Source: Centroberyx gerrardi (taxonomy: Eukaryota; Chordata; Actinopteri; Beryciformes; Berycidae). From it: a stretch of DNA of 64,000 nt. Below the pieces are notes generated by a model. It saw only the letters and a list, made by a program, of their open reading frames with translations, made no database searches and had not been told where the DNA came from. How positions within the stretch are numbered: position 1 is the first letter of the stretch; every line of letters starts with the position of its first letter. The stretch lies in NCBI RefSeq assembly GCF_048128805.1, contig NC_136002.1:27614602-27678601 (forward strand), given 5' to 3'. This document shows, piece by piece, positions 1-64,000 of this stretch. Made by a program: the position numbers and the translations under genes.

Positions 1-1077
1 ATGCCAAAGAGTAATCTGTGAGTTTCATATCAAACAGAGCCTCTAGGAGATAACTGGGAGGCAGGGATGACGGAGAGGAAAGCCAGTGATTTTGATATAA
101 ATATCTGACTCCCTGCACCTCACCACTTTCTAATTATATTAGGATTAATTGGCTGGGGTCTGAGGGACTCCGGTTACTGGTGTTAGAGTATTAATGCACA
201 GCACACCTTGTTGGATAGGCCCCGGACTCCCTTGAAAAGCCCTGTTAATTAGGCCTGTGGTGAGGTGTGATAAAAAGGGACCGGTACATAAACAAGCCCC
301 AGCAGAGAGGGGACGCTGAGGTCACCTGCTACCGGACCTCCGACAGGCTCCTCCTGTATCACACGGGGCCACATGCCGCTCCTCCGTCTCAAAGGACGGC
401 TGCCGGGGAAACTTTTCCACACAAGAGCTGCGGCCCCTCCTAATCTCATACCTGTCCAATTGATTTAGCTGGAGGTGCGTTCCCCCCACCACTCCCCATA
501 TGTATCCGCACACCGCAGAGATCTAATGTCCCTCGTAAAGTTAAACATCAGCAAGGCACATGGAGATTTTTAATGAGAGTTCCATGCTCATTTCACGCTC
601 AATATCTGTCTCAATATCTTTTTTTCTCTCTCTCTCTAATGTTCCACGGCCTTCTCCCCCTCCCCCCCCCCCCCCCGCCCGAGAGTGAAGCTCTTAACAT
701 CAATCAGCCTTTAGCCCTGGTGGACTGAGACAGTGTCACGCTGGGCGCTGTGTGTTGCCAGATAGGACCGCGCTGCCCTCAGGTTACCTTTACACTTCCA
801 GTTTGACACCCCTGATATTTACTTGCTGTAGAGAAAATTGAAAAATACATGGGAGTTTAAAGCGGGCATGGGGGAGGCACACGTTGAACGTTTGAAATCA
901 AGGTGTTTTTCTGTGAGTGTGCTTGGAACAAAAATAGTTGTTTCTGTGGCTCACAAAATGCGGTCTGCTTTCACCTTTCAAACACAGCCAGGATGGAAAA
1001 TCTTCACCCAGTTTAATCATCTGGTGCACAGAAAAGCTGTCATGATGCATCATTTCCCTGAACAGAGGAGGAATTGA
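1..1077. other. Non-coding DNA, possible regulatory sequence
   Basis: No coding exon is recognisable. The sequence is unique-looking, with several AT-rich homeodomain-type cores (TTAATTAGG near 245, TTAATGAG near 571) and an AGGTGTGA T-box-like half-site near 263. A C-run lies at 661-676. Short open frames in this block have no family resemblance. It could be a conserved enhancer, but that is only a guess from composition. Confidence 0.35.
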
Positions 1078-1083
1078 AGCATT

Positions 1084-1127
1084 TACATTTATATTTTAGA
1101 CATTTAGCAGACGCCCTTATCCAGAGT
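1084..1127. repeat. Fragment of a common teleost dispersed repeat
   Basis: The stretch reading 'gacatttagcagacgccctt' followed by 'atccagag' matches a motif I recognise from thousands of dispersed copies in fish genomes. I cannot assign it to a named family from this short piece. An AT microsatellite follows directly. Confidence 0.5.
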
Positions 1128-1128
1128 G

Positions 1129-1152
1129 TCTATATATATTAATATATACGTA

Positions 1153-1194
<42 letters not shown>

Positions 1195-1201
1195 TATATA
1201 G
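1129..1201. repeat. (AT)n microsatellite
   Basis: Nearly pure alternating AT, the longest uninterrupted part about 1155-1190. It sits between two mobile-element pieces. Confidence 0.9.
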
Positions 1202-1229
1202 TCGCTATATATTATATTATCATTATATA

Positions 1230-1430
1230 CAGTACTGTGCAAAAGTCTTAGGCACCCTAGATTTTTTATATAAATGTTGTCTTATATGTCTATTTCTATT
1301 TTTTTTGCATTAGTGTGTCAATAGACTGCTCTTATAGTAATTTTTTACTATTTAGAAACGTTTTATTTCATTACTTTTGAAAGCATCTTTGCTTTATGGA
1401 TATTTTTCACATGTGCCTTTTGCACAGTAG
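1230..1430. mobile_element. Short Tc1/mariner-type miniature element
   Basis: The left end begins 'cagtactgtgcaaaagtctt' just after a TA. The right end reads 'tgccttttgcacagtag', which is a close inverted match to the left end, with a TA nearby at 1434-1436. About 200 bases lie between and contain no transposase. Terminal inverted repeats plus TA flanks fit a non-autonomous Tc1/mariner-type element. The exact right border is uncertain by a few bases. Confidence 0.65.
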
Positions 1431-2271
1431 CCTACTATATTAACAAGTGCAACATTAGAATAAGCTAAAATTCCTAGATTGACGACTGAATTGAATGCTG
1501 AAAGTGAAAAGAGAAAGAAGAGAAAGAATGCAGGTTGGAAACATGAAAAATCTGTTTATCTATTAGACTGTATGATAAATATAAGAGTGTTAAATCTTTG
1601 TCTTCTGGACTTCTTACCTTATTATTAGCTTCCCATCGGTTGTAATCTTTATATTTGCATTTTGCTGCATAACTGAATTGTAATATCAGCCAATTGGATG
1701 TTACAGTGACAAAGGCTGAAACAAAACACTATTTCTGGGTCTCTACAGGCAAAACTGTCATATTGACAAAGTTATCAGATTGAACTCGGCACCAGAGTGC
1801 TTATACTTTGGAAAAGATCCATGAATTTCTTCCAACTGGTGAAAACATTGTGGAATGTTTGTCAAAGACGCTCCTTGAAGAAATGATTTGGCGGTGACTG
1901 TTTGGTTTATTAACATACATACAGATACATTCTGAACCCGTTGGACACGTCATCAGTGATTTCACCTGAGGTTGCTGCGCGCTTCACATTTTTCAACACA
2001 TCACCTCACGCAGGCGAAGCAGCTGGGGGTGATCAGCCCCCCGCCTGCTTCCACATAACATGGAGTCCACTGATTGCTCCTCTTGATCTACAGCCATGTT
2101 GAGTTCCTCTCTGTGGATTGTCTGTGCTGGTGTTGATGGCCCTCCTCTTGTGCACTTGATGATGACAGGAGACTGACTGTGAGCCGTAGTTTTTGTCCCC
2201 CATGATGAAATTGGAGGGGGGTGGGGGGTGGATTGGGTCCTGTCCGTCAATCCGTCAGTCAATCACGCATA

Positions 2272-2565
2272 ACATCTCGTATTCCACTGATTAAATTCTG
2301 ACAAGATTTCGGGAATAACGCATGTCATTAATTTGCGCCATTCCGGCATTTTCAAAATTACCCTGATTGGCCAAAGGGGGGCGCTACAAGGTGTGTTTAA
2401 TTGTCTGAGCGTCACACACAACATCTCGGACGCCACTGATTCACACGAAACTTAAGAGAATGATGCGTCTCATTGCTCCATTCTGGCATTTTTAAAATTG
2501 CATTGATTGGCCTAAGGGGGGCGCTAAAACATTTGTTTACTTGTTACTGATTGGCCCAAGGGGCA
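2272..2565. repeat. Degenerate tandem repeat, about 149-base unit
   Basis: Two diverged copies start at 2272 and 2421 with 'acatctcg'. Each contains 'ccactgatt', a CAT-TCxGGCAT core and 'gattggcc' followed by a G-run and 'gcgcta'. A third partial copy of the 'gattggcc' end follows near 2548. This looks like a short satellite or the internal repeat of a mobile element. Confidence 0.7.
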
Positions 2566-3094
2566 TTTGCGGGGAACAACATGTTTACATTTTTGTCATT
2601 ACACAGTACAAGATTTAATGTATGATTTATTCTTCTTTGTAAAGATGATAGTGCCTATTTTACACATAATATTTTACATTTGACCCATGCTCATGAAATA
2701 GCATGATATCCTGAAGGTCACTAAAATGACCACTGGAAAACATCCATTACACGTTACTTTATGTGTCTCCTTTTGATTTTGTTGCGTCTTTGTGTTGTGT
2801 AAGCTCTCTCACTAGCAAAGATAAACTGAGATGCAGATATATTTTGATCTTGTCCAAATGGTTGCTTTAGCCAGTCTGGGTAGAAATCACTTTTGCCTGC
2901 TACTCATTTTAACTTTTGTTTTTGTTTTGTTTGTTGTTTGATTGTTGAACACCCCAGCACCCCATTTCCCCTCACACAGAGGATGAGGGGAAATTGAGTA
3001 ATTTTTCTGAGTGGCTCAGGCTCAGCCCAAGGTTGTGTCCTGTTCCCTCCCCTGTTCTTTCTCCACACCGATGGTGCAGGAGTCATTTTGCGGG

Positions 3095-3720
3095 GAGGCA
3101 CATCCTGAAACTCACTGACGATACGGTGATCATAAGCCGCTTACAAGATCATGAGACAGAGCCTGGGCCTGTGGATGAGGGGATTGTACAACCAGAGACA
3201 TGACAATTGGTTTTAGGAAGAAATAAAGCCCTATACCCACATCTCTAACTATTATCAATGAGCAGAATATTGAAGGAGTGGAGAGTTACAAATATTTGGG
3301 AACCATCTTTGACCGTTACAGTAAATTTTTGATCTTGGGATGTAGGAAGGATGAACAGAGATTGTATTTTGAAGAAAGCTTGTTGTTTTTAACGGGAATA
3401 GAACATGCTCTTCCCTATACATCTTTTATCCAATCTTCTATGGAGTGGCCTGGTTTGAGAACCTGAGAACCAAAAAAATGACACAACAGTACTGTGAAAG
3501 TACAGCGAATACGACCACTGACATGCAGCAGATCACCCACACTAATATGTATGGTAGACAAGTTTTATGCAAAGCCCAAAGTGGCGGAGAATTGAAGCCA
3601 CTCCCTTCAGGCCAAACAGAGCGAAGTTTTATCATTTATTTCACGTGCCATAAAACCGACTCAACAGACAAACTCAACACCCCATGCACCTGCTTTGCTT
3701 AATTGTTTTCTGCACTTTTA
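3095..3720 (+). pseudogene. Degraded 3' end of a CR1/L2-type LINE reverse transcriptase
   Basis: Conceptual translation gives broken pieces of the reverse-transcriptase C-terminal half: the catalytic box region with DDTVIIS (from about 3115), then 'GVESYKYLGTIFD' (about 3272-3310), then 'YGRQVLCKA...LPSG' (about 3550-3615). These occur in the order found in fish CR1/L2/Rex1-type LINEs. Frame changes between the pieces and loss of the 5' half show that it is a dead, 5'-truncated copy. I cannot separate the L2 and Rex1 clades from this fragment. Confidence 0.7.
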
Positions 3721-3940
3721 ATGTCTTCATTTGATGTGTCCTAATGTATTTATTTAATATATATAGTAATATATCGTTTTATGTGAGTTGTGTATATTTA
3801 ATCTATTGTAAGAATGTTGTGTTTCCCATTTGGGAGATATAATGTCTTGTACTTGAATAACTTGAGGTCGCAAAGAAGCATTATTTTTACATAATTTTTA
3901 CATTTCAACACTATAATGGTGAAGAACTTGTCATCATTAA

Positions 3941-4556
3941 AGGCATACTGAGCAGAATTTTCCCCCTTGAAATAGCACAACCTCATCCAAAACATCCTAT
4001 TCATGACTTATTGGCAGTCTGTGACAGTGTGTGTGTTTGCAGAGACTCTGCCTTCTGCCTGGATTTTCTAATTTCATAATGTTCGCGACGTTTCTGGGCA
4101 ACAAACTTTTGGCAGCAAGGTGTGTGCAGCTGCAACTAAAACCACTGCTAAACTGTTTTATATCTAAAAGCCACGCTCGCTACGATATGAACCAAACTCT
4201 AAAACAGAGCAACTGGTCAGAGGTAGTGTGTATCGTGAGCTGCCAGCTAGCTACCGTTAGCGTAGCTTTGCTGTAGTAGAAAAGCTGATAGCTAAGCTAA
4301 CCGGCACCTACCTTTCCAACAGAAAACAGGCCAACTCTGCGTCGCTCTTCATCCCCATCCTCTCCTTAACAACTCTCCAACGGGTGAAAGCCAACAGATT
4401 CACTCTCGTTTTGGAACGAGCCTTGTCTGCTTGGCGTTTCGCCTCGCTGTACTTTTTTTACTTGTTTTTACCGTTCTGGCAACCGCAGGGAGGAGGGGTC
4501 AACTTTGAAAGTTGTGTTTACAAGCTACAAGCAGCAAAATCCTACTCTGTATGCCT
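3941..4556. mobile_element. Non-autonomous DNA transposon with TTAA flanks
   Basis: The left end begins 'aggcatactgagcagaattt'. The right end finishes 'aaaatcctactctgtatgcct', an inverted match. Both ends are flanked by TTAA (3937-3940 and 4557-4560). The 616-base interior has no transposase frame. The TTAA duplication is the hallmark of piggyBac-superfamily insertion, so I favour a piggyBac-type MITE. The terminal bases do not start with the usual CCC, so another superfamily landing by chance in TTAA is possible. Confidence 0.65.
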
Positions 4557-4609
4557 TTAAGAAAGGGGCAACGCAGTCTCTCAGTGGTAAGTAGTCATGT
4601 GAGTTTGAT

Positions 4610-4870
4610 ACCCTTTGCGTGTCGAGTTTCCATGTTCTCCCTGTGTTCACCTGGGTTTCCCCCCACAGTCCCAAGACATGCAAGTCAAGCAGATTGGAGA
4701 CTAAATGTCCCATTGGTATGAATGTGAGTGATTATCTGTCTGTTTTTGCCCTGTGATGGACTGGGACCCATCCGGGGTGTCTCCCTGCCTTCCACCCAAT
4801 GCCTGCTGGGATAGGCTCCTGCCCTCTGTAACCTTGTACAGGAATAAGCAGGTAAAGAAAATGAACAAGT
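4610..4870 (+). repeat. Teleost SINE or LINE 3' tail
   Basis: The block runs 'gagtttccatgttctccctg' - 'cccacagtcccaagacatgca' - 'ccctgtgatggactgggacc' - 'tgggataggctcctgcc' - 'ataagcaggtaaagaaaatg'. This order is a very common fish retroposon tail. No coding capacity is present. Family assignment would need a repeat library. Confidence 0.65.
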
Positions 4871-5232
4871 ATTAAATCATTTTTAGCTGCATTATGATTC
4901 AACAGCCCAACAGCTCATTTCTGGTCTTTTGGCAAGATTTCTCCTTATATCACAGTCACTTTGATCAAGTAGAAGAGGAATTAACCTGAGTTAGCACCAC
5001 TTGGCCTCCAGAATAAAAAAACAAAACATCAGCGATTAAACCTTAGTAACAACTGAGGGGATGTCACCTTATTTGGACCTGGGCTACTCTCTTCATCTCT
5101 TCACCTTCACAACCTCCAGCTTTGCTGTCATGTTTGGTGCCAGCAGGTTTGATCTCCTTCTGCAAGGGTGAGTATTATTCCCTTTGAACACACTGGGCTT
5201 GGTATCCGACTATTGTGGCTGATCTAAAGCAT

Positions 5233-5352
5233 GAGTTTATGCCTTAATATCAGGGTATCACATGTTTTGACCCCTCTAGGCTGTAGATCAGCCACTCTGA
5301 GGCGGTTATAATAGAGTTAATAAGACGGAATGATATAAAAATAGACTGTACC
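5233..5352. repeat. 120-base duplicated block, copy 1 (block A)
   Basis: The block begins 'gagtttatgccttaatatca' and is repeated almost perfectly at 6503-6622, with only a few substitutions in 120 bases. The two copies lie 1,270 bases apart in the same orientation. Confidence 0.9.
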
Positions 5353-6160
5353 GACCACATAACTATACTGTCAAAAACAGAAATGAACAATATTGGGTTG
5401 TGTTGAATATGCTGGGCCTCATGGGCAATCAATACCAAGTGATCTATAACATCTGCACAGTACTGCGTCAACAGGCAGAAGGGTGAGAGAGGAATTGGGT
5501 GAAGAGGTGTGAGTATGTCGATGTTAAGTAGAAGTATGACCTGCTGGGCTGGGGGTAAATAGACTGAAGGGCACTGAATAGTTTAAACAAAGATTAGTTC
5601 ATAAGGAGTTACTAATTGCATATAATTTGCATGTTTTCTTTTCTAGACAATTTTTCGATTAAATAAGGCTATGTTCACACCTCAGGCCTTCATGCTCAGT
5701 TCAAATCTGCTGCTCATATCTAATTTTTTTGGATGACTGTTCATATCTATTCTAGGATGTAACCCATATTCCATACCAATATGAACCGATAGTGATTCTG
5801 AAAAGACTTGCAACAATGCTTTGTACCTACGCTTCTGCCGCTTGTTTCCAACACATTTTGGTTACGACGTGTCTTCACATTTTGACTGAATCGAGGCGTC
5901 TCCCCAAACACAAATAAAGAAATCTTGTTGTCCTCCATGCTAACACTGGCTCACTCAAGCTGCCATTGTCTCAAGTAAATGACATGAGGTTTATTGTCAT
6001 GGCAACGCTGACAAATTGCAATTTGATCGTTCAAATACAAGTCGCATGTAGATCGCACTTGGATCCGATTTTGCCGATTTACCACATACCCATGCAGTCC
6101 AGATCTGAAGTGAAACAAGAGGCACTTGAGCTGTCTGAAGTCCTGCCATAATCACTGCAA

Positions 6161-6498
6161 TATATTAATAACTAGTTATGTTAATGAGGTAATTAATTCA
6201 ACTAAACACACACAACACATGGGTGGTATCAATATGAGCTCTGTACCGTATGTACCAATATGAGCTCTGTACCTTAAAGCATTAAGTAGTTTCAAGAAGT
6301 TTTTCCTCATTAATATGTAAATTTATGCAGCAAGTCACTCCAAAATCTAATCAGATCATCTTCTGTAGGGAGGAACCTGTTGTGTGTGTGTACTAAGTTT
6401 CTATCATGTATTATTTGGGGAGTTATTGTGTTCACAATAACGTGTCTACACACGGACACACACACACACACACACACACACAGACGATCTGTGTTACA
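6161..6498. repeat. Direct duplication, copy 1 (block B)
   Basis: Block B runs from 'tatattaataactagttatg' to 'cagacgatctgtgttaca' and recurs at 6639-6978, an offset of 478 bases. Identity is very high, including the minor motif 'atgagctctgtacc' present twice in each copy. A (CA)n tract inside differs in length between copies. Confidence 0.92.
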
Positions 6499-6502
6499 GC
6501 AG

Positions 6503-6622
6503 GAGTTTATGCCTTAATATCAGGGTATCACATGTTTTGACCCCTCCAGGCTGTAGATCAGCCACTCTGAGGTGGTTATAATAGAGTTAATAGGACGGAA
6601 TGATATAAAAATAGACCGTACC
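6503..6622. repeat. 120-base duplicated block, copy 2 (block A')
   Basis: This is the second copy of the block at 5233-5352. It lies directly between the two copies of block B, giving the order A ... B A' B'. Confidence 0.9.
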
Positions 6623-6638
6623 CTGGCTATATATGGCT

Positions 6639-6929
6639 TATATTAATAACTAGTTATGTTAATGAGGTAATTAATTCAACTAAACACACACAACACATGG
6701 GTGGTATCAATATGAGCTCTGTACCGTATGTACCAATATGAGCTCTGTACCTTAAAGCATTAAGTAGTTTCAAGAAGTTTTTCCTCATTAATATGTAAAT
6801 GTATGCAGCAAGTCACTCCAAAATCTAATCAGATCATCTTCTGTAGGGAGGAACCTGTTGTGTGTGTACTAAGTTTCTATCATGTATTATTTGGGGAGTT
6901 ATTGTGTTCACAATAACGTGTCTACACAC

Positions 6930-6965
<36 letters not shown>

Positions 6966-6978
6966 GATCTGTGTTACA
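6639..6978. repeat. Direct duplication, copy 2 (block B')
   Basis: This is the second copy of the block at 6161-6498. It contains a longer (CA)n run at about 6930-6962. Short open frames here are only translations of the CA repeat. Confidence 0.92.
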
Positions 6979-7031
6979 TGTGAGGGAAAAAATCTGAATT
7001 GGGAAACTTTCGGTTGCAGTGTGAATGTAGT

Positions 7032-10000
7032 TTCTTGGTATAAAATGATATGGGATATTGCTAATGCTTTGTTGAGGCTGGTCAGCAGATAGAAATGAAG
7101 GGAGAAATGAATAGAGCTTATTACAGTATCATCATTGATCACAGTAGGTTGGTGATATTTATATGACCGCCTATGGAAGAGCTGGTAAACTTAGCTTGTG
7201 CTCCTCTACAGTCAGTTGTACATGTGTGTCTGCTTCACAACAGACTGTTAGACAGATGAGGTTTCCATGTCAGTTGGACTAAATGACTTTTGCCTCTACT
7301 GTAGGCCTTATTATGAATACATTCAGGAAATATATAGACTCAGCACTGACTCAGACAGGAAGCCAAATCAGTGTTGAAGTACCACTATCTTATTTTTAAT
7401 TATCACACATTCAGATTGGAAAATGGAAAAAACTTAGAGATGAAACAGTGTAATGCTCTCTGTTTGTCTGCAGCAACGATTCATAGCCCTTTCCATCCAT
7501 AAACTTCAGTAATTACGTAAAATATGAGCGTACTGAGTTTGATATTTTTTTATCATAGAGTGTTTTATCAACAGTGTTTTTCATATATCTTAGATGGAAT
7601 GGAAGATCGTAGCTCAAAAAAGGTCTGTTTTGCCCCAAAGACTGAAAACAACACAAAGGTAAACAAGCCTCATGTGTATCAGTTTGTACATGAAAAAACA
7701 TTTTGTTTACATTTGGATCAAGGAAGTTGAGCCTTTAAAACAGTCCCTTGTTCTTCCTCAAAGCTGAATTTCTGTCGGGATAATATCTTTCACTATGCAG
7801 GTATGAAATCAGTTTACGTTTTTTTTTAAATAATTCTTTTTAATATGTTTTCTTGTTTGTTTGAAATAAATCATAAGATATAATCCTATAGTGAAGCTGC
7901 AATCTAGAAGATAGCAGTATTTTTTTTAAAGTCATTTTAAAAATAACTACAGTGTATGAACCCCACCTTTTTCCATTTCAGAGATATTTTCCCATCCACA
8001 GTATCATCACACCTTCACATTCAATACTATTCATGACATTCACCATTGAATCATTCATTTTGTCACGAGCTCCTTTCAGTGTGATTCTCTTCCACTAAAG
8101 CCATCGCGAACTGTTCTGCAGTGTCCTCCATATTATGATCCGAATTACACTTTTTAAAAAGTGTCAAAGGCCAAGAGATATTTCAGGCGCTCAATATTTC
8201 ATTGGATTATGTCACCATGCTGTTATGCAACGTGTCTTCTTTTGCTCGTTTTTAGTAATTTATGAAGAACGGAGTGTTTCAAAACTGAACGATATTAATT
8301 CATATTACAGATTAGCATTTTTGTGTATCAATGTGACAATCTGTGTATATTAATCTTATATGATCTTCTATAATATATTTATTTATACGTAGAGGGACAG
8401 AGGGACCTACGTATCTATCATTAATTGTGCGACTGACTGAATATTATTAATCATCTCAAACAAAGAGAGCACATACCCTTTAAGATTGTTGATATCTGAC
8501 TATGGATCTAGCAGAAATACTTTACTCTTCATTTCTACTGTTAAACCATAATCACTTCAGAACAAATGAGTCACAAGTCTTCTTCTAGTTGTGGAATAGA
8601 TCGTACTCAATCGAACCCAAACCCTTCGTTTTCAGTTCCTTCAAAAAGGACACGAATTCCTTCACAAATAAGTTGTCTGAAAGCTTTGTGTACTGACCAA
8701 CCATCTAGAAATGAGAGGATTTACTCTCACATCTAAGCAGTGGCAGAACATTTTAAGTTGCTACTCCAGTTCACTCACATTGCATGTGGAAAATTGAAGC
8801 AGTTCTCCAGTCAGTCAGCAAGACGCCAGAAGCCGGGGTGGTCTGGTAAATAAGAGATGCTGGTAAATAAGAGAAGAGTCTGCATCTCAGCTTCTGGGAC
8901 AAATACACTCGGCCAGATATCTGGCTATCACCTCCTTAATAAATTAACGAGCTGGCTGTCATTAGTGTTGAGCAATTAGTGCTTTTTGGGTTCGGTTCAG
9001 CTGAGGTTTGGTTATTAAAAATGATTTTGGTTTCAGATTTTTTACTCTGTGAATTTAGGAGAAGATGGTATTGCCTCCCACTGCTTCTCCTCCATCTGAT
9101 GCTGCCCTTTCTCTTCCCTCCTGTCCTGTCTGCTCCTCTGCTGCTCCTTCCTCCTCCTCAGACATCACCTCTTCCTGACACTAGATAATGCAGTGACAGC
9201 CAATTACTGCTCATCATATCTTATCCTCATTTACTCCTCAATAATATGTGGTATAGCCTACATCGAATTATGATACGCTGTATGATTGTAGCCCATTTCT
9301 GATTGTAAGTTTTAGTTCATCTTTTTGCTACCTTGTCACATCATTAAAACAAAGTGAGTAGTGTAAAGCTCGCCTGTCTTTTTAACTCATAACAGTGTTA
9401 GGCCTAGAGTAAACTGGCAAAGATGTTGATAGCATTAGTGCGTTTGTCTCATAGTTCAACCAGACATTATGAGGCTAGCCAGCTGTCAGCTGCTATCATT
9501 AGCTGGCCATATTGCCTGGCCAATACGATTTTCTGAATCAATTCGTCAAACCCCACAATATACAATTTTTACTTGACATCTCCAAGTCATGGTACATAGG
9601 ATAACATTCTTAAAAAAACAAAACTAGATTCTTAAAAGCACCCCAGCCCTGTCCAGTGAGGCAGACAGAAGATGGGCTATGCTGCTCTGCAAAGGCTAAC
9701 AGGAGCAGCTACTTCTGTCATGACGAGGCTTTAGATTTAATTTAAACAAACAAACAAACATTATACCCACCTATAATTGTGTACCCCAACTCTTTTATCA
9801 AGGCAAGAGGATAAACATTGCAGCCATTTTTCTCAGTTTCACCACTCACAGTTACTGCTCTTTGGCTTTGTAGGGCAGCATGGATCGGGCAAGATTTCGA
9901 TCGTCTCCTGCTTTGTTTTTCCCAATTTAGATAAATAAAAGTTCTATAAATATAATTTTAAAAAAAAATCCATGTTGATTCCACTGAAGGTTTCAGTTCA

Positions 10001-11040
10001 GATGACGATCAATGATAGCACAGTTGCTAACTAGCATGAAGCGAGAAAAGAAGATGGCTGATGTGATGGTTATTGCCGCTGAAGCAGAAACGACCAGCCG
10101 GTGAACCCGGAGAGAGCGAGCGTTGCCCTTCACAGAGTTACAGATTGATCCCTAAGTGAGAACTTAAATCCGACTCTTAAGCCGGTTTTGCTCGTGTTCT
10201 TTGTCTCTGTCTCCCTCTCTCTCTGCTTCTGTCATTATCTGAGGGTTTGGGTGTGACTACATATATGCCACTTCCAATTAATTGTTGTATTTATTGTTGC
10301 ATCCTTTCATTTGTGGCATTATTATCCATAGCCTCTGTTGATTTGTGTTGTGTATATACTGTATTTCTACTAATGTGTGCCTCCCTCATAGATTTTGGCT
10401 ACACTACACCCACAATAGCAAGGCAGAGGCTCCTAGTCATGTAAGTCTTTAACAATGTGTAAAAAGACTACATTTTTTAAGACACACATTTCCCATTTTG
10501 AGGAGTATTTTTCAAAGGTACTGCAAAGAGAAGGGTGTGAGAAGTGAGGCAGACAAAGTGTTCGGGCCCACAGCGGTCCATAGAGACAGACAGTGTGACA
10601 GCACACCATGTTAGAGGCAATCACCCTTGGTCTTGTGGGCCTGACCATCAAAGCCTCCTGATCAAATGGAGGCATGGTGCATCTCAGAGGCTGCAGCAGC
10701 CGGAAAACTTTGGAGCTCATGTACAAAACTCTGCATAGATTCATCACTAAAACTGCAATTATTGGCATTATGACTGAAAATGTGGATGTTTCTGCTAGAA
10801 GAAGTGACATCAATAACAATAAAGGAAAGTTTTGCACTGCACACATCATTACAATCAAAGGCATGGAGGTTCACATGACCACAGTTTCTGGCCACAGTCT
10901 GTCATTAGTTCCAGCAGTAGCCTACCAAAGCAGTCATTGCATACCAGTGTGTGCATGTGTTCACCATAATGACAGCAACAACACAGCACAGTAACACTGG
11001 ACAAACTGTATTGCATACTGTATATACCTTATGTGTTTAA
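7032..11040. other. Intergenic DNA without a recognisable gene
   Basis: AT-rich sequence with scattered short open frames, none of which resembles a known family or has supporting splice sites. A pyrimidine-rich stretch lies at 9075-9180. I see no tRNA-like fold and no complete mobile element. Confidence 0.5.
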
Positions 11041-11048
11041 AAGGAAGG

Positions 11049-11150
11049 TCACACTTTGTTTGGATAGTCCAATGTTGATACTCAACTTCCTATCAAGTGA
11101 CTATAAAGTGTCATTAAAAAGTCTACTGAGTTTCAAGTGATACGAGAGAC
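11049..11150 (+). mobile_element. Left end of a MITE also present in treh
   Basis: The sequence from 'cacactttgtttggatagtcc' through 'ctatcaagtgactata' and 'caagtgatac' matches the left part of the element at 38,305-38,592. The right terminal repeat is not found here, so this copy is truncated. Confidence 0.6.
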
Positions 11151-11269
11151 ATTTTTTATTTTATTTTATGTCTTGAGGTCCATTCAAAGCTTGAAAGTTT
11201 GTGTGGTGTCATGTACCAAAAACACTCTCAATCTATTTTTACACGTTCATTTTACCAAGAACAGGCTGT

Positions 11270-11680
11270 TTCTGTTGCTGTGTCTTTAAGGCTCATGAAT
11301 ATTAACGACCCTGTGTTCTGATTGGCTAACTGTTTTCAAGAGTGAAACGTGAGACACCACAGACACGGCAGCTACAGGTAGGGAAAACTCTCTGCTAAAT
11401 AGACAACGGCAACCACTCAACTGCATTGAAAAAAAAAACACTTTGTTAGTCTATTATTTCTTACAAAAATGATAATGAGCGAACCTTTGTGACGTCACAA
11501 AATTACAGAAGTCCAAACGGCTCATTTAGAGGCTTGCTTTTTTTTTAATATGGATTGTGTGGATTTAGTTGGTGACCGTGCATTTTGATACTTTCACCGT
11601 GTTTAGATAGACCATCCAACTCCTTTATAATCAAAGAGGCAAGGAAAATGCAGTTTTACACAATATGGGACCTTTAAACA
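11270..11680. repeat. Probable fragment of a teleost non-autonomous element
   Basis: Contains 'gtgttctgattggctaactg', 'tgacgtcacaaaa' and the ending 'caatatgggacctttaaa', a terminal motif I recognise from many fish repeats. The matching opposite end is not obvious, so the borders are approximate. Confidence 0.4.
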
Positions 11681-11848
11681 TAATTTTATATAGGTTATGC
11701 TATGGCTCGCTGAAGCACCACACATATTTCCAACAATAGATATCACCATAAAATAAGACAGGTGCATGGTATGGCCTGTACCATTCTTTATCACTATATC
11801 TCAACCCAAATCCCCTTCAAAATGTGTGCAGATGGTATAGAGAATGTG

Positions 11849-11877
11849 TTGGGGGGGGGGGGGTGGGGGTGGGGGTG
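11849..11877. repeat. G-run / (GGGGGT)n tract
   Basis: Thirteen consecutive G, then GGGGGT repeats. This G-rich low-complexity tract could form a quadruplex. Confidence 0.85.
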
Positions 11878-13179
11878 TTCCCATATCAGCTTTGCTTTTG
11901 ATAAATCCCGAACCCAGCGCTCAGTGTGGAACCGTGTGTGTATGTACCATCATTTTTGTACATGAGATCCCTTGGAAATAAACACCCTCCTGGCTCAATG
12001 CCATTTTAAACTAGAAAGCATGCCTTGGGCTTAGCTATGAAATTTTCATTGAATAAATTCACACGCTGCTCCACTGCTGACACAACACGCCAAAGTATTA
12101 CATGAACACCTGATGAAAGCCGGCATATGGATTCAATCAGTATTCAATAGTGTGCCATGTACAGTAGCTGTTAGGAGACTCGCTCAGGTGGGATGAATGT
12201 TTTATAAATTGGGCTTGATGTAAAATGTTACCTGAGTGGGTATTGCTGCCACAATCAAGCGCTCCTGTCCCCATTGTTTTGACACTCGGTTCTTGATTGC
12301 TATAGCTCTGAAAATGACTCCTCAATAAAACGATGTGGCTTGAGCTAACATTACAGCTTTCTACAATGTTAATACAATTGCCAGCAAGTAGAACTACATC
12401 CTGTAATGAGATATCAAACCACTAGCTGTGACTAACATCCACTCACATTGATGGCACGTCCAATTCAACAGAAAAATCCACCTTTTAAACAATTTAACAG
12501 TATTAAAATGGCCTTGGTGTACCTTGCACCTGCATTTCTGGGTCTGATATTGTTGCTTGGTGGTGTCATTTTTTTTTTCATTCCCATCACGTCGAGATAT
12601 TTCCAGCGCAGCTATGATGGAGTTTAATAGCAGCTAAATTTTCAGCAATCTAAAACATCAACGGTAAACATCAGGCTTTGATGTCAGCCGCTCGGAATCA
12701 AAGAAAGAGCAATGGCTGCTCTCTAGACTCACCATTTTGCACCATTTGGAGTAAAAGGTGCTACTCTCGATCTCTGGGGGCTGTTGAAAGGCATTCTGGG
12801 AAATATAGGAAATCAGTAACTGAAGTAGAAGAAGAAGAAGAAGAGGCAGGTTGAGGGAAAGTGGGCACACCAAAAAAGTTAATTAAATCATCAAAGTAAA
12901 TTGATATTTAGCAGTGAAAGAGTATTCAAGAGTGGATTTTTCCTTTAAAACTTCAATTAACTAACCTAGCTGACATCATGGGAAAATAACAAGAGCAGGG
13001 GAACCCAAACTAGCATCCGTCAGTCAGCAAGCTAATATTAGTCATAACATTACTTGTGTTTTACATCTGTTTTGTCTTTGGCTGAATTCTGTAGCTCAGA
13101 CTCTCATTTTTCAGACTTCAGTTTGAAAGACAGCGTAGCCTTTGCTGTTTTATTCTGTAGTTTCTGTTTTTCTGCATTA
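11878..13179. other. Intergenic DNA, nothing recognisable
   Basis: Unique-looking AT-rich sequence. A (GAA)n tract lies at about 12,826-12,843. No supported coding exon. Confidence 0.5.
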
Positions 13180-13185
13180 AGGGTG

Positions 13186-13530
13186 AGATCGATATATTGG
13201 GCCAGTATTGGCCTTTTATTAAAAAAAAGACCAAATAAATATAAAATCGTCTACTGCGGATATGATGGAGGTTCCTCGCTGACAAAAAAACAGTCTGTTA
13301 AACCTGCAGTGAAATGCTATTTTCTTTGCACATTTTATTTATCCGTTCAACTGTTCAATTATGTTTTTTTTGTAAATTAATTCTTCATTTAAAACCACCA
13401 TACACTACCATGGAATAGGTGCAGTGGGTCACCCTGCCTTTCATTATTATTGGTTTTAAGTTTTAATGTCCCATGGTCGAAAATGCTGATATTGGCCTCA
13501 AAAAAACCCATGTTGGTCAAATCTGCATGT
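13186..13530. mobile_element. Palindromic MITE-like repeat
   Basis: The left side reads 'gggccagtattggcctttta'. The right side has 'aaaatgctgatattggcctc', an inverted partner of the same GATATTGGCC-type motif. This motif pair is frequent in fish repeats. No transposase is present and the borders are approximate. Confidence 0.4.
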
Positions 13531-13911
13531 CTGAATCGTCTGTTGCGAGTTTTGATAATGTCAGAGGAAGTTTATACGATGTGCAAAGTTGTGGTCAGCA
13601 GGGCACACACATTTTATCTGACTTTCACACTTTCACCAGCGAGCTAATCATAAAATTGTGTGTGGGAGGTCAGCAGCACGGACTCTGCTGTGGTATCTAG
13701 CAGGGAATATTCAAACGGTCAGTTCCAGCCTAAAATCGGCCTAAAATCCTCCTACTGCCTCCTTTTCATGCTCGTTCTGTGTCTGCTTATATGCTTACGT
13801 CATTCACCCAGCTGTTTTTTTTTCTATTTTTCATTTTATATCAAAAAATTTCAAAATGTTGCTTTTTGTGATTTTGAGCATATGTATGAGGAATCTAGAG
13901 CATATGAATAG

Positions 13912-16900
13912 GGTATAAGAAACACTATTCCAGCAAAAAAAACAAAAAAAAAAAACAGCTTGGAAATCATTTCATTTAAGCAATTACAACAATTCAATTG
14001 AGATCAAAAGCTCCTGCATCTGTATTTGACCCCGCTCTCACGCCTGTGTGAATGAGCAGCCCTCCCACTGAATATAGGCGAGTGTTTATCATTTTCAAAG
14101 GCAAAATTTTCGGGTAAATCCTCCACTTTCCCTCGCCGAGAGTGAAACCCAACAGTGGAACCTGGGTGTCTGTCAGCTCTGCCTCCTCTGGGACTCTGAT
14201 GGGGCTGCAACTCTCCATGAACCCTTGTGAATTATTCATCAGCACATATAATGTTGGCAAATTATTTTATATGGTGGGGAAAGATTCATCTTAGGAGCAG
14301 GAATTGGGAAGGGAGAAGCTAATGTGTTTATTATGCCAAGATAATGGCATGAAATGGAGGCCAGGGGTGGAGAATTTGGAGAAGTGTTTATACTTTATAT
14401 TCATTGGAGGGTAGCATCTGAATGCCTTGTGGTCACATGATGGCAGATGTCTTTTGGATGCAATTTGTTGGCGTTAGTGTGTGTGTGTGTGCATGCGTGT
14501 GTGTGTGTGTGTGCATGCAGTCACATGACGGCAGATGTCTTAGATGCATTGTGTGGCGTTTGTGCATGCACGTCCTCCTCTGTGTTTATGTAACATATAG
14601 ATTTGCCTAGTCTAGGTTCCAGTGCAGAACCAATGTTGCTCTGCCTTTATGGCTGTTGCTGAAAACAGAATTCAATAAGCATTACCCAGGCACTTCTCTC
14701 TGAGTGGCAGAAAACACCATTAGCGGGAGAGGGAAGGTTGCTTTATTACTGCCGTTTGCCTTGCTTAGCTGGGAAAGGCCAAGATCCATCCTCACATTGC
14801 TAATATCAGCGCCATAATGACATTGCACTATCAAGAAGATAGGCTGCATTTGAACTGAAGGCGGACTGCTGTGTTGAAAGGAGAGACAGGAACTCCATAC
14901 AGATATGTCAGCCTGTCAGTGGAGGGATGGGCTCTTTGCACTTCAGCTATCTGGAAATAAAAGCGTTTGTTTTTGTTTTTTTCCCCCGACGGTTCACCGT
15001 TACGTCGACACTTTTTGATGCACCTTTTGATTGATGTTTGCACTTGATCCAAGCTTTGCCAGAGCGATCTCCGCTTCTGTGACCAGTTTGAGGGACACCT
15101 GCACGTTAACAGTATTCATGAGTTCCTTTTACTGCGGCCAAATAGACTACTTTTGTCTTAGCGGAGTAAAGACTGTTTGGATTTCCACCACAGCCTTCAA
15201 TATAATGCTTGAATGCTGAATACAGGACATTTCTGGCTGGTAATATATTCATATTGTGCTACAGCAATGTGTCTCTCCTTTGCCTTTCATAAATTGGGGT
15301 CAGGTGATATCTGTCACAGCAGAGAATGTGCTTAGTGCTGACAAAGTCATGTTGACATTTTTTGGAGAGGAAAGCACAAAAATAAAAAAATAAAATAGTC
15401 TCCCAGGAGGCAGGGAGGAGAAGAAATTAAATTGCCTCTCCACAGCTCCTGTTAAGAATGAAAACCAATCAGCCACCCTTCAATTCACACTCACAGCTCC
15501 ACAAAGATTGAGAGGAATATTGACATTAGTATTAACAAATGCACTGTCCTTTTCAGGCCTCACGCTGTGCGGCTAGTTGCAACTGTACTGATAAGATTTT
15601 TTTTTTTTTTCCCCTCATTGACGACACAGTTTAAACCTGATGGATTCATGGGTATTTTACAAATATGGCTATTAGTTATGCTTGAATAGGCCTGTGTGTA
15701 TTGTGAAACCGAATAAATGGAAGACCCCTGCCCCCCATGCATAAAACATGTGTCAATATTCTTCAAATTCCTGCATTTGAAAGTAGACAAACCCTTTGCT
15801 TGTGTAAACCAAGAAATGTGTCGACCGCGCAGCTATGAGTAGGATGTTCTCATAAAAACAGTTGTGATGACTCTCTCTAATTCTAGCAGGAAAAAAAAAA
15901 AACAATCTGTCAGCACTATTAACAGTATCCCCAATGGTGAGCTTTGTGCTTTTGTTTGGCCTAATTTGGGAGTTTTCAGGCTCGGTTCCCTGTGAAATCC
16001 CTCCCAGTAACCTGAGTATTCTATTCAAAGCAGTGGGAAGGAGAAATAATGAATATATGGACAGAAAGCCAAGTCACGGGGGCTTGAGAACGCACTAGTG
16101 GTATAATTATTACAGTTAATTTAACAATGATAAACTCAGAGAAAATCCTACACGGCTCGTATTGCTTGATGGTCAATATCTGGGTCATTATGTTTGTTGT
16201 GCAGAGGACTTGGAGTTAGTGTGCAGATGGGAGCAATGAGCTAGTGTAAGCAGTTCTGCTGGAAACATATTAATTGGTGCTTAACAACCTATTTTACAAT
16301 TAGGAATTACTTCAAACTGAATAGCACAAGCCGAGAACAGCCGATGTTAAGAGGAATGAACCGAAAAGGCATATCGTTTAAATTAAAAATGTAATTGTCC
16401 GTGGGACTTTTAGGTTTAAATCTGTTCTAAAAGACTCCGGGATAGAGTCACACAACACAACTGCTGACAAAGATGTTTTCACGGCAATATTTAGCCGGAG
16501 GTGTCACGCTCCTATGTGCCAGAACAAAGATTAGTCAAGTGCAGAGTCGGAGCAACGTAAACCAAGAGATGTCCCGCAATGCCTCCTGCTCTTTTTTACT
16601 TGTGTTTTTTAAACTTCGAATAAAGGTGTAACGAAGCTGTTACATGTTGATTGGCCACTCGGAAATGTGTCATGATTGATATTTGCACATGAGAAATGTG
16701 AAAAAAAAAAAAGATATGTTACCAACAACTGCTTGGTTACAGTGATGACTCCATTAGCATTGCTGGGTAAAGATCTGTGACCAATTAATCCCCCAAAAAC
16801 GTCACATTTTTATACAGGCTGAACAGTCCTCACAATAACTGCCCTCAATGGGAGTCAAGATCTCCGCTGCTCATTTTGATTTGATGTTTTGTTTTGAGTA

Positions 16901-19421
16901 AACCAATTTAATTTTGTTGTCTGAGTCAATTTCTGGGACACCGGAGAATTCGCCGGCTGCGATTTGACGGGGATCCGCAGCCTGGACGTGGTGCGAGGAG
17001 ACCTCAAGGTTCGCAGAACACTTTGTACACAAATCTCATCATCACGCTCATTTGGGAGAGGTTTCGGCAAACTGCGGGCACAGACAGTTGTTTATGCCGA
17101 ATAATAATTGAGATGTCATGTCGTGCTTGTTATCTGCCGCACTAGCTAAAGGGAGACGGCAAAGATAAGAACCCGTTTTCTGCCGTATTTATGAAATTGA
17201 TACTAGAAATGGACAGACTTGAAGTAGTTCCCTCGAGCTGAAACGGTCGGTTTTAGAAGCGCGGCTCTGCATAACACGCTCTTGTGCCGCGTTAACGACC
17301 AAATAGGGATGTGAAAAGGCTCTATTCCTCTTTTGTCAAGCCAACTTAGCAACCTCACTTGAACTTGCTAACATTGCACAAGTCATCGAAAGTCCTCTTG
17401 AGATTGCAGCGCCTAACTTGCTGCAAGGACTTGACTGAAAGCACCGATCCCCGAGGTACTTTGCATGATTCCAGAGTGAGCTAACGATGGGATGTAGGAG
17501 GAGGAGGAGGAGGAGGAGGAGGAGGAGGAGGAGGAGGAGGAGGAGGAGGAGGAGGGGGGGGGGAGCTGGTGTCTAATCATAGATCAAGCAACTTAAACAA
17601 GTACTGCACCGGAGTGCTTGTCAATCATAATTGATCTTGAGTAGCGGGGGCGGTGGGAGCTGAGGATGAAGACGTGGAGAGAGGGCAAGGGAAGACAGAG
17701 AGGGAGAGAGAGAGAGAGAGAGAGAGCATCTTCCCTGGAGGCTACAAGCACCTTTTAAGAAGCTGAGGCCCGGCGGACTCCTACGCCTTTTCCCAGCTTG
17801 AAGATCAAACCTCATTCCTCCTGCCCCTCCATCTCTCTCCTCGTCTTCCTTATCAAAATTCCTCTTCATTACAATCAGCGAGAAAGACTCTCTTTAACCG
17901 CTGGAAATGAGCGCCGAGCATAAAAACCACATGGACAGACTTCTGTTGAGAATGGAGTCTGAAGTCACGGGGGGGCATGAGGGGAAATAAAGGATAGACG
18001 CAGACACTGATTCCCTTTTCTCTGCATATTGCAATTTCCGCTATTTTTGAGCGAGAGGATGCCTTGTACAAATGCATTAGCAGCACGAACATAACTGCTT
18101 TTGTTATGCAGTAAATAGTCTGGTGAAAATAAAAGCTTATTATCATAAACTAGAGATCTTATGCTGTCACTGTAATTATCTTTTAGAGAATCTGTCAGTG
18201 GCTTTTTACTCCCTGGCCTAGTTTTTGCCCGACAGACTCTTCCAGTAGAGGAGGGGTAATGTGTCACTGTGCAATTTGAGGTAAATGGCAATACTGTTAA
18301 ATTAATATCTATGCGAGGGGCAGAATGAAGCAAACATGATGATAGCTAAGGATGAGATGAAAGGAGATCCTTATGGAAATGACTTCTTTACATGTGCATT
18401 CAGCTTTTCTTTTTCTCTGCTGGACACGCATGTGCTAAAGGAAAATCCTAATATTGGCTATTTTGTTCATTCCTCTTCTTCATTGCCTCTGCCTCAGATC
18501 TTTTTTTTTTTTGTGACTCTGGCTAATACATAAAGCATAAAATAGAAGTGTGCACATCCAACCCAAATCGGGCTCAGGTGCAAGTTAAATCCACACACTG
18601 AATTTTAAGCTCCCAGCAAGTTTATTACAACATTTCGACTGACAAGATCTTCATCAGGCAATCACCCATGTGCAGAAAATATGAGGTAGATATAGTCAGA
18701 CAGGCATTGACATCACCATTACAGTCAATCAGGTAAATGCAGGCTATATTACCCCGAAGTGAACAAGTACAATAATACATAAAGCGTGCCATGAGATGTG
18801 CAGTATCGAATTTACATCACCTTCGACTGCTCAAACGATCCCATTCACTTTGAAACTCCATCAATCTGGAGTCAGTTTGAAATTCTGGATAAGAAACATC
18901 ATATTTGTTTTTTTTGTTTCAGCAAATAGCTTTCTTCTTCCTTTCCTGTAATTACAAACAGCAGGTTTCTGGAGAAGAAGACGAATCAATGTGTGATGCT
19001 GCTGTTGATTGCTTTTAGCATTAATTTCACATTTTTTTACCAAAACAACAGAACTGTGTGTGCCAACACTTATGATTCATCCTGGATAAGATGTTTTCAG
19101 AATTTGCAAGTCAAAGGGAACCTTGCACTAAAATACATGTCTAAGTCATAGAAACTGGAAGACAGAAATCAGCCGAAAACACCAGTATTTTCTCTCAAAC
19201 TGAAAGGGCTCTAGTAGGAGCTACAGTTGTATACCATGTGCTTTTTCTGCTGCTAATCAGGGTGGGAAATCAACAGCAGCCACCAGGCAAATGCTGGTGA
19301 AGTTTGGCAGCGGCTTTACTCTTGCAGCTATTTTGGCAGGTAGCCAGCGAGGGTTGAAGGTTCTTTTCTGATCCAAGAGTCATATAATGCAGCTGGTAAA
19401 ATTTGGAGTCTACCAGCCAAT
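13912..19421. other. Long intergenic stretch, possible conserved non-coding DNA
   Basis: No supported gene. A (TG)n tract lies at about 14,477-14,513, and several T- or A-runs are present. The block 14,640-16,400 and the block 16,420-17,480 look unique and are not obviously repeat-derived. A short motif at 18,622-18,664 ('acatttcgactgacaagatc' then 'ttcatcaggca') resembles the fish repeat also seen near 45,700. Whether any of this is conserved enhancer sequence cannot be judged without other genomes. Confidence 0.45.
17496..17563. repeat. (GGA)n microsatellite
   Basis: About 20 uninterrupted AGG/GGA triplets ending in a G-run. A (GA)n tract follows at 17,701-17,727. The tract is purine-rich on the plus strand. 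Confidence 0.95.
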
Positions 19422-19429
19422 GTGGCCGG

Positions 19430-19726
19430 TAGGGATGGAACAACATGAAATTCAATATATCGCAGTGTAGTAATCACAAATGAGACAGATTGACCATCAC
19501 AATTTCACAAGCTCTCCATCCAAATGATATTATTTGCACTTTGTAATGACATTTTGACATTTCTAGCAAGCCGGTACCATCGCTAGAAAGATTTGTGTCA
19601 GAAATAAACATAATTATGCACAGTCATACTTTGTCATTGAACTACATCGTATCGTGGTTGTATTGAATCATGAACCCCATATTGCGTATCATCCTATCAT
19701 GAGGTAAGCATACTGTCCCATCCCTA
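19430..19726. mobile_element. hAT-type MITE with 8-base target duplication
   Basis: The left end begins 'tagggatgg' and the right end finishes 'ccatcccta', a perfect 9-base inverted pair. Immediate flanks are GTGGCCGG (19,422-19,429) and GTGGCCAG (19,727-19,734), an 8-base target-site duplication with one change. Eight-base duplications are typical of hAT elements. The 297-base interior has no transposase and carries the 'atcgtatcgtgg' motif common in such fish elements. Confidence 0.75.
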
Positions 19727-19734
19727 GTGGCCAG

Positions 19735-21826
19735 TGAGTAAAAAAAGCTGATTTCTTGCCTGATAATGCTCATATTTTGCAGAGAGCAGGTCACGGAGGG
19801 TTCATGTTTAAAGTGCATTGAGAAGTAGAACCGAGAAAAACAAACTGAGCTGCTGGTCGGTTGTCAGCCACCCAGAAAAGGACATTTAATTTCTGCCTTC
19901 CTCAGCTGAAACCCCCCCTGAATCAAATGACCAGTGGCAGGGATCATGGAGGATGTCTTTTGTGAAAGAGTAATGGTGTTGCAGCATAAACAGAAAAAAA
20001 AAAAAAAAAAGTTCCTGCCAGTGTTACCCCCTCCCCAGTCTCACCTCCTGGTTAATTTCCTTGGAGCCGCAGGGCCAGCCGGTAGGGGGATTTGACGGAG
20101 GACTTCTGACAATCCTGAGGAGAGCTGACACCGAGAGCGCCAGTCACTCCATCGCTTGCGGCCAGATTGGAAGATGCTCAGCATGCAGAGAGCAGATGAG
20201 ACAAACCAGAGGAGCCAGGAGGGCTGTACGTGCAGAGCTGGCTAAGCCGGCCATGTCAGAGAGGGACTGTGTGAACATACACTGCCACACAGAGGCTGTA
20301 ACTCAAACCTCTGTCAGAACCTGCAACAACAGAAACCTGCGGCCGCTGTATCAGCTAACAAAGGAAAACCTGCCTCTTCTGCTTTTACATCATTCAGAAA
20401 TTCAAGATCCAACAATTAAATATCTGCAGGGACACCACACATCAGAGGTGAGTTGTGATATTGGGGAGATGGTTCAGTCAAATCCAGCACTGCAGTAATG
20501 TGTGTGTGTGTGTGTCACCTTCCCCTGATATCAAAGGCGATGTGCGCCCGGCAAGTGTGTAACGAACACCACTCTTTAGCTTTTTAATGGAGCCCCATTT
20601 GAAATGCGGCACCAGTTGGCAGCCTGCAGCTCAGATATTTTAGTCGTGTCTTTGTGACCTTTGTCAGCAGAATTTACATTTAAATTTCAATCATAAGCGA
20701 GCTCACTTTTCAAAAGTGAAATTCTGCGGCGAAATTCATGCTTCTCCACTCTATCCACAATTCAATGTTTCTGCCAGTTATAATATAAATGGGATGGAGG
20801 AATACGCATGCAGCCATTTTCCCCTATCAGTGTCAAATCGCAGCAGAGCATTCTTGAGTGGTGAGAGTACAATCCAGTGTTTGGTGCAGACGATTGTAAA
20901 GTATAGGCAAAGGAATAAAGACAGGCAGCCTCAAAGAACGGCATCGGGAGATGCTGAGGGTCTACAGGCAGAAGGGGGAAAACATGTCACTCAGTTGTTG
21001 AACATAAGACTCAAGTTGTTTGCGTCTGATGAATTTTTAGTGCTGTGTTGGAGGTTGGCAGATCACAATCTACATGTAAGGTGCTGCTTTGTATCCGCGA
21101 AGAAAGGCTAGACGAGAATCTTGAAAATTATTCGAAGGAATATTTTCCTTGTCGTATAAGTTGTGTTTTGTATGCAGCGTACAAACCGAAAATGCATCTA
21201 AAGATGGATAAAAGAGACCTTGATCTGCCAGACAGTCATAAAGCCACAGTCATTACATTCGTCGCCCAAGCCAAGGACAACTTTATCGTAAACCCACCCA
21301 GTATCTTAAAGCGTGCAGAAGCCATAAACTACACTTCAGTGAGAGGCTGAATGAGCCTTCCCTCTCTAGAGTAAATAACAGAAGTATTGAGTTTCCAGAC
21401 AGCACACCATTCCTGTCACGAGCAGCAGAGCTGGGCGTTGTTACAGTGTGTGAGACTCTGCCACAGTGGTTAATAAAACGCGGTCTTGGGATCCATAAGG
21501 GGTCACTCAGGGCTTCCCTTAGAGTCTCCAGGAAAATGAAGAATAGCCACATTTCTTCCTTTCTTTCTTTCTTTCTTTTTAACTGAAAACTTCCTCTACA
21601 AAAAAATCATCACAGTGAATGTAAAAGAACGGTTTTCTATCGTAGGGCTCATACTTGTTCCACAGTCGTCTCTCCACCTACTGTATAACAATTAGGCAAT
21701 TCCGTGCTGAGACAAAAATATTTTCAGACGCAGATCCCTGGTGGAATAAATCTCCTCAGATAGAGAGTTCACGGTTTAATTAAATCTGTTTGTGGGAGTT
21801 GAAAAGAAAATGTTTTAGACCTTCTG
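19735..21826. other. Intergenic DNA without a supported gene
   Basis: Open frames of 145 residues (20,061-20,498) and 131 residues (20,716-21,111) exist on the plus strand. Neither shows a domain, a convincing start or splice context, and both look like chance frames. A (TTTC)n tract is at about 21,557-21,580. Confidence 0.5.
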
Positions 21827-21834
21827 CTCTACTG

Positions 21835-22177
21835 CAGGGGCTCTCAAATGTCACAGACCCCAAAATGAATACACATCAGGCCATGGACCCCCATTTGACA
21901 ACATTTTGTCCCAGGGACGCCGCATAAATAGAAGATTTTTGTTGTTGCTGATTTCATATTGAATAGTATCACTGTCTACACTGTACAAGGGGAGATAACA
22001 GTGTGAGAATGAAAGTTAGGATTAGAATAGTCATTCCTATACATTCTCTAATAGGGGTAATTTCTAGTGAATTAAATTTTAATGAAATTAAACTATTGCT
22101 CATCTTGCCAGGGATGCCCTGGAACCCCCTGAAGGAGCCCTCTAGGGGGTCCCCAGACCCCACTTTGAGAACCTCTG
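21835..22177. mobile_element. hAT-type MITE with perfect 8-base target duplication
   Basis: The element begins 'caggggctctcaaatg' and ends 'ctttgagaacctctg', good terminal inverted repeats. It is flanked on both sides by CTCTACTG (21,827-21,834 and 22,178-22,185). The 343-base length, 8-base duplication and CAGRGG terminus all fit a non-autonomous hAT element. There is no transposase frame inside. Confidence 0.85.
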
Positions 22178-22185
22178 CTCTACTG

Positions 22186-25100
22186 TACCTGTGCAGCAAC
22201 ACATCCTCCTCGTTGGCCCCCCTCCTCTCAGCTAATCTGTTAGACTCAATTATTCATATTCCAACCTGATTAAGAGCTCTGGTTGTTTCACATTCAAATA
22301 GCAGTTAGCGTTGGTAACAGCACCCGTGGGGGCCTGAAGATGTCTCTCTCCATGTTCTGCGTCTATATATTCACACCTGGCTGCCAAGGTGAGAGAGCTG
22401 GAAAGACGGTGGAGTGGCTGTGTGTGGGAGTGAGAATGTGTCCGGCGCCGCCCCGGCCGCTGTTCCCTCCACTAATGGCGGCCATGTCCAGCCTCTGATT
22501 AATTAAACATCCCTTGGGGTCAGGGAGTCATGGAAGGTAATGTAATTTATCATCTGGCTCATGCGTAATGGAGTGTGGCCTGCTGCAGTCTCTCTCATTA
22601 AGAGTGATAAACTCAGTCATCGCATCCAAGGCCTCTCCACAATTCAACAAGGCCAGGGGAGACGCGGCACAGGGACACATCTTCTCAAAGCACCACTTCC
22701 ATTTGCTCCCACAGACCAAATGAACACGAGCCTAATTGCCACTCTGTCACCTTGAACCGAACAGAACAATAACATTTTTCCCTTAACTTTTGGTCAAAGA
22801 CTTGTTTATAATATAGTCTGCTGGTTTTTAGGAATGTTTTGCCTCCAGCGAAACTATTTATTATTATTATTCCTGTCTCAGAAAATTGTTTCTCTCTCTA
22901 CGCCTCATGTTCTGGTTAAGCAGCTCCAAAACTACAATTAGCCGTCTTCATCTGAGAGAGAGATGTACCAGCCTGAAGAAGCCGTCCAACTCCAATGACA
23001 CCACATTTAAATCCAGCAGCGGGCTGAAATAGTGCTCAGTGATGGGTTTTCACCGAATAACTTTTTTTGGATTTTTCAAGCATTGAAAACCTTATCTAAC
23101 ATGATGGAAATGTAACTTGATACTTCAGAGAACACAGGGGGATGAATTTGGACCAATATGATGTAACTATTACATGGGGAGAGACTTTGAAATCTCTTTG
23201 TTCTTAGTCTAATGATGAGATGTGAGAAAATCTCACCCTGGATGGTCGATTTTCCCAGATTGGTCTCATTTGCTTTAAGGATATCATCATTATCTGTTAT
23301 ATGGATTACCATGAATGTTTCTTACATGAGCAGCTTTGCTTTTATCATCTATGACGCATTTACCAGTTGGCAGGCGAGATATCAACAATGATAAAAATGT
23401 ATTTGTCAATTGTGCATTTTCTGTTTATATTTCAGTCTCTTCTCAATCCACTAATGTGAACATTAGTGGATTGGCTACTCAAATGCAACCGACTATCAGG
23501 CAGCAGCTCCCATGAAACTGATGATTTTGTTATTGTTGTTTTGCAGGGAGCAAAGGCAAAAACACGAAGCGTTAATTTTCAGGGTTCATTTGAAACATTA
23601 GCGCAGCAATGAGGAAGAGACCGACTCCCTAACACTCTGCAAATTAGTGCAGTCTGTGATCAGATTTTCCCTCTCGCCCCCCCGTCGGTAAATGCGGCAA
23701 CGTGACCCGAAGATCACGGCGCTGCTCATTGCCTGCCATTTCCCGGCTTCTCCTGCTGAGCTGCGGAGGCGTGGCCCGACTGCATTTCCCCCTGCTAGGC
23801 AGAGAACAGCCATGAGGCCCTGCAGCTATCCCCCTGCTGGAATATCAGAGCATCTGTCCCCCCTGCGGCTTGCCTTTCAAACGGAGCAAGGCCATCTTCT
23901 CCCAGCACCAGCATTTTTCAAAGGCAGAGCCAACGCTTGGGGAATATATTACCATTGCATCCCAAGCCCATCTGGTGGGAGCGACACCTGGGAGGGCGTT
24001 TTTCACTGATTCTCCAGCCCGCTCCGGGAGGGAAAGTCTTGGCCTGCAACACTAATAAAGAATTCCTCCGTCGTCATGAGTTGTTAATCCTTAAAATTCA
24101 GTTTCATGCACCTCCTTTTCACTGTCTTCCATAGCTGTGAGGAGTAAAGGTGATATTCCATACACTGATGCACAGCCACCCTTGTCACTCTGCTATATTG
24201 GGGTTTTTTTTTTCCCACCTTCCCCCCCCCCCCCCCCCCCCCCCCCCCACCTGTATCTGAATTCTGATATTAAAGTGCAAGGAAAGAACCCAGAACTATT
24301 TCCTGGTGGCCAATGCAATATTCACAGAGGAGCTGCAGTGAATAGGATGTTTGGTTCAGATTGGTTATAATTGGAAGAGGATGTAGTTGCTTGTTAAGTT
24401 ACCTCTAAGCAGGAACTTTATCTATTAGTCTAATAGGTCTTAAGACCCAGCAACTTTTCATTTAGAATAAATGACAATCAAAGGCAACAGGGAGTGAGGC
24501 TCCCGTATTCCTTTCAAATTAAATCCCCCTTTATTTTCTCTCCAAAGGTATTTTGGAAGGATTTGCCGATTTCTTGGTTCACATAGCTTTGATAAAAGGG
24601 GAAATTGGTTTCTTCATTATTCTAATCCATAGGGACACAACAGGTCTCTGATGGTCTTGACCTGGCCTTAGTAAACATTCAGGAAATGTTGTGCATCCTT
24701 AATGAAGGACAGAGAGAAAGAGGAGAAAAATCACCTCAGCACATCTTTTGTTGTCTTTTGGGAGAGAACAAATTAGCCTCATCATCAAATAAAAGATTTT
24801 GTAAAGGTGTGCATGTTAATTACAGGATGATGCACCCTGCACTTGAACACTGAAGGTACCCAGGTACCCTAAGAAGAATGACTTTCTCCGCGAACAGAAA
24901 GACTATGAGATAGAACGCTGATTGCCTATCGATTACCTCAACTGGAATAGAAATCATTTGTCTTATAATGCACATTGATTTATTTCTTTCCCTGCAATAC
25001 AGAAATGGGATAGAGCATTCTGCTCCACGTCCATACAGGTGCGCTGCAAGCTTTAGGAGCAGGAACCTCATAAGCACTGAGTCAGAGATGCTGGAATCCT

Positions 25101-27194
25101 GAATATGACAGCAGGAAAATGTAATTCATAATCTGAAAACCTGTAACAAATTTAACACTAATCTAAAACGCCCAGTTTTGACTTAAGCAGAATCTGTATT
25201 TGAAAGCTAAAAGCTAAGAAGACAAACTAGACCAGCACTAGTTTCCAAATGTACAACTTAAATTAGAGGAGAGTTGTGAAACTTTTGGCTTTGTTTTGGT
25301 TGCTTCATTAATACTAATGAGGAATGTCACCTTCCTCTTATTATAGCTGCTTTTTTGTCACTGGTGGAAAGACTGAATGAACACTGACTGAGCCTGGAAT
25401 AGTAGCTTACGAAGCAAAAAGTCTGGACTATTCTAATATAGCCCACTTACAAATGCAGTCTCATAAGCTCCGCTGAATCCGCCTCCCAATAATTTAATTT
25501 CCCTCCTTCTTCTTCTCAGCTCCTCCTCACGCAGCCTCCCAGCTCCAACCCTCTCGTCTGTGGAGTTGTGAACCCACTGTTCCTTCCCTCAGGATCTTGC
25601 ACCATATGCCGCTCTATCCGTCCTACCTTCAGCATGCAGCCTCTCCGCAACGGAATTAATATTTCACAGGCGGTTCCTCAACCATTTTTCTTGCTGACGA
25701 ATTGGGGGTGGAAAGAAAGTTTCCGACCAGCCACAGAACAATAAATATTAAAGCGTTTCCCTTGGAAGTTCTCCAATACGCCGCTCCTTATGTACACTGT
25801 CACACACGTGCTCTCATGCCATTTCTCTCTTTCTCTGTCTTACTCTCACCCCTTATCTATCCATCTATCCCTCCCTTCTCATCTGCTGCACCATCTGTGC
25901 AGCTGTAATAAGCAGGACTTCTCATGTGCTCTCTTTCACTCCCTTGCTTTCTCTTCCCTCCTGATTCTGGCTCATCCCCCTCTCCAGGCTCGGCCTCCCC
26001 CTGCCTGGGCGTTTGACTGACTTGTTTGTGTCCCGCGATGGAGCTACCATGCAGTCAGACTCAGTTTGTGCAAATGGCTCAGACGTTTGCGTCACACTAT
26101 GTCCCGCCATTACCCAGCAAGCCGAGCCAGTTAACACGACGCTGTTTTCATCTCTCAATGAAAGGATATTGAAAGCATAAACGCGCGACACATGCTCACA
26201 TCGCGGCATACGCAAGATGCATGATCACTCATAATTATTCCAAACAAAAAGAAGCCATCTCCCTCTCAAAAGGGAAAAGCCGAGACCTGGCAATTCAAGT
26301 CCTCACCGACGGCAGACTATTGATCTGAGCCTGTCATCACACTGACATTCCACTCTGCTGGATAATGGGAAAATCAGTGTGAAATAATGTGCGATTCTCT
26401 TGGATTATAGTTCAAATACAACAACAAAAACATCTTCACAGAAAAACTCAAGAGTGTGTCATTAGTTTTTCTTTAACCACGTAAAGAGCCGTGTAAAAGC
26501 TCTCCAAATGTTACAGTATAGGCAAGGGCACTTTGCCACATTGCAAACAAGGATAGGCTCGTCTGGTGTCCATATTGATCTTATGCCCACCTGGACAAAA
26601 TGGCATGACTGGGAAAACAAGGCGTATCATCCCACACAACAAAGAGCTCTACCGCCTCACAGTGGTCCGGCTGGGAAACAGTCCTGAATGTGGTGGGCAG
26701 GAGGAGGCAAAACAGTGTGTTCATGCTTTTGAAATAGCATTGAAAATTAAAAAAAAAAAAAAAGAAGGAATTATTTGACTGGGAAACATACCTGAACCAC
26801 ACAGGATGCCAACATGAAAACTGGAGCTGGGTGATAAAGGATGATTGCCACTAACTGACTGAGATGGAAGTGCCATATTGGAGGGGTTACTAAACATTTC
26901 TATAGCCTTGGTTTTTAATGTAATTTTACTTATTTTAAGCTATATTCACATACATTGTGGAAAGAGTTTGACTGATACATGGGAAATAAGACATTTGCAA
27001 CTTGCATAAGCCCTTGTAATTCCACATACTAGTGTAATGGTTACAAACGTGACCAAAGTGAACTCTTTACCACCTCAGAATAGATATAAGATGTTAAGCT
27101 GTCATATAAATCACATCAGTCTTTGAATCAGAAGTGCAGTGTGTCAGTTTGAGAGTGAAAAATCAATCCAATTATTCAAAACATAAACAAAGCC

Positions 27195-27229
<35 letters not shown>

Positions 27230-29440
27230 TGTGTGTGTGTCCACAGGTACACTTGAGAATATCATGGAGAAATACATTAGAGCCAAAAAGGAACCGCACA
27301 AAGGGATATGAAATTCCTAAATGTGCATATGCAAGGTGAATCAGTTTTAATACAATTTCTTTTTAAAGAATCCGTCTTGAGTTCAAGGCTGCGGATCAGC
27401 TGAGACAATATTCAATTTTCTTTCCCTGATAGCTCTTTTTCCATTAAATTGGATTTTAAAATCTTCTTTTAAGCAGGAGAAATTGTATAGGAATGATTCC
27501 TCAAGAGTTATCGATTATAAAAAAGCCTGATATCTCTGGACAGTGTGAAATCAATATGACTAAGCCATCTCATATCTATCTGTATAATGCCTGCAGTTAT
27601 CCAATCCTTCCAGTTTAGAGGTCAAGGAGTCGGCCTACTCTCCAAACAATTTAGCTGCAAAGCCAGAGACAAACCAATTTTTTGTGGATGCAAGGGTCAG
27701 AATTAGTAGAATACATTGCATGCGGTAGGCAAACAGGCATGACCCTTCGGTATGAGGTTATTGATCAGGCCATACTGAAAGGAGAGGAATGGGAGTTTGC
27801 GTTAGCTGAGGAACCGTCTCCCTCTCTGATCCGCCATCAGAGGACAGACGGCCAGCGTCCCTGCGGATCCCCACCGTGGGTCTTCGCACATTGCGGGGAC
27901 AAGGAGGGGATTATCTTGGCAGAGCCTAGCAGGGTTCCCGCAGCACAGAGCGGGACTCGCGCGCCATGAGGACTCGGTGGATAATGAGCAGTCTTTGTGA
28001 TGTGTGCTGCAGGGGCCAGTGAAGGCTGAGCCAGGGAACACTAATGAAGCGCAGGCCTCGGTCTAAAGCCACGCGGCCCCAGACAGACTCGCAGATATGG
28101 ATCCACTTCTATTGTCCTCCACTCCTACTTTTTTCACACTTGTGATGCTGTTTGATAAGGATTCACATCATCAGCACATCATCCTGCATCCCCTTTCTCA
28201 TTATGGAAATCAGGAACAGCGGTGGCCACAGTAGCGTATCTTTTTTATATAAGGCCAGAGGGACACAGAGGAGACTTGTAGGGATACATGTAGAATTTTA
28301 AAGGCAAATGAATAAATGAAACTTCCCAATGAATAAAAGACACACTGCTGTCTTTCATCACATTACTTCAAACATATCTGGTCTGTTGGAGTGTGAAATT
28401 GTCAAGTGTGAAAGCAAGTCTTTTTTGTAATAAAGAACAATAGATCTCGAGACTCTGGGTTTGGGTAAAAACAAAAAGTGGAAGTGAACTAAGCGCTGTC
28501 TACCGGCTTATTAGAAAAAGCCAACCAAGGTTGACAAGTGCAAGCTAGTTTGTATGCAGTGTTAGATGCCGGATGGCTGGTGAGGACAAGAGACCCTGAC
28601 CTTTACATCCACAACAACATGTAATGCACTTGTCATTGCTGCTTTACAATTCATGGACCGCCCATGGAACGTGCCTCCTGGAGTAATGTCCTCACATTTA
28701 TATAATTAAACCCACATGCACGTGCGCACACACACCCACACACACACACACGCAGCTTCACCTCATCACCATTTAACTGCTAGACAAGTTCTTCCACACT
28801 TTACAGGCTGATCTCATTAACTGAACACAACACATTTCAGCTAAAATGGCATGGTAATGTGTGAGTTATCAAAATGAGCAGGTTCTACTTGAGTTATTGC
28901 TGTCAACGAGTGCTGAAAACATAATGACTGCTCCCTGCTGCTTAAGCCTCTCACAAGACGGCATGATAAACACTACTGCTACTGTATGAGTGCCACACTT
29001 GTGGGGGTAAAAATGCTAGTGATATGCGTTGTAGATGGAGGCTCACAATAGCATATTACAAGAGTGTGATCTTTGGGCTTGCACGGACCGCTGCACCTAT
29101 TGGCCTTTTTCCCATTTAAGCTGCACAGTCAATCTGCTCTGTGCACTCATGCTAAGGAGAGAGATGCAGTGAAGTCGCTGCTTATGTCTCATATCATCAA
29201 GGCCATGAAGGATTGCAATTTCTCTTTAAGAACCAAATTCCTCATTACTTCTTTTTTGACAACCATTTGAATATCTATATGGACTTAATTTCATGCTTGA
29301 CCTGCATTTTACCGTAGATGTAACGAGAAATGGCAAAGAGAGAATGACTTCCTTGGAACGATCAGGGATTGCAAAAAATGTACACTCGTACCTTTGTTTC
29401 CCTCTAAATAAACAGAAGGTGTAAGTTACAATCAAGCGTT
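22186..29440. other. Intergenic DNA without a supported gene
   Basis: Mostly unique-looking sequence. Low-complexity tracts: a C-run at 24,223-24,250, an A-run near 26,748-26,762, (GA)n(TG)n at 27,198-27,240 and (CA)n at about 28,718-28,753. GC-richer patches lie at 23,680-24,010 and 27,800-28,100, but no exon with proper splice sites or a known motif is visible. The 22,500-22,660 block looks unique and could be regulatory. Confidence 0.45.
23444..23473. repeat. Perfect 13-base hairpin
   Basis: The arms CAATCCACTAATG (23,444-23,456) and CATTAGTGGATTG (23,461-23,473) are exact inverted copies separated by a 4-base loop. No mobile-element border is seen. Confidence 0.8.
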
Positions 29441-29442
29441 TA

Positions 29443-32237
29443 CAGTGCCATCAGAAAGTATTCAACACCCCTTGACTTTCCACTCTCTGTGCTGTTGCAG
29501 CCTGAATTCAAAATGGATTAAATTGAGATTTTGTCTCATCTAAACACAATTACCCATAATGTCAAACTGGATTCTTTCACATTTTTAATTGATTAAAACT
29601 GAAATCCTGAGATGTTTTCAGTCAAAACATCTACAAAATACCCCATGATGACAAAGTGAACATGTTTTTAGATGTTTTTTTACAATTTTATAGAAAATGA
29701 AATAGAGAATATCTCATTTAAATAAGTATTCAAGCCACGAGTCAATACTTTGCAGAAGCACATTTGGCAACAACTTATCTTATTGGATACATTGGTATCA
29801 GCTTAGCATATCTGGATTTTGGGATTTTCTCCTATTGTTCCTTGCTGATTTGCTCAAACTCTGTCAAGCTGGATAATGAGCATAACAGCTATCTTTAAAA
29901 CTATTCCACAGATTTTCAATGTGATTTAAGTCTGGGCTTTAGCTAGACCACTCAAAGACTTTCACATTCTGGTTCTGAAGCCATTCCAGTGCTGATTGGC
30001 TGTAGGCTCAGGATCATTGTCCTGTTGGAACATAAATCAACACCCCAATCTAAGGTCCTTGACGCTCTGAAGCAGGTTCTCCTCAAGAATGTTCCTGTAT
30101 TTGGCTCCATACATTTTTCCAAGTTTTACAAGTCTCCCATTCCCTGCCACTGAAAAGCAGCCCCTCTCACATCATCATGCTGCCACCACCATGCTTTACT
30201 GTAGGGACGGTGTTAGATGGGTGATGAGCTGTGCCTGGTTTCCACCAGACGTAATGCTCTGCATTACAGCTGAAGAGTTCAATTTTCATCAGACCACGGA
30301 ATCTTTTACTTCATGTTCCCAGTGCTTCGCATCTTTTTTTGCAAACTCTGGGCGTGTTGTCATGTGGCTTCCCTCTGGCCTCTCTGCCACACAGCACAGA
30401 TATATGAAGTGCTATACTTGTTATCCACTTGCAGCCGAGGAAGTCTGTAGTTCAGTTCAAGTGGTCCTTGGATTATTGGTCACATCCTTGACCAAGGTCC
30501 TTCTTGCCCTGTGGCTCGGCTTTGTCAGATGACCAGCTCTAGGAAGAATCTTAGTTCTATATTTTTTCTATTTCCTAATGATGGAGCCTACTGTGCTCTT
30601 GTGAACTCTCAACACTTTAGTAACTGTTTCATACCCTTCACCACATCTATACCTCCTCACAATCCTGTCTCTGAATTCTATGGACACTTTCTTGGACTTC
30701 ATGGTAGAGTTTCTGCTTCGACATGTACTGTCATCTGTGAGAACTTATATAGGCGTTTTTTCTACATCATTGTCCTGTCAACTGAATTGAAATTCCACTC
30801 CACGTTATGGCGCCAGGGGTAGACAGGATCCGTCCTGAAATGCTGAAGGCTCTGGGTATTGTTGGACTGTTGTGGTTGACACATCTCTTTAATGTCATGT
30901 GGATTTCAGGAACAGTGCCTTCAGATTGGCAGACAGGGGTGGTGGTCTTCATTTTCAAAAAAGAAAATGGGACTAGAGGATGCGTGCCAACTATAAAGGA
31001 ATCACATGGCTCAACAATCCTGGGGAATCCTATATGCCAAGGTGCTGGAAAGGAGACTCTGACCGACTGTTGAACCTTGGATTCAAGGGGAAGAGTGAAG
31101 TCAGAGAACAGTGGACCAGGTTTTTACCCTCACGGATAACTGTGGGGTCAAGGGAGTTTGCTAATCCTGTCTGCTTTGTGGATTTTGAGAAGTTCCCCCG
31201 AGGTACAGTATCTTATGAGAGGTGCTGCAGGAGTATAGGGTGCCAGGGCCGCTGCTGTGACCCACTTGGTCCCTTGGGGTGAGACCTGTATTCACGTTCT
31301 TGGCATTAAGTCAAGCCCTTTCAAGATGGACATCGGACTCCAACAATGATGCACCTTGTCCCCTCTCCTGTTGGTGATATTCATGGACAGGATATCAAGA
31401 CGCAGCAGAGGTCTGGAGAGCGTCCAGTTCGGTGACATTAGAACGGCATCTCTGCTGTTTTTGGATGAGGTCGTCCTTCTGGCATCATGGGACCGTGATC
31501 TCTGGAGTGAAGTGGTTTGCAATCGAGTGACGCAGTCGAGATGAGGAGCAGCACCTCCAAGTCTGAGGCCATGGTTCTCTCGTGGACACCATGGCTCCTG
31601 GAAAGCCATGGTTGCTTACCCCTCATCCTGAGGGATAAGCAACTGCCCCAAGTGGAGGAGTTCAGGTATCTTGGGGTGTTATTCATGAGTGAGGGTAAAA
31701 AGGATCGTGAGATTGACTGCCGGTTAGGGACAGTAATTGCAGTAATGCAGGTGTTTTATCAGACCGTGGTGGTGAAGAGAGAGCTGAGCCACAAAGTAAA
31801 GTTCTCAATTTTACCGGTCGATCTTTGTCCCAACCCTCACCTATGGTCACAAGCTCTGGGTAGAGACCGAAAGAATGACATCGCAGATACATGCAGCAGA
31901 AATGAGGTTTCTCCGCAGGCTGGCTGGCCTCACTCTCCTCTTCTCCCAGCTGGGAGCGCCTTGGGATCCACAGGAGGATCTGGAGGAAGTTGCAGGAGAA
32001 AAGGTGTGGGGCTGCTCTGCTTGCTCTGTTGCCAGCCTGACCCTGACCTAGATAAGTGGATGGATGGATAGATGGATGGCTGGATGGATGGACTTGAACA
32101 TTATGAGTTATTGTGTGTAAATGCTAAAACGAAATCCTAAAAAAAAAAAGAAATCCTAATTTAATCCATTTTGAATTCAGGCTGTAACACCACAAAATGC
32201 AGAAAAAGTCAGGGGCTTATACTTTCTGAAGGCACAG
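29443..32237 (-). mobile_element. Tc1-family transposon remnant split by a LINE
   Basis: The left terminus 'cagtgccatcagaaagta' follows TA at 29,441-29,442. The right terminus 'tactttctgaaggcacag' precedes TA at 32,238-32,239, and the subterminal parts ('gcctgaattcaaaatggatt' against its inverse at about 32,163-32,182) also pair. Between 29,760 and 30,790 lies a degraded Tc1-type transposase read from the minus strand, recognisable from the antisense of the usual catalytic-domain coding sequence. Stops and frameshifts make it inactive. A LINE fragment interrupts it at about 30,807-32,092. Confidence 0.85.
30807..32092 (+). pseudogene. 5'-truncated RTE/Rex3-like LINE inserted in the Tc1 copy
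   Basis: Plus-strand frames give broken reverse-transcriptase blocks in order: 'GVDRIRPEMLKALGIVGLLW' (from about 30,815), 'SGTVPSDWQTGVVV', 'FVDFEKFPRGTVSYE', a degraded catalytic block ('LLFLDEVVLL', where the YADD/FADD-type aspartates are mutated, about 31,455), then 'LPQVEEFRYLGVLF' (about 31,645). It ends in a (GGAT)n tail at 32,057-32,091, as seen in Rex3-type fish elements. Frameshifts and stops occur between blocks. It must be younger than the Tc1 copy it splits. Confidence 0.8.
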
Positions 32238-32239
32238 TA

Positions 32240-33033
32240 TACCTAAGGATACATATGAATATGTATTTCATAAAGCTAATAACATTTAGGCTATTTCATA
32301 AAGCTAATAATAAGCGAATAATATTTTAACATGTTGTGAAATGCCAGCAGCGCTATCCTTGGATAAATTCATTGGCTGACCTGTGAACAGACTAAGAAAC
32401 AAGGAGAACACACAAATATAAGGGCTGCTATGATTCAAACATATTTAATGCAATCACTGCACATTTACATTCTCTCTCACAGGAGCTCCTTTACATTCAA
32501 ACTTCAGTTTGTATGCAAATGAAAAGACTCACAGGGAGTTAAGCTATAGTACAGCAATAAACTTGATAATTGGATTAAGTGAATTACTGTTTGTAATGTC
32601 AGTTCAATATCAGCTGCAAGTTAATGTTCTGATCCAAGCAACAAGGAGCGCTAACAAGCTGCATTAATATATTTTTTTTGGGGGGGGGGGATTGCCTAAA
32701 TGATCTGCAACTCCTGACATTGCCAGAAATCATCTACCTCTGAGCATAAATACTAAAATATTCATCAAAGGAATTCTTAGTCATGTTAAATCATATCCTG
32801 TTCCATTCTGCAAATAAAAAGGTACAAATCCTGATCCTATAGTGTGAGAGAGAAAAATACCAGACATTGTGACAGTATTTGCATAATATGCTTTTTTTGT
32901 CAATTTGTCTTTGATTGAAGTCCAAGATTGGGACGATACCTCCAGAGGTAGAGGTACAGGATGGGGTGCAGTATAGTGAAGCTTGCTATAATGAAATCCA
33001 CCCCCCAAGTCAGGCTTTTTTGTCACTTCTGTT
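32240..33033. other. Intergenic / treh 3' flank
   Basis: AT-rich DNA that probably includes the treh 3' UTR, since treh is read leftwards and stops at 33,034. No canonical AATAAA close to the stop is evident on the minus strand. An ATTAAA occurs near 32,444. A (T)n(G)n run is at 32,670-32,691. Confidence 0.4.
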
Positions 33034-33479
33034 TCACTGGAGCGTGAGAAGCACCGAGTGGACCAGAGGCAGCAGGAGGCCAGTAGACACACTCCTGCCT
33101 CCTGAGGAGAGACTCCCCCCGTACTGGTCCAACAGCTGCAGGGCCACACCGTTGGTCCAGCCAAAGCCCAGCTGCAGCACAACCAACACAGCAGAACATT
33201 TAGGAACTTTTTCATTCCATCTTTTAGTTTGCATAGTTATAAAACAAAGAAGCAAAGTGATAAACATCGTGATAAAATACAATGATATGAATTGAAACAA
33301 GTGACTAATTTGTGCAGGTGAGATTAAAAACAAAAGCAAAGTGTATAATAAAAACCTCCCACCTCACAGCAAAGATACAACTGAATTGGATAACAAAATC
33401 TAAATGACAACAGGACCCAGCAGGGTGGAAAATGATAGGACAAACACAAGATGTCTAAAATGACAATTGAGTGAGTGGG

Positions 33480-33542
<63 letters not shown>

Positions 33543-36500
33543 ATGTTTTAGTGTGCGTGCGTGTTCCAAGTGAGAAGCATAAATGGAGCGAGGGAGAAAG
33601 AATTGATAGTGTTTTGCATGAAATTATAAAGATTTACATGACTATTATATCAGCACATTATTGTTAATCTGTCAACACATGAAAGGAAATACCTGAACTT
33701 CATATTCCCCTCCACCGCCAGGTTTGCCATCTCCGTTCACATCATACTGTCAAGAGGAAGAACATCACAGACTCTGAGCACTCTGTATGATCACTGTGCA
33801 ACACAAGCTCTGAAATCACAGCAATGACCAAAAGCTAAGATTCACCTTTTCAAACATAGCATCATACTTGATGTATGCCAACCAGTTTGTCTTGATCCAC
33901 CTCTGGGCCAAGTCAAACGCCACTTGTTTAGCATTCTCCGAAGGCAGTTTGGATAAACCTGAAAATACAAGAGGGTATCAATCACCACTCATAAATCAAC
34001 ACAAAAAATGACTTTATAACACATGGGGCCACTCAAACCAACATAATACAATACCAGTCAAAAGTTTGGACACACCTGATTGAATGTACTATGTTTTTCA
34101 TTCTCTTAAAGCTATTTTGATCTAAAGGCTTATGCTTAAATGCTTGAAATTAGTTTCTTAGACAAATATAAATAGTGAAGTTGAAGCCTATGTGTGAACT
34201 TTCCAAAGCCTTTGCATTTCCATCAAGGCAAAGGGTGGCTGCTTTAAAGAATCTAAAATATAAGATAGTTTTGATTTAACACTTTTTTTGGTCACTGCAT
34301 AATTCCATTTGTGTCATTTCATAGTTTTGATGTCTTTACTATTATTCTAAAATGTGGCATATAGTACAACTGTGTGGCTGCCTTTCCACTGAAGAAACTC
34401 TCACTGTGACAAACATGTTGTTAAAGAAAGCCGCCCACCCTCGATGAGCATGTGCTGTAACGGGGGCCATGCATTAGGGAAGTCCCACTGCTGCCCGCTC
34501 TCTCTCAGCGATGTCGGCACTCCGTTGGGGAACTGGAGGGCGCCGCTCTCCTGTGCGGACAGGAAAAGGACAAGCAAACAACAGCATGCATGAAGGGAAA
34601 TTCTGTAGTATGTGATCGCCATCTGCTGGCACAAATGAGCACTATTGATAAAACACATGTAAAATAACATTTAAAAAAAAATGTAATTTAGCATTTGGTG
34701 TACATTCACATTGGTTACATTATATATTTTTTGAATATTTATTTTGAGCTTTTTCCAATATATAAACATACAGAAATGCAATAAAATGTGAAAAAATACC
34801 AAAAACAGAACACATAGAGACCCCCCACCCACTCCCATCTCCCCACCCCAACACAAATGCACTAATAAACAAAATGCCAGATTACAAATGAAGTATATAA
34901 CATGGATGACTGTTAATTGTCCATGCATGCCAGATTAGTCTGAGTCAACAGTGTCCACACCTGCCACAATAGAACGACCACCAGATCTAAAATTGTCCTC
35001 AAGTCAGAGGAAACCACACAGAAGTAGATTAGATAGAGATAAACATATATTCACATATATAGAGCAGTGAATCTATTCATTAGTGCACTTGTTACTGTAA
35101 GCACAGTATGACTGCACTATGTATCAATCATTGAACAGGAAGACTCCTTTACCCATCAGGCAACAGTAGCCCAGAGATAAGAGAAGTGGGTTTGTGGCCA
35201 AAAGGTTAACGGCTAAAATCTCGGATCAGCTGTGTAAAATGTAGGTGTGGAAAGCAAATAAGCAACACTCTCCCCTCCCTCAGCAACTGCCATTGAGTTT
35301 CCCTTCAGCACAACATTAAAACCCTCAACTGATCCAGTGGAGCTGCTCACTGGCCAGCAGCAGAAGGCTGAGGTTGTGCTGGGCAGCTCCCAGGTGTGGA
35401 GGATGTGTAACTGTACTGGCATGGATAAATAAAGGTTAAATAAACAAAGTGAGTGTATTCCGGTGTATCGAGACCACAGCGAAGCCTGGAGTTTATACCA
35501 ACCTTCAGATACTGTACTGCCTTCTCTCCCATCGCAGGCTGTGAATAGCATTCTGCCCAAATAGGTGCAAGGTTGGAAGGGTAAAATTCAAAGTGGCTGG
35601 AGTGCGTCAGCAGGTTGTAGTCAAACCAGGCTCCCCTCTCAGCATCCCACAACACAGACTCGATTGCCTCCAGTCTGCGGGCTGCAGCCTGGTCATAAAG
35701 TGCAGCTGAGTCACCATCACCTGTCAGAAAACGGCACATCACCGTTACGTAACACCAGTTAGGAGCTAAAAGTAGCGTGCGGACCAAAGTTAGTTGAAGG
35801 TTAAAGGCTGTGTCTCTGCTCAGACGCTCACCCAGGATCCTGTGGAACGAAGCGAGTTTCTTCTCATTGCGACACAGCAGAGCGTTGAGATCCGTGGGCA
35901 GGATCTGGCTGGTCCGGGTCTGTGTGAGGGAGCCGTTGCTGGAGGCTTCGCTGTCCACATACCAGCGGGATGAGAAGTCCCAGCCGGACTCCGCACCTGC
36001 CTTCAGATCCGTCCACAGCTGCTCCCTGCGATCTGAGGCCACAACACAACACAACACACAGAATAAAAACACCTGTGCTGCAGCAACAAATCTGCATCAA
36101 AAACATTTGTTCTTATGTATGCATGTCTTCTTTCTTAACCTGACTCATCACTTTTAAAACATACCTCAAAAGCAAATATTTCTCTGGAAAAAAAATGCCA
36201 TTGTCCCTTTTAAGAATAGAATAACAATTACATGACCTGATGATGAATGATAAAAATGAATATTGTGTTTTGGTTTTTTTTTGTTATTATTTTTATGCAA
36301 AAGGCAGGGGAAACAATCATCACATATAAAGATCATAGACATTTTAATAACAGTAAGAAAAATTCAACATTTTGGACATAAATAATTGCGTATTTTTTAA
36401 AGTGGCTTTTCCTTTTCCTTCCCTTCCGTGTGACGAATGAATATGTGTTTAATTTTAAATATTCATTACCACATGGTACCGAAATACCATAATACTTGAG

Positions 36501-37569
36501 AATAAATTTGTTTTACACAGATGATCCTTGAATTCAGAAGAACATATTCCCCTTTTTTTCCTGAGGCACATTTATAAACTACCATTCCAGGTCAGAGCAT
36601 CGTCTCCCTTGCAATAAAAAGACTGATGATGCTAGGCTATTAGTTCTAATGCTCAATAAAAGGACTGATAGTCAGCCACCAGGTACGTCAGTGCTGATAA
36701 GCCATTACCATCCGAGAGTCCTTCAGCTACCTCCAGATCATCTGTGTAGGATTCAGGCCTAGAAGAGAGCAGAAAACATAGCTATAAATCAACAGCGCAC
36801 ATGTATGACTTAATAATTCAGCTTCAATGTGTTTGTATTAGTCAGTAAAGGAATCAGAGACGTACCTGGGCAAGCCCACCTGCACGTTATACCGGTTCAA
36901 TGTATGCTCTGTCCCATTTATTTCCACTTTGACAGAACGGTTCTGCATCCAAAAGCGGTACTCCTGCTCCAGAACTGGTAAAGCTGTTCTGAACCATTAC
37001 AAATGTTTGTAAGGGTGAAACAACGGCAGGGGCAAAGGTTTCAACTCAAGAATACTTTTCACAGTCACATAAATACCATTACACACAAAAGTTGAGGAGT
37101 CGCATTCAAATTAAGCAAGACAAGGAGGCGTCTGCATTAAGGGAAAAAAAGCAGAACGCTGGGGGGCACGGAGCGAGACGCTGGCACGAAGCTTTAATGT
37201 TAAATAGGCCCATTCCGATGTGGAAGAAGGTGTGCGGCAGCTGAAGGATGATAATGTGTCTGGAGGGGCATCAGCCTGGGCCTAAATATCACCTGAGGAA
37301 CTCTTTATCCTTGGTGGCTTGATAGTAGCTCTCCACCATTAGAGTGAGGAATGGGGGCTGACTGCGCCTCTCGTAGTAAATCCGCCCACCATTTGGAATA
37401 AAGCCATAACTGTAGGAGAGCGATAAAAAACAGTTTTCTAAAAAAATCTTGAAATCCCTCTGCAGTTCTCTTTCCAAAGCACATAGCATGGGTTTGCTAA
37501 ATGACTTAATATTCACAATGAGTCTGCTGAACAAGCTGCAGGATGCTGGCAGATTAAAGTCTGCGCTGT

Positions 37570-37600
<31 letters not shown>

Positions 37601-39950
37601 CTCACCTGTTGACGAGGTAGAGGAAGTTGCGAATCATACCGTAGGCGGTGTGTGTCATCTCTGACAGGAGGAGGCCGTTGATGACCCAGTAGGAGTCCCT
37701 GCAGGCACAGAGCGGAGCGCGTCACTGTCTGCCTCGCACCTGGGTGGGCTCCCCCAGCTCAGGAACCTCTGGCTGGGTCTGGCTGTGATCTCTCCAGGCT
37801 CTGACCTAGCGAGACTCTATCCCCGGCTTTCAGACAGACAGCCGCAGAGGAAAGGCGGCGTCGCTCACTCACCAATAGTACAGCTCCCTGAAGCGGCCCC
37901 CCGGCACAACGACAGGATGTGGGGTGTATATCTGCGAGTAGAGCTGCGGGTGGTCTTTAACATCGTCGCGGATCTGAGGGGATACAGATCATTTGGATTT
38001 CTTAACGCTTAATACTGATGGATTCTTAATTGTAAATAATTTGACGTAAGCACGAGTGTGAAAAACCCACGATGCTTGAGAATTTCCCACAGATGAAAAG
38101 ATCATAGCATCACCTTTCTACCGAGAGACTTCCACAGGTGATGTATCTTTTCGGCCCAGTTGCGCAATTCTTGGTCTGCTATTTTTCCCAGGAACTTCGG
38201 CCTGCATGAAAAATCAACTCGTGTATCAACAAAGCAAGTTGCATTGTAGACACTTTATACTTTGCACTATTAGTAACATCTGAGTCTGCATTACCTTCAA
38301 ATTTCACACTTAATTTGGAAAGTCCACTGTTGACACTCAATTTCCTATCAAGTGACTATAGTGTGTCTCTAAAAAGAAACTGGGATTCAAGTGATACTAC
38401 TAGTGTGAAAAGTAGTCTATAGATATTCAACGTCTGGTCTGGTCTGGTCTTAATTTAGGGTTAATGTTAGAAATAGGGTCAGGTTAGGGTTACATAGTTT
38501 GTGATGCACGAATAGGCAAGTGACACTTTAACATCTACTTTTTGTCACCTGATAGTAGAGTATCAATACTGGACCATCCAAATAAAGCGTAACCCATTCA
38601 AATAACTGGATCTCACTTGTCATGCCAGTCTGGTGGTGTCCAAGACTCAAACTCTTTTCCTGGTTCTTCAAAGTATGTACTGAGGAACTCTAGCAATTTG
38701 GAGGACGGCACTGTCGCGTTCGGGGATTCATTTGAGAGATTTCGAAAAGCTGACAGAACGACGTCTGCAAGAAAGACACAGGGAAGCAACAGAAGCAACC
38801 GGAAGGTGGACTTACAGGAAGATGAACCGCCACTGACTCGACTTACCAGGAGTTGCTCTCAACTTCATGTCAACAAAGTGCTTGTCATCATCGAACAGTT
38901 TAGCTTTTTGTACTTGATGCAGGATATCCCCTGCACAGTATATTTCACTGAAAAATATAAAATAGTTGTAGGTTATTTAATAGGCATTGCAACAGGACTC
39001 TGTAACAGTTGAACTACTATGTTCAACTGTTAGAGTCCTGCAGTTAAGCAATAAAACTATACCACTATCACATGGAAAAACAAACAGATACGGGCAAAGG
39101 TCTCCTGGCAAGTTAAATGAGATAATGTAACAGTCAAAGTGGGAAACGTTTTCCATCTGCTGGCTACAGTGGCTGGTGGTTTAAAGAATTCCTAAACCTG
39201 AATCCTCCAGGGGTTCAGCACCAAAGTGTACCTGCCAAAGCAGCTAACAAACAAGATGGCTGACGTTGACACTTCTCAAAACATTTTGCATAGCAAGAGC
39301 GACCCGACAGACAACTGCAAAGATCCTATTTTCCATCTGTCTCAAGTTTCTTGCCTGGCCAAAATTTCTCCACATATCTGGCAACTGATTTGGAAACTCA
39401 CACAGACAGCACATGTAACGGATATAAAAAGCCACCAGATATTATTCATAGTTTTAGACTCATTTTACCCATAAGAGACAGAGGGAAGTCATGCCAATGT
39501 TCCAGGTCTTCTACAGCTTTTATGATTTGATTTTCCAACTCTACAGACACATTAGATTTGGTGATTTGCAAGGCCAAACTTAGACTCAACTTTAACAGAG
39601 AAGGTCAAAAGATTTATGGTTGACCCAACTGCCTAGAGGCATCGTTTTAGATTAGGTGGTTAATTTTATAGCCTTGTAAGGACCTGAATGCATTAACTCA
39701 CAGGTGGAATCAATAACTCAGGGTAAGTAAATAGAATTAGGCCTCTTTAGTTTTATGAAGCAAGGGTTTTAACACTGATCATGATTTTGTAACACGTTTT
39801 GAGTTATGTAACAAAACATCTTAATGTAAACATTTTGCATTAATCATACTTTTGTTCACCATCTTACCTGTCGCATGGCGGTGGAAAAGCACTCTTTACA
39901 CAAGTGAAAAGCACCACTGACGAACAGCAGAATAACATCAAGTTATTCAT
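33034..39950 (-). CDS. treh: Trehalase (alpha,alpha-trehalose glucohydrolase, GH37)
   Basis: Hydrolyses trehalose to two glucoses at the brush-border surface of gut and kidney cells. Fifteen exons joined by GT-AG introns give 579 residues (the human enzyme has about 583): 39868-39950, 38847-38947, 38617-38764, 38114-38201, 37873-37973, 37606-37698, 37293-37409, 36866-36988, 36709-36758, 35832-36032, 35503-35720, 34439-34550, 33846-33958, 33693-33746, 33034-33171. All reading phases agree. Residues 1 to about 21 form a signal peptide. GH37 signature 1 (PGGRFRELYYWDSYW) is at 164-178 and signature 2 (QWDFPNAW) at 462-469. The expected catalytic acid is D320 in ESGWDFSSRW and the expected base is E530 in GGGGEY, by analogy with bacterial Tre37A. 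A hydrophobic C-terminal tail fits a GPI-anchor signal. Nothing is broken. Introns hold two MITEs, a (TG)n and a hairpin. Confidence 0.95.
33483..33541. repeat. (TG)n microsatellite in treh intron 14
   Basis: About 29 uninterrupted TG units, between the exons at 33,034-33,171 and 33,693-33,746. Likely polymorphic. Confidence 0.95.
34054..34372. mobile_element. Truncated Tc1-type MITE in treh intron 12
   Basis: The element begins 'ccagtcaaaagtttggacac' after a TA at 34,052-34,053, the terminus of a common fish Tc1-type element. Its second half ('catagttttgatgtctttac' and 'tattattctaaaatgt') is the inverted other end of the same element, but the final terminal repeat is missing. No transposase remains. 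Confidence 0.7.
37571..37600. repeat. (GA)n microsatellite beside a treh splice site
   Basis: A pure GA tract on the plus strand. On the coding (minus) strand it is a TC tract that starts within five bases of the exon 6 donor at 37,605. Confidence 0.9.
38305..38592. mobile_element. MITE in treh intron 3
   Basis: The left end 'cacacttaatttggaaagtcc' continues as 'actgttgacactcaatttcc'. The right end 'gagtatcaatactggaccat' continues as 'ccaaataaagcgtaa' and is the imperfect inverse of the left end. The left part matches the truncated copy at 11,049-11,150. Length is about 290 bases with no coding capacity. Confidence 0.7.
38993..39040. repeat. Near-perfect 20-base hairpin in treh intron 1
   Basis: The left arm (38,993-39,014) and right arm (39,021-39,040) pair over 20 bases with one 2-base bulge and a 6-base loop. 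The right arm reads 'gttcaactgttagagtcctg'. It is too short for a standard microRNA precursor. It may come from a template-switch event or be a mobile-element relic. Confidence 0.75.
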
Positions 39951-40178
39951 CTCCAGCAGTAAATCTCCCAAAGTGACACCGCAGTACAGACCTAGTGTGT
40001 GTTTCGATTCCAGGTCATAGTCCATAAAAGATATGTCTCAATAGAACCCTAGAAAAATACTACCACCTAGCTAACAGTCTGATAGCTGCCTATTCCCATA
40101 GGAAATGCACCTTTACATTTAACAAGTAAACAAGTTAAAGACCCCCCCAAAAAATTCAGACAATGAATTTCAGTGAGC

Positions 40179-40184
40179 TTTATT
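40179..40184 (-). terminator. Candidate distal poly(A) signal of ddx6
   Basis: AATAAA on the minus strand, about 230 bases before the treh start. A second, more proximal hexamer sits at 41,644-41,649. Choice between them would change UTR length by about 1.5 kb. Confidence 0.45.
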
Positions 40185-43100
40185 TTCAACAAAAACTTTC
40201 AATCACGTCCAATAATAACCATGACATCTTTGAAACACAGAAGTCCATTGTAAAACTCGCTTCACTGAAAAGTTGCCAATTGAATAACGGCCAAATTTCC
40301 ATCCAAAAAAAAAAAAAAAAAGAAAAAAATTAAATTAATGCAGGTTTTAAATGCTTTACTTAAATTTGGAGTCGTTTTAAGCAAGGTCCAGTCCATTGAA
40401 ACCACATTTGAAACAAAAAAATAAAAAAATCCAAATATAAGGGCAGCTTTTTCAAACTTTTTCATACCCAGAACCTTACTTTTGGATCCTTAGATCATGT
40501 TATCCTGCTTAGAAATGCCCGAGGGCCCCTCCCCAAGGAAATTTACTGATGCATCAATTTTGAGAGGAATCCCAACAGGACTTCTCTCAAATCCTCCTTG
40601 ATAGGCAAGTGATGGAACAGGCCAAATCGTACACAGCAGTTGTGCAGCGTGTAATTCGTATCAAGGTAGGATTAATATCTACATCAGGGCAGCAAATACA
40701 CTAATTTCCCACCCCACAAATAAAAAAAAGAAAAACCTTAAAGAGTGAGACAATTTACTTAACAAACCATCCAATTAAAGTCACCCAATCTGGGGCAAGA
40801 TGCTCTCGTCTCACTCTTCAAGATACTCAAAACCACAGCCACTGGAACTGAAGCCACATCCCTTCAAAAAGCAGCATAAAGCTAAATCCTGAATTGGCTG
40901 TGGCTACTACTCCAGTGGGCTGATGAGAAACAGACAGCTGCCAAGTGCCTGAAATTAGACCCCTGTTCACTCATCTAATGCATAATTTCTTACTTTAACG
41001 TTGATTGATTACTCCCTCCCCGCTCCCACCCCCCTCCCAAAAAAAAAAAGAAGGCCAAATTAGTGTAAGCATTTGGGGGACTACAATAGAATTGAGAGAA
41101 CAGGGGTCACAGTCTTAACCAATGAGAAATTCAATGATAAATATTAACTAACACATTGCAAAGTAGTCTTAAAAGAGCTCAAAATAAATGTGCAATACTT
41201 CTCATTGATTAGAACCAAGTAAAAATAAAGAGCATCTCACCGTCTTGGTGTTAAAGGGAACCTAATTTGCAGAAAGGCTCTGGCTGACCAAACAAATGGT
41301 CAGAGAACCTTAATGCTAAATAAGGATAATTATTTTGCATAAGAATACCACAAGCAATTATACCCCAATACCCCAAAATATCTAAGCAATACAGGGCAGA
41401 AGTGCAAGCCATACACTCAGCAGTCTGAGGCGCCCAGATATACATTTTTACAAGCAGTCCCACTCATGGCAATTTTGTAATCCTTCATGCCCATTCCCCA
41501 TCCCTCCCAACCTTATGTTCCACACCACCATACACTTCTCTCCCATTTGGGCTGTACGAATGTACAAAAAGCAGTGCAGTCAGTGTTATTGCCTGAACCC
41601 ATATCTCTGTACTTAACATAAGTGCAGCCCACCCTGCTAAGGTTTTATTTTGTGCAGCATCTTTTGTCAACTGCTTTTAGTGAAGCCAGCTGATTTGCAA
41701 TGCACAGAGAATGAATTCCTGCTACATTTTAGGTCAGATGGTTCTTTTTGATACATTAGGCCAAACATTCTCCAAGGGGGGAAAACGCATCTTCCTCCCC
41801 AACATTTGTGAAGTAATGTACCTGTGCTAAAAGAGCACCTAGATCAACGTAACAGCTAATACCTCCCCAGAAAACAGAAATTCTCTCCGCCAATTCAGCT
41901 GCACTGCAGCGAGTAGTACTACTACATGATAGAATATTATTTTCTCTTTTAACACTAACACTCACTTGACTGGAGATCCTGGCGAGTGTCTCGTGAGTCA
42001 GTTTAACAAGTTAAGGCTGGTGACAACAGAAAGAATTCATTATTCAAATGCACAAGCTTAACAAAGCCATCTGTCTAGAATGGAAACTTGTTAACACTGG
42101 TAACAGAAGGAGAGTAATCGAGGGCAATAATTTAAACAATCAACAATCTCTGTTTAAGTGCAGCTCTGACTAATTGCACTCACCATCAAATTTGGATGGG
42201 CTAAAACATATCCGTGATCAACTCTGCCTCCAAAAACATGTTTGGAGGCAGACACACACAAATGTCGTAGATCCTAATTAAGTCTGCAATTTCTAAAATT
42301 ATAAATAAATTCACAGGCCAATATTGCAGATCACAAAGATAAACTGGCAGTTAAGGAAACGGTCTCCAGTGCTAACCAGAAAAAAAAAAAAAGCTTTTCA
42401 TTTTGTCAGCCAGCCTTTCAAACTTGTTTTAAAACAATCTTAAAATGAAGGTATATACAAGGTGTACGCAGAATAAAGTATGGCCATCCATAGGAAGGTA
42501 AAACGACACAGGACAAAAAACAAAATAGCTTTCCCTCCCCTTATACTCCACCAAAACAGGAATCCTCATGACTCAGGGTGTTGAGAGGCTGCAGAGTGCT
42601 TATTAATTTTTAGTGTTCCGATACTGAAGACGGAGGAGGAAAGGGCCTGGGTCTTTTAGAAGCACATGCTTCTTCACAAGCAACTGGACAGTCTCTGGCT
42701 GTCTCTTGGAAAAAAATCCAGCATCTCTGTCCATGGAAAATCCAAGTTTGTCCTCATATAGCAGCCAGACTCGTGTGCAGCTAAGCCAGCAAACAGATAA
42801 TTCAGACCAGCCCGTCCTAATTATCTCTATTCCCAACAAATGGATGACCCGACCTAAAAGCAGTTATGAATTCACCTACGTGGTTGGACATTAAATTAGT
42901 GAAATAAATTTTCGATTAGGTGAATGTGATTTTGTGGTACGAAGTGAGCAAGATGATGTAGGACGAAGGGTTATTACTTCAGAACAAGTTAAACTGCTTG
43001 TTAAGGCACTTGATACAAATTGCTAAAAACTTTCAAAATAAAAAAGGTGGAGAATGGAGGGTACAAGATAAGGGTCTGTTGGTGCTGGCATTGCGACGTT

Positions 43101-43734
43101 GGTGGATATGAATCGTCAAGATGTGCATTGATATATTTTCGACTTGGTCCCCCCCCCTTTCCTCCCAGTGCTTATGTCTTCAGGGTGTGGTGGTGCAGCA
43201 GACAGCCCTATAAAAAGGGACATGAGTTCTTCCAAAATGTATCCATCAAAATACACATTCCTTATGGTGGCATCCGAAAAAGGAAGACAGACGGAAGCTG
43301 TACATGGAAAAAAAAAAGAAAAAAAAAAAGTCCAAGACACGGTAGAAAGGGAGGGGGGAAAGAGGGGGTGGGGGAGATGAAAAAGGAGGTGCAAATGGGA
43401 ATGGAGGATGGACTGATCTGTAGAGAGAGAAGAGTGAAGCCGAGTTAAACACACTGCCTGCCACCAATTATTGCCCTTATGTTGATTATAACAGTAATCA
43501 TGAAGCTGTTTACATGTGTGTTGCAAATGAGTGCACTTTCAACATTTTCATACAATATTGCGATCATTGATTTGATGCGTGGTGATGTGACTCCTTGCCT
43601 GTAGGCTATAAGTGATGCTGTCCTATCAAATTGCAGTCATATTAATCCTATGTGACGTTCCTGCGATTCAGCCAGTACTGAGACTCAAAAGGTATAAAGG
43701 CAGAATGGAAAAGATGGAAAAAAAACAAATGTAG

Positions 43735-44118
43735 GGCCGCCACCAACGATTATTTTCATTAGAATAATCCATCGATCATTTTTTTGATTAATCAATTAAT
43801 CATTTAGTCTATAAAATCTACAAATTAATGACAAATCCGCATTACAAGTTACCAGAGCCCAAAGGGATTCTTAAAAACTGCTTAGTATGCTCAGCAGCCA
43901 AAAAAAAAAAAAAAACCCCAAAAGGATTCATTTTATAATTATAAGAAATGGAGAAAAACAAGCACATCTTAGCATTTGTGAAGCTGTAACCAGAAAATGT
44001 TTGGCATTTTTACTGATAAATGACTAAAATGATTAACCAACTACCATCAAATTAGAAACCACAACATTTTCTGTCGATAGACTATAATCGATTAATTGAC
44101 TAAAATAGTTTTAGCACT
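43735..44118. mobile_element. MITE-like repeat in the ddx6 3' region
   Basis: The left side has 'gccgccaccaacgattattt' then 'gattaatcaattaatcattt'. The right side has 'gactataatcgattaattga' then 'ctaaaatagttttagcac', an inverted arrangement of the ATCGATTAAT-type motif known from many fish repeats. There is no coding capacity. Borders are approximate. Confidence 0.55.
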
Positions 44119-44239
44119 AGTAGTAGCTCAAGCATTATTTTGGGCAATTGTTAGAGGTCAAAAACTAAGATGGACAGACTTACTGTTGTGTGCAAGTCCA
44201 AACCAACTAGCAATACTAATAATTCTCCTTTCTTGATCC

Positions 44240-44412
44240 CCAAACGAGATACTCTCTTTTCAGAAGGGTTAGATAAAGGACAGCACCACTGGAGCAGGTG
44301 GGGATTTAGTGTCTGGCTCAAGGACACTTCAGAGCAGATGCTTGCTGTTACGGGGGCTTGAACCCAATCCCTCCAGTCGAAGGACGTTCGCCCTCCTCCT
44401 ACATAACCCTTC
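44240..44412. repeat. Fish retroposon tail fragment
   Basis: Carries 'gtctggctcaaggacacttc' and 'acgggggcttgaacccaatc', a pairing common in dispersed fish retroposon copies. Too short and diverged to name. Confidence 0.5.
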
Positions 44413-44596
44413 TGCCCACTGATAATGAATAATGAGTACTGAGACTAGAATTCATGCTTAGTGTGTGTGACCTTAACTGAATTAGAATTACTATATCACG
44501 GTGCAGTCTGCGGCTTTGCCATAGTACTGTCACAAGTGCCTCAATATCAAAGTATTTGTGTGGATGCAGGTAGTCAATGTTTGTATACTCACTTGC

Positions 44597-51658
<7,062 letters not shown>

Positions 51659-51711
51659 GTCTGCTTAGCTGTACTTTTCCGTTCCAGTAGCAGCGAAACT
51701 TCTAACAGTGT
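51659..51711 (-). other. ddx6: ddx6 5' UTR part of the start-codon exon
   Basis: A good acceptor (pyrimidine tract then CAG, on the minus strand) ends at 51,712, so the exon carrying the start codon would begin at 51,711 with about 53 untranslated bases. Confidence 0.5.
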
Positions 51712-52119
51712 CTGGAGAAAGCAAGTCCACTCCACTGGAACTACTAAAAATCTGAGGATTGTCCTTCCCTCTTTAGATTACAATAATTATCCAAATGCAA
51801 TTGATTCAAATCGTTGTCTCAGCAGGTTCCTCAATAATATTGTTCTTTGTGGAACATCTCACCAAGTGTCACGAAACAAATGCTTCTTTGCAAGCTAAAG
51901 AAAATGGCTAAGCAAGTATTCCTTTAGCAAATTTGGGCTTAGCATAGATGTAAATTGTCGACGTTATCTGGAAAATCATACACCAGGAGCGCTTAGCTAG
52001 CTTCCAAGTATTGGCCAACTGTTCAGCTAGCCATCTTGTTTAGCTTAACTCAGCCGTTTCGTCCTTTCTCAGGTTTTTCCAACCCTGAAACACATGAGAA
52101 ATAACGTTAGAAATAGACT

Positions 52120-52800
52120 CCCTGTAGAAAAACTAACATTGCCGTTAGACAATGCTAAGTGGTTAGAAGGGTAGAAGACAATATTTGGGAATGGAAAGCT
52201 TTATCAGGTCGATATTTAGCTAACGTTAGCCGAGTAACGTTATTTGGCTAACTCACTAATGTTAACAGTGGACGGCTGGCCTAACATTAAAAGTTAACCA
52301 ACTCATATTGCGGTAAGTGTTAGCGTTAGCTAAAGACATCGCGACAAAGTCGAAATCGTAAGAAAACTCAAAACTAACGTCAGTATTTTAGGCCCCAGGT
52401 TGAACTTGTGCCAAGTTTAGAGACGGACTAGTGCATCGTTAGCCGGCTAGCTATCTGGCTAACCAGGGACCTTTTCCGTCTGCCTCATCAAGCTAATGCT
52501 AGCAATGAGTTACCCAATTGCTAGCCAGGATCTGGTTTACCAGCACATTAAGCTAACGCTCAGTTTATTTAGCTAATGTTGAAACCCGCTTCGCGATTTG
52601 TTTTCAAGGAGATCGCTGTAGTCGGTTAACAGTTAAAGCAGAAATTTTACCTGACAGCAATGTCAAGATAGAGTCAACCTCGCTAACAAAACTCGATATC
52701 CATCATAACCTAATGTTAGCTAACGTTAGCGAGTTACATCGAGATTGTCGTGTTGTTAGGCTGCTAACGTTAACTGGCTAACGATAGCGAACTAACATTT
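52120..52800. repeat. Cluster of TAACGTTAGC-type motifs in the ddx6 5' intron
   Basis: The palindromic string 'gctaacgttagc' and close variants recur many times (near 52,219, 52,319, 52,715-52,735 and 52,764-52,785) among 'gctagc' and 'gttagct' repeats. It is a low-complexity compositional block upstream of the ddx6 start codon. Confidence 0.7.
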
Positions 52801-52868
52801 AATCACAAAACTCACAGCGAGGTACAAGTGTATATACTTTATAGCTTGCGAATAACATGCAGATTTAC

Positions 52869-52976
52869 CTCGGATGACTGAAACAATCGGTTCACTTTAT
52901 GATGTTTGTGAAGTGGAATCAATTTTTAGCTGACTACGAAGGGGTCTGTCGGACTAAACCGAACGTTCAAGATGGC
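52869..52976 (-). other. ddx6: Candidate non-coding first exon and promoter of ddx6
   Basis: On the minus strand 'CATCCGAG' is followed by a good donor (GTAAATC) at 52,868, so a leader exon could end at 52,869. Its upstream edge is near 52,975, where CAAGATGGC (52,968-52,976, plus strand) matches the YY1 core often found at vertebrate housekeeping start sites. An alternative donor lies near 52,652. The transcription start is inferred, not shown. Confidence 0.4.
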
Positions 52977-53408
52977 TTCCACTCATATTTGAACCCGCCC
53001 ACATCTAACTAATCAGCTGATTTCATTTCAAATCAAGTATTTACCTTAAAGCTGTCCTGCAGCCAAAATAATGTTTTCAGACTAACTTGCTTATGTTCAA
53101 CGTGTCACCCGAGTGTGCTAAGGGTATTCCGTACATTTGGAAATGTTCTCCTTCATCTACTTCCCTGTTAAGGACTCGTCATGCCCCCTCTACTTAGGCA
53201 AATAACATAAACATTAGACACATAGACTGTAAAAAAAAAAAAAAAAAAAAGCCCCAGTTGTCTGAACTGCATCCTGTGACATCTCTCTGGAGGTCAAAAT
53301 AGTCAAATGAGTTTATTGCCACATACACATTACCACAGCTGTATTACTATAACAGGCCAACCTGCCTTACCCTTATGAGAGATGAAGAACTACAGTAATC
53401 CTATAGTA

Positions 53409-53647
53409 CACTGAATGTACAAAATATTAGAGACATCTTCCTGATACTGAGTTGCAGCCCCTTTCGCGCAATCCACATAGTCTCAATCCGTCTCTAACTC
53501 ATCTGCTTCTCTTTATCTAGGCTACATATCATCCTTTGTGATTGGAATAGATTTAATAAGTAAAATCTAATGGTTTTTACCTGGATTCACCTCATCAGTG
53601 TACTTACTGAAAAGAATAAATGTCTCTAACATGTTGTACATTCAGTG
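53409..53647. mobile_element. Tc1-type MITE between ddx6 and the next gene
   Basis: The left end 'cactgaatgtacaaaatatt' continues 'agagacat'. The right end 'atgtctctaacatgttgtac' continues 'attcagtg'. These are good inverted repeats, flanked by TA at 53,407-53,408 and 53,648-53,649. It is 239 bases long with no transposase. Related full-length fish Tc1-type elements share these ends. Confidence 0.8.
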
Positions 53648-53886
53648 TACTATTTAGAAGGATTCTATACAAATATCACAGCAAAACAATGTAATATCCT
53701 AAAAGGAATTTGACAGGTCTAGTGATTCCATAAGAGATTAAACAAAAATACCAAAAGTACGATAAGGCCAGTAACTCACTATTGCATACCACAGACACAG
53801 TAAAAGTCCCTATAGGATGAATGTTATAGTGTTAGGGTAAGAGGACTTGGCAATAAGTGTGATCACTTTGAGAAAGTTTTTTTTTA

Positions 53887-54920
53887 ATGGAATATATCAG
53901 AATATCACCAAGGAAGCATCTGAACTTCGTAACGGGACGCTACGATGTAATTGGAGCTTCTGAGGATGATGAAAGTCAGGACGACGAATTATGGCCAAAA
54001 GCTGACATCAAATCGACTGAAGGCGAAAGCAGAATAAGAGGTATGGTCATTTAATATTTAGTGTTTTATGTTGACTTTCCGTCTGAATGTGTGAAAACTT
54101 TATCTAGCACTTTGCAGCCAGATAAAATGTGGACGAACTACGTAGTATACTAGCTTGCTAGCCTGACTGCAAGCTAACCAGCAGTTAACCAGCAGTTTGC
54201 ATTTTGTTTGCTCCCGTTATCTGGACACTGCCATGGCATATGAAACGTTGTGTTTTCTTAATTGAAGACTGAGGGTGTCTAAAAGCTTTTTGCAGATGTG
54301 TGTGTTCAATAGAGCTAGCCTATACAGTTATTCTAACCCATTATCACAACGATCCTCCTGGATGACTATTGCTTTATAGTGAATTGATTGATTAAAAAGA
54401 AAAAAGAAAAAAGAAAAAGATCAGAGCCAGCCACAGCCACTGCCAGCAGTGAGAGAGAAGCCCAGTCAGGTCAGCAGCCTAGGACTGGGCACAGCAGAAG
54501 TGATGAATCAGCTCCACCTGCATGGTAGGTCAAGTTCTGGCAGTTCCAGATGTGTCCTCCTCCTCCATGAACATACTTGAATTTGCCATGTACTCTCACA
54601 TTTAATGTTAATAAGCAGGGATAGATCACCAACCTGTTTTCACCTATTCAAAACAGCACAACAAAGCATAGCATACAAAGCAAAATATTGTATCTGTGAT
54701 TGTATCTGTGTCTTCAGATACTTCACCCAGGGCTGACCAGCCCCACCCAGAAGAGGTTAGTGAGGAGCTGATCCAGCAGTGTCTGCAGCTCCACCTGCAC
54801 ATCCTGGTATGTCAAGTTCTGCTACTTCCTGATGTGTCTTCCATGAACATTCACCTGAAGTTGCCATGCACTCTGACATTTGATTTAATTCAAAAAAGGA
54901 TGGTCTACTTTTGCTCATAA
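53887..54920 (+). CDS. Unrecognised small protein, three exons
   Basis: I do not recognise this protein. A three-exon model fits: 53887-54040, 54420-54524 and 54718-54920. All junctions are phase 1 with GT/AG borders, and the total of 462 bases gives 153 residues plus stop. Residues 1-51 begin MEYIRISPRKHLNF and carry an acidic run EDDESQDDELW (about 26-36). Exon 2 is exactly 35 codons, proline- and glutamine-rich, ending EVMNQLHLH. Exon 3 has EELIQQCLQLHLHIL, a related helical motif. The exon 2 and exon 3 ends plus flanking sequence are duplicates of one another (54,511-54,612 and 54,788-54,890). No signal peptide or membrane segment is obvious. An AATAAA lies at 55,239-55,244. Weak points: exon 2's acceptor has a purine-rich tract, the start context is weak at -3, and no homologue is known to me. 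Confidence 0.5.
54511..54890 (+). repeat. Duplicated exon-intron segment in the unrecognised gene
   Basis: 54,511-54,612 and 54,788-54,890 are diverged copies. Both run from 'gctccacctg' through the donor region 'tcaagttctg' and 'gatgtgtc' to 'ccatgaaca' and 'cacattt/gacattt'. The first copy has a donor (GTAGGT); the second has GTATGT but can also read through to a stop at 54,918. Confidence 0.75.
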
Positions 54921-55238
54921 AGGCTCATAAAGATTTAAAGGTGCAGTCATGAATCCTAGTGTAAGAGCTTGCAGGCAGCATATAGTTAAGTTAAGCTACC
55001 TATTGTACTTCATGAGAGCCTAAAAGTTTACAGAACATATATTACTTTACAGTACATAATTTCTTTGAAGTTAAGATTTGTTTGGTTTATGTTCCAATTG
55101 TTTACAATTTTAAATTATTGGCTATGCGACTGTATGAGTCCATCTTCTATAAATACTTTGTAACCTTATTAAGGTTAACCTTATTGTCATTATGTTCATG
55201 AATGTATTCATATTGTAATGGCCTTCCATATTTTGTTT

Positions 55239-55244
55239 AATAAA
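55239..55244 (+). terminator. Candidate poly(A) signal of the unrecognised gene
   Basis: AATAAA about 320 bases after the stop codon at 54,918-54,920, on the same strand and before cxcr5 begins. Confidence 0.5.
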
Positions 55245-55259
55245 CAGTCAAATGAATCA

Positions 55260-56076
55260 TTAGTTTGACATTTATCATTTATCACAAGAGATGAGGGCTT
55301 TACTCCACTACAGGGAAATGGCTCTTAGATAAGGTGTAGCCTATCCTTAACATAATTACTGATATATAAGACATGTTTAAATAACCATTGCTTCCCAGAG
55401 ACTGTGATAGGTGGAAATCCCTAATCCTAACCCTAACCCTGTAATGTACATGGAACAGAAAACAGAATAGAATGGTAGCTGCATGTTGGTACTGTTCTAG
55501 GTTGTACTATCAAGTTTAGTTGTTGTGGGTGGTCAGCATGGCACCTTTAGTTTAAGTTAGTTCTGTATTATAAAACGTAAAAACAACAACCTGGCCTTGA
55601 CTACAAACATTACAATGGATACTAACATGAGTTTTGGAATTCATTTATGATTTATCTGAGCATAGGTTGAAGCAATGCGATGCGTTGAACTTCTGTATTT
55701 ACACATTTTGATCACCTGTTGTTCACCGGTTGTTTCCAAAAAAACATCCCATACCCATTCTGACTAACTCAGTCACATTGTCACTTGTTTGTGAAAATGC
55801 AGCTGCTTGTGGTCAGCCTTTTTAGAACTTAGGGTGAAGCTGGAATTACTTTGATATTCTTGCACGTTAAAAATATAGAAATTCTTGTATAAAGCTATTG
55901 TCTATTTTCACTGCTTAGGGTCATCTTGGTGAATTAATAAATGGGCGGGTTTCCACAAATACAGCCCCCTAAAGAAATCAGCAAAGCGAATAGAAGAAGC
56001 ATCACTAACAGGAAGTACAGGCAGATTTCACTGCAGCAGTGTGAGCTGTACAGCCAAGTGAACAACAAATACCAGC
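55260..56076. other. Intergenic DNA and probable cxcr5 promoter
   Basis: AT-rich. A short telomere-like run 'cctaaccctaaccctg' lies at about 55,427-55,442. The last 100 bases before 56,077 would hold the cxcr5 leader. No TATA box stands out. Confidence 0.4.
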
Positions 56077-59000
56077 ATGGATGGAAGAGTGCCAGTGATA
56101 ATTGAATATCCGGTAAGATGTGACAAAGATTTGTTGAAGAGAATGTTTAAGTGCTGTTAATATTTATTCTGTAATAATTGTTCTGTAGAATTATTGTTCC
56201 TTTAAAAGGCTTCGTTAAACAGTCACATTCTATTCACACATTCTATTCTAGGTTTCTGCTTTATTATTTTTTCTGTTATGAGTTTTATGTCTGAGATTCA
56301 AAATATAATCAATTCTAAATATAATGTTTTTGTTTTCAATTTGTAATTTCCATATTTTCAAAATAATGTCATAATTATTGATAAGATTTATTAAGCGATT
56401 GGTAAAAAATTCCATTGCAATGGGGCAGCTTCAGATAGCTATGATACACTGTATGATAAGATGGTAATCTCTTTATTTTCTGTAAAAGCCTCAGCTGCAG
56501 CCTCTTGCATTTGAGTGCAACAGACTTTAAGGTTTGAGCACGGTGTTGTTAGTTACTATGATAAATAGTGAAATGCAGGGTTTATTAAATTGTTGCAGTT
56601 GAGTGAGTGCATAACTAGCTTCAATCACTGGACCAAGACAGAAAAAGGGTACTTACTTAAGTAGGGTGTGTTCTATTTCCTAACAGAGAAACATGAAAGG
56701 AAGAAACTCACTCTGAAACATCCAAAATGTTTTTATAATTTTATGCAAAAGGGCAGTAGTGTGATTTATTTATTTTTGCTACCCATGGGCTTCAAATATC
56801 TTGTAATTCATTTGTTGTCACACTATAGCAGAATATAAAAATTAACAGAGTCAGACAATTTATGAAAAAGCCACAGAGATTATTTCTAATTCTGGAGATC
56901 TGAAAGCAGCATATCATCAGTCTGATGATCGATATCAGTTGTAATTTCAATCAGACGGATAAACGTAATTATTCTACAGAGGAAATTGTATTGTAAAAAA
57001 AAAAAAGATTTGTGGCATAAAGAAGAAAAAGTTACAATCAGTACAGCATGTAATCATCATCAGATTTCCATGTGATAATAATATTGACTGTGAGGAAATT
57101 CTAATTAGTTTATGTTTCACTGTGTTTGTTTCTATCCTGTTGGTTGTTATTTTCATCACAACAGATTCTTTCACCAGTTCATTTTAAAGTTAGACCTTGA
57201 AGCTGTTATGTAGGTTGCAAGTGAAATAAAACTAAATTTATGATTACTCGAAGGCTCAGTCTAGTCCCGTTGTGACATCTCTAAGTGCTTAACTGAATGA
57301 TGTTGGCCTGGTACAGTAGTACAGAAAATGAGTATTTTCTTAATGTTAGCCAGTGGCCTTCTGTTGTGTAATGTATTACAATCACATCCTGCGCCAAACC
57401 ATTTTGCATCTGTCTAAAACTAGCAAGAGATGGGCTGCTGTAAAATCCCCCACTGTTCAAACAATCTGCATTGCAAAGGATGCATTTAGTTAGAGGAACT
57501 TGTGGCTAGTGGCAGGAAGGCTGTGGCTTTTGTGTGGTTTATAGTTGCTAAGTATCTGGACATCCATGTATTTCACATTAAAACAAAACAATATGGCACA
57601 GAGTCCATCCTGCATCTGAAATCACACTGAAATTCAAGAGGATGTATTCAGGCTTTTCCTGTATAAGATATATCCATATTTTGGTACAGACTTAACACAA
57701 TTATTGTATTGTACCTATGTGACAACGTGTAAATCTTAAATGATTTTAAGTTAGTACAATTGTATTTTTTCGTAATACTCATGTTGGGGGAACAGGCCAC
57801 AACAGCTCTGATTTCTCAAACACTGATACGATTTTAACATGGTAGCAAATATATAGATACAGAATCTAAGCGGACACTTTATTGTGTCTCATATTCAGTT
57901 TTTAGTAATATGAGTGATATAAGTAATATGTTTTCACATATTTGTCCAAGCAGTTCTGCCACTTACTGTGTTGGGGAAGTGTGGAAGTTCTGGCCTAGTC
58001 AGTGTTTCCTGCATATTTTGACTGACTGTGTAAACTATGGGGAACAGAGACCAAAACAATGCAGCAATTTCCAGTATATTCAGTCTTAGTTGATGATGCA
58101 TCATTCATTTATCAAAAACAAAACTGACTAACAAAGAGTGCAAAGAGCAACACACTATTCTCAATGACTGTGACAAGTAAAAGTAACAATTTCACCTCTA
58201 TATTTTTAGGATTACAGCGGATTTTTTAATTCATCAGAGGACGATCCATTCGAGAATGGAAAGATATACGTCTGTGACGACAATCAGATCGGCCTGGAGA
58301 CGTTTAATGTCGTGTTCAAGCCTCTGGTCTACAGCCTGGTGTTTCTCCTGGGCCTGGTGGGGAACGGCCTGATGCTGACGGTGCTCTTGACGCGCAGGGG
58401 CCCCCTCCGCATCACTGAGATCTACCTACTGCACCTCGCCCTGGCTGACCTCCTGCTCGTTTTTACCTTCCCATTTACTGTGGCTGAGATTTTAACTGGA
58501 TGGGTGTTTGGGGAGTTTCTCTGCAAGCTGGTGGGCCTGCTGAAACACCTAAACCTTCTCAGTGGGACTCTCCTTCTAGCTTGCATTGGGTTTGACCGGT
58601 ATTTGGCTATTGTTCACGCTGTTCGTAGCATGCAAAGTCGGCGTCCCAGAACAGTGCACCTAACCTGCATGTTCCTGTGGCTGCTCTGTTTGGGCTTATC
58701 AGCACCGAATACTGTGTTCCTTTATGTGATTGACAATCCCACAAATAAAACCCAGCTCACCTGCTTCTTTTCTTATCATTATGGTAAACATGCACACAAC
58801 TGGATTTTGGCCAGTCGCTTAACAGTTGTCTTGAGCTTTTTCCTATCTCTGGCTGTCATGATCTACTGTTACACAGCAGTGGTAGTTTCTCTGTGCCACA
58901 GTCAGAAAAGCCAGCAGAAGCAGGGTGCCATTCGGCTGGCTTTGCTCGTCACTGCTGTCTTCTGCCTCTGTTGGCTGCCATATAATGTCACCATGGCGGT

Positions 59001-59280
59001 AGAGACCATGGACGACTTCAACGTGATGTCCAACGGAAGCTGTGCAGCTTACAAAGCACTAGCAGAAGCCCATGCGGTGACAAAGAGCCTGGGTTACTCA
59101 CACTGCTGCCTGAACCCTTTCCTGTATGCCTTTATTGGGGTGCGCTTTCGCAATGACTTAATGCGGTTACTTTCCAGATGGGGCTGCAGGCGCGTTTGTC
59201 TGCCTTTCGTCAAAGCTCAGGGTCACAGTCGGTCATCAATTTCTGACGGAGTGACAACCACCAGCAGCATCTACATGTAA
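56077..59280 (+). CDS. cxcr5: CXC chemokine receptor 5 (GPCR)
   Basis: Seven-helix receptor; in mammals it binds CXCL13 and steers B cells and follicular helper T cells into lymphoid follicles. Two exons: 56077-56112 encodes only the first 12 residues (MDGRVPVIIEYP), and 58210-59280 encodes the rest, across a phase-0 intron of 2.1 kb. This gives 368 residues (human 372). Features: extracellular glycosylation site N19, N-terminal Cys34, TM1 asparagine in GLVGN at 64, LALAD in TM2, Cys117 and Cys197 for the TM3-ECL2 disulfide, DRYLAIVHA at 141-149, CWLP at 266-269, Cys290 in ECL3 to pair with Cys34, and NPFLY at 314-318. The tail is Ser/Thr-rich, as needed for arrestin control. The tiny first exon plus large second exon, and the ddx6/bcl9l neighbours, favour cxcr5 over other CXC receptors. 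All signalling motifs are intact. Confidence 0.9.
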
Positions 59281-59532
59281 AACAATGACAGACTGTTGTA
59301 CAAAATCAATTATAGCTAACAGGCTTCTGATGTTATGTTGAGTTATGTGTGTTATAATGTGATATGTGTAATGATGGAAAATGTTACAATTTTGTTACAT
59401 GTATTGAGAGTATAGTACTGACTGCTTGTTTGATTGCATTGCAGATGTTATTTACCCAATGTGGGCCAAAAAAATCCCCTTATCTGTGATAAAAATCTTT
59501 TTTTGCTTGCATTTCAGATACTGTGTTAAGGA

Positions 59533-59538
59533 AATAAA
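59533..59538 (+). terminator. cxcr5: cxcr5 poly(A) signal
   Basis: AATAAA on the plus strand 253 bases after the cxcr5 stop codon, followed by T-rich DNA. Confidence 0.65.
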
Positions 59539-59555
59539 GTTTTCATATTATACAG

Positions 59556-60106
59556 CAACAGTATTCCCTTGTCAGTTTTATCAAACCACAATAATTGACA
59601 CCACAATAACAGAGACTAAAACCATGTTATAGATCAGTATTATTCTTTTTTAGACTTCTATTAAAACACAGTTATACAGAACAATTGCAAACAATCACAA
59701 ATTGCATCTTATATACAGCAACTATATATTATATATATTTTCCTTTGCACAACAGTTTGGTAGTTGGAGAAAATAAATCAATGATATTAAAACAAATACA
59801 AATTTGAGGCACTCCTCTCCCGACCGTCAATCTGTTCCCACAACAAATACACACATCTGTGAAATATACATATTTTACAGTATTTTAGAAAATGGCTTCA
59901 GATTTGTTATTGAACCGTGTGACGGTGCTTTTAAATATTCTTTTTTTAATCAGTTGTACTCCAAAATTTGAAGATTATCACTGATATCTCTTTTTTACAA
60001 TTCATCTTTTTAAACAACTGCAAGAATAACATTAATGAAAACATTTGGACATAATGGGAAAGCAACCTACTGGAAATACATTTTTTTACAGTTTCAGTGA
60101 GCTGAA
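59556..60106 (-). other. bcl9l: bcl9l 3' UTR and convergent intergenic gap
   Basis: The cxcr5 and bcl9l transcripts converge here. A minus-strand ATTAAA at 59,945-59,950 is the nearest poly(A)-like hexamer after the bcl9l stop. The true end may lie further left. Confidence 0.45.
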
Positions 60107-63100
60107 TCAGAATGGCATATTGGCCATACCTCCGGGGCCATAGCCAATGGGACTGTCCAGAGACATTCCCCGCTGTCTGAGAGACTGGGGGCCCATCATA
60201 CCAGACTGTGGATGGGGAGGGGCCATCATGGGACCCTGAGGGGACATGAGAGGACCCTGGGGGCCAAAGGGATCCCCTGGAATTGACATACTTCGCTGCT
60301 TGGCCTGCATCATCATAAGGTTTTGCTGTGCCATCAGATTGTGTGGGTGCTGCTGGGGGGACATCATGCCTGGGTATGGATGGGAAGGGTGGTGGAGAAG
60401 GCTGTTGGCCATCATGGCTTGCTGCTGCTGCTGGTGGTGCTGTTGCTGGAGTTGCTGCTGGGGCACCATGCCTGTCCTTCCCATCATATGTCCAGGGGGG
60501 CACATGGGGCCCATGCCCCCACCAGGAACCATACCCCTTGAGCCCCCCTGAGGCATGCCCATGCTTTGGCGTATTCCACCATGTGTGGGGTGAGGTGGCA
60601 GCTGCTGTTCTGCCATCATGTTCTGTAGGTTGGCTATGTGGGGGTTGGATGAGGGGCCACTGCTATGTGGGGGGCCAGAGGAAGAGAGCTGTTTGAGGAG
60701 CTGTTGTGGGGTAGGCTGCTGGGATGGCTGCCCCTGGTGTGGATTCTGCTGTGGCTCGCTCTTGGGGAAGTACTGAAGGGTGCTACTGGGCTTATCAGAA
60801 GGAATGATACGGGAAAGATCAAACTCAGGGATCCCTGTGTGACTGGGTCGTATAACTTCACTTAGATCCGGGCCATCCCCCATGGGCAAAGAGGGGAAGG
60901 AGTCTGAGGGGTGTGGGGGGCGCTGGTGAGGATGTCCCTTGCTAAGCAGGTGCAACTGCTGAGGTGGCAAAACATCCTCATTAGACTGAGAAAAATGCTG
61001 TGACATTCCTCCAACAGGGGAATGCATGGGCCCATGAGATGGTGGCTGCATGCGAGGAAAACCAACCATCTGGTTTTGAGACATTGGTGAAACATTGCAG
61101 GGCCCCATTCCATCAGGCGGTCCTCCTCCCATCATGGCAGAATTCATGCCAGGCATGCCCATGGGGTTGGGGGAAGACAGCATAGGTCCTGAGGCATCAT
61201 GGGAAAGCTGTTGCTGACCTTGGAGTACCATTCCCATGGGGCTTTGAGGATCACTGTGGGGTCCAATGGAGCTCTGGGAGACGAGCATCTGGGAGGTCTG
61301 GGGGTTCCCCATGTTTCCTGATGGGATAACAAAGCCAGCATGTGAAAAATCACACTACTAACATTTGAAAATGGATTGCAGTTTCTCAAATTGTTAGATT
61401 CATGAAATATATATCATAATTTCAAATAGCACTTCTATAATATGATATATGAGGGCTTAGGTTGAGTGAAGAGGGTTTTTTCATACTATACCTCCAATGC
61501 TGACACCAGATAGAAGAGGTCGATCTGGCAGCATCTCATCATCGGAAGTGGCAATTGTTTTGATTGCATCGTGGTAGAGAGGAGTGGAGCTGGGCATGGC
61601 GTATTTGGACATCTGAGACATGATCATGGACAGAGGATTCTGGGATGGCGGGGCATCTGGAGAGGAAGTAAATGGCATGCTGGGATTCATAGAGCCTGGC
61701 TGGCTAATGGGGGTGGAGTTGGAACTCCTAGGGGGCAGTGATGGGCCTGCAAAGAACATCACCAAAATTAATTAATTTCACAGCAGTACAAGGCACAGCA
61801 CATGCATGAAGAAAAAACACACAGCAGAGGTCATCTTGGGTTCTGACTGTACCTGTCTCAGTGGAACTACTTCCTCCATTGCCCACTCCCTTCCCACTGG
61901 TCGGACCACCTGGACTTGGAAGAGCCGTTTTAGGAGATGTCCACCCTGGAGAGCCCACAGGCATGGTTGGGGACTTGAGCCGTCCAGGAGAGGCAGAGGG
62001 AGAGCGTAACCCAAGGGCGGAAGACCCCATTACCTGGGGAGACTTCATGGAAGAAGAAGAAGGAGTCCCAGCACCAGAAGCAGGGGGAAGAGGAGGATGA
62101 GGCCCTGCAGAGGAGATCTGCGAGGGGGACTTGAGTCCTGGAGCAGAGGGGGAAGGTAGGAGAGGTGATGGCTCTTGGCTGAGGGATGGAGACTTGAGCT
62201 GATGAGGAGGAGGCATTGCAGGAGAGGCCATGGGGTTAACATTGATTGATAAATCAGAGGGGTGGCGAGGACCGAGGTCTGCTCCCCTGAGGCTGCCGGT
62301 CATTGGCATATGACTAAGCCGCGATGTTCCACCCATTTGAGTAGGACCGTGCTGGTCAGGTCCAAACATCTCAGGGCCAGGCTGCTGGAGATAGGGCCCT
62401 TCCAACTGTCCCCCAGAGAAGGGACCTTGATTGGGAAACTGGAGGGGGCCGTCAGGTCCCGGGATCATTCCCTTATTTCCCCCTCTACCATTCTGTGAGG
62501 CCCTAATTCGTGAGATCTCCTCGGGGCTTAACATTTCACCTAAAGGCCCCACTCCACCAGGACCTCCTCGGAGCTTTTGAGACAGCATCATCTGCTGATG
62601 TTGTTGAGCATTCATCTGAGGGTTCATATTCATATTAAGGTTGCTCCCCAAAGGAGAATCCACCAAGTCTCTCATCTGGGGGCCCCCTCCCCCTCCAGGA
62701 GAGCCAATCATCTCACGTGAGCCAGGAAAGTCCATAGGTTCACCTCGGGAAGGTGGACCCCGACTCATTCCCAAATTGGGAAAGCCTGGGCCCCCAGGAT
62801 TATCCATAATCCTTGGGCCCAGGTTGCCTTGTTGCTGCTGTTTAGCTAATCGATCAAGCTCAAACCTGTGGAGCCCTTGCAACTGTCGTTTTTCCATGAT
62901 ACGAAACATTTCTTCACGGGTTATAAGACGTTCTGGCTCACCCTGCAAGTGCTGAGGAGGTCCACCTGGTCCACCAGGGTAACAGCCATGAAAGGGACCC
63001 CCGCCACCCATGTTGTTGGGCATATCATCTAGCCATATCATCCCTGGCCTTGGGGGCCTCTGAGGTCCTAGACCCTCCATTGATAAAACTCCCCCAGGAC

Positions 63101-64000
63101 TACCAGGAAAACCCCCTCCCCCAGGTGGCCCTCTCTGCATCTGTCCCAGGAACCTTGGGCCGCGGGGTCCCTCTTGGTTCATGTCTATTATACGTGCATT
63201 TCCACCCATCCCTCCTCCCATCATAGTGCCAGGACCCCACTGCTGATCTCCAGGCTTGCTGTGGTAGGGAGGAGGGGGTCCTCTCATCATCATGGGACCT
63301 CCATGCATGCCCATTTCTGTCATCATTCTGAAGTGCTGCGCATGTGTGGGGGGTTGCATTTCCTGCTGCCGTCTCTTCTCTTGGTAGTACTCTTCCTGAA
63401 GCTTCCTCCAGGCCATCTGCTCTGGGGTCAGCCCTTCTGGTCCAAGCAAGGGACCCATGTCCAGCCCAGGTGAAGAAAGCTGGTGATGGGGGTGTTGTGG
63501 CATGTTATGGTGAGAGTCCATTTGAGGGCTGTCAATGGCAGGTCCACCAAGGGACTGTGTTTGAGAAATAATGGACTGCAGGGGTTCTTCATATTTCTTC
63601 ATCCCTCCCATAGGAGGCAAGGCTGAAGATAAAATATTACCACTACTGCAATTTCCAGAGTTATTAGTACCATTGTCACTGTCCTCAAGAATACCACTCC
63701 TATCAGTGTTGTTGTTATTGTTTAGATTGGAGGAGTTATTGTTAGGATTGTTGTTGGCACCTCCTGTGTCTCCGGCGCCTCCACCGGCCCCACTGCGCAG
63801 CAGCAGCCTCTCTATGTCCCTCAGTGTCTGCAAAGAGCGCTCCCTGTGTTCCAGCTGCTCTTTGGAAAGACCATCCGTGTTCCCTGGGCCACTCCTCTGG
63901 CCTGAATCACTCTGCAGGTGTGCTGATAAGACAGAGGGACTCCCCGAGGGAGAGACAGTAGCACCGGGGAGAGGCAAACCCCCTGCACCCTCCCCACCTC
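60107..64000 (-). CDS. bcl9l: BCL9-like, Wnt/beta-catenin co-activator (partial)
   Basis: Nuclear adaptor that links beta-catenin to Pygopus at TCF/LEF target genes. Three exons are visible: 61853-64000 (continues past the window), 61492-61746 and 60107-61317. All junctions are phase 1, giving about 1,200 C-terminal residues of a protein that is near 1,500 long in human. The beta-catenin-binding HD2 helix (EQLEHRERSLQTLRDIERLL) is encoded at about 63,794-63,870. A second conserved block, PEQMAWRKLQEEYYQEKRR, lies near 63,360-63,420 and corresponds to HD3. The conserved C-terminal segment with GIPEFDLSRIIPSDKPSSTL is at about 60,770-60,830. The rest is Pro/Gly/Met/Gln-rich disordered sequence with a polyQ tract at about 60,416-60,470 and an Asn-rich run near 63,690-63,760. 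The N-terminal half with the Pygopus-binding HD1 is outside. bcl9l is favoured over bcl9 by synteny and the MANMPF end. Confidence 0.92.

Follow-up and report, generated by a model that had tools for sequence, protein, structure and literature searches.

Does the interval between ddx6 and cxcr5 in this fish genome contain a small gene that has escaped record? The window, that is, the whole 64,000-nucleotide stretch of DNA analyzed here, covers a neighborhood that we take to be the TREH-DDX6-CXCR5-BCL9L block of vertebrate chromosomes. Pfam searches recognized the trehalase and rhodopsin-type receptor ORFs but found no match for two bcl9l-like ORFs; the names cxcr5 and bcl9l were assigned by eye from the ORF list. 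Among the matches listed, titles and the openings of abstracts on this neighborhood mention no gene at the place between ddx6 and cxcr5. Judged from the analyses described below, chances appear about even that a small gene is present at the locus, and somewhat lower that a protein would be made from it.

The original prediction placed an undescribed three-exon gene here, and its basic construction was reproduced upon recomputation. The segments 53887-54040, 54420-54524, and 54718-54920, whose coordinates are exact, are all open and join in phase 1 at both junctions into 462 nt, corresponding to 153 codons plus a stop (154 including the stop). The middle exon of this model is symmetric (105 nt, 35 codons), exon 1 carries the acidic run EDDESQDDELW, and an AATAAA is found at 55239-55244 of the plus strand, 319 nt past the end of the stop at 54920 (320 had been claimed). 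Also present is the purine-rich tract before the exon-2 acceptor at 54420, which the prediction had itself counted as a weakness. We rejected this acceptor, which scores -22, lower than 99.9% of AGs, and is very probably wrong. Directly before it, positions 54394-54419 form a purine run with AAAAAAG-type repeats, possibly a simple repeat that has expanded close to the true acceptor.

Splice scores, obtained like the codon and start-context scores with approximate tables, were compared with those of ddx6 in the same window. The ddx6 donors taken as true (8 of 11 rows) range from 2.6 to 7.8 and the acceptors (10 of 11 rows) from -1.2 to 8.7; the rows dropped were a start-codon acceptor row (-5.0), two donor rows in which the alignment ran past the exon end (0.4 and -1.7), and a donor row lying after the coding region had ended (5.0). 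Inside these ranges fall the candidate donors at 54040 (GAG/GTATGG, score 3.9, top 1.5% of GTs), 54524 (3.8), and 54806 (CTG/GTATGT, 3.7), all three within the top 1.5-1.8% of GTs, as well as the acceptor at 54718 (2.7, top 4.5% of AGs). For exon 2, a frame-preserving AG pair at 54447/54450 scores -1.7/-2.3, compared with -22 at 54420. Even as a corrected site, 54447 is weak, lying slightly under the lowest ddx6 acceptor.

A local duplication bears on the other end of the model. Its two copies, A and B, share 77% identity across 111 aligned columns (E 3e-17), and a local alignment spanning more of the region scores 136, compared with a maximum of 58 in 300 plain shuffles. The donor is retained in both copies, that of exon 2 at 54524 being aligned to 54806 inside exon 3. 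The original prediction was right that the two later exons share an LHLH motif, but they do so because the exon end was duplicated at the DNA level, and the motif provides no independent evidence of a domain. Most of the last 37 residues of the first model (54807-54920) correspond to intron in the other copy. Specifically, 54807-54889 is homologous to the intron following exon 2, the read-through scores -0.24 per codon, and this C-terminus was rejected; exon 3 probably ends at the donor 54806, not at the stop at 54920. The model exactly as first proposed, with three exons, 153 aa, and exon 3 read to that stop, is thus highly improbable: its frame is open as claimed, with the AATAAA at the distance given above, but its exon-2 acceptor is among the worst 0.1% of AGs and its last 37 codons are noncoding by score and mostly match intron in the other copy. 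What stands is that a small spliced locus on the plus strand is plausible between ddx6 and cxcr5.

The arrangement resembles tandem exon duplication within a gene in that an exon end, a donor, and an intron start are repeated side by side. It differs in that the bodies of exons 2 and 3 are barely alike, their borderline score being reached by 13 of 1000 plain shuffles, so that duplication of a whole exon is unsupported. Three comparisons of the further flanks detected no likeness (820, 159, and 710 of 1000 shuffles reached the score). The exon bodies diverge more between the copies than the intron does, a pattern that does not point to purifying selection.

With the corrected acceptor and the earlier end of exon 3, a four-exon model of 116 aa appears to fit better than the three-exon model (Table 1). 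An acceptor at 54923 (score 1.6) is in phase 0 with the donor 54806 across a 116-nt intron, and would place the stop 287 nt from the AATAAA at 55239. This choice of exon-4 acceptor is presumptive, since an alternative at 54975 (-0.8) would give 111 aa; the tail encoded by exon 4 scores -0.4 over 9 codons, which is too short for judgement. If the gene is real, it would probably comprise four exons and end elsewhere than first proposed.

Table 1. Coordinates of the candidate exons, the duplicated segment, and neighboring features in the window.
Feature	Position	Strand	Description
Trehalase ORF	35350-36096	minus	Pfam E 4.2e-35
ddx6	start codon at 51658	minus	exons located using the human protein
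CpG-rich stretch, possible promoter (weak)	53841-54120	plus	CpG o/e up to 1.18 over exon 1
Candidate exon 1	53887-54040	plus	ATG, 51 codons + 1 base, acidic run, open frame
Candidate exon 2	54447-54524	plus	corrected acceptor, AG pair 54447/54450
Candidate exon 3	54718-54806	plus	internal exon ending CTG/GTATGT
Read-through region	54807-54920	plus	C-terminal part of first model; intron more likely
Possible exon 4, coding part	54923-54952	plus	AHKDLKVQS + stop, then 3'UTR
Duplication copy A	54509-54612	plus	exon 2 end, donor GTAGGT, start of next intron
Duplication copy B	54786-54889	plus	exon 3 end, donor GTATGT at 54807, then following sequence
cxcr5-like GPCR ORF (rhodopsin-type receptor)	58210-59280	plus	Pfam 7tm_1, E 2.9e-54

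That three short frames might fit by chance had been conceded in the original prediction, and the answer varies with the thresholds applied. Under strict thresholds, derived from the candidate in that splice scores had to be at least equal to its own, one of the 96 windows of 1.5 kb that were presumed to be noncoding held a model as long as 153 aa, and none of 100 dinucleotide shuffles did. When the acceptor cut was -2.3, none of the 96 windows or 100 shuffles reached 140 aa, and one of the 96 windows reached 110 aa. Looser thresholds applied to 3.2-kb windows gave three-exon models of 144 aa or longer in 9 of 44 controls and no model in 30 of 44; the best model on the plus strand of the candidate region was 144 aa. 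The minus strand of that region yielded no three-exon model at these looser thresholds, like the 30 controls, and an opposite-strand three-exon gene was rejected. All of these counts refer to control windows that overlap mutually and some of which may contain unrecognized genes. Given candidate-derived strict thresholds, overlapping controls, and loose-threshold controls that are as long in 9 of 44 cases, the joined frame by itself counts as modest evidence; it exceeds chance by length alone only partly.

Coding content differed between the exons. Exon 3 up to the donor 54806 scores +0.33 per codon, a value reached by 4 of 958 control ORFs by mean and 28 of 958 by best sub-window, and exon 2, read from 54420 (34 codons), scores +0.22 (12 and 50 of 739, respectively). 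Exon 1 scores +0.08 (28 and 66 of 308), compared with 0.07 and 0.07 in the other forward frames, in which stops were unpenalized. The score of the read-through 54807-54920 was reached by 436 of 643 control ORFs by mean and 522 of 643 by best sub-window. On the opposite strand of exon 3, one frame scores 0.35. The same measure over 51-codon stretches ranges from -0.18 to 0.38 in the cxcr5 ORF and from -0.06 to 0.17 in the bcl9l ORF, and such wide variation indicates that the measure is low in power.

We also scanned the whole window on both strands for internal exons, keeping the best of the 852 candidates at each place. With its end at 54806, exon 3 ranked 16th, and exon 2 ranked 56th. The best form of exon 3 uses an acceptor at 54731 (score 20.3) whose phase is incompatible with exon 2, and the form starting at 54718 scores 18.3; the former lies above six of the eight tagged ddx6 exons and the latter above five. 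Of the 15 higher-ranked internal exons, 11 fall within ddx6 or within sequence like cxcr5, treh, or bcl9l, including ranks 2 and 15, which are ddx6 rows left untagged by the script. The remaining four (ranks 4, 6, 7, and 14) lie outside all recognized genes on their strand, which means that nongenic DNA can match the score of exon 3. GC content is 0.51 around exons 2 and 3, compared with about 0.35-0.39 alongside. Among initial exons, exon 1 ranked 25th, the presumed first exon of cxcr5 28th, and the first exon of ddx6 7th.

These results bear on the explanation by accident, in which stop-free segments of intergenic DNA and sites resembling splice sites happen to join here, and which we regard as rather improbable. 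The breadth of the first reading, which spanned 64 kb and both strands, the loose-threshold controls, the poor exon-2 acceptor, and the exons outside recognized genes that equal the score of exon 3 all favor accident, but they have to be set against the 16th rank of exon 3 in the window and the strict-threshold counts obtained with the corrected acceptor (no window among 96 and no shuffle among 100 at 140 aa; a single window at 110 aa).

A gene at this position would be head-to-head with ddx6, and the original prediction suggested a common promoter. The two are indeed on opposite strands, but a common promoter is not favored, as their CpG-rich stretches are apart: the stretch at the ddx6 start spans 52041-53040, with CpG o/e up to 1.63 (window mean, 0.39), and the DNA between its end at about 53040 and 53841 is CpG-poor. 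Exon 1 contains eight CpGs, and the CpGs in its vicinity are concentrated within the exon. A separate start is favored only slightly, because 25 stretches across the window pass the same CpG cut and no CpG occurs in the 100 bases preceding exon 1; as promoter evidence, the CpG peak was downgraded in view of the 25 such stretches. The start codon has a weak context, with T at -3 and a score of -1.7.

Searches for relatives of the candidate protein gave no Pfam match up to E 10 and no significant match in PDB, where the best hit, 3h4c (E 0.056), was taken as a chance match and rejected. No relative was confirmed among viral contigs (nine pattern matches) or prokaryote contigs (81), where a fish gene would be unexpected. 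No Rfam family reached its gathering score, and ARAGORN (bacterial settings) found no tRNA or tmRNA gene; a bacterial-type promoter scan of the region is not meaningful for fish DNA. A single-sequence fold of 54720-54917, which includes the read-through, has helices at residues 15-34, 37-40, and 44-64 with a mean pLDDT of 63, which is low confidence, and a helix in this low-confidence fold covers the stretch EEVSEELIQQCLQLHLHIL.

A spliced noncoding RNA or a decayed gene, with real exons and no functional protein, would likewise present what is seen here: good donors, a single good acceptor, a signal for polyadenylation, and a weak rise in CpG. The weak start context, an exon 1 coding score barely above those of the other forward frames, and the lack of detected protein relatives in Pfam and PDB point in the same direction, but three segments that are open in compatible phases and the coding-like scores of exons 2 and 3 do not, and we consider this explanation unlikely, though worth serious attention.

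Our preferred reading, to which we give a little less than an even chance, is an apparently unrecorded small fish gene on the plus strand with its own start, about four exons, and a putative protein of about 116 aa. Transcription would begin at or shortly before 53.9 kb, apart from the ddx6 start; splicing would join 53887-54040, 54447-54524, 54718-54806, and 54923 to about 55260, and polyadenylation would follow 55239. In the predicted product, the N-terminal part would be acidic and, judged by eye, disordered. Two exon-encoded segments would follow, each with LHLH at or near its end, the second having the helix-like stretch noted above. The likeliest role of the product may be that of a small adaptor, the helix serving to bind a partner. 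A more specific version, in which a fast-evolving fish gene with its own promoter had its helix-bearing exon reshaped by partial tandem duplication of the preceding exon, is more tentative still.

If expressed and conserved, such a gene would add a small member to the TREH-DDX6-CXCR5-BCL9L block and provide a clear case of a copied exon end and intron reshaping an adjacent exon. If it is not a gene, the locus would illustrate how a perfectly phased three-exon frame misleads when splice strength and local duplication are left unchecked. The candidate is like the conserved small-ORF genes of vertebrates (for example, the set in PMC4568590) in that its putative product is short, has no known domain, and lies outside standard annotation; it differs in that it is known from sequence alone, its frame extends over several exons, and its disorder was judged by eye.

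Several other features of the window were observed. The presumed first coding exon of cxcr5 (MDGRVPVIIEYP) at 56077-56112 has a good donor (score 5.1) and was linked by eye to the long ORF from about 58210. ORFs in 30786-31615 resemble, by eye, fragments of a LINE reverse transcriptase; Pfam at E 0.01 gave no match for the LINE-like ORF at 30786-31070. Between ddx6 and the candidate, the arms of an inverted repeat at 53403-53436 and 53620-53653 are 94% alike over 34 bases and lie about 180 bases apart; they look like the termini of a short DNA transposon of teleosts.
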